From positions 1 through 64,000 of the forward strand of contig NZ_KN360939.1 in the NCBI RefSeq assembly GCF_000784355.1: a stretch of DNA of 64,000 bases, read 5' to 3'. A model generated the notes under the pieces. The model made no database searches. It had not been told where the DNA came from and saw only the letters and a list, made by a program, of their open reading frames with translations. A program made the position numbers and the translations under genes. Below are positions 1 through 64,000 of the stretch, piece by piece (within the stretch, counting starts at the first letter, position 1; each line of letters opens with the position of its first letter). This DNA comes from Methanolacinia paynteri. GTDB taxonomy: Archaea; Halobacteriota; Methanomicrobia; Methanomicrobiales; Methanomicrobiaceae.

Positions 1-31
1 AAGGTTCCCCCTCCCTATTACCCTCCCCCAC

Positions 32-230
32 ATGGCGATAGGTCGCAGTCGGGGATGGACGAGCATCCCCTCCTACTCCATGAATTTTGTCATTCCTTAA
101 TCATCTCAGGATGTTTGTTCTCTCCGGCCGAGGCTACCCGTGAGGGTAGCGTCTAGGCCGGGTTATCGCCATAGCGCAAAGCCCTGAGGTCAGGGCGTGT
201 TCGCGAAGCGGATGCGAAGCGAACTTGCGC
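32..230. ncRNA. putative structured RNA of unknown family
   Basis: No open frame is convincing here, but the sequence forms a consistent nested fold. ATGGCGATA (32-40) pairs perfectly with TATCGCCAT (164-172) and encloses two hairpins: GGGGATG/CATCCCC (51-57/64-70), and CCGGCC/GGCCGG (124-129/156-161) with an inner GCTACCC-GTGA-GGGTAGC stem capped by a GNRA-type tetraloop (133-150). Directly after it, GCGCAA/TTGCGC (174-179/225-230) encloses GCCCTGA/TCAGGGC (181-196) and GTTCGC/GCGAAC (199-224). Strand cannot be decided because the stems are perfect on both strands. I could not match it to RNase P RNA, SRP RNA, tRNA or a known riboswitch. A DNA repeat element is the alternative. Confidence 0.45.
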
Positions 231-306
231 AAGGGTTGCCCTAGGGAAAATCTTGTTATTAGTCATCAGGAGATTAGGGAATCCTCCTCCCTCTTGTCCG
301 GCTCAT

Positions 307-324
307 TAAAAAATTTAAAAAAAA
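307..324 (-). terminator. T-rich terminator of the KaiC-like pair
   Basis: On the minus strand the stop codon of the first KaiC-like gene is followed at once by a run of eight T, three A and six T. This is the usual form of archaeal intrinsic termination. It also separates the gene pair from the structured element at 32-230. Confidence 0.5.
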
Positions 325-1023
325 TCAGAAGACACTGGCTTCCGAGTAAACATTGATCTCGTCTTCCTCGATCTCGTAGGGTTTGATCTCCCTGGAATGA
401 TTCGAGCTCCTCATCTTGACGACCTCAACTGCCGTGTGAACCTCGGCGAGATCGTCCGGGCGGATGTACTTCAGGACGACGACGGTGTCCGCAAGATACT
501 CGATAAGGCCGTACCGGCTTGCATATGCATCGTTCCTGTTGTGTTCGCTCGTCATGAGAACAGTGCATTTCAGGTCGCGGAGGATCTCGACAAGCCTGAA
601 CATCTCGAGCCTCCTCTGGGATTCGTCGTCAAAAAGACCTTCGAAGAGGGAGATGGGGTCGACTATCACTCTTTTTGCACCTATCTCGTAGATAAGTTCA
701 GGGAGTTCGTTCCTGATGCTGTTTATGGAAAGGTTGAAGTCCGTAGGATCAAGCTTGATCACGAAAAGAGTCAGGTCGCGGTATTTCTCCAGTTCGAAAC
801 CACGGTCCTCGATCTTTTCATAGATTGTCTCCTTCTTCTCCTCAAGACTGATGTATACGACCGTTTCATTATTTTTAAGGCCGTCATATGCAAACTGGAG
901 GGCAAAAGTGGTCTTTCCGGTACCGTATGTCCCGATTATCGAACAGATGCTGCCTTCGATAAGCCCCCCGTCCATCATTTCGTCGAGACCGTCGATGCCC
1001 ATTTTGACCCTGTTCTTCTTCAT
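325..1023 (-). CDS. KaiC/ArlH-like RecA-fold ATPase
   Basis: This 232-residue single-domain protein belongs to the KaiC/RadA/ArlH family of RecA-fold ATPases. It has an intact P-loop (GTYGTGKT, residues 31-38) and a Walker B strand ending in Asp (VIVD, about 119-122). ArlH proteins have this length and bind the ArlI motor ATPase and ArlJ in the archaellum. Here the gene is divergent from an arlI-arlJ pair, so an ArlH role is plausible but unproven; many methanogens carry other KaiC-like regulators. It overlaps the stop of the upstream minus-strand gene by 4 bases, so the two are almost certainly translated together. A T run follows the stop. Confidence 0.75.
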   Translation of the reverse strand: MKKNRVKMGIDGLDEMMDGGLIEGSICSIIGTYGTGKTTFALQFAYDGLKNNETVVYISLEEKKETIYEKIEDRGFELEKYRDLTLFVIKLDPTDFNLSINSIRNELPELIYEIGAKRVIVDPISLFEGLFDDESQRRLEMFRLVEILRDLKCTVLMTSEHNRNDAYASRYGLIEYLADTVVVLKYIRPDDLAEVHTAVEVVKMRSSNHSREIKPYEIEEDEINVYSEASVF

Positions 1024-1850
1024 ATAACTACCCTGATGTTGCTGACCTCGAATCCGGCTTCCGTCGTGATTTTCGATGCGAACTTTACAAGATCATTCTC
1101 TTCGAGATGGGGCATGGCTCCGCTGAATTTAACGAAGTACATGATCCTCTGCCTCTTTCTGCCCGTGCTCTCTTCCCACTTGAAATCGATAATTGCATCG
1201 CAGCAGTCCGCAACCTCCATGAGCTTGCTGTGTTCGAAGATTCCCTCAGAGACAAGTATGTATATCGTGGTTCTCCATGTTTTCGCGACTCTCTGCAATC
1301 CTCTCAGAAACTCTACGAGCTGTTTCCATTCCTCAGGATTGTTAATCGTCGTATTCAGATCCGTCAGCGAATCGATGATGATCAGACTTTTGTTCTTGAT
1401 CTTCCTGAGGCTGTTCGTCAGTTCGGCGACAAGGCTGTCGGAAACTTTGCCTTTTTCCTTTTCAGTAAGAAGCGAGGTACGCGAGTACCATCCTCTCGGG
1501 ACGACACTCTTTTCGAAGTAGAAGTTGGAGAGATCAATAAAAGAGATATTGTCTTCTATTGCTGTTACGAGGTCCTTCTTGTACGAGATCTTGATCTCAT
1601 CTATAATTGATGACGTAAGTCTTGTGAAGGATACATAGACCATCTGTTCGGGAAGGATTCTGTTATCTCCGTTCTGGCCGGCCGCTTTCATTTTTGAAAG
1701 ATATATCATTGAACTCTGGACAAATTCCCTGTTCCCGGCCCCTTGTTCGCCGATGAGCAGGACGACCGACCCCGGCGGAACTCCTCCGTCCAGTACCGGA
1801 TCGAGGGAAGATATACCGGTCGGCATACGCTCGTTCAGATTGTCATTCAT
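1020..1850 (-). CDS. KaiC-like protein with degenerate P-loop
   Basis: This 276-residue protein has the KaiC/RecA layout: an N-terminal strand-turn like its neighbour's, a P-loop position at residues 34-42, and a Walker B strand LIIID at about 156-160. The P-loop reads GEQGAGNRE, so the invariant Lys is Asn and the following Thr/Ser is Arg. That should abolish normal ATP hydrolysis. It is the first gene of a two-gene minus-strand operon with the intact KaiC-like ATPase, overlapping it by 4 bases. An active/inactive pair suggests a regulatory or heteromeric partner. The divergent arlI/arlJ genes hint at a link to archaellum or pilus assembly, but this is inference. Confidence 0.7.
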   Translation of the reverse strand: MNDNLNERMPTGISSLDPVLDGGVPPGSVVLLIGEQGAGNREFVQSSMIYLSKMKAAGQNGDNRILPEQMVYVSFTRLTSSIIDEIKISYKKDLVTAIEDNISFIDLSNFYFEKSVVPRGWYSRTSLLTEKEKGKVSDSLVAELTNSLRKIKNKSLIIIDSLTDLNTTINNPEEWKQLVEFLRGLQRVAKTWRTTIYILVSEGIFEHSKLMEVADCCDAIIDFKWEESTGRKRQRIMYFVKFSGAMPHLEENDLVKFASKITTEAGFEVSNIRVVI

Positions 1851-1959
1851 CCTAATGATAAATTCATCTGCCTTTTATGTAAACATTTTGCTGAAACCAA
1901 ACGCTAAAACTTCCACCTGCTGACGAAGCCATAAAATCAGACGGATTCTGATTATGATA

Positions 1960-1968
1960 ATTTATATA
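1960..1968 (+). promoter_or_regulatory. candidate TATA box for the arlI-arlJ operon
   Basis: The sequence ATTTATATAT lies in the 194-base divergent gap. Transcription would start about 25 bases downstream (near 1990), giving a leader of roughly 55 bases. A GGAG at 2032-2035 lies 9 bases before the start codon of the ATPase gene. A second weaker AT stretch, GTATATATTG, lies nearer the gene. Confidence 0.4.
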
Positions 1969-2044
1969 TGAACAGTTGTCTTTTATTAAATCAGGACCGT
2001 ATATATTGCCCGAAGACTAATTTGATACACTGGAGTTATGTAAT

Positions 2045-4381
2045 ATGCCTTTTCCCGGTTTTCATAAGAAAAAGAAGACTGATCCTTCTGTCGGCAAAGA
2101 ACCCGAAGAGCCGAAACTCGAGGATATTTTAAAGAAGATCAACGGAGTGAATGATGCCGGAAAAGAAGAGAATAAAGAACCGGCAGATCTGCCCGACAAA
2201 CCGAATCTCGGGGATATTATAAAAAATATCAACAGAGCTGATGATGCGGGAAAAGAAGAGGAAATTGAACCCGCAGGCACGCCTGAACCTGATTCTCTTA
2301 CATCTTCCATTGTAGAAGAGACACCGGTGCCGGCCAGTGAGGAACCCCGGGAATCGGTTGAGGTAACTGCACCCGAAGAGCCTGAAGAAAGAGTAATCAG
2401 TGCAGAAGATTCTGTAGAGGCCGTGGGATCAGTTGAGGAAACTGCCCCTGAAAATCCTGAAGAAAAGGAAATCCAGGAAGAAGGTTCTGTTGAACCCGTA
2501 GGATCAGTTGAGGAAATAGCCCCTGAGACTCCTGAAGAAAGCGTGGTCCTAACAGAGGATTCCACCGAACCCGTGTCGGTTCAGGAACACCCTGAAGAGC
2601 CGGAAAAAGATGAAATTTCCGAAAAGGAAGAAATCGGAAACATAGAAGAACCGTCTGATCAGCCCGTCAGGGAACAGGTAAAGGGACAGGAAGAGGAATG
2701 GCCTGAGTCCGTTGAGAAAGCAGAGACCACCGGGAAGGACGAAGGCGGCGGTGAGGATCTAAATTATATCAAAAAGAAGAAAAAGTCGTCAAAAGCCCGT
2801 GTCCAGGATGAAAAGAAGGGCCTGCTCCTGAAGAAGAAGATCGAAAAGATCCGCCTGTATGATTTCGGGACAGACGGTCCTCTTGTGGACCCTATCCTTC
2901 CTGAAGGATACGTTCTCAGGGATGAATACTGGATACACGAAGGAAGATCAAAGGTTCTTATCGCGAAAAATCCTGAAAACCATCTCGAAGAGTATCTCCT
3001 CTATGAACCGAAATTATCCAGTTTCGAAAGAGAACTCGCAGAGAGGCTCTATGAAGACATGAGGGATGTCCTGATTCTTACAGACGAGGAGATCCTCGAG
3101 GATCGCGAGAGTGTCCTTATGGATAAGATGAACCACCTTCTGCATGAATATAAGGTTAAAATCGAAGATGATGCCCTCTTTAAACTCCAATATTATCTTC
3201 TCAGGAACTTTCTCGGGTGGTCGAAGCTCGACTCCCTCATGTTCGACCCGAATATTGAGGATATATCATGCGACGGCTCGGACATACCGTTATTCCTGTA
3301 CCACAGGAAATTCAGGAATATAAAGACGAACATCTCCTTCGATGAAGACACTCTGTATTCTCTTGCCATACTCCTTGCACAGAGATCGGGAAAGCACATA
3401 TCCGTCTCCCAGCCAATGCTGGATGCAACCCTGCCTGACGGTTCGCGTCTCCAGCTGACACTCGGAAAGGTGGTTACAAGCAGGGGAACCTCGTTTACGA
3501 TTCGTAAATTCCGTGAAGAGCCGTTTACACCTATCGAACTCATCGACTATGGCACATTCAATGTCGACCAGCTTGTCTACTTCTGGCTTGCAATCGAGAA
3601 CAACAAGAGCCTGCTATTCGTCGGAGGAACAGCAAGTGGAAAGACGACATCGCTCAACGCCGTATCGCTCTTCATCCCGCCTCTCTCAAAAGTGGTGAGT
3701 ATTGAGGATACAAGGGAGATCACTCTCTTCCATGACAACTGGCTTGCGACGGTTACGAGGGAGGCTGTAGTCGAGACATCCGGGGCCAAGGTCGATATGT
3801 TCGACCTGCTGAAGGCAGCAATGAGGCAGAGGCCGGAGTACATCCTTGTCGGTGAAGTGAGGGGTGTCGAGGCCCAGACTCTTTTCCAGGCGATGAATAC
3901 CGGGCATACGACCTTCTCCACTCTTCACGCAAACAGCGTGGACGCCGCTATCCACAGGCTCGAAAATCCCCCCCTGAACGTTCCGAGGAACATGGTTCAG
4001 GCGCTTGACATAGTTTCGATACAGGCGCTTGTATACAGGGGGCAGGACAGGGTCAGGAGAGCGATGGAGATCGTCGAGATAGCGGGAATCGATCCCGGAA
4101 CAGGAAATCTCCGTGTAAATACTGTTTTTGAATACGACCCTGTAAAGGATATCCATACATATTCAGGCAGATCTCAGGTATATTCCAAAATCCTTGAGAT
4201 TCGCGGCTGGAGCAGGGAGGAGATGAACGAGGAGATAGAGAGGAGACGCAGCATAATCCAGGCCATGCACGACCAGGGAATTATAGATTATATAAATGTC
4301 ACCAAGATATTCCAGGCTTATTTCATCAATTCCGCCAATGTTCTAGAACATATAGGCGATCTTAAGAAGGCATTTCTATGA
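2045..4381 (+). CDS. ArlI/type II-IV secretion ATPase with long acidic N-terminal extension
   Basis: The C-terminal ~500 residues are a GspE/ArlI-family secretion ATPase: P-loop GGTASGKTT at about residue 527, Asp box around 550 and Walker B region GEVRG at about 602 followed by TLHAN. Such ATPases form hexamers that drive archaellum or pilus subunit assembly at the membrane platform. At 778 residues it is much longer than usual (about 500-560) because residues 1-250 form a low-complexity Glu/Pro-rich region. It contains two ~35-residue repeats (about 23-85) and about three ~30-residue repeats built around VGSVEE and APE-PEE, then a Lys-rich junction. It overlaps the arlJ-like gene by 4 bases. 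It could equally power a non-archaellar pilus. Confidence 0.85.
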   Translation: MPFPGFHKKKKTDPSVGKEPEEPKLEDILKKINGVNDAGKEENKEPADLPDKPNLGDIIKNINRADDAGKEEEIEPAGTPEPDSLTSSIVEETPVPASEEPRESVEVTAPEEPEERVISAEDSVEAVGSVEETAPENPEEKEIQEEGSVEPVGSVEEIAPETPEESVVLTEDSTEPVSVQEHPEEPEKDEISEKEEIGNIEEPSDQPVREQVKGQEEEWPESVEKAETTGKDEGGGEDLNYIKKKKKSSKARVQDEKKGLLLKKKIEKIRLYDFGTDGPLVDPILPEGYVLRDEYWIHEGRSKVLIAKNPENHLEEYLLYEPKLSSFERELAERLYEDMRDVLILTDEEILEDRESVLMDKMNHLLHEYKVKIEDDALFKLQYYLLRNFLGWSKLDSLMFDPNIEDISCDGSDIPLFLYHRKFRNIKTNISFDEDTLYSLAILLAQRSGKHISVSQPMLDATLPDGSRLQLTLGKVVTSRGTSFTIRKFREEPFTPIELIDYGTFNVDQLVYFWLAIENNKSLLFVGGTASGKTTSLNAVSLFIPPLSKVVSIEDTREITLFHDNWLATVTREAVVETSGAKVDMFDLLKAAMRQRPEYILVGEVRGVEAQTLFQAMNTGHTTFSTLHANSVDAAIHRLENPPLNVPRNMVQALDIVSIQALVYRGQDRVRRAMEIVEIAGIDPGTGNLRVNTVFEYDPVKDIHTYSGRSQVYSKILEIRGWSREEMNEEIERRRSIIQAMHDQGIIDYINVTKIFQAYFINSANVLEHIGDLKKAFL

Positions 4382-6318
4382 TAGTCGACAGGTATGTCAG
4401 CTGGAAACTTAAGAGGAACCCCGATGCATTTATGCAGCTCCATGCGGATTTGATATCCGCGAGGATGGGCATCACTCTCAGCCGTTTCCTGCAGATATGC
4501 CTGATCAGTGCCCTGGTGACCGGTTTTTCCGCAGGAATTGCGGCCGCTCTTTTCGCATCATTTATTTATATACCGAGAGTTTCGATACAGATCTATAATG
4601 TATTCAATCTCCAGCTTCCGTCATATTATATCCCGCAGCTGAACCAGACGAACTTTGCCATCCTGGCATTTTTTGTGATATTTGTCCTGCTGTCGTTTAT
4701 CTCGTACCAGGTGATGCTAAAATATCCCTCGATCAAGAAAGCATCCAGGACGACAAAGATCAATCTCTCCCTGCACAACGCGGTTTCGTATATGTTTGCA
4801 ATGAGAAGGGGTGGTGCCGAGATGCTCGACATATTCAGGTCGATGTCAGAGAACGCTGTCGTTTACGGTGAAGTCGCGATCGAGTTCAGGCAGGTTTTAA
4901 GAGATGCCGAATACTTCGGCCACGACCTGATCTCCGCACTGGAAAACCTCAGCATGACCACACCTTCGGAGAAACTCAAGGATTTCCTGGAAGATCTGGT
5001 GTCCGTCACGGGGAGCGGCGGAAACATCTCCGAATATCTTGAGGGAAGGGTGAGAATGTACCAGGAGGAGGCAAGATTCGAGCAGCTTCAGTTTCTCTCG
5101 ACCCTCCAGATAGTTGCCGAAGCATATGTTACCGTCTTTGTCGCAGGGCCTCTGTTTCTGGTCATAATAATGGTCGTTATGGGAATGGTCGGATCATCCG
5201 CCGTTCTTGAATTCAGCCTGGTGGCATATGTACTTCTTCCCGTAGGTGCGGTGATATTCATTCTCTTTATCGACATGATGTCGCTGTCCGATGAGGTTGC
5301 GGAGAGATATACACGCATTACCGAGATGAAACAGTTCATTGATGTTCCGATCGAAGACAAAGAGGATGATGTCCGCAATTACAAGGCCCTGGACTGGTAC
5401 GACCGGCTGAAGGCGATACGGGGTTTTTTCACCAGTCCATTCGACTGGTTCATAGTGAATGCGAACAGGACCCTTTATTTCACGGTTCCGCTTGCTCTTA
5501 TATACATTCTTGCTGTCTATCTGGTTACACCCCAGTACTCGGATACTGAGCTCTATATTGCGGTGGTCGACGATCACGTGATAATCGCCATGCTTATAGT
5601 GATCATTCCGTATGCCGTTTTTTTTGAGTTCTGGCGGCGAAAGCTCAAGGCGATCGAGTCCTCGATTCCGGATTTCCTTGAGAGGCTTTCGGGTATAAAC
5701 AGGGTCGGCCTCACTATAGCGGGTGCAATCAATGTTCTTGTCAAGGCCAACTTGGGGCTTATTTCTTACGAGATACGGAGAATAAAGAGAGACCTGGAAT
5801 GGGGCGCGAGTGTAAATGATGCTCTTATACGTTTTGAAGAGCGTGTGAATACTGCGGCAATTGCGAGAACTGTAACGCTGATTACCAAGGCCAGCGAGAT
5901 GACCGGGGATATTGGCGAGGTGCTTGGAATTGCATCGGCCGATGCAAGGATGAACGAGACTCTCAAGAAGGAGAGGCAGGGTGAGATGTTCATCTATACC
6001 GTAATCATCTACCTGGCGTTTGTCGTATTCATCTTCGTGGTTGCAGTGCTGAATACGAACTTTCTCGAAATTCTTGAACAGCTCAGCAATGTGACCACTA
6101 GTTCCGGGTCGTCGATCGCCGGGGCATCGGAGTTTTCGATGGCGACTAATATGGATGTCGACGTATTCAGGCGCCTGTTATATCACACCTGCCTTATACA
6201 GGCGATATTTTCAGGTATCATTGCAGGTCAGATGGGTGAGGGAATGGTAAAATCGGGCATAAAACACGCCGGAATTATGCTCATTATTGCGCTGGTGATA
6301 TTCAACCTGTTCATATAG
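4378..6318 (+). CDS. ArlJ/TadC-like archaellum or pilus platform membrane protein
   Basis: This 646-residue polytopic protein has two T2SSF-type domains, each followed by hydrophobic segments. Membrane stretches lie around residues 40-60, 95-120, 255-310, 360-385, 400-420, 535-560 and 600-645. ArlJ/TadC-like proteins are the membrane platform on which the ArlI ATPase acts. The start ATG overlaps the stop of the ATPase gene (ATGA), so they form one operon, and an archaellin gene follows 209 bases later. The other archaellum genes (arlC/D/E, arlF, arlG) are not in the window, so whether this is the archaellum or a related pilus machine is not settled. Confidence 0.85.
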   Translation: MIVDRYVSWKLKRNPDAFMQLHADLISARMGITLSRFLQICLISALVTGFSAGIAAALFASFIYIPRVSIQIYNVFNLQLPSYYIPQLNQTNFAILAFFVIFVLLSFISYQVMLKYPSIKKASRTTKINLSLHNAVSYMFAMRRGGAEMLDIFRSMSENAVVYGEVAIEFRQVLRDAEYFGHDLISALENLSMTTPSEKLKDFLEDLVSVTGSGGNISEYLEGRVRMYQEEARFEQLQFLSTLQIVAEAYVTVFVAGPLFLVIIMVVMGMVGSSAVLEFSLVAYVLLPVGAVIFILFIDMMSLSDEVAERYTRITEMKQFIDVPIEDKEDDVRNYKALDWYDRLKAIRGFFTSPFDWFIVNANRTLYFTVPLALIYILAVYLVTPQYSDTELYIAVVDDHVIIAMLIVIIPYAVFFEFWRRKLKAIESSIPDFLERLSGINRVGLTIAGAINVLVKANLGLISYEIRRIKRDLEWGASVNDALIRFEERVNTAAIARTVTLITKASEMTGDIGEVLGIASADARMNETLKKERQGEMFIYTVIIYLAFVVFIFVVAVLNTNFLEILEQLSNVTTSSGSSIAGASEFSMATNMDVDVFRRLLYHTCLIQAIFSGIIAGQMGEGMVKSGIKHAGIMLIIALVIFNLFI

Positions 6319-6489
6319 GTCGTGTGAATTCCTCTTTAACAGGATGATAGATATATATTCATATAGAGGATGAATGTCAAAGAAACAGATGCCTTAAAAC
6401 AATCCCTGAAAATAAATAATATTCATTCTCTATTCTGTAAACGGGTGCAAATACAATAATAACTAAATAAATTGTCAGGTTATAATTAT

Positions 6490-6498
6490 CTTATAAAC
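6490..6498 (+). promoter_or_regulatory. candidate TATA box for the archaellin gene
   Basis: CTTATAAAC lies about 33 bases before the archaellin start, in an AT-rich 209-base gap. Transcription would begin only a few bases before the ATG. The gene lacks a clear ribosome binding site, so a nearly leaderless mRNA is suggested. Confidence 0.35.
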
Positions 6499-6527
6499 GA
6501 CAAGTCAGGGTTTGCCAGGGTTAATAT

Positions 6528-7115
6528 ATGTTGATATTGCAGGAGCGATGCGAAGGCTTCACCGGCCTGGAGGCGGCTATTGTTTTAATAGCTTTTGTTG
6601 TAGTTGCATCAGTTTTCGCATTCTCAGTAATCGGTGCGGGGTATTTTGCAACCCAGCAGACCCAGAGCACTGCATACACGGCACTTCAGCAGACAGGTTC
6701 GACTCTTGAGGTCCTTGGTTATGTACACGGAATAAAAAGAGCGGATGATGAGATCGGTGCCATACAATTCAACGTTGGTCTCGCCCCTGGAGGCAAATAC
6801 ATAGATTTCAGCAAGATGGTTCTCACCTGGACCACCAGAGATGAGATCAGAATCTATGATGCGAACGAGCCTCTTTACAATACCACGATCGATGAAGGAA
6901 AATGGGGGATTGTGGGGATCAAACCCACGGATGCGGCCGGTGATACGGTTCTTGAATCCGGTGAAACATATACGATCTATGTCAACCTGGCCCCGGGGGA
7001 AGAACTCGGGCCCGGGGAGGAATTTTCGCTTGAACTTACATCTACATCGGCGATGTCCCTGATAATCAGCAGAAGTGCACCCTGGCAGATCGACAATATA
7101 AATAACCTCTATTAA
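6528..7115 (+). CDS. archaellin-like protein (archaellum filament subunit)
   Basis: The 195-residue protein has a short N-terminus followed by GFTGLEAAIVLIAFVVV, the class III signal sequence of methanogen archaellins; prepilin peptidase would cut after the Gly at about residue 10. The hydrophobic segment then forms the filament core. The rest is a beta-rich outer domain of the archaellin type (conserved AGYFATQQTQ region, late SLIISRSAP). It follows the ATPase and platform genes and is their likely export substrate. The start is uncertain: no good ribosome binding site precedes the ATG at 6528, but a nearby TATA box fits leaderless translation. A flagellin-like pilin is the alternative. Confidence 0.8.
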   Translation: MLILQERCEGFTGLEAAIVLIAFVVVASVFAFSVIGAGYFATQQTQSTAYTALQQTGSTLEVLGYVHGIKRADDEIGAIQFNVGLAPGGKYIDFSKMVLTWTTRDEIRIYDANEPLYNTTIDEGKWGIVGIKPTDAAGDTVLESGETYTIYVNLAPGEELGPGEEFSLELTSTSAMSLIISRSAPWQIDNINNLY

Positions 7116-7138
7116 ATATATTCTTCCTCATTGCTGTT

Positions 7139-8038
7139 ATGAGAGATTTCGAGGCTGAAAACCTTAAAAAGAAAAGAGTGGCCCGCCTTTCGATATTGTC
7201 AAATACATTTCTTGTCTTCATGAAGCTGGGTGCCGGTCTTGCAGTCGGCTCAATAAGTATAATCTCGGAGGCTGTTCATTCGGCCGTGGATCTCATCGCA
7301 TCGGCGATTGCTTATATCTCCGTAAAGAAATCAGCAGTTCCCCCTGATATGTGCCACGAATACGGTCACGGGAAGTTCGAGGACATGTCGGGAATTATCG
7401 AAGCGCTCCTGATAGTGGTCGCATCGCTGATTATCCTTTACGAGGCTGTCATGAACCTTGTAAGCGGTCATGATATCGCCTCAGAACAGCTGCTCTCCGT
7501 CGGAATAGCCGTGATGCTGATCTCGACCATAATGAACCTCTATGTCTCAACGAAACTCTTCTCCGTTGCAAAGGATACCGGTTCGATTGCGCTCGAGAGT
7601 GATGCCTGGCACCTGCGGACCGATGTCTTTACCTCTGCGGGAGTGATGGTCGGCCTTATTCTTATACGGATTACCGGTTTTGTCCAGTTTGATGCGATAA
7701 TTGCTATAGGAATCTCGTTTGTCATCCTGCATGCCGCCTACGATCTCATAAAAAGATCCTTCGCCCACCTTACCGACAGGTCACTTCCTGACGATGAGAT
7801 GGAGGAGATCCGGGAGGTACTCATGAGATTCTGCGGGAACAACGTAAGTTTCCACGCGATAAGGTCGAGAAGAGCAGGGCCCGATCGTTTCGTCGAGTTT
7901 CATCTTACGGTCCCGGGCGATTCAAGTGTAAACGATTCGCATGAACTGACCGACAGGATCGAGGCGGCCTTAAAGTCGAAGCTCGGGCGGATTTTCGTTA
8001 CGATTCATGTCGAACCTGCCAAAAACAAAAAAGATTAA
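7139..8038 (+). CDS. cation diffusion facilitator (CDF) family transporter
   Basis: The 299-residue protein has six hydrophobic segments and the CDF metal-site pairs: HSAVD in TM2 (about residues 43-47) and HLRTD in TM5 (about 157-161). A His-rich loop HEYGHGKFED lies after TM2, and a C-terminal cytoplasmic ferredoxin-like domain ends in VTIHVEP. CDF proteins exchange divalent metals (Zn, Fe, Mn, Co) for protons across the cytoplasmic membrane; the substrate cannot be told from sequence. It starts 23 bases after the archaellin gene and is followed by a small zinc-ribbon gene. The downstream neighbour does not prove a zinc role. Confidence 0.9.
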   Translation: MRDFEAENLKKKRVARLSILSNTFLVFMKLGAGLAVGSISIISEAVHSAVDLIASAIAYISVKKSAVPPDMCHEYGHGKFEDMSGIIEALLIVVASLIILYEAVMNLVSGHDIASEQLLSVGIAVMLISTIMNLYVSTKLFSVAKDTGSIALESDAWHLRTDVFTSAGVMVGLILIRITGFVQFDAIIAIGISFVILHAAYDLIKRSFAHLTDRSLPDDEMEEIREVLMRFCGNNVSFHAIRSRRAGPDRFVEFHLTVPGDSSVNDSHELTDRIEAALKSKLGRIFVTIHVEPAKNKKD

Positions 8039-8075
8039 ATGAATCCCTGCCGATTATCTCTCAGGTGAAACTGTA

Positions 8076-8231
8076 ATGTGTTCAGGAGCCGGTGGTTTCG
8101 ACGTTGAACTGACCCAGCGTCTCAAACCAAAAAAATACAAGTGCAGGAGCTGCGGGGCAACATTCGAGAGCGTGTCAAAGCACCCTGTCTGCCCCACCTG
8201 CCAGTCGGAATCAGTAGATGAAGTATGCTAG
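8076..8231 (+). CDS. small zinc-ribbon protein (51 residues)
   Basis: A short frame starting MCSGAGGFDVELTQ contains two CxxC knuckles, CRSC (about residues 24-27) and CPTC (about 39-42), separated by a short loop. This is a typical rubredoxin-like or FYDLN-type zinc ribbon. Its stop overlaps the start of the next gene by 7 bases, which supports real, coupled translation. Upstream CAGGTGAAA gives a good ribosome binding site. Function is unknown; such proteins bind nucleic acid, protein partners or metal. Confidence 0.7.
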   Translation: MCSGAGGFDVELTQRLKPKKYKCRSCGATFESVSKHPVCPTCQSESVDEVC

Positions 8232-8698
8232 TCCCTCTTGATGACGAGCTTCTTTTAATCAGGAGAGGGGACCCTTTTTTGCTCGTTGCAAAGGCACCGG
8301 AGCTTTTCGTGCTGTGCATAGAGACATATGATAAGGAATTATGCCAGACCGTCGAGGCAGGGGATCTGATCGTTGCCTCCGCGCCGGAGGGAGGAGACGT
8401 GAGGCAGGCAGAGATCCTGGTCGAATTGGTGAGGACATATCACCAGCCGGTCTTCGTGATTCCGAAGGATCATCCCGGCTCCGCGAGGCTTTCGATGGTT
8501 GTCTCCGCAGGGTCCGCAGTAATTCCAAAGTGCGATATCGTACGCGGGACACACCCGGAGCAGGACGTGATCTGTGCATCGGAAGAGTTCGGAAACCTGC
8601 GGCTGTCTTCGGTGCACGGGGGAGTGGAGATCTCGCTTCCGGAGTCAGAGGAGAAATTCTTCTCGATATCGAAGATTCAAACCACAGTGGCCCGCTAA
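8225..8698 (+). CDS. conserved unknown protein, 157 residues
   Basis: I do not recognise the family. The protein is soluble and alpha/beta-like, opening MLVPLDDELLLIRRGD, with a central segment (about residues 75-110) that looks like a Rossmann-type strand-helix ending in HPGSARLSMVVSAG. No catalytic motif is evident. It overlaps the zinc-ribbon gene by 7 bases, so the two probably work together. The ATP synthase operon starts 150 bases downstream. Confidence 0.6.
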   Translation: MLVPLDDELLLIRRGDPFLLVAKAPELFVLCIETYDKELCQTVEAGDLIVASAPEGGDVRQAEILVELVRTYHQPVFVIPKDHPGSARLSMVVSAGSAVIPKCDIVRGTHPEQDVICASEEFGNLRLSSVHGGVEISLPESEEKFFSISKIQTTVAR

Positions 8699-8848
8699 AC
8701 TCCGGGCCTTTCCAACCGGAGATCGGCGTCTGCTGAAAATGAAATTCACTTTTATCGCGAGACCTTAAAGGGCATCGCAACTTGAAATAAAAATCATTAA
8801 TAGCCTTCCTACATGATAGTTAATGTATTGCCGTGAGAGGAGGGTTGG

Positions 8849-9172
8849 ATGAAGACTGAGGTCCTCAAGAGCATCAAAGAGACAGAAGAAGAGTACAAAT
8901 CAATGATCAGCACTGCCCACGAAGAAAAGAAGCGCGCAATCGCTAATTCGGAGCAGGAAGCTGGAAATCTTATTGCGAAAGCAAAGTCAGATGCCGAAGA
9001 GTACAAGAACAAGCGCATCGCAGACGCAAGGGCTGAGGCAGCCAAACAATACGCAGAGATCGTCAAAGAAGGCGAGAAGCGAGCTGAAGCTCTGAAAAAG
9101 AACGCAGCCTCCAACCTTGACAAAGCAGTGGAACAACTTGTTTCACAGTTCAAGGTGAAGGTCAATGTTTAA
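8849..9172 (+). CDS. ahaH: A1AO ATP synthase subunit H
   Basis: The 107-residue protein is almost entirely a charged, Ala/Glu/Lys-rich coiled coil, as expected for subunit H, which pairs with E to form the peripheral stalks of the archaeal ATP synthase. It is the first gene of the operon, preceded by a strong ribosome binding site (GAGGAGGG) 6 bases before the ATG. It overlaps ahaI by 8 bases. Confidence 0.9.
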   Translation: MKTEVLKSIKETEEEYKSMISTAHEEKKRAIANSEQEAGNLIAKAKSDAEEYKNKRIADARAEAAKQYAEIVKEGEKRAEALKKNAASNLDKAVEQLVSQFKVKVNV

Positions 9173-11138
9173 AGTCCAGAGGATGAGCAAGCTGCTCATC
9201 GCAGCGTCTAAAGATCAGCTTGAACCGGTTATTCGTGAGTTGTACCGTCACAATGTCTTTCATATAGAGGACTTTGTCGACCAGGGGGAGGAAGAATACG
9301 AAGGCTTTAAGATCGGGAGACCGATGGAAGGAGCCTCGTCTACCTCCGGAAAGCTTCTAAGGATTCGCTCGCTGGCCAACATGATCGGCGTTTCGCCCGA
9401 TAATGTAGAGTCAGGTGCAGTGCAGGGTAAAGGTGCACTTTCGACGAAGATCGAGAGTGAACTCCCGAAGATTGAAGAGGAGATCGGTTCCCTAGTGGAA
9501 CGGCGGAACTCTCTCGAAAGCAGTCTCAGGGAATGTGTCCAGAAAAAGGCGGACCTTGAAACCTTTGCAAAAGTCCCGATGGATCTTTCCCTTCTACGGG
9601 GATATGACGGCTTCGACGTTTTTGCAGGAACTATTCCGCAGGACGTCGAGCTGCCGGTCGATTGTGAAAAATATTTCACCGACCAGGTTCCCGGAAACCT
9701 CCTGATCGTAGTCGTGCCTAAGGAATCGTCGCAGGAAGCCGAGAGGTTCCTTGTCGATTCAGGGTTTACGGCTGTTGCCATTCCGAACGAGGATGGCACT
9801 GCAGAGTCCAACATTGAAAAGTACACTCAGGAGATCACCCGTCTCGAGAGCGAGATTGGTAAGATGTCGGAGCAGATAACTGCTCAGAAAGAAAAATACG
9901 CCGAATTCCTGGTGGCATGCGAAGAACTGCTCACGGCAGATGTAGAGCGTGCAGAAGCACCGTTGAGATTCGCAACTACCGAAGAGGCATTTGTTGCCGA
10001 AGGGTGGGTGCCATCGGATGTAGTGGAAGGCCTTACAAGCGATCTCCAGGCTGCCACTGGCGGAAAGGTGTTCATCACCGAAGAGGAGATCAACTATGAT
10101 GAGGATACTGTACCTATCGAGTACGACAGTCCCAACTGGGCAAAGCCGACAGAGGCTTTGATGGACATATACTCGAGGCCGCAGTATACCGAGTTCGATC
10201 CGACGCTTCTTGTCGCGATCGTCTTCCCGATATTCTTCGGATTCATTCTCGGAGATATCGCATACGGTGCAATTCTTTTGATTATGAGCTACTGGCTCCG
10301 CAAGTATGTCAAAGACAGTATTGCAGGAAACCAGCTGCTTGATGTTTTAAGAAATGCAAGCGTAGCAAGTATAATATTTGGTGTTTTGTACAGCGAATTC
10401 CTTGGTTTTGCATGTCCGTGGAACCCTATTATCATGAGCCGTCACTTCAATATCGGGGCGGAGCACGCAGGCCACGGGCCTGATGCGATCCTTCTGCTGA
10501 TTGTTACGGCATGGGTCGGTATTCTGCATATCACACTTGGAAGAGCTCTTCACGCCAGAAACGCAATGGTTCAGCTTCACCCCGGAGAACACCGCAGCAA
10601 GGTGGTCTTTGCCCAGATCGGGTGGATCATCGTCATGTGGGGTATTCTCCTGATGATATGGACTATCGCACCGATCCCAATGATGCCGGATCTTACAGGC
10701 GCACTCGCCGTCGCAGGCTACAACATCTTCCTGCTCGTCGGTGCACTGATGATTCTTGTTGGTATTATCGGAATCGGAAGGGATAGTGCACTTGAACTTA
10801 TGGAACTTCCGACAATCATCAGCCACGTGCTGTCCTATACACGTCTGGCTGCAGTCGGTCTCTCGTCAGTCGCAATCGCGGCCGTAGTCAACTATATTGC
10901 TATCGGAATGATGATCGAGCCGGCGATTGCCGATTTCGGAATTGTAAGTATTGTAATGATTATCGTGGGAATCTTCGTATTCCTCATAGGACACACATTA
11001 AACACCGCACTTGGTCTTCTTGGCGGTGGTCTACACTCTATTCGTCTGCACTACGTGGAATTTTTCACGAAGTTCTACCAGGGCGGCGGCAAAAAATACG
11101 AACCGTTTGGAATTATTAGGAAATTTACGGAGGATTAA
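9165..11138 (+). CDS. ahaI: A1AO ATP synthase subunit I (a subunit)
   Basis: At 657 residues this is the large stator subunit of the AO membrane sector. The N-terminal ~330 residues are cytoplasmic with coiled coils (about 100-135 and 205-245) that contact the peripheral stalks. The C-terminal half has about seven to eight membrane segments that form the ion half-channels against the K ring. Conserved family features include the FGFILGDIAYG segment at about residue 360 and the late ELMELPTIISHVLSYTRLA helix with its essential Arg. GGTGAAGG precedes the ATG inside ahaH. Confidence 0.95.
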   Translation: MFKVQRMSKLLIAASKDQLEPVIRELYRHNVFHIEDFVDQGEEEYEGFKIGRPMEGASSTSGKLLRIRSLANMIGVSPDNVESGAVQGKGALSTKIESELPKIEEEIGSLVERRNSLESSLRECVQKKADLETFAKVPMDLSLLRGYDGFDVFAGTIPQDVELPVDCEKYFTDQVPGNLLIVVVPKESSQEAERFLVDSGFTAVAIPNEDGTAESNIEKYTQEITRLESEIGKMSEQITAQKEKYAEFLVACEELLTADVERAEAPLRFATTEEAFVAEGWVPSDVVEGLTSDLQAATGGKVFITEEEINYDEDTVPIEYDSPNWAKPTEALMDIYSRPQYTEFDPTLLVAIVFPIFFGFILGDIAYGAILLIMSYWLRKYVKDSIAGNQLLDVLRNASVASIIFGVLYSEFLGFACPWNPIIMSRHFNIGAEHAGHGPDAILLLIVTAWVGILHITLGRALHARNAMVQLHPGEHRSKVVFAQIGWIIVMWGILLMIWTIAPIPMMPDLTGALAVAGYNIFLLVGALMILVGIIGIGRDSALELMELPTIISHVLSYTRLAAVGLSSVAIAAVVNYIAIGMMIEPAIADFGIVSIVMIIVGIFVFLIGHTLNTALGLLGGGLHSIRLHYVEFFTKFYQGGGKKYEPFGIIRKFTED

Positions 11139-11141
11139 AAA

Positions 11142-11390
11142 ATGGTTGATACAATGACACTTGAAGTGGCTCAGGCCTCGGCAGTAGGATTCAAAGCAAT
11201 CGGTGCAGGTCTCGCAGTGGGTCTTGCAGGAATGGGTACCGGTCTTGCACAGCTCGGTATCGGTGGAGCAGCAGTAGGAGCAACCGCAGAGAACAAAGAG
11301 ATGTTCGGTCTCGCACTTCTCTTCACGGTCATTCCGGAAACAGTCGTTATCTTTGGTCTTGTAGTTGCACTTCTTCTGCTCTTCACATAA
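11142..11390 (+). CDS. ahaK: A1AO ATP synthase subunit K (c ring proteolipid)
   Basis: The 82-residue protein has two hydrophobic helices linked by the polar loop ATAENKEMFG. This is a single-hairpin proteolipid rather than the duplicated form seen in some methanogens. The ion-binding carboxylate is the Glu in IPETVVIFG of helix 2 (about residue 64). Gly-rich helix 1 (GLAVGLAGMGTGLAQLGIGGAAVG) is typical of tightly packed rings, written here as overlapping short runs GLAVGLAGMG and GTGLAQLGIG. Whether it binds H+ or Na+ cannot be decided by eye. A GGAGG lies 8 bases before the ATG. Confidence 0.95.
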   Translation: MVDTMTLEVAQASAVGFKAIGAGLAVGLAGMGTGLAQLGIGGAAVGATAENKEMFGLALLFTVIPETVVIFGLVVALLLLFT

Positions 11391-11416
11391 AACGGATTCC
11401 AGGAGAAGATAAGACA

Positions 11417-11995
11417 ATGGCATTGGATGCTGTAGTCGGCGAGATAAAGGCAAAGGGCGAAAAAGAGGCCGCTGCAATCAAAGCGGAAGGCAAAGCGGAA
11501 GCCGACAGGATTCTTGCGGAAGCCGGAGAGCAGGTTGCAGCCATAAAGACCTCGGCTGAGGAGGATGCCGCAAGGCAGGCCACCCAGATTGTCAACAGGG
11601 AGATTGCCGCAGGAAACCTGGCAGTAAAGCGCCAGATTCTGAACGCAGAGAAGGCCCTGCTGGACGAGGTTCACGCTGCAACTGTCAAAGCAATCAGCGA
11701 TCTGCCGGAGGATTTCCATAAGAAAGCGGTTCGCGAGCTTTGCAAGGCGGCGGCAAAAGAGCTGGGAGAGGGTGTATTCTACTGCAACGAACGCGACAAG
11801 GCGGCAGTGGAGCACGCAATCTCCGACTTGAAGACCCTCGCCGGGTTCTCGCTGGCAGGAACAAAAAATATCTCAGGTGGCGTCATTGCCGAGAGCAAAG
11901 ACGGGCAGCTGCAGCTGGATTACAGTTACGGCTCCTATCTTTCCGAGGTCTGGGAGACCGGCCTTCGGGACGCATCAGAGAAGCTCTTCGGGTAG
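11417..11995 (+). CDS. ahaE: A1AO ATP synthase subunit E
   Basis: The 192-residue protein has an N-terminal Ala/Glu/Lys coiled coil (about residues 8-65) and a C-terminal globular domain (about 95-190) with the family segment GGVIAESKDGQLQLDYSYG. Subunit E pairs with H to form the peripheral stalks and caps the A3B3 head. Gene order K-E-C matches other methanogen aha operons. GGAGAAG precedes the ATG by about 9 bases. Confidence 0.92.
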   Translation: MALDAVVGEIKAKGEKEAAAIKAEGKAEADRILAEAGEQVAAIKTSAEEDAARQATQIVNREIAAGNLAVKRQILNAEKALLDEVHAATVKAISDLPEDFHKKAVRELCKAAAKELGEGVFYCNERDKAAVEHAISDLKTLAGFSLAGTKNISGGVIAESKDGQLQLDYSYGSYLSEVWETGLRDASEKLFG

Positions 11996-12010
11996 AGAGG
12001 GAGGCAGAAA

Positions 12011-13069
12011 ATGGCTGCAGTAAATACTACAGGCCCTGCTCCCTACATATACGCCTGCACCCGTATGAAGGTGAGAAAGGCGTCCCTCATACCGCGTGAG
12101 GAGTATATGCGTATGCTCAACATGGAGCTGCCCGAGATCGCAAGGATCATCGAAGAGACGCACTACAAGGCTGAGATAGATGAGCTCAACTCGTCTTTCT
12201 CAGGGATCGACCTGTTCGAAATTGCACTGTCATGGAATCTTGCAAAGGATTACCAGAGAGTAATTGCGATGGTGCCCGGTCACCTTAAGGGATTCACCAA
12301 GTGCTATCTCCTTCGCTGGGACATACAGAATGTCCTGACGATCATGCGTGGGAAGTCGCAGGGTGTTCCGCAGGGAAAGATCAAAGAGATAACGATCCCT
12401 GCAGGAAGCCTCGACAAGGCAGCTCTCGACAAACTCATCGCGGATGACTCGGTCGACAGGATCGTGGAGAACCTCAGGGGTCATGAACTCTATCCCGTTT
12501 TCGAGCGGGAGATGGCCGGAGCCGTCGAATCGGGCTCTTTCGCCCGTATGGAGAACGAGCTCTACAAGGCATACTACGCGGATATCATTCACGCGGCCAA
12601 GAGCGGAGTTAAAGGCGGATACGTGTTTCTGCAGTATATCCGCCTGGCCATCGATACGAAGAACCTGATGACGGTATTCCGTGTAAAGGGTTCTCTTGAG
12701 AGCGACGACCTGCGCGAACTTATGATCCCCGGCGGAACTTTCTCCGTCGACGAGCTTGTTCGCCTGGCCGGTTCGGAGAGCAGCGACGAGATTATCGAGA
12801 CGATCAGGAACCGCCTGAATATCGAATCGTTCACGGAAGTTCTTGAAAAATTCAGGGAAGAGAAATCGGTGCACAAGATCGAGACCGCACTTACGAAGGC
12901 GAAGCTCGCTCAGCTCGACAAACTGGCGAAACGCTACCAGTTTTCGGTGTGCCCGATTCTGCTCTACCTCGAACTCAAGCAGTACGAGGTTTCGAATATC
13001 CGTGCCGTAGCACGCGGCAAGGCGTCGAAGCTCGATGCCGACAGTATCGAGGCGTGCATGGTGGTGTAA
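12011..13069 (+). CDS. ahaC: A1AO ATP synthase subunit C (central stalk-ring linker)
   Basis: The 352-residue, mainly helical protein belongs to the V-type subunit d/archaeal C family. This funnel-shaped protein couples the central stalk (D, F) to the membrane K ring. It starts MAAVNTTGPAPYIYACTRMK, with an N-terminal segment and repeated helical modules including FLQYIRLAIDTKNLMTVFR. A GAGGCAG ribosome site lies 6 bases before the ATG, 15 bases after ahaE. Confidence 0.93.
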   Translation: MAAVNTTGPAPYIYACTRMKVRKASLIPREEYMRMLNMELPEIARIIEETHYKAEIDELNSSFSGIDLFEIALSWNLAKDYQRVIAMVPGHLKGFTKCYLLRWDIQNVLTIMRGKSQGVPQGKIKEITIPAGSLDKAALDKLIADDSVDRIVENLRGHELYPVFEREMAGAVESGSFARMENELYKAYYADIIHAAKSGVKGGYVFLQYIRLAIDTKNLMTVFRVKGSLESDDLRELMIPGGTFSVDELVRLAGSESSDEIIETIRNRLNIESFTEVLEKFREEKSVHKIETALTKAKLAQLDKLAKRYQFSVCPILLYLELKQYEVSNIRAVARGKASKLDADSIEACMVV

Positions 13070-13072
13070 GAG

Positions 13073-13375
13073 ATGGAGATCGCAGTTATAGGAAACAGTG
13101 AATTCATTCTCGGGTTCCGCCTTGCAGGCATCCAGAAGACCTATGCGGCAGAGGAAAGCGATGTAATCGCTGATCTCGTGACAATGGTCATGGATGACGC
13201 CGAGGTCGGCATACTCGTGATGAACGGCGAAGATATGGCAAAACTGCCGCTCAGGATGCGCACCACCCTCTCGGATTCGGTAAAGCCGACGGTTATCGCC
13301 ATCGGCGGCGAAGAGGGCGGACTTTCCATCAGAGAGAGAATTAAGAGATCAGTGGGTGTTGATCTGTGGAAGTAA
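13073..13375 (+). CDS. ahaF: A1AO ATP synthase subunit F
   Basis: The 100-residue alpha/beta protein opens [19 protein letters not shown], the hallmark of V-/A-type subunit F. This small subunit binds D in the rotor shaft. The Rossmann-like core and the late conserved IAIGGEEGG segment support the call. It starts 3 bases after ahaC and overlaps the GTG start of ahaA by 10 bases. Confidence 0.93.
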
Positions 13376-15114
13376 AAGGAAAATCAAAAGGAATTCTAAA
13401 GAGGATTTCCGGGCCGGTCGTAACTGCCGTCGACCTTGATGCCCACATGTACGATGTGGTGAAGGTCGGAGACGAGCAGCTCATGGGTGAGGTCATCAAG
13501 ATCGACGGTGACAACGTCATCATCCAGGTTTACGAAGCGACCGACGGTATCCGTCCGGGGGAGCCTGTGGAGAACACGGGAATGTCCCTCGCGGTAGAGC
13601 TCGGACCCGGTCTTCTGACAAGTATCTACGACGGTATTCAGAGACCTCTCGAAGTGCTCATGGAGAAGATGGGCAGTTTCATCGAGCGTGGAGTGTCAGC
13701 TCCGGGTCTTGATCATGCAAAGAAGTGGGAATTTAAGCCATTAAAGAAGAAGGGCGACGAAGTAGTCCCCGGTGAAATCATCGGAGAGGTCCAGGAGACG
13801 AACATCGTCACAAAGATCATGATCCCGCCGACCTTGAAGGGCGGAAAGATCAAGGAGATCAAGAAGGGCGAGTTCACTGTAGATGAGATCGTCTGTGTTC
13901 TCGACTCCGGCGAAGAGGTCGCTATGATGCAGAAGTGGCCTGTACGTGTCCCGAGACCTGTTACGGAGAAGAAGAACCCGGACATCCCGCTTATTACAGG
14001 ACAGCGTATTCTCGACGGTCTGTTCCCTATTGCAAAGGGCGGAACGGCAGCTATCCCCGGACCGTTCGGTTCAGGAAAGACTGTTACCCAACAGGCTCTC
14101 GCAAAGTGGTCCGATGCCGAGATTGTGGTCTACATCGGATGCGGTGAGCGTGGAAACGAGATGACCGAGGTTCTTACAGAGTTCCCCGAGCTCGAGGACC
14201 CGAAGACCGGAAAGCCTCTCATGGAGAGGACGATTCTTATCGCGAACACCTCGAACATGCCTGTAGCGGCCCGTGAGGCATCGGTTTACACCGGTATCAC
14301 CATCGCGGAGTACTTCCGTGACATGGGATACGATGTATCGCTGATGGCAGACTCGACTTCCCGCTGGGCAGAGGCAATGCGTGAAATTTCGTCACGTCTT
14401 GAAGAGATGCCCGGAGAAGAGGGTTACCCGGCATACCTGTCGGCACGTCTCTCCGAGTTCTACGAGCGTGCAGGACGTGTGGAGACACTCAACCACGACT
14501 TCGGTTCGATTACGGTTATCGGTGCGGTCTCCCCGCCCGGTGGTGACTTTTCGGAGCCTGTCACGCAGAACACTCTGCGTATCGTAAAGTGCTTCTGGGC
14601 ACTTGATGCAAAGCTGTCGCAGCGCCGTCACTTCCCGGCTATCAACTGGCTGAACTCGTACTCGCTCTACCTCGATTCGCTTTCGTCATACTATGACGAG
14701 AAGATTTCGCCTGAGTGGAACCCGCTCAGGACATGGGCGATGGCTGTTCTCCAGAAGGAGTCGGAACTTCAGGAGATCGTTCAGCTCGTAGGTTCAGACG
14801 CACTGCCCGACGAGGAGCAGGTGACGATCGAGGTCGCACGTCTTCTCCGTGAGGTCTTCCTCCAGCAGAACGCATTCGACCCCGTCGATACATACTGTTC
14901 GATGGAGAAGCAGTTCGACATCATGAAGGCGATCAAGAAGTACGCGGACCTCGGCTACGACGCACAGAAGTCCGGCGCACCGATCGCGGCTGTCGTCGGC
15001 GTCAAGGCGAAGAACGAGCTTGCACAGATCAAGTTCATCGCCGAGTACAAGCCCGAACTCGAGAAGATCCTGAAGCAGATGGACGAAGAGTTTGCCAAGG
15101 TTAAGGAGGCCTGA
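13366..15114 (+). CDS. ahaA: A1AO ATP synthase catalytic subunit A
   Basis: This 582-residue subunit carries the catalytic sites. The P-loop GPFGSGKT lies at about residue 229, the bulge region unique to A-type subunits at about 110-185, and the family motifs [15 protein letters not shown] and [16 protein letters not shown] follow. The start is a GTG that overlaps the end of ahaF; an upstream GGTGTTGAT can serve as ribosome site. No intein is present, although this subunit hosts inteins in some archaea. It is translated just before ahaB. Confidence 0.97.
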
Positions 15115-15119
15115 TTAAG

Positions 15120-16499
15120 ATGAAGGAGTATCGCACAGTTACAAAGGTCCAGGGACCGCTTGTATTCGTCGAAAAGACGGAGCCGGTCGGTTATTCCGAA
15201 CTTGTGAACGTCGTCCAGGCCGACGGCCAGATCAAACGCGGTCAGGTTCTTGATACCTCCGACGATATCGTCGTCGTCCAGATCTTCGAGTCGACTGCCG
15301 GTATCGGAAAGGACTCGGGTATCAGGTTCCTCGGCGAGACCATCAAGATGCCTGTCGGAAAGGACATGCTCGGACGTATCCTCTCCGGCGGCGGTAAGCC
15401 GAAGGACGGCGGACCCGAGATCGTTCCTGAGAAGAGGCTCGAGATCACCGGTGCGGCTATCAACCCGTATGCACGTGCATCACCCGATGAGTTTATCCAG
15501 ACGGGTATCTCGACAATCGACGCGACGAACACACTCGTTCGTGGTCAGAAGCTTCCGATCTTCTCGGGTTCAGGTCTTCCGCACAACGAGATCGCTCTCC
15601 AGATCGCCCGCCAGGCAAAGGTCCCGGGCTCGGATGAGCAGTTCGCTGTCGTATTCGCTGCAATGGGTATCACGAAAGAGGAAGAGAACCAGTTCATGGC
15701 CGACTTCGAGAGGACAGGCGCCCTCGAACACGCTGTAGTGTTCCTCAACCTTGCAGACGACCCGGCTGTAGAGCGTATCATCACGCCGCGTCTCGCACTG
15801 ACGACCGCAGAATACCTTGCATTCGAACTCGATTACCACGTGCTTGTCATTCTTACTGATATGACAAACTACTGTGAGGCTCTCCGTCAGATCGGTGCGG
15901 CACGTGAAGAGGTTCCCGGACGCCGTGGTTACCCCGGTTACATGTATACCGATCTCGCATCGCTCTACGAGCGTGCAGGTATCATCAAGGGCAAGAAGGG
16001 TTCGGTTACCCAGTTCTCGATCCTTACGATGCCCGGCGACGATATCACCCACCCGATTCCTGATCTTTCCGGATATATTACGGAAGGCCAGATCGTTGTT
16101 TCCCGTGAACTTCACAGGAAGGGTATCTACCCGCCGATCAACGTTATGCCGTCGCTTTCACGTCTGATGAACCTCGGTATCGGCGAGGGCATGACCCGTG
16201 AGGACCATAAGAAGGTCTCCGACCAGCTCTATGCAGGATACGCGGAGGGTGTAGATCTCCGCGGTCTCGTGGCTATCGTCGGAAAGGATGCTCTCTCGGA
16301 GCGTGACCAGCGCTTCCTGGAGTTCGCGGACCTCTTCGAGAACAGGTTTGTCCGCCAGGGCCACGACGAGGACAGGTCGATTGCGGATTCGCTCGATCTC
16401 GGATGGGAGCTTCTTGCGACCCTGCCGGAGGATCAGCTTACACGTATCGACCGCGAGATGATCCACAAGTACCACCCGAAGTACAGAAAGAAGGAGTGA
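15120..16499 (+). CDS. ahaB: A1AO ATP synthase regulatory subunit B
   Basis: The 459-residue protein is the non-catalytic partner of A in the A3B3 hexamer. The P-loop position carries [10 protein letters not shown] instead of a Walker A, as in all B subunits. Conserved [20 protein letters not shown] and [14 protein letters not shown] segments are present. AAGGAGG lies 11 bases before the ATG, and the gap to ahaA is 5 bases. Confidence 0.97.
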
Positions 16500-16508
16500 G
16501 CCTGGCAT

Positions 16509-17141
16509 ATGGCGCTTAAAGATGTAAAGCCAACAAGGTCTGAACTTATCAACCTTAAAAAGAGGATCAAACTCTCCGAACGAGGCTATAACATTCTCAA
16601 GATGAAGCGCGACGGACTAATCCTTGAATTCTTCAAGGTGCTTGAGGAAGCGAAGAAGAGCAAGAGCGAACTCAACGACAACTACGAAAAGGCGTTGAAG
16701 ACGATCGCGGTGGCGAACACTGTCGAGGGTGCGATCAGGGTGAAGGCGGCGGCGATGGCCGTGCAGGAGAATCCCCAGATCGCACTTAAGCAGAAGAACA
16801 TCATGGGTGTCGTTGTGCCCGAGATCGAGTCTTCGGCTGTCAGAAAGGACATCATCCAGAGAGGATATGGTGTCCTCGGTTCGTCTGCCGTTATAGACGA
16901 GACCGCCGAAGCCTTCGAGGAGCTCGTCGATTCGATCATCCGGGCTGCCGAGATCGAGACGACGATGAAGAGGCTTCTCGACGAGATCGAGTCCACGAAA
17001 CGCCGTGTCAACGCTCTTGAGTTCAAGGTTATCCCTGAGCTTTCAGAGGCTCGTGACTTCATCAAGATGAGACTTGATGAGATGGAGAGGGACGAACTTG
17101 TCCGTCTCAAGAAGATCAGGGCCAAGGCCCAGGCAAAATAA
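16509..17141 (+). CDS. ahaD: A1AO ATP synthase subunit D (central shaft)
   Basis: The 210-residue protein is the coiled-coil rotor shaft. It opens with the family signature PTRSELINLKKRIKLSERGY and LLKMKRD-like segment, and ends in a second long helix (about residues 150-205) including RRVNALEFKVIPEL. It is the last gene of the operon. GGAG precedes the ATG by 12 bases, and a T-rich terminator follows the stop. Confidence 0.95.
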   Translation: MALKDVKPTRSELINLKKRIKLSERGYNILKMKRDGLILEFFKVLEEAKKSKSELNDNYEKALKTIAVANTVEGAIRVKAAAMAVQENPQIALKQKNIMGVVVPEIESSAVRKDIIQRGYGVLGSSAVIDETAEAFEELVDSIIRAAEIETTMKRLLDEIESTKRRVNALEFKVIPELSEARDFIKMRLDEMERDELVRLKKIRAKAQAK

Positions 17142-17142
17142 T

Positions 17143-17157
17143 TTTTTTTTTGTTTTT
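17143..17157 (+). terminator. T-run terminator of the ATP synthase operon
   Basis: About ten consecutive T, then G and six more T, directly follow the ahaD stop. This is a classic archaeal terminator and marks the left edge of the defence island. The oppositely oriented gene at 17165 ends just beyond it. Confidence 0.6.
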
Positions 17158-17164
17158 TGGTGTG

Positions 17165-17986
17165 CTAATTAGAGCCCCATAGGTTTTGTTTATAATTAAA
17201 TGATTCTTCAGTTTTTGAGTATTTTAAAGAATTTCTTTTTAATTTAGGAGTTCCCGAGTATATTTTCTCACTTTTTTTGTGTAAATTGAAGATATATGGA
17301 TTAAATAACTGCTCAAGAGATTTATCATCTCCATATGTATTTCTTAATGTTTTTATTCTTTTACACAAGCTATCGATTTTTTGGTTAAATACTCTTTTTT
17401 CTTTTTTATTCATACAGTATATTGATTTTGGGCCGATTTCATTTTTAATAATAACAACGTCCTCATCAGATAATTCAAATCTGAGTTTAATTTCAAATAA
17501 AGATTTTAAGAATTCAAGTTCTCTTTGATTTTCTTTTTTTTTCTTTTCAATCTCTTTTGTGGTCTGAATCTCAATTTTTTTCCTGATCTCTCTTATTTCA
17601 TTCTTTTTAGCATATTTAGCTCTAATTTGTTCATAATTTCCGTTCTTCATTTTTTGAGGGTTTTTATAATTATTTGAGGTCTCTTTGTCTTTTGTACTGT
17701 TATTTCTTTGTGGAATGCCTTTTTTTTCAAACAGAAATTGTTTAATTGTTGCGGTTTTTGTAGGTGGTGAATCTTCTAAATTAATTAATTTCAATATTTC
17801 TTTACGATTAGTAATTATCATATTTTGTTCAAGAGGTGAAAATTCATTTAAAAATATTTTTTTTGCAGAACCGTAGATCCCTTTGAAAACCTGATTTCTC
17901 TCTTCCTCTCGTAATTTCCGTTCATTACGCCTTTTATTTTGGTTTTCTTTTATAGCCAATTCTATTTCTTCATCAGACCTAGCCAT
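17165..17986 (-). CDS. lysine-rich unknown protein at island edge
   Basis: I do not recognise this 273-residue protein. It is extremely rich in Lys, Glu, Asn and Ile. A basic, probably coiled N-terminus (about residues 5-40) and a charged helical segment (about 115-165) flank a linker, and the C-terminus (about 170-273) looks like a compact domain with FELSDEDVVIIKNEIG. The gene is far more AT-rich than the ATP synthase genes beside it, which suggests recent transfer. It abuts the methyltransferase/helicase island and may be a DNA-binding accessory or a passenger. Confidence 0.6.
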   Translation of the reverse strand: MARSDEEIELAIKENQNKRRNERKLREEERNQVFKGIYGSAKKIFLNEFSPLEQNMIITNRKEILKLINLEDSPPTKTATIKQFLFEKKGIPQRNNSTKDKETSNNYKNPQKMKNGNYEQIRAKYAKKNEIREIRKKIEIQTTKEIEKKKKENQRELEFLKSLFEIKLRFELSDEDVVIIKNEIGPKSIYCMNKKEKRVFNQKIDSLCKRIKTLRNTYGDDKSLEQLFNPYIFNLHKKSEKIYSGTPKLKRNSLKYSKTEESFNYKQNLWGSN

Positions 17987-18103
17987 TAATTTGAATATGG
18001 AAGGCTTTAATTAATAAATTTTTGAGGTAATGGGTAAGTCTATTATCCAAAATTCTATAAAGATTAATGAAATAACTAAAATCTAGATAAAATACTGATT
18101 ATC

Positions 18104-18517
18104 ATGGCAGATGTTCATACGGCTGAACAACGCAGTCGCAATATGTCAGCAATCCGTGCGAAAAATACAAAACCCGAACTTATTATACGCAGGGGACTCT
18201 ATGCAAGAGGAATTCGTGGATATCGCATTCATCACAATATAGCGGGAAAGCCGGACCTTGTATTTACAAGACAAAAAATTGCAATATTCATAGATGGGTG
18301 TTACTGGCATAAATGTCCAATCTGTTTCCATGAACCACAGACCAACCGGAACTTCTGGATGAAAAAAATTAACGGAAATGTAGAACGGGATCTGCAGGTT
18401 AACGAAGAACTTAAAAAAAATGGCTGGCTTGTCCTCAGGTTCTGGGAACATGAAGTGAGAAAGGAGCAGGAATCTGTTGTTGACAGAATTGCTGAAGCTA
18501 TTAAGAAAAGAAACTAA
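18104..18517 (+). CDS. vsr: very short patch repair (Vsr) endonuclease
   Basis: At 137 residues this matches Vsr, which nicks the T strand at T:G mismatches made by deamination of 5-methylcytosine. Family hallmarks are RSRNMSAIRAKNTKPE at the N-terminus (residues 10-25), the catalytic Asp in GKPDLVF (residue 51), and FIDGCYWHKCP with its His and zinc-type Cys residues (62-72). The C-terminal GWLVLRFWEHEV completes the fold. The convergent cytosine methyltransferase ends 2 bases away and is the obvious partner. In this island Vsr could also be recruited as a defence nuclease. Confidence 0.95.
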   Translation: MADVHTAEQRSRNMSAIRAKNTKPELIIRRGLYARGIRGYRIHHNIAGKPDLVFTRQKIAIFIDGCYWHKCPICFHEPQTNRNFWMKKINGNVERDLQVNEELKKNGWLVLRFWEHEVRKEQESVVDRIAEAIKKRN

Positions 18518-18519
18518 AA

Positions 18520-19785
18520 CTATGCAAGCATTTTTCTGATTTTACCTGCTATTCCCTCAGCCATCAGTGGCGGAACTGCATTACCAATTTGTGTATACTT
18601 CGCCGAACGCGGCCCTTCAAAGAAATAGTCATCAGGGAATGACTGTAAACGAGCTGCTTCACGGACAGTTAAAGAACGGGCCTGTTTAATATCCGGGTGT
18701 ATAAAATAATGACCATCTTTTGCAAGATGTGCCAGAACTGCATGAGAATGATCGTTACCGTTTACAACCTTATACCTATCCAGAAAATCTTTCTTGTTTT
18801 CATGGGTTTGAAGATGTTCAGGGAGTTCATTATATTTTAGTCGTGTACCCTCCCCATGCTTCCATTTCCTTATGGCTCTCCGATAAATTTCTCTATCCCT
18901 TTCGTTATGATATCTTGCAGCATGGTGACGCACTCCCCCAAAACCGTTTCTGATCTTTGCAGCTCTCGCATATTCAGAGCATTCCCCGACATATGGGAGA
19001 AAAATATCCTCATTTGTTTTAACTGCCTGTTGTTTCGGGAGGTCATTCAGAAGATCCCAGACCTTCCCTCTGAGGGACGACTGTTTAAATTCGGGGTAGG
19101 AATAATTAGATCCTTCTTTCCACCCAATAATGATAATACGCTCACGGTTCTGAAGTACACCAAATTTACTGGCATTGATTATTCTTGGTTCAGAGTCAAT
19201 ATGATATCCGGCCATTTTACAACGCAAAAAGATATCCGGGAATATTGTCTGGTCTTTTGCACTGGTAATGCCCTTAACATTTTCAAAAACAAACATTTCT
19301 GGTTCAAATGCCTCCAAAAAACTGATATAGTGTCGGTAGAGATAATTCCGGGGGTCATCCTTCATTCCCTTCTTATCTCGCCCCCTTCCGGCTAGGGAAT
19401 ATGCTTGGCATGGAGGTCCTCCTATAACAATATCAACATCAGTTCTGCCATATTTTTCATAAAGATTTTTTTTAATCGATTCTATTAGTATTTTTTCAGA
19501 TTCATCGTTAATTTCATGTTTGACTATGGAATCTGTTACTATGCTTGGCTCATTAATACCGTCAAATAATTCTTCACGGTTTATTTTTCCCATATAGTAA
19601 TCGGCATAATGAGAAAGATCTTTGTTCTGTTTTAGATAATGATAACAAAGACGTGTTTCCAGTGTCTTTGCTGCATGCTCATTCATTTCAATATGTGCGG
19701 CAAAATCAAATCCCTGACGTATGAATCCCTCTGTAAGGCCCCCACCGCCTGCGAACATATCAAGAGCAATATAATTTTTTTTCAT
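18520..19785 (-). CDS. DNA (cytosine-5)-methyltransferase
   Basis: The 421-residue enzyme has all main C5-methyltransferase motifs: I (DMFAGGGGLTEGF, about 9-21), IV (GGPPCQAYS, catalytic Cys at about 126), VI (FVFENVKGI), VIII (QNRERIIIIGW) and X (QIGNAVPPLMAEGI). It would methylate C in a short palindrome; the target is unknown. It is convergent with vsr and divergent from the helicase operon. In class 2 DISARM a C5 methyltransferase (DrmMII) marks self DNA, and this gene could play that part. A stand-alone Dcm-like or type II modification enzyme is the alternative; no restriction enzyme gene adjoins it. Confidence 0.95.
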   Translation of the reverse strand: MKKNYIALDMFAGGGGLTEGFIRQGFDFAAHIEMNEHAAKTLETRLCYHYLKQNKDLSHYADYYMGKINREELFDGINEPSIVTDSIVKHEINDESEKILIESIKKNLYEKYGRTDVDIVIGGPPCQAYSLAGRGRDKKGMKDDPRNYLYRHYISFLEAFEPEMFVFENVKGITSAKDQTIFPDIFLRCKMAGYHIDSEPRIINASKFGVLQNRERIIIIGWKEGSNYSYPEFKQSSLRGKVWDLLNDLPKQQAVKTNEDIFLPYVGECSEYARAAKIRNGFGGVRHHAARYHNERDREIYRRAIRKWKHGEGTRLKYNELPEHLQTHENKKDFLDRYKVVNGNDHSHAVLAHLAKDGHYFIHPDIKQARSLTVREAARLQSFPDDYFFEGPRSAKYTQIGNAVPPLMAEGIAGKIRKMLA

Positions 19786-19943
19786 AGCAAAATCATTATT
19801 TTTAATCTATTCTTTGCCTGGTTAACTAATAAAGAATGCTTTTTAGATTCTAAATTGGTTAAAAAATTCAATGATTCCTTTTAATGCTAAATATCTTTAA
19901 TTAAGTAAAAAAAGTAAAAACATAATAATTAAAAATGATTATT

Positions 19944-19953
19944 TTTTATAAAA
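19944..19953 (+). promoter_or_regulatory. TATA box of the helicase defence operon
   Basis: TTTTTATAAA lies 20-30 bases before the ATG at 19973, so transcription should start at or within a few bases of the start codon. No ribosome binding site is seen, which fits a leaderless mRNA for the first gene of the operon. Confidence 0.45.
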
Positions 19954-19972
19954 AGTATTGCCGGAAAAATAA

Positions 19973-21856
19973 ATGACAAAAATAGTGGAGACTTGGGATA
20001 AAAGTCAGTTAAAGGTTATTCAGGCACCCAAATCTGAAAGATGTATTATCGATGCAGGGCCAGGTACCGGAAAAACTGCAGTATCCTGTGCCCGTGTTGC
20101 TTGGTTGATCAGTGAAGGAGTCGCACCCGGTAATATCTGGGTTGTCAGTTTTACACGGACAGCAGTCAGGGAAATACGTGATCGTATTCATAGTTATGTC
20201 GGAAACGGAGGAGATGCAAATTCAGTGAAAATTGCAACTTTGGATTCACATGCATGGGCAATCCATTATGGATTTGATGAAACTCCAAAAATATTCAGCT
20301 CTTATGATGAAAATATCGAAGTAATGACCGGGATGGTCAGGTCTGACCCCAGTGTTATCGATTATCTGGAATCTTCATTTGAATATCTTATTATTGATGA
20401 GGCTCAGGATATAGTTGGAATCCGTGCAGATTTGATTCTTGAAATCATTAAAAAATTACCTTTATCATGTGGCGTTTCAGTCTTTGCTGATGAGGCACAG
20501 GCAATATATGGGTGGTCGCTCGAAGATGATGAACCATCTTCCTATGATGCTGTCCAGCTTACACTTCCTCAAAAAATCAGGGAATCCAAACAAAATGAAT
20601 TTAGGGAATACGGTCTGAGTACGGTTTTTCGGACAAGTGATCCAAATCTGAAAACACTTTTTACCGATACACGTAAAAAAGTCTTGGAGGAAGACCCCGA
20701 CGTTAAACTCAAACATAAAAAAATCAAAAAAGAAATTAGAGGTCTTGCTCACTATTCGATATCTGGAAAAATTCAGGATCATGAAATTCAGAATCCCAAT
20801 AAAAGTTTTATTTTATATCGCAGGAGAGCAGATGTGCATTATGCTGCTTCATTTTTCGGGACAAACCCACACCGAATTCGTATGTCGGGCCTGCCGGTCT
20901 GTCTGCATTCATGGATAGGAGCGTGTTTGTCTGAATACACAAAAAGAACAATTGGAAAAAGTGATTTCGTTTCCCTCTGGAAAAGAAATTTTGACAATTC
21001 TGAAAAAGGCTTAAGAAATGCCGATATGATGTGGAATCATCTGATAAGGCATGCGGGGCGGTCAGATAAAATTGTAAATATGGGAAATCTGCAACAGGTT
21101 CTTGGAAGGAAACAACCTCCCTCAGAATTCTGTTATAGCGAAATTGGCTTCAGAGGCCCGATTATCGGTACAATCCACGCATCCAAGGGACGGGAAACAG
21201 ATGAAGTCTGTCTTCTTATTCCGGAAAATCATGGACATAAATTGGATGATGATGAGGAAACACGTGTGGTATTTGTTGGTGCAACTCGTGCAAAATCCCT
21301 GCTTCATGTCGGGTCAGGTTTCGCAACTCTCCACGCCAAAAGACTTCCCGTATCTGGCAGAGCGTATACACTTTTATGTAACCAGGGTTCGCCTACGGCA
21401 CAGGTAGAGATTGGAAGAGATGGTGATATTACCGCGAGTGGAATTACCGGAACTAGTCACTATTCCTCAATTGATGATGTACGGAAAAAACAGGAGCTGA
21501 TCCTTAGTCTTCGGGGAAAGATCACGCCAGCGTATGCCGTATCTGATCATGGAAGTGGACATATTTACAGGTTGAAATCAGGAGAATTCTCATATGGTAA
21601 AGATGTCTGCTGCCTGTCACAATCCGTGAATTCAGATTTGTTTGAAGTAGGCAAGGAGATTCATACAATTCTCGGTGGAGGAAAACGGCGTCCACCTGAT
21701 GAGCTAAGGTATCTTCGGATTTATGGAACACGAACACTTGTACTCCCACCTGATTCTTCCGAACGTGGAAAGTTATTTGAACCATGGTCGGAGAGTGGGA
21801 TTATGCTGGCACCGGTAGTCCTAGGTTATCCTAAGGCATTTTTCAAGTATTATTAA
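19973..21856 (+). CDS. UvrD/Rep-like SF1 helicase
   Basis: The 627-residue protein is an SF1A DNA helicase. Motif I is AGPGTGKTA (about residue 27), Ia VVSFTRTAV, II IIDEAQD (about 141), V GTIHASKGRETDEV (about 401) and VI VVFVGATRAKSL (about 433). The motor ends near residue 460. The last ~165 residues, beginning after the Tyr/Thr-rich segment, form an extra domain of unknown fold without nuclease motifs I can see. It is the first gene of a four-gene operon with DrmA- and DrmB-like genes (11-base gap). SF1 helicases are not core DISARM parts, so this is a distinguishing component. Confidence 0.9.
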   Translation: MTKIVETWDKSQLKVIQAPKSERCIIDAGPGTGKTAVSCARVAWLISEGVAPGNIWVVSFTRTAVREIRDRIHSYVGNGGDANSVKIATLDSHAWAIHYGFDETPKIFSSYDENIEVMTGMVRSDPSVIDYLESSFEYLIIDEAQDIVGIRADLILEIIKKLPLSCGVSVFADEAQAIYGWSLEDDEPSSYDAVQLTLPQKIRESKQNEFREYGLSTVFRTSDPNLKTLFTDTRKKVLEEDPDVKLKHKKIKKEIRGLAHYSISGKIQDHEIQNPNKSFILYRRRADVHYAASFFGTNPHRIRMSGLPVCLHSWIGACLSEYTKRTIGKSDFVSLWKRNFDNSEKGLRNADMMWNHLIRHAGRSDKIVNMGNLQQVLGRKQPPSEFCYSEIGFRGPIIGTIHASKGRETDEVCLLIPENHGHKLDDDEETRVVFVGATRAKSLLHVGSGFATLHAKRLPVSGRAYTLLCNQGSPTAQVEIGRDGDITASGITGTSHYSSIDDVRKKQELILSLRGKITPAYAVSDHGSGHIYRLKSGEFSYGKDVCCLSQSVNSDLFEVGKEIHTILGGGKRRPPDELRYLRIYGTRTLVLPPDSSERGKLFEPWSESGIMLAPVVLGYPKAFFKYY

Positions 21857-21867
21857 CGGAGCTGATT

Positions 21868-24800
21868 ATGACGGTAACAGAGCGAAAAAAAATAATTGAA
21901 AGATTATCTGAGGATCTTGTTGGTCCGTACAAAGAAGATGAAAAACTGGAATCCAGACCCTCAGATGTATATATATCCGGGATTCTCTGGCCAAAGGATA
22001 CACGCATAGGTCCGGAGGAAGATGATCAACTTGGTCTGGCATCGGCCGGTTTTGACAACGAGGAATCTGCCGGAACAGGTGAGGAAGAAGAGATCGCAGT
22101 ATCATCCATAAACCGGCCAAGTAGTGCAGGATTGTCGTTTGCTGTTGCATCAAATAAGGAAATACCTAAAATAGCTGCAAAAGTCTTTTTTGCCACCTAT
22201 TCATATCAGAATGTCCAAACAGATGAAGAAGAGGATAATTCAGATGGGAATAAAGCAGAAAAAAGGAAAAAATCAAAAATCGAATGGATCCGTCACCAAC
22301 ATAAAATTGACATTCTTCATATCGAAGTTCCGGACGGCGGAAACAATATCATTGAAATTGAAGATCCCGATTTACTACCTAGAATTCAGCTCCATATCCG
22401 ATCAGTCCACTGGAAAGAAAAACACTGGCTTGTCACAGCGACACTAATAAACAAGAGCGAACCCCCACAGGGAACTGGCAGAAACGATCGGGAGTTATTT
22501 TCTTTATTTCAGGTTCGTCTTGAAATACGTCCGGAATCAGGCACATCACTTGTAGCCCGGCCATCCCGACGGGCGGTAACCGGAAACTCCGATGATGATG
22601 AAGACCTCTCCACAGCACTTCTTTATCGTAATGCACTAGAATATGCCACTGGCCACACATCTTCTGCAGAATGGGAGTCAGGATCGGATCCCGGAACCGC
22701 ATCGATGGTTGCTACTACATGGATTCCCCACGCCTTTTTACCCTCCTTCAGTTCAGAAGGTCATAATATATTTAGTTCACTCAGGTCCTCGGAAACACCC
22801 GGGCCGTTATCTGCAGAATGGCTTTCTGATGCCTCTGACGCTGAACTAGGGCAGGCACTGGATGAAATACCAAATGCTTATGCCAGATGGATTGCTCTTC
22901 AGGAAGAGAAAATAAATATACTCTCTCCTCCCTTTGGTGAACAGGCAAAACGGAACATTGCACGCTGTCGGCAATCACTGCAAAGAATGCATCAGGGAGC
23001 TGAACTTATTGGTAGCAATCCCGCTGTCGCTGAAGCATTCAGACTTGCAAACAGAGCTATGGAATTACAGTATCAATGGAATACTGAAAATCCCGGCGAA
23101 ATCCTGACATGGCGACCGTTTCAGATGGGATTTATTCTTCTTGCCGTCAGTTCTGTTGCAGATCGTTCCCATCCGGATCGCAACGTAATGGATCTGCTCT
23201 GGTTCCCTACTGGCGGAGGGAAAACAGAGGCCTATTTGGGACTGATTGCATTTCTTGCATTTTACAGAAGATTGTCTTCTCCCTCAAATCCTGATGAAGG
23301 TGCAGGGGTTGCGGCGTTAATGAGATATACGCTCCGGCTACTCACAACCCAACAATTTATCCGTGCATCTTCGATGATTCTTGCATGTGATGCAATTCGC
23401 CGTGGGCAAGCAGGCAAAGTGTCTGGCACTGATAAATTAGGTGATACGCCTTTTTCGATTGGGCTTTGGGTTGGTGGAGAGGCTACACCCAACAAATTCA
23501 GGATTGCAAGGGATTCTCTAGAAGGAACACCGGGTCTCGCAACTCCAAAACAGTTAAAAATATGCCCTGCATGTAAATCAGCACTTAAATGGACCTTTGA
23601 TGACTCCACTGAAAAAATTGAAGTAAGATGTCCTGATACAGAATGTATCCTTCATAATGGCGGAAATCCGTTGCCGGTATATACGGTTGATGATGACATT
23701 TACAGGAGCCAGCCAACACTCCTGATAGGTACTATCGATAAGTTTGCACAAATACTTCGTCGGAAGGAAGTGAGCCATCTTTTTTCGCTGAAAGAAGGAA
23801 GAAAACCTGATCTGATCATTCAGGATGAACTACATCTGATTTCGGGGCCTCTTGGTACCTTGGCTGGCCTTTATGAAACTGCCATTGATCAGTTGTTCAC
23901 GCAGAATGGAATCCGGCCGAAAATTATCGGATCAACAGCAACTATTCGCAGAGCTCGTGATCAGGTCAATGCTCTGTTCAACCGTGAAACCTGTCAATTC
24001 CCTCCTGCAGCTATTGATGCTGACGATTCGGGTTTTGCTATTGTGGATAAAGATGCACCGGGACGTGTCTATCTGGGTGTAACAACCGCAGGAAGATCAG
24101 CAAAATACAGTCTGCAGGCTGTCAGTGCATCCCTGTTACAGTCTGTTGAAGGAGGCCTCGAAGATCCGTACAGGGATTATTACTGGACTCTTGTATCATA
24201 TTTCAACTCACTCAGGGAATTAGGCGGTGCAGTTGTCCTGATGCGGGATGACGTAAATGATACCATTTCCATGATTGCCGCACGGAGACATGAGCGTCAG
24301 CGGGAACCAGAAGATCAGGAAGAACTGACCTCCATGCGCACACAGGAAGAAGTTCGTGAAATGCTTGAACTTCTGGAAAGAAAAGCGGACAGCGGGGAAG
24401 CGATCGATGTTGTTCTGGCAACAAATATGCTGAGTGTTGGTGTTGATATTAAAAGGTTGGGTTTGATGCTTGTGAATGGTCAGCCAAAGGGCATATCCGA
24501 ATATATTCAGGCAACAAGCCGTGTCGGTCGTGGCACGGTTCCGGGACTGATCGTCGCACTATTAAACAACGCAAAGGCCCGTGACCGGTCACATTATGAA
24601 TCCTTTGGGACGTGGCATAACACTCTCTACCGTGATGTGGAGGCAACCAGTGTTACTCCGTTTGCGTCCCGTGCACGTGATCGGGCACTACATGCAGTCT
24701 TAGTCGCACTTCTGCGTTACAATGCACCGGGAATGTTGGATCAGCCAATAATCAGTGAGGATGACCTCAGAACTGCTGATGATATGATTTCATATATTAC

Positions 24801-25080
24801 TGAACGTGCCCGAAAGGTTGATCCGGAAGAATCTGCGATTGGTTATGAACTTCAGGATTATCTTGACACTTGGCAGATCCGCCAGCCCAGAGCTTACTGG
24901 GATTCACGTAAGCCAAGCCAGTCATTATTGCAGGATGCCGAAAAAGCTGCAACACTGAAGGCCCTTGGTTATCATATCGGTAACGCTTGGCCAACAATGA
25001 ACAATATGCGAAGTGTAGAACCTTCAACGCCATTTCGGCTAAAGGAAAAGCTGAAGGATTTTTCTAGGGATGGTGATTAG
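21868..25080 (+). CDS. DrmA-like SF2 helicase (DISARM core helicase family)
   Basis: This 1070-residue protein has the DrmA layout: a long N-terminal region (about 1-430), then a split SF2 helicase. Motif I is PTGGGKTEAYLG (about 446), II IIQDELHLISG (about 649), III GSTATIRRA, and the second RecA lobe has ATNMLSVGVDIKRLG (about 850) and QATSRVGRG (about 880). A zinc-ribbon insertion, CPAC at about 565 and CPDTEC at about 587, lies between motifs I and II. DrmA is the DISARM helicase that with DrmB recognises and acts on invading DNA. The next gene overlaps by 11 bases. The pairing of DrmA with a DUF1998 partner is the strongest evidence for a DISARM-like system. Confidence 0.85.
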   Translation: MTVTERKKIIERLSEDLVGPYKEDEKLESRPSDVYISGILWPKDTRIGPEEDDQLGLASAGFDNEESAGTGEEEEIAVSSINRPSSAGLSFAVASNKEIPKIAAKVFFATYSYQNVQTDEEEDNSDGNKAEKRKKSKIEWIRHQHKIDILHIEVPDGGNNIIEIEDPDLLPRIQLHIRSVHWKEKHWLVTATLINKSEPPQGTGRNDRELFSLFQVRLEIRPESGTSLVARPSRRAVTGNSDDDEDLSTALLYRNALEYATGHTSSAEWESGSDPGTASMVATTWIPHAFLPSFSSEGHNIFSSLRSSETPGPLSAEWLSDASDAELGQALDEIPNAYARWIALQEEKINILSPPFGEQAKRNIARCRQSLQRMHQGAELIGSNPAVAEAFRLANRAMELQYQWNTENPGEILTWRPFQMGFILLAVSSVADRSHPDRNVMDLLWFPTGGGKTEAYLGLIAFLAFYRRLSSPSNPDEGAGVAALMRYTLRLLTTQQFIRASSMILACDAIRRGQAGKVSGTDKLGDTPFSIGLWVGGEATPNKFRIARDSLEGTPGLATPKQLKICPACKSALKWTFDDSTEKIEVRCPDTECILHNGGNPLPVYTVDDDIYRSQPTLLIGTIDKFAQILRRKEVSHLFSLKEGRKPDLIIQDELHLISGPLGTLAGLYETAIDQLFTQNGIRPKIIGSTATIRRARDQVNALFNRETCQFPPAAIDADDSGFAIVDKDAPGRVYLGVTTAGRSAKYSLQAVSASLLQSVEGGLEDPYRDYYWTLVSYFNSLRELGGAVVLMRDDVNDTISMIAARRHERQREPEDQEELTSMRTQEEVREMLELLERKADSGEAIDVVLATNMLSVGVDIKRLGLMLVNGQPKGISEYIQATSRVGRGTVPGLIVALLNNAKARDRSHYESFGTWHNTLYRDVEATSVTPFASRARDRALHAVLVALLRYNAPGMLDQPIISEDDLRTADDMISYITERARKVDPEESAIGYELQDYLDTWQIRQPRAYWDSRKPSQSLLQDAEKAATLKALGYHIGNAWPTMNNMRSVEPSTPFRLKEKLKDFSRDGD

Positions 25081-26938
25081 AATGGTAAACAATGATCTGG
25101 GTAAGCTGCGAAGAAGTATGGTTGTGATGACGCATGCCCCGGGAGCGATTGTCGATTTTCGTGCAGATGGTGCTCCGGTTTCAGGTGTTGTTGCAGGACT
25201 TGAAGAATGGGATCGTAATTTCCCTCCTTATGGTCTTACGAATCCACAGAAGATATCAGAACCGCGTCTTGAAAAAAGACTTGGAGTCGGGGGATTTCGC
25301 CTGCCACCTGTCGTCGATGAAGGTTATCGTGATGAAAGCGGTAGACCGGACGGGCGCCGCCTTGTTGCAGTTCGGTTTCCCAAATGGCTTCAGTGTCCGG
25401 AATGTGAACGAATCGCTCCTTTCTGGAAATGGAATAATGATCCCGGCAGGGCATATCGATACTGTCCAAACTGCTCATCCGGACGAAAAAAGGTATTCGT
25501 GATACCTGTGCGTTTTATTATGGCCTGTGAAAGCGGACACATTCAGGATTTTCCTTGGCACAGGTGGGTTGGGCACAAGGACAGTTGCAGCTGGAATAAG
25601 AATCATCATCGTGGATTCCTCAAACTGCATTATGAACGACCCGGTCTGGCAGGATTGTATGTTAGTTGTCCGGAATGTGGTGCATCACGTTCAATGGACG
25701 GTATCTTTAATCCAGATACTATGATGGGAGTAACAAATTGTTATGGGAAAAGACCGTGGCTGAGTGGACCTGATCAGAACTGCACCAAACAGCCAATTAC
25801 TCTTCAGAGAGGTGCATCAAACCTTTATTTCCCTGTTCTTGAATCTGCACTGAGTATTCCTCCCTGGACAGACCGGTTACAGTCAGCACTTGGAATATAT
25901 TGGAGCTCTATTGTTGGAACAGAAGACCCTTCTGAACGTGCTTTATATATTCGGATTCTTGCACGTAAGGATTTAAAACAGGTTCTGGGAGAGTTTCATA
26001 TGACACCTGAAGAGCTTGCAGACCAGATCGAAGAACGGTTATCAAGATACTCTGAGGATACTGATCCTGATATCAGACAGGAGGAATACCGTCAGTTAAC
26101 ATCCGGGACAAATACAAGTCGTGAGGATGACCGTGAATTCGAAATGCGGAATATTAATATTCCGAATTCTCTATCCTCATATTTCAGCCATATAGTTCGA
26201 GTAGTGAGGCTTCGGGAAGTCCGTGCATTAAGGGGCTTCACACGAATTAATCCACCTGGGGGATCTGATGATCAGGTAATCTCTCCTATATTCAGCGAAG
26301 ACCTCCACTGGCTGCCGGCAATTGAAGTTAGGGGAGAAGGAATATTTCTGGAGTTTGAAAAAAAAGCTCTGCTAAAATGGGAAAAAAACAGGGATAATAT
26401 TGAGCGTGCGGATAAGGTGAATAATCCGTGGTTGCAGGAATGGAGAAAACGTTATGGTGCGGAAAGTAACCCCCCTGCTAAAATTACACCCCGATATTTG
26501 CTGGTTCATACCTTTGCTCATGCCCTGATGCGTCAGCTGACGCTTGACTGCGGATATTCTAGCGCCTCCCTGCGGGAGCGGTTATATATCAGTGAGGGAA
26601 AGACTGGTATGGCCGGAGTTCTGATCTATACTGCAACATCTGATTCGGACGGAACCCTTGGGGGACTGCAGCGTCAGGGAACTCCCGGGAGGATCGAGGA
26701 TGCTGTACGGTCTGCGATTCAAAGTATGGAGTGGTGTTCATCGGATCCGCTGTGTATTCATAATCAGGAATTATCCGATGCGTCGGAAAACCATTTTAAT
26801 CTCGCAGCTTGTCATGCCTGCTGTCTGGCACCTGAGACCTCATGTGAAACATATAACCGTTTCCTAGATCGGGCAACACTAATAGGAATACCTGAGAAAC
26901 TTGGGACCGGTTATTTTACCCAGTTACTGAAAAGGTAA
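25070..26938 (+). CDS. DrmB-like DUF1998 domain protein
   Basis: The 622-residue protein fits DrmB. It has N-terminal zinc knuckles (CPEC at about 108, CPNC at about 131) followed by FIMACESGHIQDFPWHRW (about 148-165). The DUF1998 core has LLVHTFAHALMRQL (about 478-491), and a Cys-rich end has CHACCLAPETSCETYN (about 581-596). In DISARM, DrmB binds DrmA and the complex loads on DNA ends. The frame starts at 25070, overlapping drmA by 11 bases; an alternative ATG at 25082 also follows a GGTGAT ribosome site. It is 4 bases from the NERD-helicase gene. Confidence 0.85.
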   Translation: MVIRMVNNDLGKLRRSMVVMTHAPGAIVDFRADGAPVSGVVAGLEEWDRNFPPYGLTNPQKISEPRLEKRLGVGGFRLPPVVDEGYRDESGRPDGRRLVAVRFPKWLQCPECERIAPFWKWNNDPGRAYRYCPNCSSGRKKVFVIPVRFIMACESGHIQDFPWHRWVGHKDSCSWNKNHHRGFLKLHYERPGLAGLYVSCPECGASRSMDGIFNPDTMMGVTNCYGKRPWLSGPDQNCTKQPITLQRGASNLYFPVLESALSIPPWTDRLQSALGIYWSSIVGTEDPSERALYIRILARKDLKQVLGEFHMTPEELADQIEERLSRYSEDTDPDIRQEEYRQLTSGTNTSREDDREFEMRNINIPNSLSSYFSHIVRVVRLREVRALRGFTRINPPGGSDDQVISPIFSEDLHWLPAIEVRGEGIFLEFEKKALLKWEKNRDNIERADKVNNPWLQEWRKRYGAESNPPAKITPRYLLVHTFAHALMRQLTLDCGYSSASLRERLYISEGKTGMAGVLIYTATSDSDGTLGGLQRQGTPGRIEDAVRSAIQSMEWCSSDPLCIHNQELSDASENHFNLAACHACCLAPETSCETYNRFLDRATLIGIPEKLGTGYFTQLLKR

Positions 26939-26942
26939 ATTA

Positions 26943-28640
26943 ATGGTTGTAATGTGGCCTAAGAGGCTTCCAAATCATATAACCCATAACAGCCTAAGAG
27001 CTGCCGAGTGTAAAGTGTTCCGTCGTCTCGAAGAGGTACTTGAAGATCCGTTCGTTGTTTTTTATTCACGCCCTTGGCTGGGGGAAAGACCCAATGGGGA
27101 AGAAATTGACGGTGAATGTGATTTTATCGTTGCTCATCCGGATCTTGGTTTTCTTGCCTTGGAAGTAAAAGGAGGTGGGATATTATACAATGCTGCTCTT
27201 GATAAATGGACCAGTAAAGATCGTTATAATATCACTCATTTTATCAAGAATCCTGTAGGACAGGCAAGAACTTCAAAACACCAGATTATTAAAAAACTGA
27301 ATGAATCAAGAGAATGGAGTCCCAGATGGATCAGAGCACGTCACGGGATAATTTTTCCGGATTGTGCAGCAACCGAAGAAAATCTAGCAGCGGATATTCC
27401 AAGGGATATGGTCTGTTATCTGGAGGATATTGAAGGAGATTTTCGTTCATGGATTGTAAAACGTATGGGTTCAGAGGTTCCTCTGAGTTCCCGTGAATAT
27501 CCCCTCGGAGAAGACGGAATTCTGGCACTTGAAAAACTTCTGGCATATCCTTTTCATCTCCATGTTCCCCTGAGAAAACTTCTTGATGAAGATGATCAAA
27601 AAATCAGAATTCTTACTCAGCAACAATACCATCTTCTTTCTGCAATTGAAGCAATTCCTAAAGCAGCAATAGCAGGAGGGGCAGGGACCGGAAAAACGAT
27701 CCTTGCAATGGAGGAAGCAAAACGGTGTGCTGATTCAGGCTTGAGGGTTTTACTTACCTGTTATAACAATCCACTTGCACAGCACATGAAAGTACAGCTT
27801 GAGCAGGAAAAAAATATACATGTTGCAACATTTCATAAGTTGTGTCACCATACAGCAGACCTTGCGGGTATCAGAATTCCTGCAGGCGCAAATAGTGAAA
27901 GATTATTTAAGGAAATATATCCGGCAATCTTAATCAAAGCAATGGAAATACTTCCTGACATCAGATATGATGTCATTATTGTTGACGAAGGTCAGGATTT
28001 CATTAAAAATTGGTGGCAAGCTTTGGATATGGCACTTGATCCATCAGGTAAAAAGCTGATGAGAGTGTTTTATGACTGCAATCAGGAAGTATATGGAAGT
28101 ACCGATTATCTCTCATCTGAATTTGAGATGGTTCCAATCCATCTTCGGGAAAATATGCGAAATTCTCGTCCTGTTCATCAGCTGGCCATGAAATATTATA
28201 ATGGTTATCCGGTTGAAAGTATCGGACCAGAAGGTATTGAACCAGAATGGCATGTATGTGATTCATTCAGCGATATCCGGCAGAAATTATATTCTGACAT
28301 AAACCGTCTGATTTCTGGAGAAAAGGTAATGCCCGGAAATATTGCAGTTCTGATCAGCTCAGAAAAAATACTTGATCGGTTAGTCAATAGAGGAAAAATA
28401 GGATCAATTTCCTGTAATCTCTGTTCAGACCCTTCAGATGACAAGATTATTCTTGATACCATACGTCGGTTCAAGGGACTGGAGAGTCAGATCGTATATC
28501 TGATTATTACTGGGGATATTGTAATGGATAAAGAATTAATCTATGTTGCCCTTTCCAGAGCCAGATCACGGCTGGTACTTCTCGGTGACAAAGCAAGTCT
28601 TGAAAGAATCAGAAATTATCGGAAACATAATCCTGAATAA
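26943..28640 (+). CDS. NERD nuclease-related domain fused to UvrD-like helicase
   Basis: The 565-residue protein begins with a NERD domain (about residues 15-190): EEIDGECDFIV at about 52-62 and ALEVKGGG at about 71-78 form the expected restriction-endonuclease-like D-ExK core, followed by a conserved QARTSKHQI stretch. A UvrD/Rep-type SF1 motor follows: motif I GGAGTGKTI (about 243), II IIVDEGQDF (about 345) and late FKGLESQIVYLI and YVALSRARSRLV. It is the last gene of the operon, 4 bases after the DrmB-like gene. It could supply the nuclease that DrmC (phospholipase D fold) gives canonical DISARM. The alternative is an unlinked repair helicase. Confidence 0.9.
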   Translation: MVVMWPKRLPNHITHNSLRAAECKVFRRLEEVLEDPFVVFYSRPWLGERPNGEEIDGECDFIVAHPDLGFLALEVKGGGILYNAALDKWTSKDRYNITHFIKNPVGQARTSKHQIIKKLNESREWSPRWIRARHGIIFPDCAATEENLAADIPRDMVCYLEDIEGDFRSWIVKRMGSEVPLSSREYPLGEDGILALEKLLAYPFHLHVPLRKLLDEDDQKIRILTQQQYHLLSAIEAIPKAAIAGGAGTGKTILAMEEAKRCADSGLRVLLTCYNNPLAQHMKVQLEQEKNIHVATFHKLCHHTADLAGIRIPAGANSERLFKEIYPAILIKAMEILPDIRYDVIIVDEGQDFIKNWWQALDMALDPSGKKLMRVFYDCNQEVYGSTDYLSSEFEMVPIHLRENMRNSRPVHQLAMKYYNGYPVESIGPEGIEPEWHVCDSFSDIRQKLYSDINRLISGEKVMPGNIAVLISSEKILDRLVNRGKIGSISCNLCSDPSDDKIILDTIRRFKGLESQIVYLIITGDIVMDKELIYVALSRARSRLVLLGDKASLERIRNYRKHNPE

Positions 28641-28660
28641 AAATTCTGATTATATTTAGA

Positions 28661-28800
28661 AATTTCCCCGAACCTCCTCCAACCACAAATTAAACTTCGC
28701 ATCAAACTCCTTCCTCCGGGCAATATCTTTAATGGTATATCTCCTCCTCGCCCTTTTGTATAACTCCTGCCTTTCCCTTGGGACTCGTGGACGATCACGA
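28661..28800 (-). pseudogene. decayed C-terminal fragment of a transglutaminase-like gene
   Basis: On the minus strand one frame reads ERQELYKRARRRYTIKDIA then RRKEFD and FNLWLEEVRGNF-stop, clearly related to the last ~45 residues of the transglutaminase-like protein at 36964-37623 (ELHRKVRRQYTPEDFARR and LNLWLEEIRR). An IVHES match upstream is in a different frame, so the remnant is frameshifted. No start or catalytic part remains. It fills most of the 215-base gap between the NERD helicase and hicB. Confidence 0.6.
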
Positions 28801-28819
28801 CAACATTCGTTCAAACCAC

Positions 28820-28828
28820 ATTTATAAA
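28820..28828 (+). promoter_or_regulatory. TATA box of hicBA
   Basis: ATTTATAAA lies 28-36 bases before the hicB ATG, predicting transcription start only about 5 bases before the codon. No ribosome site is present, so the antitoxin is probably read from a near-leaderless mRNA. Confidence 0.45.
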
Positions 28829-28855
28829 TCTCAAAAAATCAAATAGAAAATTAAC

Positions 28856-29059
28856 ATGCAGTTACAGGTCATCATAAGACCAGGGGAAGACGGCTGGTTT
28901 GTCGCAGAAGTTCCTGCTCTTCCGGGTTGCGTCTCACAGGGCAAAACAGAGGATGAAGCACTCGCAAATATAAAAGAAGCCATAGAACTTTACCTTGAGC
29001 CCGATGACGACGTGCTTAATATTCCCGGCAAGGCGAGAGTCGTCGAGGTCACGGTATGA
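28856..29059 (+). CDS. hicB: HicB-like antitoxin, short form
   Basis: The 67-residue protein has the HicB partial RNase H-like fold: GWFVAEVPALPGCVSQGKT (about residues 13-31), then a helix EDEALANIKEAIELYL. In HicAB systems HicB binds and inhibits the HicA mRNase. This short form lacks the C-terminal helix-turn-helix or ribbon-helix-helix, so it probably cannot autorepress by itself. Its TGA overlaps the hicA ATG by 4 bases (ATGA). Order is antitoxin first, unlike the classic hicA-hicB order. Confidence 0.88.
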   Translation: MQLQVIIRPGEDGWFVAEVPALPGCVSQGKTEDEALANIKEAIELYLEPDDDVLNIPGKARVVEVTV

Positions 29060-29283
29060 CAGGTTTGCCTGTCATATCCGGAAAAGATCTAATTAAAATT
29101 CTGGTCAAAGAGGGTTTTGTCGTAAACCGCCAGAAAGGAAGCCATGTTCGTCTGGCTAAAATGACAGATGACGGAAAGATAACGGTGACGGTTCCTCTCC
29201 ATGATGAACTGGACAGGGGAACGTTGATCTCAATTTTAAAAGGTGCTGAAATAACCAAAGAAGAATTTCTGGATCTGATCTGA
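29056..29283 (+). CDS. hicA: HicA-like mRNA interferase toxin
   Basis: The 75-residue protein has the dsRBD-like HicA fold with the active-site His in QKGSHVRLAK (His at about residue 30), followed by a VTVPLHDELDRGTLISILK segment that is the family signature. HicA cleaves mRNA independently of the ribosome. It is coupled to hicB by a 4-base overlap. The pair sits directly beside the DISARM-like island, a common place for toxin-antitoxin modules. Confidence 0.92.
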   Translation: MTGLPVISGKDLIKILVKEGFVVNRQKGSHVRLAKMTDDGKITVTVPLHDELDRGTLISILKGAEITKEEFLDLI

Positions 29284-29354
29284 AAGAAATTAAATGCAGA
29301 ATTCCAAAGCATGATCATTCATGTTCACCAGTTTAAATTTGGAATTTTTCAAAA

Positions 29355-30401
29355 TCAGCCATTAATCATCTCCGGTTCCCGGTATTCGCCGAGGATGTTT
29401 GTAAGCGGCCCCCCGAAAAGCTCGACCGCTCGCGATCTGCTGATCTTTTCCTCTGCCTGGGCACGGAGGATTAAAAGTTCCATGTGAATCGGTCTTTCAC
29501 TGGGGAATTCTTTCCCCGGTTCATTTTTATTCCAGCCTTTCTTTGAGAATAATCTGTAGTAACTTACTGCAACATTCCGGTTGATTATATTGAGATCGGA
29601 TGCACGGTGAATCAGGGCCATCATGCTTATCCCGTATTTGTGCTTCAGTCTGTAGAGTTCGTTGATATCGAGAGACTTTCTCTTCTCCATCAATTCATAT
29701 TTTATCATCTCTTTGGGAATGAGGAACGCACCTGCAAACCTGTTCGCTGCTGCTTCTTTATCGATTTTGGGATTTAAATCAAGGATGATGTGTCCGAGTT
29801 CATGTGCCAGGTTGAATCTCTGCTGGTCGCCCGGAATATTTTTTGCGATTGCGATAACCGGGCTTCTTTCGTACATTAAGGTTAATGCATCGAATTTTTT
29901 ATCGGCATCTATGAGACCCACTTTTATTCCGTGCATCTCAAAACTGTCGATCAGGTTTTCGATCGGATCCAGCCCGAGATTCCAGTGCCTGCGAATTTTT
30001 ACTGCGATTGATTCGATGTCATCCGGTGAATCAGCATGTCGGTCTGCCTTATCTGGCAGATCGGTTTCGATCCTCTCGTTACTGAGATGTTCAATCTCAA
30101 GATATCTTTCGAGCCAGTCGGAAGTTCTTGCATGGATTACATCTTTTTCTTTCTGGCCGATACTCTTTCTGCACCTGTAGCACGGTTCCGCCAGTTCGAC
30201 AGTATTCTGCCTGAAAAAGTAGTCAAGAGTGGTGTTGGTAGCATTGCCAATCTTTATCAACATACCGGAATCGGGAATGATCTCACCTTTTTCATATTTC
30301 GATATGGCAGTCTGTGAAACGCCGGTTTTATCGCCCAGTGCTCTCAGGCTCAGCCCTGAACCTTTCCGGGCCGCTTTTATTCTCTCGCCTATCTGATTCA
30401 T
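29355..30401 (-). CDS. XRE-family HTH and ImmA/IrrE metallopeptidase fusion
   Basis: An N-terminal XRE helix-turn-helix (about residues 1-55 from MNQIGERIKAARK; GVSQTAISKYEKGE is the recognition region) is followed by a CYRC..C-containing linker. The ImmA/IrrE zinc peptidase domain has HELGHIILD (about residue 205) and a helical C-terminus. Such proteins bind operators and cleave partner regulators to induce mobile-element or stress genes. The frame is open from a GTG at 30413, but the ATG at 30401 gives the normal XRE N-terminus and follows a GGAG, so I chose it. Two TTTACAAA-type sites lie just upstream and probably mediate autoregulation. It is convergent with hicBA. Confidence 0.88.
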   Translation of the reverse strand: MNQIGERIKAARKGSGLSLRALGDKTGVSQTAISKYEKGEIIPDSGMLIKIGNATNTTLDYFFRQNTVELAEPCYRCRKSIGQKEKDVIHARTSDWLERYLEIEHLSNERIETDLPDKADRHADSPDDIESIAVKIRRHWNLGLDPIENLIDSFEMHGIKVGLIDADKKFDALTLMYERSPVIAIAKNIPGDQQRFNLAHELGHIILDLNPKIDKEAAANRFAGAFLIPKEMIKYELMEKRKSLDINELYRLKHKYGISMMALIHRASDLNIINRNVAVSYYRLFSKKGWNKNEPGKEFPSERPIHMELLILRAQAEEKISRSRAVELFGGPLTNILGEYREPEMING

Positions 30402-30413
30402 CTCCACACACAC

Positions 30414-30455
30414 ACGGTTTACAAACCGTAACTTTTAGTATGTTTTGTAAACTAA
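30414..30455. promoter_or_regulatory. two-site operator upstream of the XRE-ImmA gene
   Basis: Site one is ACGGTTTACAAACCGT (30414-30429), two 7-base arms around AC. Site two (30435-30455) has outer arms TTAGT and ACTAA around TTTGTAAA, the reverse complement of the TTTACAAA core of site one. They lie 13-54 bases before the chosen ATG. This is the expected layout for an XRE autorepressor. Confidence 0.5.
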
Positions 30456-30550
30456 TAAGGGTTGTTGTAGTATCTATGTAGGATATCCATATGGAAATAG
30501 GATAATCTAACTCTCGATTTTTACTAAAAGCAATTTTTTTCAATCTCCCC

Positions 30551-30769
30551 TCAAATCCTCTCACTCGTCTCCTCAATAATCTCCCTCATCGTCTTCGCAA
30601 TCACAGCAGGATCAGTCTTCTTCGGGAATACAAATCCCAGTCTTCCGCCTTCGAACCAGTCTGGTTCCCAGACAATTTCCCGCTCAGGATAATTTTTGGA
30701 AAGATCGTTTTTGATGGAGCCCCCATTTTCAGGATCATGGATCTTTGTTTTTTTTGTTCCTTTCATCAT
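30551..30769 (-). CDS. small unknown protein (72 residues)
   Basis: A soluble charged protein that starts MMKGTKKTKIHDPENGGS and ends MREIIEETSERI. I do not recognise it. It overlaps the upstream membrane protein gene by 35 bases on the same strand, so it is probably co-transcribed. The amino-acid composition is protein-like (central WEPDWFEGGRLGFVFPKK), but support is only moderate. Confidence 0.4.
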   Translation of the reverse strand: MMKGTKKTKIHDPENGGSIKNDLSKNYPEREIVWEPDWFEGGRLGFVFPKKTDPAVIAKTMREIIEETSERI

Positions 30770-31391
30770 TCTCTTTTTCTTTTCTTTTGAAGATCCAAAA
30801 AGAAACGATAATGGAAATTAAAATAAGCATCACGATTAAACCCGGTATACCGTATAGGAGAAATGCACCCAATGCTATGATTAACAGGGCTAAAATATCT
30901 CTTGAAAGATAGTCTCCGGATTCCAGGTTTCTTAGTGAAATAAAAAGCGATCTTTTCACCTGTCCGCTCTCTCTAAAAAATTCATCAGGATTATAAAACC
31001 GTGAGACTATGATATGCCCTGTGAGGACAACCAGAGGGATCACTAAAAAGATTATCATGAATTCGTTATATGAACCTAATCCTTTGCTTAATTCCTGAAC
31101 AGTCTCCGCAGAATCGATAAACTTGAAACCGAAAAAGAGGATCGATAAAAGCGAAATTATCAAAATACTCCTGGGGTACCTGTACAGGATATATGCGAGA
31201 ATGGCAGAGATAAAAAAGTACGTGAACAGTATTACACCTGCATACAGCCCGTCCATTTTCATTCCGAAAAACCAGGCTTCCCAATTGAGTATGAACATGA
31301 AAATATACATTAATGAATTTAAAATTAAAATTCCGAGCAGGCTGTAATAGAATATCCGATCAAGGTTCTTTGCTGCTCTATAAAGATTCAT
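30735..31391 (-). CDS. unknown polytopic membrane protein, 218 residues
   Basis: I do not recognise the family. About six hydrophobic segments are visible (roughly residues 12-35, 42-62, 68-85, 105-128, 158-180 and 185-205) with a short Lys/Asn-rich tail. An Asn/Pro-containing cytoplasmic loop, SRFYNPDEFFRESGQVKRS, lies between segments 4 and 5. It sits in the run of small orphan membrane and secreted genes at 30.5-40.4 kb. Confidence 0.6.
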   Translation of the reverse strand: MNLYRAAKNLDRIFYYSLLGILILNSLMYIFMFILNWEAWFFGMKMDGLYAGVILFTYFFISAILAYILYRYPRSILIISLLSILFFGFKFIDSAETVQELSKGLGSYNEFMIIFLVIPLVVLTGHIIVSRFYNPDEFFRESGQVKRSLFISLRNLESGDYLSRDILALLIIALGAFLLYGIPGLIVMLILISIIVSFWIFKRKEKENDERNKKNKDP

Positions 31392-31425
31392 TAGGTATCA
31401 TTTCTCCCTTTTGAATTAAAAAAAA

Positions 31426-32364
31426 TTAGGAGTAATAGTGTGGTATCTTATCCATGTTTGAATTCCGGTCATCCAGACTCATGGCATGATTCCATACATT
31501 ACTGATATAGATCTCGTCACCAACATCCCACGATGTCACTAATGCACCATGTTGTCCATAGGTTTCTGCGTATGAGTACCCGTTATCGTAATCATTTCCA
31601 AATTCGATATCGCGATCTCCTAATGAATCGGGATCATATATAAAGAACCCCTGACGATCATTAAGCGTATGGTAAATTGCTAGGCGGAGTGCATCATAGC
31701 TTAGATCTAAGTCTGGATTAGGGGCATCTTCATCACTGAAAAGACACTCATAAAGATCTTTTCCATTATACACCGTATCGACAGACACCTCTAAAAGAAC
31801 ATTGTCACCTCTGACTTCGTAAGGTAATCCTGACCCATCAATACCTATACCTCCGGTTACATCATCTTCAACCTGAATAAGGATAAGAGAAAGGGGGAGA
31901 CTTTTTACATTTTGTGTCATTGGATCTATCTTAGTTGGAGTAAGTGCCCTGAAATCATCATCTTTTACTCCCATTTTTTTCTTAAATTCATCCCAGGCTA
32001 CTCTTTCGATATGTTCCTGGACGATAATTCGTTTTAGATCTTCACTTTGCTCTTCTGATAATTCCTTTCCGGTTTCTTTTTTAAGAGAATCGATGATCAG
32101 ATCCAGATTTTTCTGATATTTCTTCATCAATTCTTCAGAATATTTGTCGGAATTAAAGTCTGTTTTTGCAAGTCCGTTGGTTGTGACGGTTTCTGCCATC
32201 TTACTTACTATCTCATCATTTAATGGTTCAAATAATGCGACAATGTCGTTATTGTCGACGATTTGTTCCTTTTCATCAGCACTAACGACCGGAACGAAGA
32301 TCGCACCGGCGAGTGCCACTACCAATAGCAGGATTAAAGCCTGCATACCGAATTTCGTTTTCAT
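31426..32364 (-). CDS. secreted unknown protein with signal peptide
   Basis: I chose the ATG at 32364 because GGTGAG lies 3 bases before it and it begins a normal Sec signal peptide, MKTKFGMQALILLLVVALAG, cut after VSA. A longer frame to 32412 has no purpose. The mature ~285 residues have a charged helical N-part (about 30-150) and a C-terminal Asp/Tyr-rich domain with GGIGIDGSGLPYEVRGDN and repeated DNGYSYAETYGQHGA-like turns. I recognise no family. It is probably exported to the cell surface. Confidence 0.65.
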   Translation of the reverse strand: MKTKFGMQALILLLVVALAGAIFVPVVSADEKEQIVDNNDIVALFEPLNDEIVSKMAETVTTNGLAKTDFNSDKYSEELMKKYQKNLDLIIDSLKKETGKELSEEQSEDLKRIIVQEHIERVAWDEFKKKMGVKDDDFRALTPTKIDPMTQNVKSLPLSLILIQVEDDVTGGIGIDGSGLPYEVRGDNVLLEVSVDTVYNGKDLYECLFSDEDAPNPDLDLSYDALRLAIYHTLNDRQGFFIYDPDSLGDRDIEFGNDYDNGYSYAETYGQHGALVTSWDVGDEIYISNVWNHAMSLDDRNSNMDKIPHYYS

Positions 32365-32928
32365 TTTCTCACCTGTTACCAGTTTTACCGGCATGCAAAC
32401 CTTAATCCGCAATTATGCTGACATAGGAGATGCCGGTTTTACAAGTCGGCAAATGAAGGACTGTTAATAGAGTTTGACGTGAAATTTAGGCTCTATAATT
32501 CAGCCCTTTATTAGCCATTTCATTGGATTTATTTGAAAATGGGTTTAGTGAAGGATCACTCCTTCATCCGCCCCCGGTTGAAAATATGATGTGGCCCTAT
32601 AATAACGATTTTCACCATGCTCTTGAACAATACTCAAAAAAAGTTGAAAGAATTATTTTATTAATGGGTGATATTTTTTTTAGATTTGGTATAACTAATA
32701 TTTTGGGAACCTTTAGAGAAACTGTGGATGATGACCACTGATTTTTTCTCCTGCGCTGGTGATGTTCTTGTGTTAAGGGATATTCCTTATCAAAATTAAT
32801 AATCCTTTTTTTGGCGCTAATATCCCGCTCCATTATAGGCTTAAGTATGGAATCCATCAATGATCTCATATTCTATGGAGGCATCATCTGAACTTTTGCA
32901 TTTTCCAGGGCGATCTGAATTGCTCTCG
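32365..32928. other. gene-poor interval, no convincing gene
   Basis: This 564-base AT-rich stretch holds two overlapping opposite short frames (32523-32741 plus and 32612-32869 minus). Neither has a ribosome site, recognisable domain or protein-like composition. It may be decayed coding sequence. A short imperfect hairpin (GCCGG/CCGGC-like) occurs near 32430. Confidence 0.4.
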
Positions 32929-33738
32929 TTATATATGCATCTGGGAGTTCAGAATTTCGCTGTCTTGAAGCTCATCTGATAACATCTGTAAAACCGGATC
33001 AGCAAGTTCCATGAGTCTTCCGCGGTCACCTGACGTTCCCCATACGCCGGTGCCATCCCGGGAGGGGGTGATTATTATATCGTCGTATTCCGAATCCAGG
33101 AAGAATATCGCTTCATCTATTGTTATCGTCTTGGGTGCACCGTCGACGATATAGCTCGTGTTGAACGTAGCCGGAGCAGGGAAACGTAATGCAACGTATG
33201 AGTTGTTTTGCCTCATCGCAATCAGTTCTGTCCTGGAAAATCCTGTTTTTATCTGGGCGTTGATGCAGCGGATCTGTTCAAGACATTCTGCATGTATGGC
33301 CGGGTAATCGGTGTCTTCCGGATCTAAAATTGTTCCAATGCCGTCTTTATGGGAAATGTCAATAAATGTGGTATTCTCTCTTGAATAATTTGTATTCTGG
33401 TAATCCGGGATTTCAGGGCTTTCATAAGTCTGTCCCTGATTATGAACGAAAGCCTCAAAGTAAAGGATCGGAATGAAGATCCCTGCAATTATCACCAGCA
33501 GTCCGATAATAGCAGTACTGCTGATGATCTTCCCTAAAGTACTCTCAGGATTGCCTATCATCAATGCGAACAGTACAATAATCAAAAGAACCAGGATGAT
33601 CAGGGGAAATGTCCCGTTAATTATCTGATATATCTGCCAGGGAAGAAGAAAGAATACTCCCGAAAACATCATCAGAATTAGAAGTACTATCAGGATCAAC
33701 GAAGTTCCTGCTATGATGTAATTTTTATTCAGTTCCAT
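32929..33738 (-). CDS. unknown membrane-anchored protein
   Basis: Three hydrophobic segments occupy residues ~8-33, 40-62 and 72-95. An external domain of ~170 residues follows, with two Cys (CLEQIRC) and the segment TITIDEAIFFLDSEYDD. I do not recognise it. No enzyme motif is visible. The likely arrangement is an N-terminal membrane bundle holding a small beta-rich domain outside the cell, as in several neighbours. Confidence 0.6.
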   Translation of the reverse strand: MELNKNYIIAGTSLILIVLLILMMFSGVFFLLPWQIYQIINGTFPLIILVLLIIVLFALMIGNPESTLGKIISSTAIIGLLVIIAGIFIPILYFEAFVHNQGQTYESPEIPDYQNTNYSRENTTFIDISHKDGIGTILDPEDTDYPAIHAECLEQIRCINAQIKTGFSRTELIAMRQNNSYVALRFPAPATFNTSYIVDGAPKTITIDEAIFFLDSEYDDIIITPSRDGTGVWGTSGDRGRLMELADPVLQMLSDELQDSEILNSQMHI

Positions 33739-33800
33739 AAGGCTGTATAAAATTAATTTTTTTTCTTTGACTTAAATTTCACTGGTATTTTTGTAGAATG

Positions 33801-33862
33801 AGAGTGGTGGTGGATCTCTCCTTCGCCTGTAAATAAACTTGTACAACTCCTGCCGTTCCTTA
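33801..33862 (-). pseudogene. short remnant related to the transglutaminase-like C-terminus
   Basis: On the minus strand the sequence reads ERQELYKFIYRRRRDP. It shares the block GGCAGGAGTT-TACAA and flanking purine-rich bases with the fragment at 28661-28800. It has no start or stop of its own. It is either a third decayed copy or a short dispersed repeat. Confidence 0.4.
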
Positions 33863-33883
33863 TTTCAGTTCTAAAAAAACGAT

Positions 33884-35107
33884 TCAGTAATAATATCTCG
33901 CTCCGGTTATCAGGTATCCTCCGTCAGCCATCTGAACTATCCCGGAACCGATACTTGAACTTGTCGCAGAAGAATCTTCCAATTCACAGAGACTATCCCA
34001 TTCTGTTTCACCTTCGGCATTTGTTTTTGTGATATGCAGCTTCTTCCCGCCATCTGTGCCGGATATGGTTTCCGTGAATACCAGGCCGTCTTTCGAGATC
34101 AGACTGGGATATTTTAAAATAGTGTCATTGGTCGTACTTAACAGATTCCCGATGTTATCCGCAATTGCCTCAATATATTGGTCACGGGCGGATCCTTTTT
34201 CATCGGTTATTGATGAAGCGTAGATGATATGATATTCTCCGACTTCGCTCTCATAAAAACCGAGGAACCCATCACCTACGTTGCCAAATTTATGTTCCCA
34301 TAGCAGACTGCCTTCATCATCCGCCTTTGCAATCCATGGACGGGAAAGAGGAAATGATTCGGAGTCCGAATATGAGCCGCCGATCAGGAAATCTCCGTCA
34401 CCTGTCTGAATTACTTTGTGGACCCACGGCATTCCGCCGATTTTGATTTTGATCTCACTTGCTTTTCCGTCATCCAAAGAAATTTTAAGGATGTACACAT
34501 ATCCGGGTTTTTTATCTTCACCCGCCAGAATGATACTGTTCTCGGAGAAAGGGGAGGTAGAATTGGAAGATTCTCCTGAATTCGTTAGATTTCTGTCAAA
34601 TTCGTCAACACTGTTTTTTGTAATTAAATCCCCGTTTGAACTGAAGGAATAGAACATTCCATCTATTGAAATTGCAATGATGGTATCATTTTCTAAAGTG
34701 ATTATGTCATAAATTTCTTTGTTAATCGCCGGGAAGACGGTATCTTTTATCATTTTGCCATTATTATCAATAATTAATGCACGAGTTATAAATTGCGAAG
34801 TTTTGTTGGGGTATTGGACTATGACAAAGGATCCGTCCCCGGATATTTCCACGGCGGAGGTATGGATATAAGAGGATGTATGATAGATATCAGGACAGGG
34901 TATAACAGTCTCCGATATCTTCTCTCCATCAGGAGAGATTTTGATTACGACTGCTTCCGCATCCGTAATATAGGGTTCAGTACATCCGGTAATGACAATC
35001 AATCCGAATAAGGCCAAAATACAAAAAATAGTTTTTAGATTCATGTTTGGTTTCAGAAAGTCCGGAAAAAAATTAGGATAGAATTCACTCTTATCAGGCT
35101 TTTGCAT
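33884..35107 (-). CDS. lipoprotein with probable beta-propeller
   Basis: After a 21-residue N-terminus, a hydrophobic segment (about 24-40) ends in the lipobox VITGC. The mature ~365 residues are rich in short beta repeats: ISPDGEK, ISGDGSF, SISIDGMFYSFSSNGD, TGDGDFLIGGSYSD and MADGGYLITGARYY at the end. This is typical of a seven-bladed propeller exposed on the cell surface. GGAGATG before 35107 supports the long start; ATG at 35044 would give a conventional short signal peptide. No ligand can be assigned. Confidence 0.65.
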   Translation of the reverse strand: MQKPDKSEFYPNFFPDFLKPNMNLKTIFCILALFGLIVITGCTEPYITDAEAVVIKISPDGEKISETVIPCPDIYHTSSYIHTSAVEISGDGSFVIVQYPNKTSQFITRALIIDNNGKMIKDTVFPAINKEIYDIITLENDTIIAISIDGMFYSFSSNGDLITKNSVDEFDRNLTNSGESSNSTSPFSENSIILAGEDKKPGYVYILKISLDDGKASEIKIKIGGMPWVHKVIQTGDGDFLIGGSYSDSESFPLSRPWIAKADDEGSLLWEHKFGNVGDGFLGFYESEVGEYHIIYASSITDEKGSARDQYIEAIADNIGNLLSTTNDTILKYPSLISKDGLVFTETISGTDGGKKLHITKTNAEGETEWDSLCELEDSSATSSSIGSGIVQMADGGYLITGARYYY

Positions 35108-35201
35108 ATCCAGTCATCTCCTTTATTGCTTTGACAGTTTTCAGAATACGGTTTACAGCAATATTTTCAGTTTTTGTATCGGTCAGTGGAATTTCTGCCA
35201 T
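35094..35201 (-). CDS. putative 35-residue microprotein
   Basis: A short frame begins MAEIPLTDTKTENIAVNRIL and ends MTGYAKA. A GGAG lies 7 bases before its ATG, and its stop overlaps the start of the lipoprotein gene by 14 bases, as if translation is coupled. Residues ~12-30 form an amphipathic helix. I know no family. It could be a leader peptide. Confidence 0.35.
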   Translation of the reverse strand: MAEIPLTDTKTENIAVNRILKTVKAIKEMTGYAKA

Positions 35202-35344
35202 CAGTGTCTCCTGTGATCATGTATTTTTTATCCGGTTTCAGAGGCTATTACAGAAATTATTTTTGTTCTTCCATTATCTTTTTCTTGATTTTAAGTGAAA
35301 GCCATCTTCTCCAAAATCAAACCAAATTTTCAAAATTTTCTGTA

Positions 35345-35734
35345 TCACGACTGGCCGACAACAATCTGATAATAGGTACCGTTCCAGAAGACATACCTGT
35401 TAACTTCTCTTTTTACACAGTATAAATTCCTGAAATCCTGGATTTCGTCATAATCCCATTCAAAGTGACTGAATGTAATATGACCTCCTTCGGGATCATT
35501 CACCAGCGACATCAGAACAGGATATTGTTCGAAATCGGACTCACTTAAATTCAGAACGACGGCATCGGAATTTAAATCCGTTCCCTCAAAAGGATAAGCT
35601 CCGGCGAAATAAACAGTATCCGGGGTGAATATGTGATGATAGACTGCATATGAACAGATTAATACAACAGTAATTATGCAGACTGCTGCAATGAGTAGGA
35701 TGATATTTTTCCGGGTTTTCTTTATGTCTCTCAT
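35345..35734 (-). CDS. small membrane-anchored unknown protein, paralogue 1
   Basis: This 129-residue protein has one hydrophobic anchor (about residues 10-33) and an external domain with LNLSESDFEQYPVLMSL and a final YVFWNGTYYQIVVGQ. The adjacent gene (35784-36185) has the same layout with matching segments (NYPVLEEVL and YFEYAENYYRIGT), so the two are tandem paralogues. The family is not known to me. Confidence 0.6.
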   Translation of the reverse strand: MRDIKKTRKNIILLIAAVCIITVVLICSYAVYHHIFTPDTVYFAGAYPFEGTDLNSDAVVLNLSESDFEQYPVLMSLVNDPEGGHITFSHFEWDYDEIQDFRNLYCVKREVNRYVFWNGTYYQIVVGQS

Positions 35735-35783
35735 AATTGATTGAAACCGGTTAGTTATTTATGTAAGGCACCGGTGTGTCCTT

Positions 35784-36185
35784 TTAATCTGCATATATGG
35801 TTCCTATCCTGTAGTAATTTTCGGCATATTCAAAGTATTTTCTCTTGGCCGATTCATTATCAAAGATGTATTTATCAACAGTATCCTGTTTTATCTTTTC
35901 AGGAAAATCAACACTGCCGATGATTAGCAGGTCTCCATCCTGATATGGTTCATCGGTTTCATAACTATCGGTGTTTTGGAGAACTTCTTCCAAAACCGGA
36001 TAATTCAAAATAATCTCATCATCAAGATGAATAATTTTGCCTTCCCCGGCCTTCTGTTCTGAAACCTGAATTACCTGCAGAATATCCGGGGGAACTGTTG
36101 ATGACATCAGATGCGGGAAAGCTAAGATAACAACAATAAGGATAATTATTACTGATGAGGCCAGTAATTTCTGAAATTTATTCAT
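35784..36185 (-). CDS. small membrane-anchored unknown protein, paralogue 2
   Basis: The 133-residue protein has an N-terminal hydrophobic anchor (about residues 9-28) and an external domain of ~100 residues. It resembles its downstream neighbour in length, topology and the two segments noted there, so it arose by tandem duplication. Function is unknown. Confidence 0.6.
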   Translation of the reverse strand: MNKFQKLLASSVIIILIVVILAFPHLMSSTVPPDILQVIQVSEQKAGEGKIIHLDDEIILNYPVLEEVLQNTDSYETDEPYQDGDLLIIGSVDFPEKIKQDTVDKYIFDNESAKRKYFEYAENYYRIGTIYAD

Positions 36186-36331
36186 TGTTTCAAATCCTTC
36201 CTTGTATCTTTATACTTACTTTATCCGGCTAACGACAAACTACTTACTGCTGGAAAATTTTCTTTTTTTTAAGACAGATTCCCCCGGGAACTCTTCTACG
36301 GTTAGATCTGATTAGCGGGAATTTAATAAAA

Positions 36332-36907
36332 CTATGAACTGACATTATCAACAATCTCCTTAATTTTTCGCATGATAATACACAGAACAAAGAGAGTGAT
36401 GAGAACTTCGAAAAAGATACCGATGTCTGATATCAAACCCGTAATAATCGATGTTTCAGGGCTTACTGCCAGGTCGGCATCTTTGAAGACCGGATCGATG
36501 AACCATCCGAATAGCGGAATTATGCTCTGAAAATAATCAGGAGGAAGAGGTTGCCCTTCGATTAATTCCAGACCGATAAAGAATGCAAGGTAGGGCAATG
36601 ATACGAGCGGGAAAAAGAATGCCTCAACCATCTCATATTTTCTTTCGAATGTATTTTCAAAATAAAAAACGGCAATGGCAGAAGGGCATGCAATCGAGAA
36701 CGTGAGTAATATCAGACCTAAAATGATTACAAGAGGATCATCAGGTTGTATCTGATTCATATAGGATGCAATTATTATGAACAATATTGTATAGAGGGCA
36801 GAAACCAGCATTATTTTTTTAAATTTACCATTCAAATTCTTCAAGAATGCGTATATTGAAAGAGAAAGCAGGATCGGGATTATTATAAAAATAAAAATTA
36901 TGATCAT
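36332..36907 (-). CDS. unknown polytopic membrane protein, 191 residues
   Basis: About five to six hydrophobic segments fill the protein (roughly residues 2-20, 32-50, 58-82, 92-115, 155-182). A short external loop with IEGQPLPPDYFQS lies in the middle. I recognise no transporter or enzyme motif. It belongs to the orphan membrane-gene run. Confidence 0.55.
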   Translation of the reverse strand: MIIIFIFIIIPILLSLSIYAFLKNLNGKFKKIMLVSALYTILFIIIASYMNQIQPDDPLVIILGLILLTFSIACPSAIAVFYFENTFERKYEMVEAFFFPLVSLPYLAFFIGLELIEGQPLPPDYFQSIIPLFGWFIDPVFKDADLAVSPETSIITGLISDIGIFFEVLITLFVLCIIMRKIKEIVDNVSS

Positions 36908-36963
36908 GGTTTACTTCCATAATAATTCAGAAATTATTGGGAGATTGATTATTAGATATAAAA

Positions 36964-37623
36964 TCACTCCTCTCTCCGGCTCCCTCTCCTGATCTCTTCC
37001 AGCCATAAATTAAGCTCCTCATCGAACTCCTTCCTCCTGGCGAAATCTTCAGGAGTATACTGTCTCCTGACCTTCCTGTGCAGTTCCGGTCTCTCATCCG
37101 CAGATTCGTGAACGATCTCGGAGACGCTTTCATCTTCATCCGGGGGAACGGCAAGTGCGGGTATAACCCCAAGAAGCGTGTCTGAAAGACCGTCCCATTC
37201 TTTGTTCACCGGGAACCCGGCTGCTGCAAGCGGAACGTCCCATGTGGCGTCGACCAGCACCCACCTCTCGCCGATCAGGGCCCGGCAGGCAAGGTGGTAA
37301 CTCACAGGAAGGGATGCTGCGAGCTCCCTGAGATTGTCGGGATACCGGAACTCCTGCTGGTCCCATAGGAACGGGACACTCACGTATTTTATCGAGATTC
37401 CAAGCCTCTCAAAAAGAATCCCAAGGAGGAAATGTTTAGAAGTGCAGTCCCCTCTCCCTTCCTTTAAGAGGTTGAGAGGTCCCCTGAGCGGATCGGTCTG
37501 GTCCGGCATTATGGCATATGGCAGATCACGGATCCGGTTGAAAACCGCAATTTGGCTTTCCGGATATAAAAGCCCGTCCGCCCAATCATCAAGAAGTTTG
37601 TCGAAAAAATCTGTCTTCAGCAA
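36964..37623 (-). CDS. transglutaminase-like cysteine protein
   Basis: The 219-residue protein has a transglutaminase-like triad: Cys in GRGDCTSKH (about residue 60), His in SYHLACR (about 109) and Asp in WVLVDATWD (about 126). Such archaeal proteins are protease-like or act in peptide bond chemistry. The charged C-terminal ~45 residues (from IVHES) recur as a decayed fragment at 28661-28800. No signal peptide is present, so it is cytoplasmic. Neighbours are unknown membrane proteins. Confidence 0.75.
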   Translation of the reverse strand: MLKTDFFDKLLDDWADGLLYPESQIAVFNRIRDLPYAIMPDQTDPLRGPLNLLKEGRGDCTSKHFLLGILFERLGISIKYVSVPFLWDQQEFRYPDNLRELAASLPVSYHLACRALIGERWVLVDATWDVPLAAAGFPVNKEWDGLSDTLLGVIPALAVPPDEDESVSEIVHESADERPELHRKVRRQYTPEDFARRKEFDEELNLWLEEIRRGSRREE

Positions 37624-37780
37624 TTTCTATACCCCATCTTCAAACCTGCCGAAGCAGGCCCGGCTGATATATCAAGTTATATCCGGTGATTGATAATTTT
37701 TTCTTATATCCTGATTTCGCTTTTCAGTCCGAACATTTTTTTAATACTCGTTTCCAACTGTTAAATGTTGTGGGGGTTTA

Positions 37781-38440
37781 ATGGAACAAAAAAAGGTTAT
37801 ATTGGCTTTAGGTCTTGCAGCCGTATTTATTGTCGTTATCTCTTTATCGGCGGTTATTTTTTCAGGTGGTAGCGGTCAGTCCTTTGTGGAGGAGAATCCG
37901 AAAAATGCCGAGCTTATTTGTGATATAATCGGATACACCAATGCAGTCGAGGCAAGGTTCAATACGAGCGAGCCTGTTCCGGAGTATATCACTGAGAAAT
38001 ACGGGACGATCTACATTCCGCCTGATGTCATGACCTGCGACCTGGTGGAAATTCATGATCTGGGATTAAAGCGGGATAATTCCACCACCCTGAGAACAAG
38101 GATCTATGATACCGTATACGACCTGAATTATATATTCATTGAAAGCAGTGTGCTGGAAAACGGGCTGGGTGTTGATTCGTATTCTTCCATAATCCATTAT
38201 ATCAACGATTCGGAAAGCGCCGGGGCGGGGCTATTTGAATTCAGCGATGATGCCGGAGGAGGTTCCGGCCTGTACCGTCAGGAGATCTTTTTCCAGTCAC
38301 AGTCCGGTGAGGGATTCGGCATACATGTAAGTCCGGCCCAGGAGAGGGCATCCGCTATGAATTCTACGAAGCCTTTGTATATCGTATATTCTACAAAGGA
38401 CATTGATCACGATTACAGGATACCATTACCTGAATTATGA
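37781..38440 (+). CDS. membrane-anchored unknown secreted domain protein
   Basis: An N-terminal anchor (about residues 6-28) is followed by ~190 residues outside the membrane with several N-glycosylation-type sites and Gly-rich turns (SAGAGLFEFSDDAGGGSG). GGGGTT lies before the ATG. The next gene begins right at its stop, so the two are probably one unit. I do not recognise the family. Confidence 0.6.
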   Translation: MEQKKVILALGLAAVFIVVISLSAVIFSGGSGQSFVEENPKNAELICDIIGYTNAVEARFNTSEPVPEYITEKYGTIYIPPDVMTCDLVEIHDLGLKRDNSTTLRTRIYDTVYDLNYIFIESSVLENGLGVDSYSSIIHYINDSESAGAGLFEFSDDAGGGSGLYRQEIFFQSQSGEGFGIHVSPAQERASAMNSTKPLYIVYSTKDIDHDYRIPLPEL

Positions 38441-38451
38441 GGTTTAAAATT

Positions 38452-38913
38452 ATGAAAAAGATGAACATATTACTGACCGTTATTCTTATGGTGATCCCGG
38501 TTCTCCTCTCCTCCGGGTGCACGGGGCATTCGGACGAGGACTACCAGGAGAGACTGGCAGAATTTGCCGCAAATGTGAATGCAAGTGCTGAATACTACGA
38601 CCATGCGGTAGAATCAGATCCTGAAAACGCGACTGCATGGTGCGTCAGGGCGATGTATTACAACGGCAATTTCAACCAGCACGATAAAGCCCTCGAAAGC
38701 GTGAACCGTTCGCTGGAACTGGAACCTGAATATGCTCTTGCATGGTACGTTAAAGGCATCATCCTCTTAAATTCGGGCGACAAGGAAGGGGCATCGGTAT
38801 GCTTCGATAATGCAGTAAAATATGATCCATCTTATTCCGGATCGATTCCGGATGTTGAAAAGTTCGGATCGGAGGGGACTGATTTTATTGCGGTCTCCTA
38901 TAAAGAAGAATGA
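38452..38913 (+). CDS. TPR-repeat lipoprotein
   Basis: I chose the ATG at 38452, preceded by GAGG at a good distance; an in-frame ATG at 38437 overlaps the upstream stop. The protein has a signal segment ending in the lipobox LLSSGC. About two TPR repeats follow (ATAWCVRAMYYNGNF, DKALESVNRSLELEPEYALA and WYVKGIILLNSGDKEGASV as separate pieces). TPR lipoproteins act as surface scaffolds. Its partner may be the preceding membrane-anchored protein. Confidence 0.7.
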   Translation: MKKMNILLTVILMVIPVLLSSGCTGHSDEDYQERLAEFAANVNASAEYYDHAVESDPENATAWCVRAMYYNGNFNQHDKALESVNRSLELEPEYALAWYVKGIILLNSGDKEGASVCFDNAVKYDPSYSGSIPDVEKFGSEGTDFIAVSYKEE

Positions 38914-39035
38914 AAATTTATTTTTATAATTTTTAAAGCCGCAATCCAGAGCAGGGAATAAATCGTCCAAAGGAAGATCGGCTACACTGCGATGGAATTA
39001 TTCGAAGGAAAAGAATAAACTGAGGAGTTTCATCC

Positions 39036-39878
39036 TCACTTTATTGCAGTATAGAAATCAACGGTCTCCGCACAGTAAAAGTCCTCTATGGAGAGAACAT
39101 TCTCATAACAGGTGACATCCGAAAATCCCCTGCCCTCAAGAATCTGTTTAAGATCGCCGGAATTATAATAATGCGTCCAGAACCGGTAGATGCGATAGTC
39201 CTCAGGTTCCGAATATATGATCGTCTGGCTTAGGATGACCTTTTCGTCCTCATAATGGAATGATTCCGTAAGGGCAAGATACGGTTCGGCCCTCCAGAAT
39301 CCACCCGAACCGGCAGCTTCCCAGCTTTTTTCACCGGGGTTCATTACTGTAGGTGTGTTGTCGTTCATCGTATCGAAGACGAACATTCCTCCGGGCTTCA
39401 ATACCGAATACACCTTCTCAAGGAGGACATCCCTCTCGCCAGGATTAAGGACATCTAAGTCGCAGAAGATCATCATAACGAGATCGAACTTTTCAGAAAG
39501 ATCAAGTTCGAGATAGTTCTTGTTGATGTATTCTATATCCAGATCCTTTTCCTGTGCCGATTTCTTTGCATAATCTATGGACCTTTTCGAGAGGTCGACG
39601 CCGGTTATGTCATGCCCGGCCTTTGCAAACATCTCGCAGTAGAGTCCCGGGCCGCACCCGAGATCGAGGATTTTGGCGTTTTCCTTTCCAAGCCGGTCAA
39701 AAATCCATCCGACTGTCTTTTCAATCGCCGGTTTTCTCCGGCTTGCGAGATCCGAATCCTGGCTGAGGTGCGTCTCAAGGAGAATTTTCGAGATGTGTTC
39801 GTCATTCCACATCTCACAGTTTCCTTTCTCGTAGAGCGGCGGTCTCTGTGTAATTTGTCCAATTTTTTTCAAATTCAT
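39036..39878 (-). CDS. class I SAM-dependent methyltransferase
   Basis: The protein has the SAM-binding motif ILDLGCGPGLYCEMF, then GHDITGVDLSKRSIDYA as motif II, and LVMMIFCDLDVL and LLEKVYSVLKPGGMFVFD as motifs IV and post-IV. The N-terminus, MWNDEHISKILLETHLS, is typical of a common archaeal/bacterial small-molecule methyltransferase family. The frame is open to a TTG at 39932, but the ATG at 39878 is the more likely start. The substrate is unknown. Confidence 0.85.
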   Translation of the reverse strand: MNLKKIGQITQRPPLYEKGNCEMWNDEHISKILLETHLSQDSDLASRRKPAIEKTVGWIFDRLGKENAKILDLGCGPGLYCEMFAKAGHDITGVDLSKRSIDYAKKSAQEKDLDIEYINKNYLELDLSEKFDLVMMIFCDLDVLNPGERDVLLEKVYSVLKPGGMFVFDTMNDNTPTVMNPGEKSWEAAGSGGFWRAEPYLALTESFHYEDEKVILSQTIIYSEPEDYRIYRFWTHYYNSGDLKQILEGRGFSDVTCYENVLSIEDFYCAETVDFYTAIK

Positions 39879-40083
39879 TATTTCACATTTAATATATCGG
39901 GATATTCTTCGGGCGGTCCTGTTAATTTGCAATATATGAGTATTATTAGTAATGATCTTTTTCCGGGAAAAAAAATTCCGTAATAATACAGTAATCCGGT
40001 TGCTCCCGGCCGGAAAGTCAGGGTTAGTACTTACTGCTGATCGAAAAAGAAATATTTGTTCGTTCTCAATTACATTTTATTGA

Positions 40084-40422
40084 ATGGGGGTTATTGTGAA
40101 TAAAGGTACACTCATTTTACTATTGATTGTTATTATCCTGACTCCCGGATGCCTGTCGGAAAAGGAATATACCGGCGATGAACTGACCGACATAGCACTG
40201 GCCGATCCAGGTGTTGCTGAAATTTTCGATGGTCATGAGTACGCAATCATCGATTACGGCCCAGCCGTACTGAACGAACAGGACGTCTATTACGTGAAAA
40301 TATCCGTCGATAAGGGAGGAAAACTGCCGATACCTTATCTGGTGTTTATAAGCAAAACCGGGCAGGTGATCCAGATCTCCGAACAGTTTCCTGTAATCGA
40401 TCCCGCCACTATTGAACACTGA
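40084..40422 (+). CDS. small lipoprotein of unknown function
   Basis: A signal segment ends in the lipobox LTPGC (about residues 19-23), and ~90 mature residues follow with an alternating beta pattern. The start at 40084 gives GVIV before the hydrophobic part; an in-frame GTG at 40096 preceded by GGGGGT is also possible. A TPR lipoprotein and several other secreted proteins lie nearby. No family is recognised. Confidence 0.6.
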   Translation: MGVIVNKGTLILLLIVIILTPGCLSEKEYTGDELTDIALADPGVAEIFDGHEYAIIDYGPAVLNEQDVYYVKISVDKGGKLPIPYLVFISKTGQVIQISEQFPVIDPATIEH

Positions 40423-40462
40423 TGAATAATTGCACCAATTACGTGTTCCGGGCAGCCCAGGT

Positions 40463-40478
40463 TAAAAAATAAAAAAGA
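40463..40478 (-). terminator. T-rich terminator of the nif operon
   Basis: On the minus strand CTTTTTTATTTTTTAA follows the last nif-operon gene by about 20 bases. This is consistent with archaeal intrinsic termination. Confidence 0.5.
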
Positions 40479-40497
40479 AGGTAGTTGATGGATAAGG

Positions 40498-41151
40498 TTA
40501 TGATTCGGCTCTCTTCGGGGTCAGGACGACAAGGTACTCTCCCGGCCCCGTCTTTTCGGACTCGCAGTCAAGTCCGCTCATAACGGCGTCGAGTTCGATC
40601 CACGGGGGAACGTGGTCGCAGATAACCTCGAGCCGCTCGAAATCTCCTGTCCTGACGAAATGCTGGAGTATTTTTTTACTGCTGATTCCGGGGATCTTTC
40701 CCTGGACATCTTTGATAGAGATGGTATAGTTCTTTGGAGATATTTCAAGGGGTGCAGGGATCTCGAATACGGTTGACTTTCCGGCTTTCTCTTCGGCTTC
40801 CTCCTCTTCGACGACGTCATCGAGAAATTCAGCCGGCCGTCCTTCGATCTCCCAGATTGAGAAACCGGCCTTCTGGAGTTCGAAGAAAACCGCTCCGCTT
40901 GCGGCTCTCGCCACAAAGACACGGCAATCCCCTAAGAAATCCATCAGGCCGGAGATCTTAAGCCTGATCTCCTGAAGGGATTCTCCTTTCATCTCGAACC
41001 CGGTCTCGCGGATGGGCTGCCACGAGCAGTCATCGCCTCTTTCGTATACTATGATCGTTCCGGGCTCGGAGAGTATTCCAGTGGTCCCTTCGGAACCCAG
41101 GATTACTGCAACTTCAGTTCTCTTCCCTTCGCAGGCTTCACATGGACACAT
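40498..41151 (-). CDS. AnfO-family nitrogenase accessory protein
   Basis: The 217-residue protein matches what I know of the AnfO family: an N-terminal GTIIVYERGDD strand, GDCRVFVARAASGAVFFELQ (about 93-112), the segment FSIWEIEGRPAEFLDDV (about 117-133), and a C-terminal domain with ISSKKILQHFVRTGDFERLE and ICDHVPPWIELD. AnfO was named from Fe-only nitrogenase clusters. Here it ends a nif operon that looks Mo-type, so it is out of place or has a broader role. It begins with MCPCEACEG, a Cys-rich N-terminus that could bind a cluster. It is 9 bases after the ferredoxin gene. Confidence 0.7.
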   Translation of the reverse strand: MCPCEACEGKRTEVAVILGSEGTTGILSEPGTIIVYERGDDCSWQPIRETGFEMKGESLQEIRLKISGLMDFLGDCRVFVARAASGAVFFELQKAGFSIWEIEGRPAEFLDDVVEEEEAEEKAGKSTVFEIPAPLEISPKNYTISIKDVQGKIPGISSKKILQHFVRTGDFERLEVICDHVPPWIELDAVMSGLDCESEKTGPGEYLVVLTPKRAES

Positions 41152-41160
41152 GAATTTTAC

Positions 41161-41469
41161 TCAGATCTCCAGGCGGGTTACGACATTCCCACCTTCGATG
41201 TGCTCGTCGAGGATCTCCTCCACGTCGTCGGGCGTGACGGATCCGTACCAGACATTGTCCGGGTATACGACAACGATCGGTCCCTTGTCGCATATCCCGA
41301 AGCATCCGGTATTGTTGACGAACACTTCTCCGCCGAGGTCTCGTTCATCTATCTCTTCAACGAATCTCATCAGGATATCCACTCCTGCCTGGGAATGGCA
41401 GTATCCCTTCTGCTGGCCGTTAGGCTTTGAACTTGAACATACGAATATGTGGTATTTTGGTTTCTGCAT
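41161..41469 (-). CDS. thioredoxin-like [2Fe-2S] ferredoxin
   Basis: The 102-residue protein has Cys in FVCSSSKP (about residue 11), YCHSQAG (about 24) and TGCFGICDKGP (about 56 and 60), the pattern of thioredoxin-fold [2Fe-2S] ferredoxins. Such ferredoxins accompany nitrogenases in several organisms. It starts 15 bases after nifN and precedes the AnfO-like gene, so it is part of the operon. It may donate electrons or protect the nitrogenase. The exact role is unknown. Confidence 0.85.
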   Translation of the reverse strand: MQKPKYHIFVCSSSKPNGQQKGYCHSQAGVDILMRFVEEIDERDLGGEVFVNNTGCFGICDKGPIVVVYPDNVWYGSVTPDDVEEILDEHIEGGNVVTRLEI

Positions 41470-41484
41470 GTCTTTTGCCTCTGT

Positions 41485-42918
41485 TTATTCTGCTGTAAAT
41501 CCAGTCTCCGTTACCGTGGCTATCTTCGAGAGAAGCTCCTGCTTTCTGAGTTCGCGGTATGAAGAGTGCTTCTTTTCGAGTATGGTGTTTGTGAACCGGT
41601 CGAGGAATGATAACGTTCCTCCGTATCCTGCAGATAGTATCCTCTGGCCTCCGACACGGTCATGGATCGGGAAACCGGCCCTGACGATCCTGATGTCGTG
41701 CTTCTCCTCGAGCAGTCTTCCTCCCGAATGGCCGATGGCAATATTCGAACCGGCCTCAAGTGCGGCCGCCTCGATCATGGAGAAGTCCGCACCTTCGAGA
41801 ATAACCGGGTACTCGTCGCAGTCCGATTCTTCAAGGAGCTTTTCGAGTGCAGGTATAAGCCGCGAATGGGCCGATCCAGTCGCGATTACCGAAGGGATCG
41901 ATCCATTCTCAAGGCATAATGAGGTATAGGCATAGACAAGCTCCGGCTCCCCGTAGATTACCGGCCTTGCCGATGCATTATACTTATGCGAATCGGCCAT
42001 TGCATCAATAAGCCAGCCACGTTCATAACCGAGGCTCTTCGGCATGGGCTTTCCGGTGATTCTCTTCAGGGTGTCCATGAGCATGTCCGTATTACCTATG
42101 CCTATCGGCAGGGGAAGGTTGATCAGTGGGACACCGAAGTTCTCCTCAAGGTAATGCCCGGGTGAGATATTCTTCTCACAGGTGAGTCCGAACTGGATCG
42201 TAACCGGGGCACCGCTCATCTCCGAAATAGCCGACGTTGGTGTTCCACCGTCCGGGATCTTCATGTACTTTCCGGCGAACGGGCGGTCAAGAGTCATGGA
42301 ATAGTCGGGCAGGAGCGTGTATTCGACGCCCCATGTATCGAGGATCATCCTGATCGCCTTTATATCGGCAGTGCTGATATGCGGGATTATCACGTTGATC
42401 CTCTTGTGGTAGGCGATGTCCTTTCTTGTGTAGTGTACGATTATGTCCCTGGTCGCGGTCCAGAATCCTTCGGTGTGGCTCTTGTCGTAGCTCGGTGTCG
42501 AGACAGGGATTATGTCGGTGTCGATCTCTCCCTTCTCTGCCTTGTAAGTGGAGATTATCCTGTTCAGATCCTCTCCCATCGTCTCGGTCAGGCAGGTTGT
42601 GAGGACGCCTATGACCTTCGGCTTATAGACTCTCCTCACATTGTCGAGCGCCTTCATGAGATTCTGTTCACCACCGTAGATGGTCTGCTTCTCGTTCAGG
42701 GAGGATGATGCCACGTCGATCGGCTCGTGGTAATGCTCCACGTTGGTCAGTCTCATGTATGTGCTGCATCCCTGCGAACCATGAACCAGGGCCATAGATC
42801 CTTCGACGCCCTTGAAGGCGACAACTCCTCCGAGCGGCATGCACATGTGGCACTGGTTCTCGTTGACAAGTTTGGCCGTATCCGTGTGATTGGTTCTGGT
42901 GTGATCGGAATTTGGCAT
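41485..42918 (-). CDS. nifN: nitrogenase cofactor scaffold NifN
   Basis: The protein has NifK/NifN features: CHMCMPLGGVVAFKGVEGSM near the start, VHGSQGCSTYMR, and TTCLTETMGEDL. With NifE it builds the FeMo-cofactor. I chose the ATG at 42918 because GGGAGG lies 9 bases before it and it falls directly after the nifE stop; the frame is open further upstream (to 42969) inside nifE. The extra C-terminal region SKIATVTETGF is short. Gene order nifE-nifN supports the call. Confidence 0.93.
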   Translation of the reverse strand: MPNSDHTRTNHTDTAKLVNENQCHMCMPLGGVVAFKGVEGSMALVHGSQGCSTYMRLTNVEHYHEPIDVASSSLNEKQTIYGGEQNLMKALDNVRRVYKPKVIGVLTTCLTETMGEDLNRIISTYKAEKGEIDTDIIPVSTPSYDKSHTEGFWTATRDIIVHYTRKDIAYHKRINVIIPHISTADIKAIRMILDTWGVEYTLLPDYSMTLDRPFAGKYMKIPDGGTPTSAISEMSGAPVTIQFGLTCEKNISPGHYLEENFGVPLINLPLPIGIGNTDMLMDTLKRITGKPMPKSLGYERGWLIDAMADSHKYNASARPVIYGEPELVYAYTSLCLENGSIPSVIATGSAHSRLIPALEKLLEESDCDEYPVILEGADFSMIEAAALEAGSNIAIGHSGGRLLEEKHDIRIVRAGFPIHDRVGGQRILSAGYGGTLSFLDRFTNTILEKKHSSYRELRKQELLSKIATVTETGFTAE

Positions 42919-42920
42919 TA

Positions 42921-44303
42921 TTACATTCCTCCCTTCTCTTCTCTCATGTACTTCCATACCGGGGAGCATGTGGTGGCATAGACCTCGCGGATGAACTTTA
43001 TAGCCCCTTCAAATCCAATGAGGCCGTCCTTCCTGTCATGGTTGTGGTCGATGAAGCCGACGCCCAGCTTGTATGCAAGGAAACGCTCCTTCACACCGCC
43101 TGCCATGACGTCGACCTTCTTCTCGACCAGGAACTTCTCTATCTCCGCCGGATTTGCATCATCGATAATGACCGTTCCTTCACTGAGCAGTCTGCCCATT
43201 CTCTCGTACTCTTCCTGCTTTCCTGTCTGGGTGCCCGTAAGGACGATCTCCATCCCGAGATCCTGCAGCTGGCGGATGATTGCAAACGCCTTGAAAGCAC
43301 CGCCCACGTAGATCGCGGCACGTTTTCCTTCGAGCTTCTTCCTGTACTTCGCGTTGACTTCACGGACAGCCCCGATCTCCCTTTCGATAAGGGCCTCGCA
43401 ATGTGCGGTGATCTCCGGGTCGTCATAGAACTCAGCGATCTTTCTAAGGCTCTCGGCCGTGTTGTCCGCACCGAAGAAGTTCACATCGATGTACGGTATG
43501 CCGAAGTCTTCCTGCATCTTGTTCGCCAGCCAGTGCATTGAACCAGTACACTGCACGAGGTTCAGGCACGAACCGGGAGACTTCTTCAGGGCTTCGACGG
43601 TCGAATCGCCTGTCATTGCGACATTGATCTCGATCCCCATCTCACGGAGATATCTCTCGACGACCCACTTCTCTCCCCCGAGGTTGTATTCGCCGAGGAA
43701 GTTCAGCTTCCTTGTCTTCTCGATGACATCTCCTTCCTTTGGAGTTATGAGCTTGTAGAGTGCCTCTCCTGCAGCCCGGTAACCAACAACCTTGTTGCCC
43801 GATACGAAACCGCTCGACTCGACCGGGATTACGTCTATCCCGTATGTCTGCGAGGCATTCTTACAGACGGCGATGATGTCGTCCCCGATCATCCCGACAA
43901 CGCAGGTAGAGTAGACGAATATCGCGGGAGGGTTGTACTTCTCCACCAGCTCGTCTATGCAGGCGGCCAGCTTCTTCTCCCCTCCGAAGATTACATCCTT
44001 CTCCTTCATGTCGGTGGAGAAGCTCTTCCTGTAGTTTTCAGAACCGCTCGAAAGACTGCCCCGTATATCGTATGTATACGAGGCGCAGCCGATCGGCCCG
44101 TGAACCAGATGGATCGCATCGGTCACCGGATTCAAAACGACCCTTGCACCACAGAATACACATGCCCGCTGGCTTACCGCGCCTGCCAGGCTGTCTGATG
44201 TGCAGCATATGCTGCTCTTGTTTTTACCTGTGGTGACGATCGAATTCCGGCGCTCTGTGATCAGGTTATCCGTATCCGCTGTCAGCGAACATGTGTTATC
44301 CAT
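42921..44303 (-). CDS. nifE: nitrogenase cofactor scaffold NifE
   Basis: This NifD-like protein has ACVFCGARVVLNPVTDAIHL near the start, VHGPIGCASYTYD, and STCVVGMIGDD, the Cys positions of the scaffold. NifEN accepts a precursor from NifB and matures it. No nifB is in the window. The ATG at 44303 (TGACAATG after GGAGG) is the best start; the frame runs to 44384 inside nifK. It lies between nifK and nifN, about 20 bases after nifK. Confidence 0.93.
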   Translation of the reverse strand: MDNTCSLTADTDNLITERRNSIVTTGKNKSSICCTSDSLAGAVSQRACVFCGARVVLNPVTDAIHLVHGPIGCASYTYDIRGSLSSGSENYRKSFSTDMKEKDVIFGGEKKLAACIDELVEKYNPPAIFVYSTCVVGMIGDDIIAVCKNASQTYGIDVIPVESSGFVSGNKVVGYRAAGEALYKLITPKEGDVIEKTRKLNFLGEYNLGGEKWVVERYLREMGIEINVAMTGDSTVEALKKSPGSCLNLVQCTGSMHWLANKMQEDFGIPYIDVNFFGADNTAESLRKIAEFYDDPEITAHCEALIEREIGAVREVNAKYRKKLEGKRAAIYVGGAFKAFAIIRQLQDLGMEIVLTGTQTGKQEEYERMGRLLSEGTVIIDDANPAEIEKFLVEKKVDVMAGGVKERFLAYKLGVGFIDHNHDRKDGLIGFEGAIKFIREVYATTCSPVWKYMREEKGGM

Positions 44304-44322
44304 TGTCATTCCTCCTTTTCCG

Positions 44323-45693
44323 TTACAATACGAGTTCGTAGTCTTCGTCGGCACAGTCGCGGTCACGGCGGTCGAGAAGTGCATTGCTTATCATCTCGAT
44401 CAGGCGAAGGCATCCCCTGTAGCCGGTAACCGGCATCAGGGGGTGTACTGCACGGTCGAAGATCGGGAACCCGAACCTTACGAACGGGACGTCCTCGGCT
44501 CTTGCGATATATTTCCCGTGTGTGTTTCCTATCAGCAGGTCGACGGGCTCTTCCTTGATCCACTCGTGAAGGTCGAAGAGATCTCCTTCGGCCTTGACCT
44601 TGCTTCCTTCGATTCCGGCCTCTTCGAGCATTGCGCTGATAGTCTCCTCGAACTTCCTGCCGTTTGTTCCCGTAAGAACATACTTCGGGATCATTCCCAT
44701 AGTGATCAGGAACTCGGTCATCGCGATTACAGTGTCCGGGTCACCGAATATAGCGACCTTCTTCCCCTGGTAATGGAAGTGTGTGTCGATGAGCGTGTCG
44801 ATGACCTGACCCCTCTCGATCTCGAGGGACTGTGGGACTTCTACTCCGAAGCCGTCCTTTACCGCCATGATGAGAGCGTCTGTCGCCTTGATCCCGATTG
44901 GGATCTTCAGCGGGACACCGGGGACCTTGCACTTCTCCTGGAGGATCGCAGCTGCCTCTGCAGACGACCATGCACCGAGTGCGAGCGTCAGCTTAGAGTT
45001 GCCCGAGTCCTTGATGTCCTCGATCTTCGCCCCGCCCATCGGGTACATTTCATACTTCTTCAGCAGGGGCGAGTCCATAACATTGGTGGTGTCCGGATAC
45101 ATTATCGACTGAACTCCCATCTCGGTCACGATCCGCTTTACCTCTCTCATGTCCGCAGGGTTTACGAAGCCGGGGAATATGTTCGCCTGCTCCTTCTTCG
45201 GGTTTCCGTCCGACTCTGCAAGGTAGTTTACGATTCCCTTGCACATGTTCGAAAACCCTGTTATGTGCGAGCCGTAGTAGCTCGGGGTATTGCAGTGGAT
45301 GACATACTTGCCCTCCGGGATCTCGGTCTGCTTGATGATCGTCGGGATATCGTCCCCGATTGTCTCACTGAGGCATGTCGTGTGGACTGCAATGATGTCC
45401 GGGTTGTAGATCTCGAATATGTTCTTTATCGATGTCTTCAGGTTTGCAGCGCCTCCGAATACTGAAGCTCCTTCCGTAAAGGAGCTTGATGATGCCATTG
45501 CAGGGTCACGGAAGTGGCGGGTGAGCGCCATCCTGTGATATGCACAGCATCCCTGTGACCCGTGGCTGTGCGGGAGACAACCGTGAATTCCGAGGGCGGC
45601 ATACATCGCACCGAGCGGCTGGCATGTTTTTGCCGGGTTGATCTTTCCTGTAGTATGTGTTGTGACAGGTTCCTTTGGTACGCAGTCGAGCAT
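44323..45693 (-). CDS. nifK: nitrogenase molybdenum-iron protein beta chain
   Basis: The 456-residue subunit has the P-cluster Cys of NifK: KTCQPLGAMY (about 24), HGCLPHSHGSQGCC (39 and 49/50), and later TTCLSETIGDD. It pairs with NifD as the alpha2beta2 dinitrogenase. The N-terminus is short, as in clostridial and methanogen NifK, rather than the ~520-residue form of proteobacteria. GGAGGAG lies upstream across the nifD stop. Confidence 0.95.
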   Translation of the reverse strand: MLDCVPKEPVTTHTTGKINPAKTCQPLGAMYAALGIHGCLPHSHGSQGCCAYHRMALTRHFRDPAMASSSSFTEGASVFGGAANLKTSIKNIFEIYNPDIIAVHTTCLSETIGDDIPTIIKQTEIPEGKYVIHCNTPSYYGSHITGFSNMCKGIVNYLAESDGNPKKEQANIFPGFVNPADMREVKRIVTEMGVQSIMYPDTTNVMDSPLLKKYEMYPMGGAKIEDIKDSGNSKLTLALGAWSSAEAAAILQEKCKVPGVPLKIPIGIKATDALIMAVKDGFGVEVPQSLEIERGQVIDTLIDTHFHYQGKKVAIFGDPDTVIAMTEFLITMGMIPKYVLTGTNGRKFEETISAMLEEAGIEGSKVKAEGDLFDLHEWIKEEPVDLLIGNTHGKYIARAEDVPFVRFGFPIFDRAVHPLMPVTGYRGCLRLIEMISNALLDRRDRDCADEDYELVL

Positions 45694-45695
45694 CT

Positions 45696-47312
45696 TTACT
45701 CATCTCCTCCGGTTTCGTCCTTTTCCCAGGGCGGGGTGATCATCTTCCATGCAGGGGTCGACAGTGCGTTTGCAACATCCTGTGCGAAGATTATCGCACC
45801 CCTGAATCCGGCGTACGGGCCGCTGTAGTCGTACGAGTGCATCTGCTTTGACGGGACTCCCATCTTGTGCGAAATGTACTTGTCCCTGACTCCCGAGAAT
45901 AACAGGTCGGGATGGAAGATCTCTATGAGCTCCTCGGTCTCGTAGTGGTTCGGGTCGTCGATCATTACGCTGCCGTCGATCATATCGGGATACATTCCGT
46001 CATAATTGCCGAGTTTTCCCATCTCAACCATCTTGTCGTATTTCTCCTTCGACATCTTCAGGTGGAGGTGGGGCTCCTCGTACATCTCGGGGTCCGGCTC
46101 GAGGTGGAGCTCGGGGATGTTCTTCGAGTCGGCGTCGCTCTTGATCGTCGGGATTACCTCACGGCCTTCATAGTCGTCACGGTGGGCAAACTCGTAACCT
46201 GCAACCACAACCTCCATCCCCAGGTCCCTGAGGAGGTATTGGTAGTGGTGGCTTCGTGAACCGCCGACGAATGCGAATGCTGTCTTGCCTTCACATATCT
46301 TGCGGTACCTTTCAAGTTCCGGTGAGATTGCGGCAAGTTCGCGCTCGATTACTATCTCAGTTCTTGAAATCAGGTCTTCGTCCCCGAAGCACTGCGCCAT
46401 GTCGCGAAGGCTTTCGATCGTCGCCTCCACTCCTATGAAGTTCACCTTCAGCCAGGGAGTTCCGTACTTCGTCTCCATCATCTCGGCGATGTAGTTGATC
46501 GAACGGTGGCACTGGACCAGGTTGAGGTGTGCCTTGTGCAGGTTTTTGATGTTCACGTAGGCCGAATCGCCGGTAAGTATCGAGTTGACATTATATCCGA
46601 TATCTTTGAGGATGCGCTCGATCTCCCATCCGTCCCCGCCGATGTTGTACTCGCCGAGGATGTTGATGATGTAATCGCCTTCCAGCTCGTCGGTTCCTGT
46701 TCCGATGATCCGCTCCATTATCTGGTTGTTGGCGATGTGGTGGCCCGCCGACTGGCTGACTCCCTTGTATCCTTCGCAGTTGTAATGGAGAACCTGAATC
46801 CCGTGCTTTGCTTCTGCGGCCTTCGATACTGCACTCAGGTCGTCTCCGATAAGTCCTATCGGACAAGTGGAGCAGATGTTAATCGCTCTGGGGTGGAAGA
46901 TCTCGACGACCTCGTCGATCATCTTCGTGAGCTTTTTTTCGCCGCCGAAGACGATGTCGCTCTCCTGCATGTCGGTCGAAAAGCACATCGTTCCGAAGAG
47001 GTGTTCGGGGGGTGTCTTCTCATCGGCTCTTGCCTTGTTCCTCCTTGTTCCCCAGCTGTAGTAGCCGCATCCGATGGGGCCGTGAGTGATCGTGATCATA
47101 TCCTTTATCGGACCTACGACCACACCCTTGCAGCCTGCATAACAGCATCCCCTCTGGGATATTATGCCTGGGACCGTTCTCGTATTCGCCTCGATCTGCG
47201 GGCAGGAGGCGGCCTCACCGGTCTTTGCGACGATATGCTTCTTCCTGTTCTTTTTCACCTTGTCAGGGTAAGGAGTCATTATCTCGTCTGTGTTCAGTTC
47301 AGTAAGTGTCAT
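45696..47312 (-). CDS. nifD: nitrogenase molybdenum-iron protein alpha chain
   Basis: The 538-residue subunit has P-cluster Cys in GCCYAGCKGVVVGP (about 56-61) and HGPIGCGYYSWG (about 82). The FeMo-cofactor ligands are the Cys in LVQCHRSINYI and the His in KQMHSYDYSGPY. It carries the ~50-residue insertion near residues 395-440 (rich in Pro, Glu, Asp, Met) typical of the Clostridium/methanogen NifD group. No gene for an AnfG/VnfG delta subunit follows, so it is Mo-type, not Fe-only or vanadium. Confidence 0.96.
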   Translation of the reverse strand: MTLTELNTDEIMTPYPDKVKKNRKKHIVAKTGEAASCPQIEANTRTVPGIISQRGCCYAGCKGVVVGPIKDMITITHGPIGCGYYSWGTRRNKARADEKTPPEHLFGTMCFSTDMQESDIVFGGEKKLTKMIDEVVEIFHPRAINICSTCPIGLIGDDLSAVSKAAEAKHGIQVLHYNCEGYKGVSQSAGHHIANNQIMERIIGTGTDELEGDYIINILGEYNIGGDGWEIERILKDIGYNVNSILTGDSAYVNIKNLHKAHLNLVQCHRSINYIAEMMETKYGTPWLKVNFIGVEATIESLRDMAQCFGDEDLISRTEIVIERELAAISPELERYRKICEGKTAFAFVGGSRSHHYQYLLRDLGMEVVVAGYEFAHRDDYEGREVIPTIKSDADSKNIPELHLEPDPEMYEEPHLHLKMSKEKYDKMVEMGKLGNYDGMYPDMIDGSVMIDDPNHYETEELIEIFHPDLLFSGVRDKYISHKMGVPSKQMHSYDYSGPYAGFRGAIIFAQDVANALSTPAWKMITPPWEKDETGGDE

Positions 47313-47332
47313 TTTTCTCGCTCCTGTCAGCC

Positions 47333-47752
47333 TTACCAGATCGCAGCGTCGCCCGATTCTCCCGTGCGAACACGGATTGAGTCGGTTACCGGGGTAACGA
47401 ATATCTTTCCGTCGCCTGCACCGCGTTCTGTGCGATTGGCCTTCATTATTGCTTCAACTATTCTTGGGACATCCTCGTCATACGCGAGGATCGTGAAGAG
47501 ACGTCTGGGAAACATCCTCGTGTCGTCGAGGAATGTAACGATCTGCTCTTCGGATTCATGCTCTTCGATGACGTCGTCCGGCGCCATGCCCTTCAGAATG
47601 TCCTTGCATGGCGTGATGATATTCTCGTCATGGACGAGTTTTCCCCGGCCCATGACCCTCATCGCGGTAAAACCGGCGACACCTGCTTCGATTAAGGCAC
47701 GCTTCGTGGCGCCGGTCTTCTTCATTCGCACGATTGCCAAAATTTCCTTCAT
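47333..47752 (-). CDS. nifI2: nif-specific PII protein NifI2
   Basis: The 139-residue PII-family protein begins MKEILAIVRMKKTGATKRAL, has a long T-loop region (about 45-85), and ends with the PII signature GDGKIFVTPVTDSIRVRTGE. NifI1-NifI2 complexes bind the nitrogenase and shut it off at high ammonium, released by 2-oxoglutarate. Placement between nifI1 and nifD matches methanogens. Confidence 0.95.
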   Translation of the reverse strand: MKEILAIVRMKKTGATKRALIEAGVAGFTAMRVMGRGKLVHDENIITPCKDILKGMAPDDVIEEHESEEQIVTFLDDTRMFPRRLFTILAYDEDVPRIVEAIMKANRTERGAGDGKIFVTPVTDSIRVRTGESGDAAIW

Positions 47753-47767
47753 TTCAGCACCTCCTGC

Positions 47768-48103
47768 TCAAAGACCCTTTGTTCCTTTGGAGATCGTGTA
47801 TGCCTCCTCTACCGGGCTTATGAATATCTTTCCGTCACCGAAGTTTCCGCTGGTGCCGGTTTTTGCGGTCTTTATTATTATATCCGTAATTTTGTCCTTG
47901 TCCTTGTCTTCGATGGCAACAAGGATTAAGGTCTTCGGGATTTCGTCGTAGAAGACGTCTCCCATCCTGATACCCTTTTGTTTTCCGCGGCCTACTACGT
48001 CGACGACTGTTGCGGCATGAAATCCGCCTGCCGAGAGGTTTTCGAGAACCTCATCCTTCTTTTCGGGCCTGACTATCGCTCTTACGAACTGCATCTTTGT
48101 CAC
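47768..48103 (-). CDS. nifI1: nif-specific PII protein NifI1
   Basis: The 111-residue PII-family protein begins MTKMQFVRAIVRPEKKDEVL, with T-loop around residues 38-58 and the ending GDGKIFISPVEEAYTISKGT. With NifI2 it gives post-translational control of nitrogenase. It lies 21 bases after nifH. Confidence 0.95.
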   Translation of the reverse strand: MTKMQFVRAIVRPEKKDEVLENLSAGGFHAATVVDVVGRGKQKGIRMGDVFYDEIPKTLILVAIEDKDKDKITDIIIKTAKTGTSGNFGDGKIFISPVEEAYTISKGTKGL

Positions 48104-48124
48104 TCTCCTGATATTTGGTTCTGT

Positions 48125-48991
<867 letters not shown>

Positions 48992-48994
48992 TTA

Positions 48995-49005
48995 AATATT
49001 TATAG
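48995..49005 (-). promoter_or_regulatory. proximal TATA box of the nif operon
   Basis: Read on the minus strand this is CTATAAATATT, 49-59 bases before the nifH ATG. Transcription would begin near 48973, giving a ~27-base leader. The same 11 bases recur at 49032-49042. Confidence 0.55.
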
Positions 49006-49010
49006 CTTAT

Positions 49011-49024
49011 GGAATATATATTCC
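49011..49024. promoter_or_regulatory. NrpR-type operator of the nif operon
   Basis: GGAATATATATTCC is a perfect palindrome matching the GGAA-N6-TTCC operator bound by the nitrogen repressor NrpR in methanogens. It lies just upstream of the proximal TATA and at the expected start point of the distal promoter. NrpR releases it when 2-oxoglutarate signals nitrogen limitation. Confidence 0.75.
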
Positions 49025-49031
49025 AACAAGC

Positions 49032-49042
49032 AATATTTATAG
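49032..49042 (-). promoter_or_regulatory. distal TATA box of the nif operon
   Basis: An exact second copy of CTATAAATATT, 37 bases upstream of the first. Its predicted start (near 49010) falls on the NrpR operator, so bound repressor would block it directly. Confidence 0.45.
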
Positions 49043-49319
49043 TTTTGTTTTTAGTAAACTGAATTTATTGAATTTAAGTACTTTGCTGATGATAAATAAT
49101 TACAAATCCTATACCGGATTTATCAATAAAAACGATCGTTTTTTGCGGGATTCGATCTGCCCTGAAAAGGGCCTGATGGAAGATCGGGTCATGCATAACG
49201 ATGGATGCCGGTTTTATGATTTTTCGGTGTTCCGGCACCTGCCGCAGGTGCCCGCATCATTTCAAAAAGATCAAATATTCTCCCTGCGACAGAATGATTA
49301 TGGATGATCTAAAGGTGAA
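49043..49319. other. intergenic region with one strong hairpin
   Basis: No convincing gene is seen. The main structure is the inverted repeat GGCACCTG-CCG-CAGGTGCC at 49234-49252, with 8-base arms. A 79-residue frame over 49068-49307 has no ribosome site and an unlikely composition. Confidence 0.45.
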
Positions 49320-49909
49320 TTGTTTATTTTTTTTGAGAAAAAACCTGCAATAAAGTACGGCATCATAATTTCGATTATATCCTGTGTGTTCGGACTTGTC
49401 CTGTACTTTATGGCCACAGGTATTGTGAGGTACGGAAATTACAATAATCTCGGGTGGGAGGTTGCAATACAGTTTTATTTCATGGCTTTTGTTTTTACCA
49501 TGATTGCTGCATACCTTGCATCACGGGATTTTGAATTAATCAGTAAACGATCGAAGAAACAAAAGACCGGTTCAGGTCTGCTTGCAGCACTTGTTGCCGC
49601 CTTTATTCCCGGAATCTTTTATTATATCCTTGATCTAACCATACTTCACAATTCTTTCATATTGTATTTTTTCGGGTTCCAGTTCTTTTTCGTTCCCGTT
49701 CCCGCGGAATAATCGGAGGATTAATCGGGTATTTTGTCGATGGTAACCGTTGGATTGGCGGGAAAGATGGTATCAGTCGTTTTATCCTGTTTTCATCTGC
49801 GATTATCCTGGTGGAGATGATTCTTTTTCTGGTTATCCTGCACCTGGTAACCGGTATGGGACTGGTTCCTCATGACGGCGGTTACCTGCCTTATGATCTT
49901 TCATATTAA
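49320..49909 (+). pseudogene. frameshifted membrane protein gene
   Basis: The first frame (TTG at 49320) codes 130 residues with four hydrophobic segments and stops at 49712 after FFVPVPAE. The next frame, open across the stop, continues RGIIGGLIGYFVDGNRWIG and then two more hydrophobic segments to a TAA at 49907-49909. The join lies at the tandem CGTTCCCGTTCCCGCGG near 49695. The full protein would be a ~195-residue integral membrane protein of unknown family. A true slippage mutation or a sequencing error are both possible. Confidence 0.6.
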
Positions 49910-49987
49910 TATTTTTGAAACGGCTGTCAACCTGAAGGTCCCGGTAAACCAAAATCCATAAAATCCCTCCGGTAAATATGATTGGCT

Positions 49988-50788
49988 ATGAAGGAAGCGG
50001 ATCATTCTTCTGATGAATACAAAGGCACCGGATATGAAGTCTTCATCCTGCTGCTGTCTGCTCTTTCCGTATTCAATATAATATTCTATCTCCTCCCCGA
50101 TTTGGTTCCTGCGGCGACAGAGATCGTTGGCATAATCGATCTCTTCATCAGTTTAGTGTTCATGGCTGATTTTCTCTTCCGTTTTTTTACATATGATTCC
50201 AAGTACCATTATTTCTTTAAAAACTGGGGATGGGCCGATCTCCTCTCTGCAGTTCCTTTTCCAATAGCCAAGATCTTCCGTCTTTTCAGGATAATACGGA
50301 TTGTCTATGTGATGAGAAAGAACGGCGTCGATAAGATCCGGAAAGAGGTATCAAAGAACAGGGCCGAGGTTGCCTTATTCTTCATCCTGATATTCATCAT
50401 AATAATTATCGAACTATCGTCGGTCCTTGTGGTCCAGTTCGAAAGTGTGTCCCCGAAAGCAAATATTCTTACCGGGGGAGATGCCATCTGGTGGGCGTGC
50501 GTAACAGTTACAACTGTCGGGTACGGAGATTTTTATCCGGTTACGGTCAAAGGAAGAATTGTGGGTATTGTGCTTATGATCTCGGGAGTCAGCGTATTCG
50601 GAACACTGGCAGGTTTTCTGTCGACCAAACTTGTATCCCGGAAAGAGGATACCGGGCCTGATCCGGAGATTACCGCAAAGATTGGGGAGATTCATTCGCT
50701 CTTAAAGGAATGCAGGGGTTTTCAGGACGATCTCTCGTCCAGGATTGGAGAACTTGAAAATAATATCCCTGGTAAAGAAAAGAAATAA
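49988..50788 (+). CDS. voltage-gated-type potassium channel
   Basis: The protein has six hydrophobic segments with an Arg-rich S4-like segment (IFRLFRIIRIVYVMRKNG, about residues 96-113). The selectivity filter TTVGYGD lies at about residue 175, after pore helix ITGGDAIWWACVTV, and a C-terminal coiled coil follows. It would conduct K+ across the membrane. I start at ATG 49988; the frame opens at a TTG at 49982. It is convergent with the response regulator, whose stop is 3 bases away. Confidence 0.92.
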   Translation: MKEADHSSDEYKGTGYEVFILLLSALSVFNIIFYLLPDLVPAATEIVGIIDLFISLVFMADFLFRFFTYDSKYHYFFKNWGWADLLSAVPFPIAKIFRLFRIIRIVYVMRKNGVDKIRKEVSKNRAEVALFFILIFIIIIIELSSVLVVQFESVSPKANILTGGDAIWWACVTVTTVGYGDFYPVTVKGRIVGIVLMISGVSVFGTLAGFLSTKLVSRKEDTGPDPEITAKIGEIHSLLKECRGFQDDLSSRIGELENNIPGKEKK

Positions 50789-50790
50789 AA

Positions 50791-51588
50791 TCACATCTCT
50801 CCTTTGGCTTTGAGATGGAGCCTGAAGACCGTGCCGATCTGGTTTTGAAAGAGGTCATAGATGACAAATGATTTGGTCACAGCAGGCCTGAACGCTCCGT
50901 TTGACATTTTTATAGCTATCTTTGATTTTTCCCCGAAGAAGTTGCATTCCCTGACAATGCTGTTGAACGTATCCCTGTAGGGTTCCCTTGTTGCCGCATT
51001 ATAAAAGAGCAGATACTTGTTGATAGATTCTCTTGCAGCCCCGGAAATATTGGTGTTTATCATGTGTTCTGCATATGGGTTCAAAAATATAATTCCCCCT
51101 TTTTCATCGAGGATGAAGTAGGCGTCCATCTCTGAGAGAGATTTGTATAGAATGACCGCAGGGAGATCATACTGGTTCTTCTTCTCTTTTTTCTTCATCT
51201 CACCCTTTGCAAGAGCGATCTCGATATTCGAGTAGATGTCGTTTGCAGTAAAAGGTTTTGTAATAAAGCTGCTCGGCCCTGCCGTGGCCGCTATCCTGAA
51301 CAGTTCTTCGTTTTTTTCTCCGGAAATAAATATCACCGGGATTCCGAAGAGTGATGTTATGTACCTGGTGGCAGTAATCCCGTCTATCCTTCCCTCCAGC
51401 CGGATATCCATAAGTATGATGTCGGGCAGGTGTTTAATCGCCTTATCGAGTGCTTCCTCGCCTGTGGTGACTTTATCGATGATTGTATAATTTCTTTTGC
51501 CGAGAACGTCCTCTATAAGCGAGGCGACGAGATCGTCATCTTCGACAATTAAGATTTTTTTTGCATTGCCTTTTATCGTATCTGCCAT
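50791..51588 (-). CDS. response regulator with PAS-like output domain
   Basis: A receiver domain (about residues 10-130) has acidic residues VEDDD (about 16-18), the phosphoacceptor Asp in ILMDIRL (about 60) and Lys in FITKPFT (about 110). The C-terminal ~125 residues form a PAS-like sensor domain (FILDEKGGIIFLNPYAEHM). No DNA-binding domain is seen, so it probably acts by protein contact in a His-Asp relay. No histidine kinase lies in the window. Confidence 0.9.
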   Translation of the reverse strand: MADTIKGNAKKILIVEDDDLVASLIEDVLGKRNYTIIDKVTTGEEALDKAIKHLPDIILMDIRLEGRIDGITATRYITSLFGIPVIFISGEKNEELFRIAATAGPSSFITKPFTANDIYSNIEIALAKGEMKKKEKKNQYDLPAVILYKSLSEMDAYFILDEKGGIIFLNPYAEHMINTNISGAARESINKYLLFYNAATREPYRDTFNSIVRECNFFGEKSKIAIKMSNGAFRPAVTKSFVIYDLFQNQIGTVFRLHLKAKGEM

Positions 51589-51823
51589 ATGATTAACTCC
51601 GTTAATCTGGTGCCGGTTCAGGATATTTCTGGAAAAAATAGCTGAAATGCAATATTTCCTCTACAGGAGCCGGGTTTATCTGTAATTATTATATCTGCTA
51701 TTAAGATGAAAATAATTCTCATCTATTTTCATGTATCGGATTCTTCCTAACCGGGTGCAATAGGCCTGATCGGGTTGATAATTGAAAAACGATATATATT
51801 TTTCTGCCCGATATACCGGAATA

Positions 51824-52912
51824 ATGAAAAAACGGATGATTGCGGCATTGATTATCCTTATAGCATTCTTCCTTGTAGTTTTATTTTACATCCAGGCAGA
51901 TTCGGACTATATTTCTGCTCATAATAAATCCAAATTAGTTTCGGGAACAGAATCAGCACCTTCCGGCCAGAATATTTCAACTGAATCTGCCGGCCAGGCT
52001 GAGAGTCCTGATAATTATACCGGCTCCTATTCGTCGGAAGGTCCGGACGAACTTTTCAGCGAGATTGCATCCGTGGCTCACGGCTACGGTGAATATGTAC
52101 TCTACGATGAAGACGGAATGCAGATCCTCTCCGAAGGAGACGAAAGAAGTGATATATCATTATCTGTCGGAAGGACGAAGACCATGAACCGTATGTATCT
52201 CAAAGACCTTTATTCGGGCCATGAATATGAGATATCGCCTCCTGCCGGATTCAAATTTCTGCTTGTGAGTGTAACTGCCGCCCCGGTCGCTGCCCATCTT
52301 GAAAGACATACTACTCCTGCAACCAGAGATTTCATCGTAGTGGACCCGTCGGAAAATATCACTCCGAATCTGAATTTTGCTGAGGGTCTCGGTGCGGTAA
52401 TAGAAAATGATGTGTCTCATGATACTATGATCAACGGCCGCTTCGTAATCCGGGGTGTGGGTGAGATATATGTGGGGAAGGAGGTATTTTCGTCCCTTAA
52501 CGCTGTAGAAGGGTCCGGTGCCCTTACAGGATGGATAATCTATGATGTGGCTGAAAATTATTCAGTTTCTCCGGATACATATCTCGAACTTGAACTTGGC
52601 GGTGAGAAGGTCTACTGGAGACTGCACGATATTCAGGTTGATTTTCAGGTAATGAAGAACTATGATACGGGCAGGATTACGGTATCATACAATGGGGGTC
52701 CGGAGAGCTATTTCATTCGTGCGATAGAAGCCAAACTGGTAAAAGCGGACGGTTCTGTTGAAGATAAATCCGTAGAATCGGCTGAAGATGAGGAATATCT
52801 TCCAAAAACAGAATTCTTCCTTTCCGGGTCTCCCGGGGAACAGGACCAGTTGTCAGTGAAGGTGGTTAGTTCTTACGGGGAGGAATATACAAAGTACCTA
52901 AACAAGATCTGA
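51824..52912 (+). CDS. membrane-anchored secreted protein (telokin-like type)
   Basis: I start at ATG 51824, which gives MKKRMIAALIILIAFFLVVL as a signal anchor; the frame extends to a TTG at 51782. A Ser/Gly/Glu linker (about 30-90) is followed by Ig/beta-sandwich domains, including FKFLLVSVTAAPVAAH and GALTGWIIYDVAE that resemble DUF4352-type extracellular domains. It is probably displayed on the cell surface. Function is unknown. Confidence 0.6.
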   Translation: MKKRMIAALIILIAFFLVVLFYIQADSDYISAHNKSKLVSGTESAPSGQNISTESAGQAESPDNYTGSYSSEGPDELFSEIASVAHGYGEYVLYDEDGMQILSEGDERSDISLSVGRTKTMNRMYLKDLYSGHEYEISPPAGFKFLLVSVTAAPVAAHLERHTTPATRDFIVVDPSENITPNLNFAEGLGAVIENDVSHDTMINGRFVIRGVGEIYVGKEVFSSLNAVEGSGALTGWIIYDVAENYSVSPDTYLELELGGEKVYWRLHDIQVDFQVMKNYDTGRITVSYNGGPESYFIRAIEAKLVKADGSVEDKSVESAEDEEYLPKTEFFLSGSPGEQDQLSVKVVSSYGEEYTKYLNKI

Positions 52913-52922
52913 TTTTACATGA

Positions 52923-52971
52923 AAATCACGTTGTGATTTACATGAAACAGTCCATGAAAACTTTGTTTCAT
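52923..52971. terminator. two hairpins in the convergent gap
   Basis: AAATCAC-GTT-GTGATTT (52923-52939) is a perfect 7-base hairpin, followed by ATGAAAC (52942-52948) pairing with GTTTCAT (52965-52971). They lie between the convergent genes ending at 52912 and 52988 and could end transcription from either side. Confidence 0.4.
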
Positions 52972-52987
52972 AAACGTTTTTTCGGAT

Positions 52988-53302
52988 TCAAATCTTAAGA
53001 TACGTGATATTGTCGAAGATCATGAAAACCTGCCCTCTTCCTCCCCGTGCGATTCCTGCGTACATCTTCTCACCGCCACTCTCCGGGGTGAATATGTAGT
53101 GATCTTCGATATTTACCCATGTTCCACCAGACAGCCCGTTTCCGTTCATATCGGACATGTAATATGTTCCGTCGGATTTGATCGTCATAATCTCCTGCAG
53201 GGGCAGACTTTTGTTCTCCCATGTGCCAACGGCCTCATCCGTAAATGCAACACAGCCGCAGGAGATGACCATGATCAGTCCGGCAGCGACCAGCCATTTC
53301 AT
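52988..53302 (-). CDS. small lipoprotein of unknown function
   Basis: A 104-residue protein with a signal segment MKWLVAAGLIMVISCGC and lipobox Cys, then a compact domain with VGTWENKSLP and GTYYMSDMNGNG, resembling the lipocalin-like small beta-barrels of archaeal surface lipoproteins. No ligand can be assigned. AAGGAATCATC precedes the ATG, and a TATA-like TTTATACT lies about 30 bases upstream. Confidence 0.6.
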   Translation of the reverse strand: MKWLVAAGLIMVISCGCVAFTDEAVGTWENKSLPLQEIMTIKSDGTYYMSDMNGNGLSGGTWVNIEDHYIFTPESGGEKMYAGIARGGRGQVFMIFDNITYLKI

Positions 53303-53490
53303 GATGATTCCTTCTCTTTTTCGACAGTATAAATATTAATTGATCATCGCGGTTCAGCATCAGCATAAAATTATTTCGGGGGAAAAGATTGATCCGGGCC
53401 GTTGAGTTTTATTTCAGGTTCCTTTTTGATAATTGCAGTTCAATAAATCTCTGAACGATATGGCTGACGGAAAAATGAGGAGAGATTTTT

Positions 53491-53973
53491 CTGGGCTTTG
53501 AATGCCTTCAGTGCGGCGAATGCTGCAGCTACCTCGGAACGGTTCTTACCATTGAGGAGGAGATCGGCGAGACCGAATTCGTCATATGCAACCAGTATAC
53601 GGGCGAGAGAAAGAGGGTCAGCATAGATCAGGATAAGCTGCACCTCTACCCTGACAGAAGCATATTCGAAGAGCTTCCCGAGGCCTGCCCCTTTCTCAGG
53701 CCCGATCCTGCCAACAACCGAGTCTGCTGCATCATCCACGAAACAAGGACGGATATGTGCAGGAGTTATGGCTGCTGGCGCATCCTTATTTTTGAAGCCG
53801 GCGGAAAGCCCGTCGGGAGGATAACAGGGCCGCGGATTCTAAGGACAAATGACGATACGCTCAAAGAGATCTGGGCGAAAAGGATCGCACTGCTTGACCC
53901 CTCCGACCAGAAATTATGGGACTCCGAAATGGAACGGATACTTCTTGAAGAGGGTTATTCAACCCGTAAATAA
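53491..53973 (+). CDS. YkgJ-type Cys-cluster protein, with probable 5' frameshift
   Basis: This frame reads GFECLQCGECCSYLGTVLTI, the CxxCxxCC zinc/iron-chelating signature of the YkgJ/UPF0153 family. It continues with ACPFLRPD, CCIIHETRTDMCRSYGCWR and a C-terminal helix to the stop. Conserved Cys pairs run through ~150 residues. No ATG start fits: the frame is closed by TGA at 53476 and only a CTG at 53491 follows the GAGGAG. If the run of five T at 53486-53490 were four, ATG 53475 (MRRDFLGFECLQCGECC) or 53460 would start it. A frameshift or rare CTG start are both possible. Confidence 0.75.
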   Translation: MGFECLQCGECCSYLGTVLTIEEEIGETEFVICNQYTGERKRVSIDQDKLHLYPDRSIFEELPEACPFLRPDPANNRVCCIIHETRTDMCRSYGCWRILIFEAGGKPVGRITGPRILRTNDDTLKEIWAKRIALLDPSDQKLWDSEMERILLEEGYSTRK

Positions 53974-53994
53974 AGAAAAATTCAATTTTTAAAT

Positions 53995-54522
53995 TCAGAT
54001 GTTGTGCCTTCCCATATAATAGACGCCTATGCAGATCAGGCAGATCGAGATTGCCATCGCAAGGGCGTCGAGTGACGACGCCATATCCAGGTCGAGGACT
54101 CTCTGGAAGAAAGTTACGATAAGCACCATTATAATGACTTTCAGGATCTTGTTTTTAAGATCATCAAGGTTCCTTACTTCAAGAATATTTGTGAAACTTC
54201 CGCAGCTCCTTGCAATGTCAATTTGGGAGATAAAAAGCTCATATATTCCAAAACTGAATATCAGGAGGACGAGGCCGATCAGGTAGAAGTCGATTGCGCC
54301 TATAAGTCCGATGAGTATCGTTTCATGTGATAAGTGGGATTCAACTTCAAAAAATGCCTCACTAAGAACGCTGAAAATTTCAAACGATCCTACGACAAAG
54401 AGGATAATCGCACTTATTGCACCGAATATTACCCCGAGGAGCACAATGAACCTCAGGCTCCAGAGAACCCTTTCAAATGAATTTTCTAATTTCTTTCCGA
54501 GACCGGGGCTGTTGTCGCTCAT
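53995..54522 (-). CDS. YqhA/UPF0114 family membrane protein
   Basis: The 175-residue protein has four hydrophobic segments (about 22-45, 75-100, 130-150 and 155-172) and the family signature AIDFYLIGLVLLIFSFGIYE (about 82-101) followed by LFISQIDIA. The function of the family is unknown. It is divergent from thiM. Confidence 0.85.
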   Translation of the reverse strand: MSDNSPGLGKKLENSFERVLWSLRFIVLLGVIFGAISAIILFVVGSFEIFSVLSEAFFEVESHLSHETILIGLIGAIDFYLIGLVLLIFSFGIYELFISQIDIARSCGSFTNILEVRNLDDLKNKILKVIIMVLIVTFFQRVLDLDMASSLDALAMAISICLICIGVYYMGRHNI

Positions 54523-54868
54523 TATTTATGCGGCTCCTTTACTTCTAATATCTTTCACCTTGAGGGATATAATACATTGAGGGATTTTCGAAAGATTTTA
54601 AATCTGAATTTATATGTTTCAGGGCTTCCTCATAATATTATATGTATACCCTAACTCGTCAGAATATTTTAAAGATCGGATTTCCCGTAATTTTACCGGG
54701 TCTCCGTAATTATTGAAATTTGGTTGGTGTTTCACATTTTGTGTATTATAAACTTAGAAATTCTGCTGTCGTTTTTGATGTATAGTGAAACCGTATATGA
54801 GGCAGTCCTTACATATATGATATGAATTGCCTGTCCGGGTTAAAGATCAGGGGACAGGAGTCAGGCAT
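54523..54868. other. intergenic region upstream of thiM, no gene seen
   Basis: The stretch is AT-rich with several TATA-like words, e.g. TATTATAAAC near 54746 and ATTATATGTATA near 54638. I found none of the conserved bases of a TPP riboswitch, which might be expected before thiM, and no other structured RNA. Confidence 0.4.
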
Positions 54869-55678
54869 ATGAACGGGAAGGATATAGCTGGGATCTTTGC
54901 AAGAGTGAGGGCGAACCGGCCTCTTGTGCATCATATTACGAATATCGTGACAATCAACGACTGCGCAAATATCACCATATCTGCCGGTGCTGCACCGGTG
55001 ATGACCTGTGATAAGGCCGAAGCCGCCGAGATGGTCTCTGCTGCGAATGCTCTCGTCCTGAATATCGGTACACTGACCTCTTTTCAGGTGGAATCGATGC
55101 TTGAGGCAGGGAAAAGGGCCAATGAACTCGGAACTCCTGTAATCCTCGATCCGGTTGGTGCAGGAGCCACAAAACTAAGGACACAGACAGTTATGGAGCT
55201 CCTTGACAGGATCGATATCGCGATAATAAAAGGCAATGCCGGGGAGATCGGCACGATAGCAGGAATAGAGGGTGGTATCCGAGGTGTCGACTCATGCGGT
55301 GTTCTGAGTGATCCCGAAGAAACCGTACGTACATGTGCCGAGAGCCTGAATACAACAGTTGCAATGAGCGGCCCTGTCGATATAACCTCCGACGGGAAAA
55401 AAGTGATGCTTGTAGAAAACGGTGTTTCCATGATGGGCAATCTCTCGGGAACCGGGTGCATGGGGGCCTCCCTCGCTGGGGCGTTTGCTGCCGTGGAAAA
55501 AGACTATGTCATCTCTTCGGCGGCAGCATTCGCCACCTTCGGAAGAGCCGGCGAGCTTGCAGCCGGGAAATCAAAAGGCCCATATTCATTCCGGACTGCC
55601 CTTATTGATGAGCTTTTCAGTCTGACTGAAGCTGATCTCGCGGAGCATGCAAAGGTGAGGACAAAGGATGCCGTATGA
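54869..55678 (+). CDS. thiM: hydroxyethylthiazole kinase
   Basis: The enzyme phosphorylates 4-methyl-5-(2-hydroxyethyl)thiazole in thiamine salvage. It has the family features LVHHITNIVTINDCANITIS (about 18-37), NIGTL and DPVGAGATKLRT (about 90-105), then NAGEIGTIAG and the catalytic segment GTGCMGASLAGAFAA. I start at ATG 54869, which has GGAG 8 bases upstream; the frame opens at a TTG at 54827. The gene overlaps thiE by 11 bases. Confidence 0.95.
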   Translation: MNGKDIAGIFARVRANRPLVHHITNIVTINDCANITISAGAAPVMTCDKAEAAEMVSAANALVLNIGTLTSFQVESMLEAGKRANELGTPVILDPVGAGATKLRTQTVMELLDRIDIAIIKGNAGEIGTIAGIEGGIRGVDSCGVLSDPEETVRTCAESLNTTVAMSGPVDITSDGKKVMLVENGVSMMGNLSGTGCMGASLAGAFAAVEKDYVISSAAAFATFGRAGELAAGKSKGPYSFRTALIDELFSLTEADLAEHAKVRTKDAV

Positions 55679-56309
55679 TCTTTATGTCGTAACAGACAGG
55701 GAGATAGGGCGGGGGAGAACCCACCGGGAGATCGCCCTGGAGGCTACTGCCGGAGGGGCGGATGTCATCCAGTTCCGCGACAAAACCCTCCCTTTTCGCG
55801 AATTTATTGAAACGGCAAAGGAAATAAGGGATATTACAGCCACTTCGGGGGCAATGTTCATAGTAAACGACAGGATCGATGCCGCCCTTGCGGTGGGAGC
55901 TGATGGCGTTCATCTCGGGCAGAACGATATGCCTGCCGATTGGGCAAGGAGAATATCCCCCACTGGTTTTATTATTGGAATCTCAGTCGGAAACGTCGCC
56001 GAGGCGATCGAAGCAGAGTCAGCCGGAGCCGACTATGTCGCATTGAGCCCTGTCTTTTCAACAGGCTCCAAGGCTGATGCAGGGCCGGGCCACGGGCTGG
56101 AGATGCTTTCTCAAATCCGGTCGAATGTGGAGATCCCCGTGATTGGTATAGGGGGGATAGGATTGCACAACGTGAAGGATGTTATATCGGCAGGCGCGGA
56201 TGGTATCGCGGTAATCTCCGCCGTTGCCGGTGCAGACGATATCAGACTGGCAGCGGAAGGGATGAAGAAGATGATCGCCCTTGAGAAAAAAAAGTCCGGT
56301 CTTCGCTGA
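55668..56309 (+). CDS. thiE: thiamine phosphate synthase
   Basis: The 213-residue TIM-barrel enzyme joins HMP-pyrophosphate and thiazole phosphate. Signature segments are VIQFRDKTL (about 35-43), FIVNDRIDAALAVGADGVHLGQNDMP (as FIVNDRIDAALAVGAD then GVHLGQND), and IGIGGIG with its phosphate-binding Gly. It overlaps thiM by 11 bases, with GGTGAGG as ribosome site. No thiD or thiC lies nearby, so the pair acts in salvage. Confidence 0.95.
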   Translation: MPYDLYVVTDREIGRGRTHREIALEATAGGADVIQFRDKTLPFREFIETAKEIRDITATSGAMFIVNDRIDAALAVGADGVHLGQNDMPADWARRISPTGFIIGISVGNVAEAIEAESAGADYVALSPVFSTGSKADAGPGHGLEMLSQIRSNVEIPVIGIGGIGLHNVKDVISAGADGIAVISAVAGADDIRLAAEGMKKMIALEKKKSGLR

Positions 56310-56389
56310 TCCGGTTTTCATACTTCAGAAAGCCTGTAATACTCTCTTAAAAAGAGCAGGATTTAAGTAATAGGCATCTATTATTTATT

Positions 56390-57277
56390 GTGACTCCTTT
56401 CGACCTGATCCTCTGGCTGATCTATTTTTTTATCGTCTCGTCGATGTTTCAGATCGGCCTGAATCTCGGGGTAAAAGAGATACTCGATCCGTTCAGGAAA
56501 CCCGGTGTGCTCGTTAATTCTCTGTTGCTGAACCTTATCGCGATACCTCTCGCAGGTGTGGGGCTTGCGATTCTCCTCGGTCTTGACGGAGTCGCCCTCT
56601 TCGGGTTTTTGATAATGGCCTGTTCACCCGGGGCTTCATACGGGCCGAAGATAATCGAGTTTGCAGGAGGGGATGTCGGGCATTCGATAGGCGTCATGTT
56701 CCTCCTGTGTATGATCGCGATAATTTCCGCCCCGCTTACGGTCCTTCTGCTGGTACCCGGTACCGGCAGTATCGATATCTGGCCGGTAATCCAGACGCTT
56801 GCGGTAATACAGGTGATCCCTCTCTTCTTCGGTATGTTTTTGAAGGCGAAGAGGCCGCACATGGCGGAGAGGGCATCCGGCCCCGTCTTCTGGATCTCCA
56901 ACATCTCCGCGCTTGTTGTCGTGATTCTTGCATTCGGGCTGAAGTTCTTCTCGGAATCTGAATCCTCCCTCGCTGGGATTATCGGCATACGCGGGATCCT
57001 TGCGATCGTCCTGCTCGTGTTCATATCCCTTGCAGCGGGCTATTATCTCGGGGGATCGGCGGAGGGGACGAGGAAATCGATGGCGGTCAGCACCTCCATC
57101 CGCAATGCCGGTGTAGCATTTCTTATAGGTGTGGGGAGTTTCGAGGGTCAGGGTGTTCTCTCTGTAATCATCCTTTATATCTTCTTCCAGACCCTGATTA
57201 CCGGGCTGCTTGCCGGGTGGTGGGGGTGGAAGAATTTCAAAGAGAACGGTATGGCTGAAACGGGAAGCAGTTCGTGA
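56390..57277 (+). CDS. BASS-type (bile acid:sodium symporter family) transporter
   Basis: The 295-residue protein has about nine hydrophobic segments. Family-like features are the LLLNLIAIPLAG segment, the unwound helix CSPGASYGPKI (about 79-89) and late TSIRNAGVAFLIG. BASS transporters move organic anions with Na+; the substrate here is unknown. The start is GTG. It follows thiE by 80 bases on the same strand, so a thiamine precursor is a possible substrate, unproven. Confidence 0.85.
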   Translation: MTPFDLILWLIYFFIVSSMFQIGLNLGVKEILDPFRKPGVLVNSLLLNLIAIPLAGVGLAILLGLDGVALFGFLIMACSPGASYGPKIIEFAGGDVGHSIGVMFLLCMIAIISAPLTVLLLVPGTGSIDIWPVIQTLAVIQVIPLFFGMFLKAKRPHMAERASGPVFWISNISALVVVILAFGLKFFSESESSLAGIIGIRGILAIVLLVFISLAAGYYLGGSAEGTRKSMAVSTSIRNAGVAFLIGVGSFEGQGVLSVIILYIFFQTLITGLLAGWWGWKNFKENGMAETGSSS

Positions 57278-57331
57278 AATTCCATTTAATTTTTCCAAAT
57301 ATCTTTATACATCGCCGTGAATAATGGATTC

Positions 57332-57949
57332 ATGAAGAAAGAGTACGGGATGTACCTTGCATATATTTTTCAGGCATTAATCGCCCTGAACGTGATTCAT
57401 GCTTTCCTGATCGGGGAGTATGAACTGATGTTTACCGGCCTTCTTATGTTTATCCTGACACTGGTTCCTTACATAGTCGCACAGAAGATGAACGTGAACT
57501 TCCCCTGGTTCGTATATCTCCTGATCGCAATGGCTCTGTGGTTTCATACGGCGGGTTACATACAGGGCTACTACACCACCTTCTACCCGTACTATGACAA
57601 GATCGCCCATCTCGTATCCGGGACGACCGTCGCTCTTCTCGGGTTCCTAGGCGTCATCTTCCTCGACAAGTACTGGAATATGAACCTGAATACTCCGTTC
57701 ATCATCGGGTTTACCATAATATTCGGCATGGCCCTTGCGGGTTTCTGGGAGATCTATGAATTTCTTATAGACACGTTCCTGGGAGGATCAATGGCCGGAC
57801 CCATGCAGCACGGCAATACGGACACGATGCTCGATATGATCTTCGTTCTGACCGGATCGATCATAGTATCGATATTCGGGGCATTTTATTTCAAACATCA
57901 CAGGAAAGAGGATATCACGGGATCGATCGAGGGCACAAATAATATTTGA
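57332..57949 (+). CDS. DUF2238/YjdF-like membrane protein
   Basis: About six hydrophobic segments are seen, with the conserved AHLVSGTTVALLGF (about 92-105), GFWEIYEFLID (about 136-146) and DTMLDMIF signatures typical of the YjdF/DUF2238 group. I start at ATG 57332; the frame opens at a GTG at 57317. The function of the group is unknown. Confidence 0.75.
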   Translation: MKKEYGMYLAYIFQALIALNVIHAFLIGEYELMFTGLLMFILTLVPYIVAQKMNVNFPWFVYLLIAMALWFHTAGYIQGYYTTFYPYYDKIAHLVSGTTVALLGFLGVIFLDKYWNMNLNTPFIIGFTIIFGMALAGFWEIYEFLIDTFLGGSMAGPMQHGNTDTMLDMIFVLTGSIIVSIFGAFYFKHHRKEDITGSIEGTNNI

Positions 57950-57985
57950 TTTCACCAGGGGGGCATCAATATTAAAAGAGAAAAT

Positions 57986-58720
57986 ATGGTGAATCCCGGC
58001 AAAAAACACCCCGGATTATTAAAAGATCGCGTTTTTGTCACCGTATTGGTTATTTTAATATTAACTCCGGGCTTTGTGGCCTGTGCCTGGTATTACTGCA
58101 ATCTCCAAGAAATATCTGACGCAGGTGACTTTTCAGAACAACGATACTCTTCCGGTTACAGGTATTATAGCCCCCAGGAATTTTTGGGAGGGTCCGGGTA
58201 CTTCGATCTAGTTTATTATATCGACAACGAGTCGTGGGTATTACCGGATAACATTAACGATGCCATTCATTTCAATGTCAGCGATCCGGAAACCGGCACC
58301 TTTGTCGAGGGCGATTACACACCTGATTTCTCCATCGTCAACGATACCCTTTATCTCGATATTTTAGTCGTCAACTGGAACGATTACGCACAGGAGGGAT
58401 CATGCTACCAGATCTCCGATTTTTCATCAGCCTATCTTTACTATAATGATACAGGCTATGACTGGGAGAGTTATCACCGTGCTCTTGAGGTATTGTCTGT
58501 AAGTGAATATAACAAATCGATCGGAACCGGGGAATATGATGAAATCCGGATCGGGTTGCCGGTTTTCGGGTATTTTGTCACTCCCGTGAAAACCGCAGAT
58601 TATCTGGATTATATCGACTGGCAGTATATCTTATTTGAAAGAAACCGGAGTGGCTCTATTTGTCCGGTGAAAATCCCGGTTCAGACCTCGATAGCGTGTA
58701 ATATCGAATTTGTCCGCTGA
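57986..58720 (+). CDS. membrane-anchored unknown secreted protein
   Basis: An N-terminal anchor (about residues 15-36, VFVTVLVILILTPGF) is followed by ~205 residues rich in Tyr, Asp and Ser with many N-glycosylation-type sites. No family is recognised. It ends just after the gene starts to run convergent with the flavoprotein gene. Confidence 0.55.
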   Translation: MVNPGKKHPGLLKDRVFVTVLVILILTPGFVACAWYYCNLQEISDAGDFSEQRYSSGYRYYSPQEFLGGSGYFDLVYYIDNESWVLPDNINDAIHFNVSDPETGTFVEGDYTPDFSIVNDTLYLDILVVNWNDYAQEGSCYQISDFSSAYLYYNDTGYDWESYHRALEVLSVSEYNKSIGTGEYDEIRIGLPVFGYFVTPVKTADYLDYIDWQYILFERNRSGSICPVKIPVQTSIACNIEFVR

Positions 58721-58756
58721 GAGTAAAAGATGGCGAAAGGATTTTGTGGTTATTGA

Positions 58757-59332
58757 TCACCTGTGGATCTTCTTCAGAATCCATGCCATATTTATCCCGA
58801 GGGTCTGCATGGTTTGCATGCCTTCGACATCGTTCTCCACATCACCGGGTTCGAGCCCGAGGCCGAGGTTCCAGTTGGATGATCCGATGGTTATCATGCT
58901 GCTGATTCCGAAGAAGTGGTTGATCGTATCATATGCATGAATGCCTCCCGATCTCCTTACAGCGATTACGGCGGCTCCGATCTTCCTGCTGAACATTCCT
59001 CCATTGACCATCCCGACGAATCCTGCCCGGTCGATCAGCGCCTTTACTTCTGTGGAAACATCGGCAAAGTATGTCGGCGATCCGATGATGATACCGTCGG
59101 CCTCTTCCATCTTTTTTATGCAGTTGTTGACGAAATCGTCGTCGAAGACGCATTTCCTGTCCTGGTTTTCCATGCATTTCATGCAGGCGGTGCACCCGTG
59201 GACCTTCTGTCCGCCGATATGGATGATCTCGGTCTCTATACCTTCCCTTTCAAGCTCTGAAAGGACTTTTTGCAGGAGTATCGCTGTGTTTCCGTCTTTT
59301 TTTGGACTTCCGTTAAATGCTACGACTTTCAT
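58757..59332 (-). CDS. iron-sulfur flavoprotein (Isf family)
   Basis: The 191-residue protein has a flavodoxin-like N-terminus FNGSPKKDGNTAILL (6-20), and the compact cluster motif CTACMKCMENQDRKC (47-61) that binds [4Fe-4S] in Isf proteins of methanogens. SPTYFADVSTEVKALIDR is the conserved FMN-side segment. Isf proteins reduce O2/H2O2 or relay electrons from ferredoxin. It is convergent with the previous gene. Confidence 0.92.
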   Translation of the reverse strand: MKVVAFNGSPKKDGNTAILLQKVLSELEREGIETEIIHIGGQKVHGCTACMKCMENQDRKCVFDDDFVNNCIKKMEEADGIIIGSPTYFADVSTEVKALIDRAGFVGMVNGGMFSRKIGAAVIAVRRSGGIHAYDTINHFFGISSMITIGSSNWNLGLGLEPGDVENDVEGMQTMQTLGINMAWILKKIHR

Positions 59333-59478
59333 AACCTATGTTCCCTGATTTTGATAATGTCACGGTCATTAATATAACTGACGCCGGCGGGACGATGGCC
59401 GGCATGTCATGCAAAGAAATCAATATTTCCCCCCCGATCCAATAATATGTCAATGGACTCCGGGCTGGTGGCAAAAAT

Positions 59479-60693
59479 ATGAAGATTGGAAGGCTTGAGG
59501 ACCTCGGTTCCCTCCGGGGAACTGCTCTTTTGCGCGTGGATTTTAATTCCCCGATTGATCCCTCGTCGAATATGATTCTTGACGACAAGCGCTTCCGCGA
59601 GCATGCGCCGACGGTAAAGGCGCTTGAGGACTCAAAATGCGTGATTGTAACGCACCAGAGCAGGCCGATGAAGAAGGACTTTACGAATCTCAGGGCACAT
59701 GCCGAAAGGCTTGAACGCCTGATTGGCCGGCCGGTCGACTATATCGACGATATATTCGGTGCATGTGCAAGGGACGCCGTGAAGGCGATGGACTACGGCG
59801 AAGTCCTGATGCTTGAAAATGTCAGGTTCAGTTCGGAAGAGGTCCTGACGATGAGCGGAGAAGACGCCCAAAAGACACATCTTGTGAAAGGGCTCTCGGC
59901 AATGGCCGATTACTATGTATTCGACGCGTTCGGAACCGCCCACCGCTCCCAGCCCACAATCGTCGGAATCCCGAGGGTGATGAGATCGGTCGCCGGCCTG
60001 CTGATGGATAAGGAGGTCTCAACACTCTCAAAGGTCCTGACAGATGCACCCGGCCCGGTCACCTTTGTGCTCGGAGGAACTAAGGTCGACGATTCTCTTG
60101 CAGTTGCCAAAAACGCTCTTGAAGCAGGGATTGCCGATAACGTCGTTTTTACCGGAGTCGTCGCAAATGTCGTATACCTTGCCGAAGGAAAGAATATCGG
60201 AAAGCCATCGACGGATCTGGTACACTCTCTCGGTTATGATAAGGAGATTGGAATTGCTGCAGAGCTCCTCAAAAAATATTCAGACAGGATTGTAACCCCC
60301 GACCATGTCGCGGTGAAGGAGGACGGAATGCGTGCCGAGTACCCGCTCGAAAGCATGCCGCAGGACAAGGGAATTATGGACCTCGGTATCGAATCCCTGG
60401 CAGAGCTTACAGGGATCATATCGAACTCGGGCACCATCGTCCTGAACGGGCCGGCTGGTGTTTTCGAGGACGAGCAGTTTTCAGCAGGAACATACGAACT
60501 GATACGTGCGTCGGAGAAGGCGGAGTTTTCGGTTGTCGGCGGAGGCCATACTGCGGCTGTTATCGAGAAGATGGGTGTCGCTGACAGGTTCAGCCATATA
60601 TCGACCGGTGGCGGTGCCTGTATAGAGTTCCTGACGGGGAAGAAGCTCCCGGCGGTCGAGGCTCTCGAATATTCAAGAGAAAAGTTCTGGTAG
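59479..60693 (+). CDS. pgk: phosphoglycerate kinase
   Basis: The 404-residue enzyme interconverts 1,3-bisphosphoglycerate and 3-phosphoglycerate. Features are LLRVDFNSPID (about 16-26; FNSP in place of the usual FNVP), the substrate-loop segment DAFGTAHRSQPT, FVLGGTKVDDS (about 195-205), and VVGGGHTAAVIEKMG and STGGGACIEFLTGKKLP at the C-terminus. It is divergent in function but adjacent to coenzyme M genes that use phosphoserine-derived units, perhaps by chance. Confidence 0.96.
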   Translation: MKIGRLEDLGSLRGTALLRVDFNSPIDPSSNMILDDKRFREHAPTVKALEDSKCVIVTHQSRPMKKDFTNLRAHAERLERLIGRPVDYIDDIFGACARDAVKAMDYGEVLMLENVRFSSEEVLTMSGEDAQKTHLVKGLSAMADYYVFDAFGTAHRSQPTIVGIPRVMRSVAGLLMDKEVSTLSKVLTDAPGPVTFVLGGTKVDDSLAVAKNALEAGIADNVVFTGVVANVVYLAEGKNIGKPSTDLVHSLGYDKEIGIAAELLKKYSDRIVTPDHVAVKEDGMRAEYPLESMPQDKGIMDLGIESLAELTGIISNSGTIVLNGPAGVFEDEQFSAGTYELIRASEKAEFSVVGGGHTAAVIEKMGVADRFSHISTGGGACIEFLTGKKLPAVEALEYSREKFW

Positions 60694-60738
60694 TTTTTAT
60701 AGGGAGAGGTAACTCCCCTTCGCTTTGTTTATTTCAGT

Positions 60739-61863
60739 TTATGTGACCTTCCCGATCGAATCCATAAACCTGTCCCTGATCTCTTCAGGTGTAAGCGTGA
60801 GATTCGGAGAGTCCGTGTTTCCCGGTTTGATGATGACATGAATGAAAGACGGCCCCTTACCGCGGTTTAAGAATGCCTCTTTCAGCTCTTCGGCAGTTCC
60901 AACTTTTATGGTATTCTCAATCCCTGCCCCTTTTGCGATAAGTTCGAGATCGCAGGTCGTCCACGAGTGAGTCATCTGCATGCCGGTGCTTCCGAATGCA
61001 CCGTTGTCGAGGGCAAAAATCGTCAGGTTGCCTGGTTTTTCCGCTGCAACAGTAGAAAGAATCGCGGTTCCGAGAAGGCTCCCGTCGCCGTCGATTACAA
61101 CGACATCCTTTTCCTGCCCGATTGCGAGCCCGAGCCCTATGGGTGTTGCCTGCGTGTAGCTCCCGAGCATGTAGAAATTTTCAGGCCTGTCTCCTGCGGC
61201 ATGCATCTCTTTGCAGGGGACACCTATGTTCACGACCACCGCTTCATCTTCCAGTTCTCCGGCGATGACCGAGATTGCTCCGGCACGGTTCATGACAGGC
61301 TCTTTAATTCTGCGGTTATATTCAAGTCTGATTTCATGCTCACGGGGAGGAAATGGATCTTCAGCACAACCGCCGTTTCCTTCCTCCCATAGTTTCGGGA
61401 GAATAAGGATCACGTGGATCTCTCTGTTTTCAAAAGAAAGCCGAATGGCTTCCCTGATCTTTTCCAGGTCACCCGATCCGTCGATTATTGTATATGAGAT
61501 CCCCATTGCGTCGAGAATTGCCGGAATCCTGCTGTTGAACGGGACCTGTGCGGCGATCTTTTCATTGTATACTCCCCTCCAGCTTGCGATTATGGGCAGC
61601 GGAAGACCGTAAAGATATGTCAGCGACATCATTGCGTTGAGGGAATTACCAAGCCCCGAGCTTTGCATCTGGAGAACGTACCTGCGTCCCGCAAGAGCGA
61701 GGCCTGCGCAGACCCCTACACCGTCTTCTTCGCGGTTGATGTTTACATAGTGAAAGTCTTTCTCCAGCAGTGCACAGAGATCCTTTGTCCTGTCGCACGG
61801 AAGGGATACGACGAATTCGATCCCTTCGTCACGCAGTATCGATTCAATCTTCCTTTCAGGCAT
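60739..61863 (-). CDS. comDE: fused sulfopyruvate decarboxylase (ComD-ComE)
   Basis: The 374-residue protein joins the alpha and beta halves of the TPP enzyme that makes sulfoacetaldehyde from sulfopyruvate in coenzyme M synthesis. The N-terminal ComD half has REEDGVGVCAGLALAGRR (about 44-61). The C-terminal ComE half has GSYTQATPIGLGLAIG and the TPP site GDGSLLGTAILST with the downstream N in ALDNGAFGS. The fusion is normal in this group. It lies 10 bases after the cysteate synthase gene on the minus strand. Confidence 0.92.
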   Translation of the reverse strand: MPERKIESILRDEGIEFVVSLPCDRTKDLCALLEKDFHYVNINREEDGVGVCAGLALAGRRYVLQMQSSGLGNSLNAMMSLTYLYGLPLPIIASWRGVYNEKIAAQVPFNSRIPAILDAMGISYTIIDGSGDLEKIREAIRLSFENREIHVILILPKLWEEGNGGCAEDPFPPREHEIRLEYNRRIKEPVMNRAGAISVIAGELEDEAVVVNIGVPCKEMHAAGDRPENFYMLGSYTQATPIGLGLAIGQEKDVVVIDGDGSLLGTAILSTVAAEKPGNLTIFALDNGAFGSTGMQMTHSWTTCDLELIAKGAGIENTIKVGTAEELKEAFLNRGKGPSFIHVIIKPGNTDSPNLTLTPEEIRDRFMDSIGKVT

Positions 61864-61873
61864 ATTTCCTCAT

Positions 61874-63127
61874 TCACTCCGTAATCTTGTCTTTTAGTTC
61901 CTCTGCTTCATCCAAACTCCGGAGTGAGGCGGAAGGCCTGACGGGGATCATGTCGAGATCCTCTGCCGCCCTCCTGTATCCTCCGCCCGTGATATTGAGC
62001 AGGATATTATCATCCCTGTCGACATCCCCGGATTCCACCGCACTTATGAGTGATGCGACACATACTTCAGCGGCAGGATCGAGGTCGGTTCCTTCGAGGT
62101 CCATAAAGAGCCTTCCTGCTTTTTTCGCATCACCTTTCACCCCTCTCATTATACCGTTCGTCCCGCTGAGAGCGTCGAAGAGACCTCCGGCAACAGAATA
62201 TGGGGGATTCCTGTTCGTGAGAACAGTCGCATAGGTTTCCATTGCTGCCTCCTTCCCCCCGGGCATATCCTTTTCAGGAATAATCTCCCTTCTCCTGTCC
62301 CTCCATGCATTTACCATCGGCACGAACGGTTCATTCTGTGAAAGATAAAGCCGGGGCAGGTGGTCGCCGAACCTTCCGTCGGCAAGAAGCCTCTTTCCCA
62401 TCTCCCACGCGGCGATTCCGCCTGTTCCGCTGCCAACGGCCTGGAAGTACCAGTCCGGCATCTTTCCTATTGCCATGGTTCCGTCCAGCATCACCGTTCC
62501 CATGCCGTCCCTCCGGGCCGGATTCTTTGCACCTCCTTCGGATATCACTCCCGGGATTGTGCAGATCTCATTGCCCAGTGCAATTGCATCAGAATAATCA
62601 CCTTCGATTGTCACGAGGAAGACCGAATCACACTCTTTTGTCGTCCAGATGCTGCCCGCCGCCTTTTTCGGAACGGATATTATCACAGGAGTACCGGTTC
62701 CTGCGGAAACTTCTGCAAATGCCCGTCCCGTGTTTCCTGCGGACGAGATCTGGAGGATTCCGTTATTCAGCCGCTCTTTAATCCTAAGCATCGTCGGAAC
62801 GGCTTCCAGCTCCTTGAACGAGCATGTCCTGATAAAAGCCCCCTTCTCCGGCCAGTAGCCGTTGAAGACGATGTAGAGATTTTTAAGCCCGAGGTGATCC
62901 GCAAGCCCTTCGCTGCGGTACGTTGCCGGGCATGTATCCGTCTGCGTCCAGCCTGAGACCGGGAGCCAGTCGTGGTACCTGAACATTCCCGGGAGATCGC
63001 GGACGGTGATCTGCTTTGCCGAATAATCGGCATAAACCAGACCACTGCATCCATTCATGCATGCATTGGTATAGCAGTCGTCGATCGCCTCTCCGCAGAC
63101 AGGGCACCTGAGCGTGTATTCGCCCAT
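61874..63127 (-). CDS. cysteate synthase
   Basis: This threonine-synthase-like PLP enzyme makes L-cysteate from phosphoserine and sulfite in the coenzyme M route of Methanomicrobia. It starts with a zinc-ribbon-like CPVCGEAIDDCYTNACMNGC. The core has AFIRTCSFKELEAVPTML with the PLP Lys, SSAGNTGRAFAEVSAG, and GSGTGGIAAWEMG. The start at 63127 follows GGGAGG by 8 bases; the frame is open to 63196 inside the upstream gene. Its partner comDE follows, which supports the call over threonine synthase. Confidence 0.88.
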   Translation of the reverse strand: MGEYTLRCPVCGEAIDDCYTNACMNGCSGLVYADYSAKQITVRDLPGMFRYHDWLPVSGWTQTDTCPATYRSEGLADHLGLKNLYIVFNGYWPEKGAFIRTCSFKELEAVPTMLRIKERLNNGILQISSAGNTGRAFAEVSAGTGTPVIISVPKKAAGSIWTTKECDSVFLVTIEGDYSDAIALGNEICTIPGVISEGGAKNPARRDGMGTVMLDGTMAIGKMPDWYFQAVGSGTGGIAAWEMGKRLLADGRFGDHLPRLYLSQNEPFVPMVNAWRDRRREIIPEKDMPGGKEAAMETYATVLTNRNPPYSVAGGLFDALSGTNGIMRGVKGDAKKAGRLFMDLEGTDLDPAAEVCVASLISAVESGDVDRDDNILLNITGGGYRRAAEDLDMIPVRPSASLRSLDEAEELKDKITE

Positions 63128-63128
63128 A

Positions 63129-64000
63129 TTACATACCTCCCAGCATGAATTTACCTGATTCAATTTTTTCCTTAAGATCCGAGCAGATCTGTTCACCCCT
63201 CCGGCGATCCGACTGCCTCAGAACAACCGGGATCTCTTTTCCCTCAAGTTCTATCGATCCTGTCTCCATCGAATAGACCTCGCCGATGCAGGTAGAGAGG
63301 CATGCCCCGCAGCTGAGGCATCTTGAGGAAATAATCCCGCCGCCGGGCATGATCGCATCGGCAGGACACTGCTCCTGTGCGGGACATTCCCCGCAAAAGA
63401 GGCATTTTGCCGGATCTGCTGTTATATGCCGGCCGGCCGACTGCCAGATCCTCCCATAGTCCGAAAACCCGAGTGTCCGCCTGTCATGGACATCCACTAT
63501 AGGGAGCGGGACCTCCTCGTCGAGCACTGATAAGCGTGCGATGCATTCGTCGTCGAGAACCGGAATCGCGGCGGCGATCGACGTAATACATTCAGGTCCT
63601 GCGGACGTCTTGAATCCGCCCATGAATTCAGAGTTCATTCCTGCCATACCGGCAGATATCGAAAGGTTCGGTTTTTCAGGGCTGCTCCTAGTTCCTGTAC
63701 CGAGTATTAGCCCTTCGGCACCGTTCAGCAGAACTCCTGCGCCGGATCTGAGGAACCTGATATCGGGATCGTTCTGGAGGGGATTGATCTCTCCGCATCC
63801 GCTGACCGTCGCCTGTGTGAGCCCGCCGGAAAGTGGCAGGACGGAAAATATGGTGTTCACAGGATCTTTACCTGAGTTTACAAATGCCGAGTAGTTTTTG
63901 AATGCACTTCTCGACGTGATCATCATGGCATAATGAAGTTCGTCGCCGTAAACCGTGCATTCAAAGTTTTTTCCTCCGGCTTCCGTGTGTACCTCAATCT
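63129..64000 (-). CDS. methanogenesis marker 16 / DUF39 metalloprotein, partial
   Basis: The frame is open to the edge of the window, so the true start lies beyond 64000. The visible ~290 residues have the DUF39 segments YAMMITSRSAFKNYSAFVNS, GVLLNGAEGLILGTGTRSSP and LSISAGMAGMNSEF. Two ferredoxin-type clusters follow: CLFCGECPAQEQC then CLSCGACLSTC. DUF39 proteins act in homocysteine synthesis from sulfide in methanogens. The stop is at 63129, overlapping the ribosome site of cysteate synthase, so the three sulfur genes form one operon. Confidence 0.85.
   Translation of the reverse strand, partial: IEVHTEAGGKNFECTVYGDELHYAMMITSRSAFKNYSAFVNSGKDPVNTIFSVLPLSGGLTQATVSGCGEINPLQNDPDIRFLRSGAGVLLNGAEGLILGTGTRSSPEKPNLSISAGMAGMNSEFMGGFKTSAGPECITSIAAAIPVLDDECIARLSVLDEEVPLPIVDVHDRRTLGFSDYGRIWQSAGRHITADPAKCLFCGECPAQEQCPADAIMPGGGIISSRCLSCGACLSTCIGEVYSMETGSIELEGKEIPVVLRQSDRRRGEQICSDLKEKIESGKFMLGGM

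Follow-up and report, generated by a model that had tools for sequence, protein, structure and literature searches.

Does a locus that joins DrmA- and DrmB-like proteins to a UvrD-like helicase, a NERD nuclease-helicase, a cytosine methylase and a Vsr endonuclease belong to the DISARM family, and if so, to which part of it? We addressed this question in Methanolacinia paynteri, using a window of 64,000 nucleotides (the whole stretch of DNA analysed). The six genes were confirmed at the positions given in a preliminary description made from the DNA letters (Table 1), and the spacing of the four-gene core operon was reproduced, with a gap of 11 bases between uvrD and drmA, an 11-base overlap of drmA with drmB, which is a separate gene beside it, and a gap of 4 bases between drmB and nerd. 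Our favoured explanation, which we consider reasonably probable, is that the locus is an antiviral DISARM subtype that belongs to neither class 1 nor class 2, composed of a uvrD-drmA-drmB-nerd core and an exchangeable DrmMII-Vsr module, and acting by the mechanism proposed below. Judged from sequence, it would be an uncharacterised, rare and widely spread variant of the family.

Table 1. Features of the locus and its surroundings, in window coordinates.
Feature	Position	Strand	Basis
vsr, T:G mismatch endonuclease, 137 aa	18104..18517	+	TIGR00632; PDB 1cw0
DrmMII-type cytosine-5 DNA methyltransferase, 421 aa	18520..19785	-	PADLOC DrmMII; PF00145
UvrD/Rep-like SF1 helicase, 627 aa, core operon gene 1	19973..21856	+	PF00580; predicted fold
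drmA, SF2 YprA-family DISARM helicase, 1070 aa	21868..25080	+	PADLOC DrmA; 7s9v
drmB, DUF1998/MZB protein, 622 aa	25070..26938	+	NF038324; 7s9v
NERD nuclease-SF1 helicase fusion, 565 aa, drmC slot	26943..28640	+	PF08378; invariant residues; model
Variable spot, archaeal ATPase operon to conserved sequence	17159..32269	.	blastn synteny with sister genome G001

The profiles did not place DrmA and DrmB outside the DISARM families; both proteins match these families and are genuine members of them, as had been proposed. DrmA matched the PADLOC DrmA model with 705 bits and NF038325 with 919.8 bits, slightly below the cut-off of 950, and DrmB matched NF038324 with 513 bits (cut-off 240). The sole PDB sequence match of each protein was its counterpart in the solved DISARM structure 7s9v (7s9v_A and 7s9v_B, respectively), and V1050 of DrmA, invariant in six relatives, aligns with the base-contacting V1296 of the solved DrmA. 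An acidic low-complexity stretch of DrmA (residues ~48-80) lies near the place of the Serratia trigger loop (176-232), with the phmmer alignment starting only at residue 68 (=214). No nuclease domain was found in DrmA by PADLOC and Pfam scans. Plain Type II restriction-modification was ruled out by the strong DISARM matches of the two proteins.

Class 2 of DISARM consists of drmE, drmA, drmB, drmC and drmMII, and class 1 of drmD, drmMI, drmA, drmB and drmC (structures 7s9v/7s9w). The locus shares with class 2 DrmA, DrmB, a DrmMII-type C5 methylase and one extra gene before drmA, and Vsr is also found in archaeal class 2 relatives (L029 and L030); it differs in having a UvrD helicase for the non-homologous DrmE, and a NERD nuclease-helicase for DrmC. 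With class 1 it has in common DrmA and DrmB, the only PDB matches, and the base-contacting valine, but it is without the SNF2 DrmD, the PglX-like adenine methylase and DrmC, and its DrmA falls outside the class 1 clade. The reported absence of DrmC, DrmD and DrmE was borne out by profile scans of the locus, in which PADLOC retrieved neither an SNF2 DrmD nor the adenine methylase DrmMI; the DrmE_C domain had no match anywhere in the genome.

The first gene of the core encodes a protein that matches PF00580 (89 bits) and whose predicted fold (pLDDT 85.9) has UvrD and PcrA as its best PDB matches; its Walker motifs are invariant. It is not a hidden DrmE, as hhalign of the UvrD family against DrmE gave a probability of 0.1%. 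The preliminary suggestion that this helicase replaces DrmE or DrmD thus holds for gene position and fails for homology: DrmE is not a homolog, and more distant UvrD relatives occur together with DrmC (L063) or with a DrmD-like helicase and an adenine methylase (L036).

The DRMC profile had no match in the locus, and the slot 3' of drmB holds the NERD-helicase instead. PLD proteins are present elsewhere in the genome. The NERD-helicase matches the NERD Pfam family PF08378 (35.9 bits, cut-off 22.1) and contains SF1 helicase motifs, which are invariant across 18 relatives together with the NERD catalytic residues, E58, D60 and E74-V-K76. Its model (pLDDT 85.3) resembles the Schlafen and Dna2 nuclease-helicases in fold, and it is homologous over nearly its full length to PADLOC RTasNERD-Hel (205 bits) and C3a187 (123 bits). 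These two share the NERD plus SF1 helicase architecture and are linked to reverse transcriptases or to unassigned loci, not to drmAB. The proposal that the NERD-helicase stands in place of DrmC gained positional support from a locus of the same DrmA clade (L047), where a PLD-type DrmC lies 2 bases after drmB, exactly in the NERD slot. The NERD nuclease-helicase is a probable replacement for DrmC, and a candidate for the effector of the system.

The four-gene order was sought in other genomes, as the preliminary description had proposed, and 13 further loci proved to have it, their neighbouring genes mostly lying less than 30 bases apart or overlapping by less than that. They come from two archaea in the family of M. 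paynteri and from chromosomes of Pseudomonadota, plasmids and IMG/VR contigs. Mesophilic bacterial members include the Rhizobium rhizogenes plasmid locus NZ_MK318970.1 and Chromobacterium L023. In 13 of the 14 four-gene loci, DrmA belongs to a single clade (bootstrap/SH-aLRT 100/100). This clade comprises 16 DrmA proteins (100/100) and is apart from class 1, itself one clade (100/100), and from the archaeal class 2 rows, the DrmA branch being separate from class 2 loci L028-L030. With its genuine DrmA and DrmB and its DrmMII-type methylase, the locus is a DISARM-related variant, as had been supposed. Relative to class 1, the clade groups with the NERD-upstream and AAA groups in one tree, and adjoins class 1, with weak support, in a second. 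Since the four-gene set occurs in unrelated bacteria, it appears to be a genuine subtype, both mobile and open to testing.

Another reading is that this is ordinary DISARM acting through DrmAB, in which UvrD and the NERD-helicase are optional modules taken from other defence systems, so that the set is a mosaic of the known style and no separate class. The modularity of DISARM is established, and its supposed nuclease, DrmC, is dispensable and often missing (PMC9142583), so the NERD-helicase may likewise be accessory. The slot itself varies within the clade, being occupied by DrmC in L047 and by a different gene in L053, and NERD-helicases lie upstream of drmA in other lineages (L037, L050, L070, L072, L080 and L082) and occur in other defence contexts; they are therefore not unique to the uvrD-drmA-drmB-nerd core. 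We nevertheless regard this reading as rather unlikely, as 13 of the 16 clade members (L045, cut off by a contig end, is counted outside the 13) keep both genes in fixed order at near-zero spacing, and the divergence of uvrD and nerd tracks that of DrmA across archaea and bacteria. Divergence is correlated among the four core genes (r 0.72-0.89), with DrmA pairwise identities following those of DrmB, NERD and UvrD at r 0.88-0.89 (permutation p 0.0005); this correlation is compatible with joint inheritance or with functional contact, and does not separate the two. One structure prediction was run without the plasmid rows. A bolder form of our favoured explanation holds that the set is a third DISARM class common to methanogens and Pseudomonadota, with the NERD nuclease-helicase as essential effector and the UvrD motor as essential partner; we put this forward only tentatively, at somewhat less than even chances.

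The C5 methyltransferase had been recognised in the preliminary description, which missed its DISARM type: its best PADLOC model is DrmMII (PDLC02649, 572 bits, 418/422 positions), and it matches PF00145 with 201 bits. The accompanying Vsr, also correctly recognised, scores 143.6 bits against TIGR00632 (cut-off 97.85), and its residues 2-131 align with E. coli Vsr (PDB 1cw0). Vsr is, however, unlikely to be a defining part of the system. Across 61 DISARM loci it accompanies the C5 methylase (14/30 versus 2/31, Fisher p 0.0004), and its divergence, like that of the methylase, does not follow DrmA (r 0.09, n=7), so Vsr probably belongs with the methylase as its companion. The same association makes Vsr unlikely as the effector.

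These observations also bear on whether the locus is in fact two neighbouring systems, in which case the four-gene core would sit beside an unrelated Vsr/C5 methylase pair, either an orphan methylation system or a remnant of restriction-modification. The methylase gene lies on the strand opposite to the core and, with Vsr, shows no co-divergence with it; Vsr and C5 methylases are often paired in other systems (PMC2292703), and the examined stretch of several core loci (L021, L025, L034 and L069) showed no C5 methylase, which means that methylation is not the sole guard against self-attack. That the methylase nevertheless matches the DISARM type DrmMII best among families, and that C5 methylases lie within ~10 kb of many clade members, bacterial and archaeal alike, makes two unrelated systems improbable in our judgement, and we consider DrmMII-Vsr an exchangeable module as part of the best explanation.

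The locus occupies a variable spot beside an archaeal ATPase operon. Synteny with a sister genome, which carries IetAS (IetS and IetA) at this spot, is 97.6% up to 17158 and resumes at 32270 (blastn). A search for the terminal repeats of an integrated element, direct or inverted, gave nothing convincing, so the synteny break is the only boundary put forward. The locus is rare and patchy (3/295 genomes of the phylum and 2/399 Pseudomonadota), and relatives are carried on plasmids. Such a distribution, the presence on plasmids and IMG/VR contigs, a variable spot that IetAS occupies in the sister genome and the DrmMII-type methylase all speak against an operon for DNA repair similar to MrfAB, a reading that we find very improbable even though the repair protein MrfA belongs to the YprA-family helicases (PMC12458937) and UvrD and Vsr act in repair elsewhere.

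No described system matched the set in the literature searched. TALON shares with it a YprA-family helicase and a NERD-type nuclease, but its YprA is ARMADA-like and carries an inactive RNase H domain as a fusion, it includes TPR-CSD and TBP genes, and it is found mainly in Chloroflexota (PMC12458937); in our locus the YprA protein is DrmA, DrmB is encoded by a gene of its own, and NERD forms a fusion with a helicase. TALON is ruled out by gene content, the RNase H fold, TPR-CSD and TBP all being missing from the locus in Pfam and PADLOC scans. ARMADA types I and II likewise have a YprA helicase, and the last gene of type II encodes a UvrD/GajB-like helicase; their own features are a YprA that ends in a Vsr domain at its C-terminus, together with a BrxHII-like helicase and a methylase of the PglX type (PMC12458937). 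ARMADA is also ruled out, as Vsr is here a separate gene and the locus lacks both a PglX-like methylase and BrxHII.

The DrmA-DrmB complex of DISARM is known to be kept in check by a loop, to load onto 5'-overhang single-stranded DNA and to show lower activity when the DNA is methylated. By homology, DrmAB of our locus would behave in the same way. The NERD-helicase, a putative PD-(D/E)xK nuclease with an SF1 motor in the place of DrmC, would degrade the DNA loaded by DrmAB, while the UvrD-like helicase may make or extend the single-stranded substrate, or strip proteins off. The cytosine methylase would label host DNA as self, and Vsr would mend the T:G mismatches that arise from 5-methylcytosine deamination at methylase sites.

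The locus bears on how DISARM destroys invading DNA, as it points to a lineage with a nuclease-plus-motor fusion in the DrmC slot, in which the nuclease-helicase has diverged in step with DrmA and DrmB. It is a small four-gene cassette in which a single gene bears on whether DISARM needs a dedicated nuclease, and L047, a member of the clade whose slot is filled by DrmC, provides a natural swap case. If the reading as a third class is true, this lineage would fill in the nuclease step that is missing from DISARM.

Open reading frames reproduce the six gene positions, the two gaps and the overlap of the preliminary description, and family searches recover every gene; uvrD, drmA, drmB and nerd are separated by an 11-base gap, an 11-base overlap and a 4-base gap. 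The DrmA and DrmB assignments were also borne out (NF038324 has a cut-off of 240 bits). The NCBIfam model DISARM_DrmAS gives the window DrmA 919.8 bits, narrowly missing its cut-off of 950, and when both profiles were run against the whole PDB the sole sequence matches were DrmA and DrmB of 7s9v, a DISARM structure. A search with PADLOC models recovered DrmA and added that the C5 methyltransferase, already noted as such, best matches DrmMII. As the preliminary description had it, family searches found no DrmC, DrmD or DrmE within the locus, and a domain search found no DrmE_C in the entire genome. The locus has the DrmA, DrmB and DrmM of the DISARM family but not its DrmC, and belongs to neither class 1 nor class 2. 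Two mcrA genes in the host genome and the archaeal ATPase operon adjoining the locus identify the host as a methanogen.

Genes of the DISARM-related locus, in window coordinates
Gene	Position	Strand	Evidence
vsr	18104-18517	+	aligns with E. coli Vsr over its length
C5 methyltransferase	18520-19785	-	best match PADLOC DrmMII, 572 bits, nearly whole model
UvrD-like helicase	19973-21856	+	predicted fold resembles UvrD, PcrA
DrmA	21868-25080	+	PADLOC DrmA, 705 bits
DrmB	25070-26938	+	NF038324, 513 bits
NERD-helicase	26943-28640	+	NERD domain joined to SF1 helicase

The uvrD-drmA-drmB-nerd order, whose recurrence had been left as a check, is present in 13 further loci: two in archaea of the same family (L024, L025), three in Lysobacter defluvii, a Kiloniellaceae MAG and Chromobacterium sinusclupearum (L021-L023), four on plasmids of Rhizobium rhizogenes, Azospirillum, Rhizobium ruizarguesonis and Shinella (L033-L035, L068; RefSeq annotates the plasmid copies by domain names only), two in genomes reached via bacterial centres (L069, L078) and two on IMG/VR contigs (L048, L049). 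Spacing in nearly all loci runs from overlap up to about 30 bases; in L078 drmB is split by an IS21-type insertion (IstB match, L078:8095-10853). The system is rare across sampled genomes, with strong matches in 3/295 genomes of the window's phylum, 2/399 Pseudomonadota and 2/385 of a second bacterial class sample, counts that include the centres themselves. With its counterpart in the Kiloniellaceae MAG the window DrmA shares 58% identity, compared with 55% for members of its own archaeal family, values that fit transfer between domains. In L024, UvrD carries an N-terminal SF2 helicase extension matching PADLOC PbeA (L024:10822-15822; a 1666-aa protein before drmA), and a MORC/MutL-like HATPase (L024:1899-3422) adjoins vsr and the C5 methylase, resembling the restriction systems of PMC2292703.

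DrmA trees were built from 60 proteins, labelled by neighbouring genes, and more carefully from 43. In a single clade of 16 (bootstrap/SH-aLRT 100/100) fall 13 of the 14 uvrD+nerd loci, L049 being the exception. Among the other members, the L045 contig stops short of the NERD slot, L053 has an unrecognised 418-aa gene there, and in L047 a PLD-type DrmC starts two bases past drmB; NERD and DrmC alternate in one gene position. Class 1 DrmA proteins (with DrmD and an adenine methylase) form a separate clade, and the archaeal class 2 loci L028-L030 (DrmE and DrmC) lie on another branch. NERD has most likely displaced DrmC, a direction that the tree itself does not fix. Since a more distant archaeal locus (L063) reads uvrD-drmA-drmB-drmC, the UvrD-like gene ahead of drmA may predate NERD. 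Of the earlier proposal that the SF1 helicase and NERD replace DrmC, DrmD and DrmE, the NERD part is supported by gene position for the DrmC slot; the UvrD-like protein as a DrmE relative was ruled out (hhalign 0.1%).

Other DrmAB loci are arranged differently. At L061:6876-13867 a class-2-like DrmA and DrmB are followed by a NERD-helicase, which occupies the DrmC position on a second branch of DISARM, possibly through an independent replacement. In L050, L070, L072, L080 and L082 a NERD-helicase lies upstream of drmA, often with a C5 methylase, a possible further DISARM variant. In L039, L044, L059 and L071, on Photobacterium plasmids and elsewhere, drmA-drmB precede genes for an SF1-like AAA ATPase and for a conserved uncharacterised protein, and DrmC, DrmD and DrmE are missing from this lineage.

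Pairwise identities of DrmB, NERD and UvrD correlate with those of DrmA (0.89, 0.88 and 0.88; each p = 0.0005, permutation). Because shared ancestry by itself yields such correlation, the values show that the four genes were inherited together, not that their products make contact. A rival view gives NERD and UvrD an accessory role; DrmC, for its part, is dispensable for DISARM (PMC9142583). For methylase and Vsr the correlation with DrmA was 0.09, not significant (seven loci), as might be expected if this pair had no connection to the core; across 61 DISARM loci, Vsr co-occurs with the C5 methylase (14/30 vs 2/31, Fisher p = 0.0004). Read most simply, these comparisons describe a core of four genes plus a methylase-Vsr module that can be exchanged.

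The window matches its same-genus sister G001 at 97.6% through base 17158, just past the ATPase operon, and the match resumes at 32270. Its 15.1 kb insert (17159-32269) corresponds to 5.8 kb in G001 holding IetAS, a known defence pair (L084:5135-8717; 1004 and 489 bits), and G002 has about 1.9 kb of other genes there. G+C is 44% in the core vs 50.5% upstream. This position, on the downstream side of that operon of archaeal ATPase genes, is a variable hotspot for defence genes. The insert also carries an HTH-M78 gene, and between it and the NERD gene lies a HicB-like antitoxin and HicA toxin pair (28856-29283); HicB occurs in G001's equivalent spot too (L084:8949-9152). A very A+T-rich ORF at 17165-17986 (about 26% G+C, 273 aa, rich in lysine and asparagine) had no family match; a partial relative (30% across 70 residues) lies close to the L024 copy.

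Across 18 NERD-helicases no change is seen at E58, D60, E74, V75 or K76, at the lysine and threonine of the P-loop or in the DE-QD motif, a pattern to be expected of a functional PD-(D/E)xK nuclease with its motor. The fold predicted by AlphaFold (pLDDT 85.3) resembles Schlafen nuclease-helicases, UvrD and Dna2, all at low TM-scores, and that of the UvrD-like protein has pLDDT 85.9. A repair operon is another, rival reading of a locus with such helicases and Vsr. In the window DrmA, V1050, invariant in six relatives, aligns with V1296 of Serratia DrmA, a residue in contact with the DNA base; mutating it abolishes defence or severely weakens it.

In a full-text search of the literature that paired DISARM with NERD, with UvrD or with a third class, the set was undescribed; the original DISARM paper and supplements lay outside that search, and an earlier listing is possible. 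In a 2025 YprA-family paper (PMC12458937) the nuclease given for DISARM is of the PLD type, and NERD appears solely in TALON, a system separate from DISARM; here a NERD-helicase stands beside drmAB. The locus is a real, recurring DISARM variant, apparently so far uncharacterised.

What is observed here is the set of genes and its order, its recurrence, the clade, the conserved motifs and the NERD/DrmC alternation; a division of labour can be proposed. In DISARM, DrmAB binds to single strands of DNA that have 5' overhangs, a loop holding the complex back, and is less active on methylated DNA (PMC9142583). UvrD would make or lengthen single strands, the predicted nuclease NERD would degrade the DNA that DrmAB holds, the methylase would mark self DNA, and Vsr would repair deamination products.
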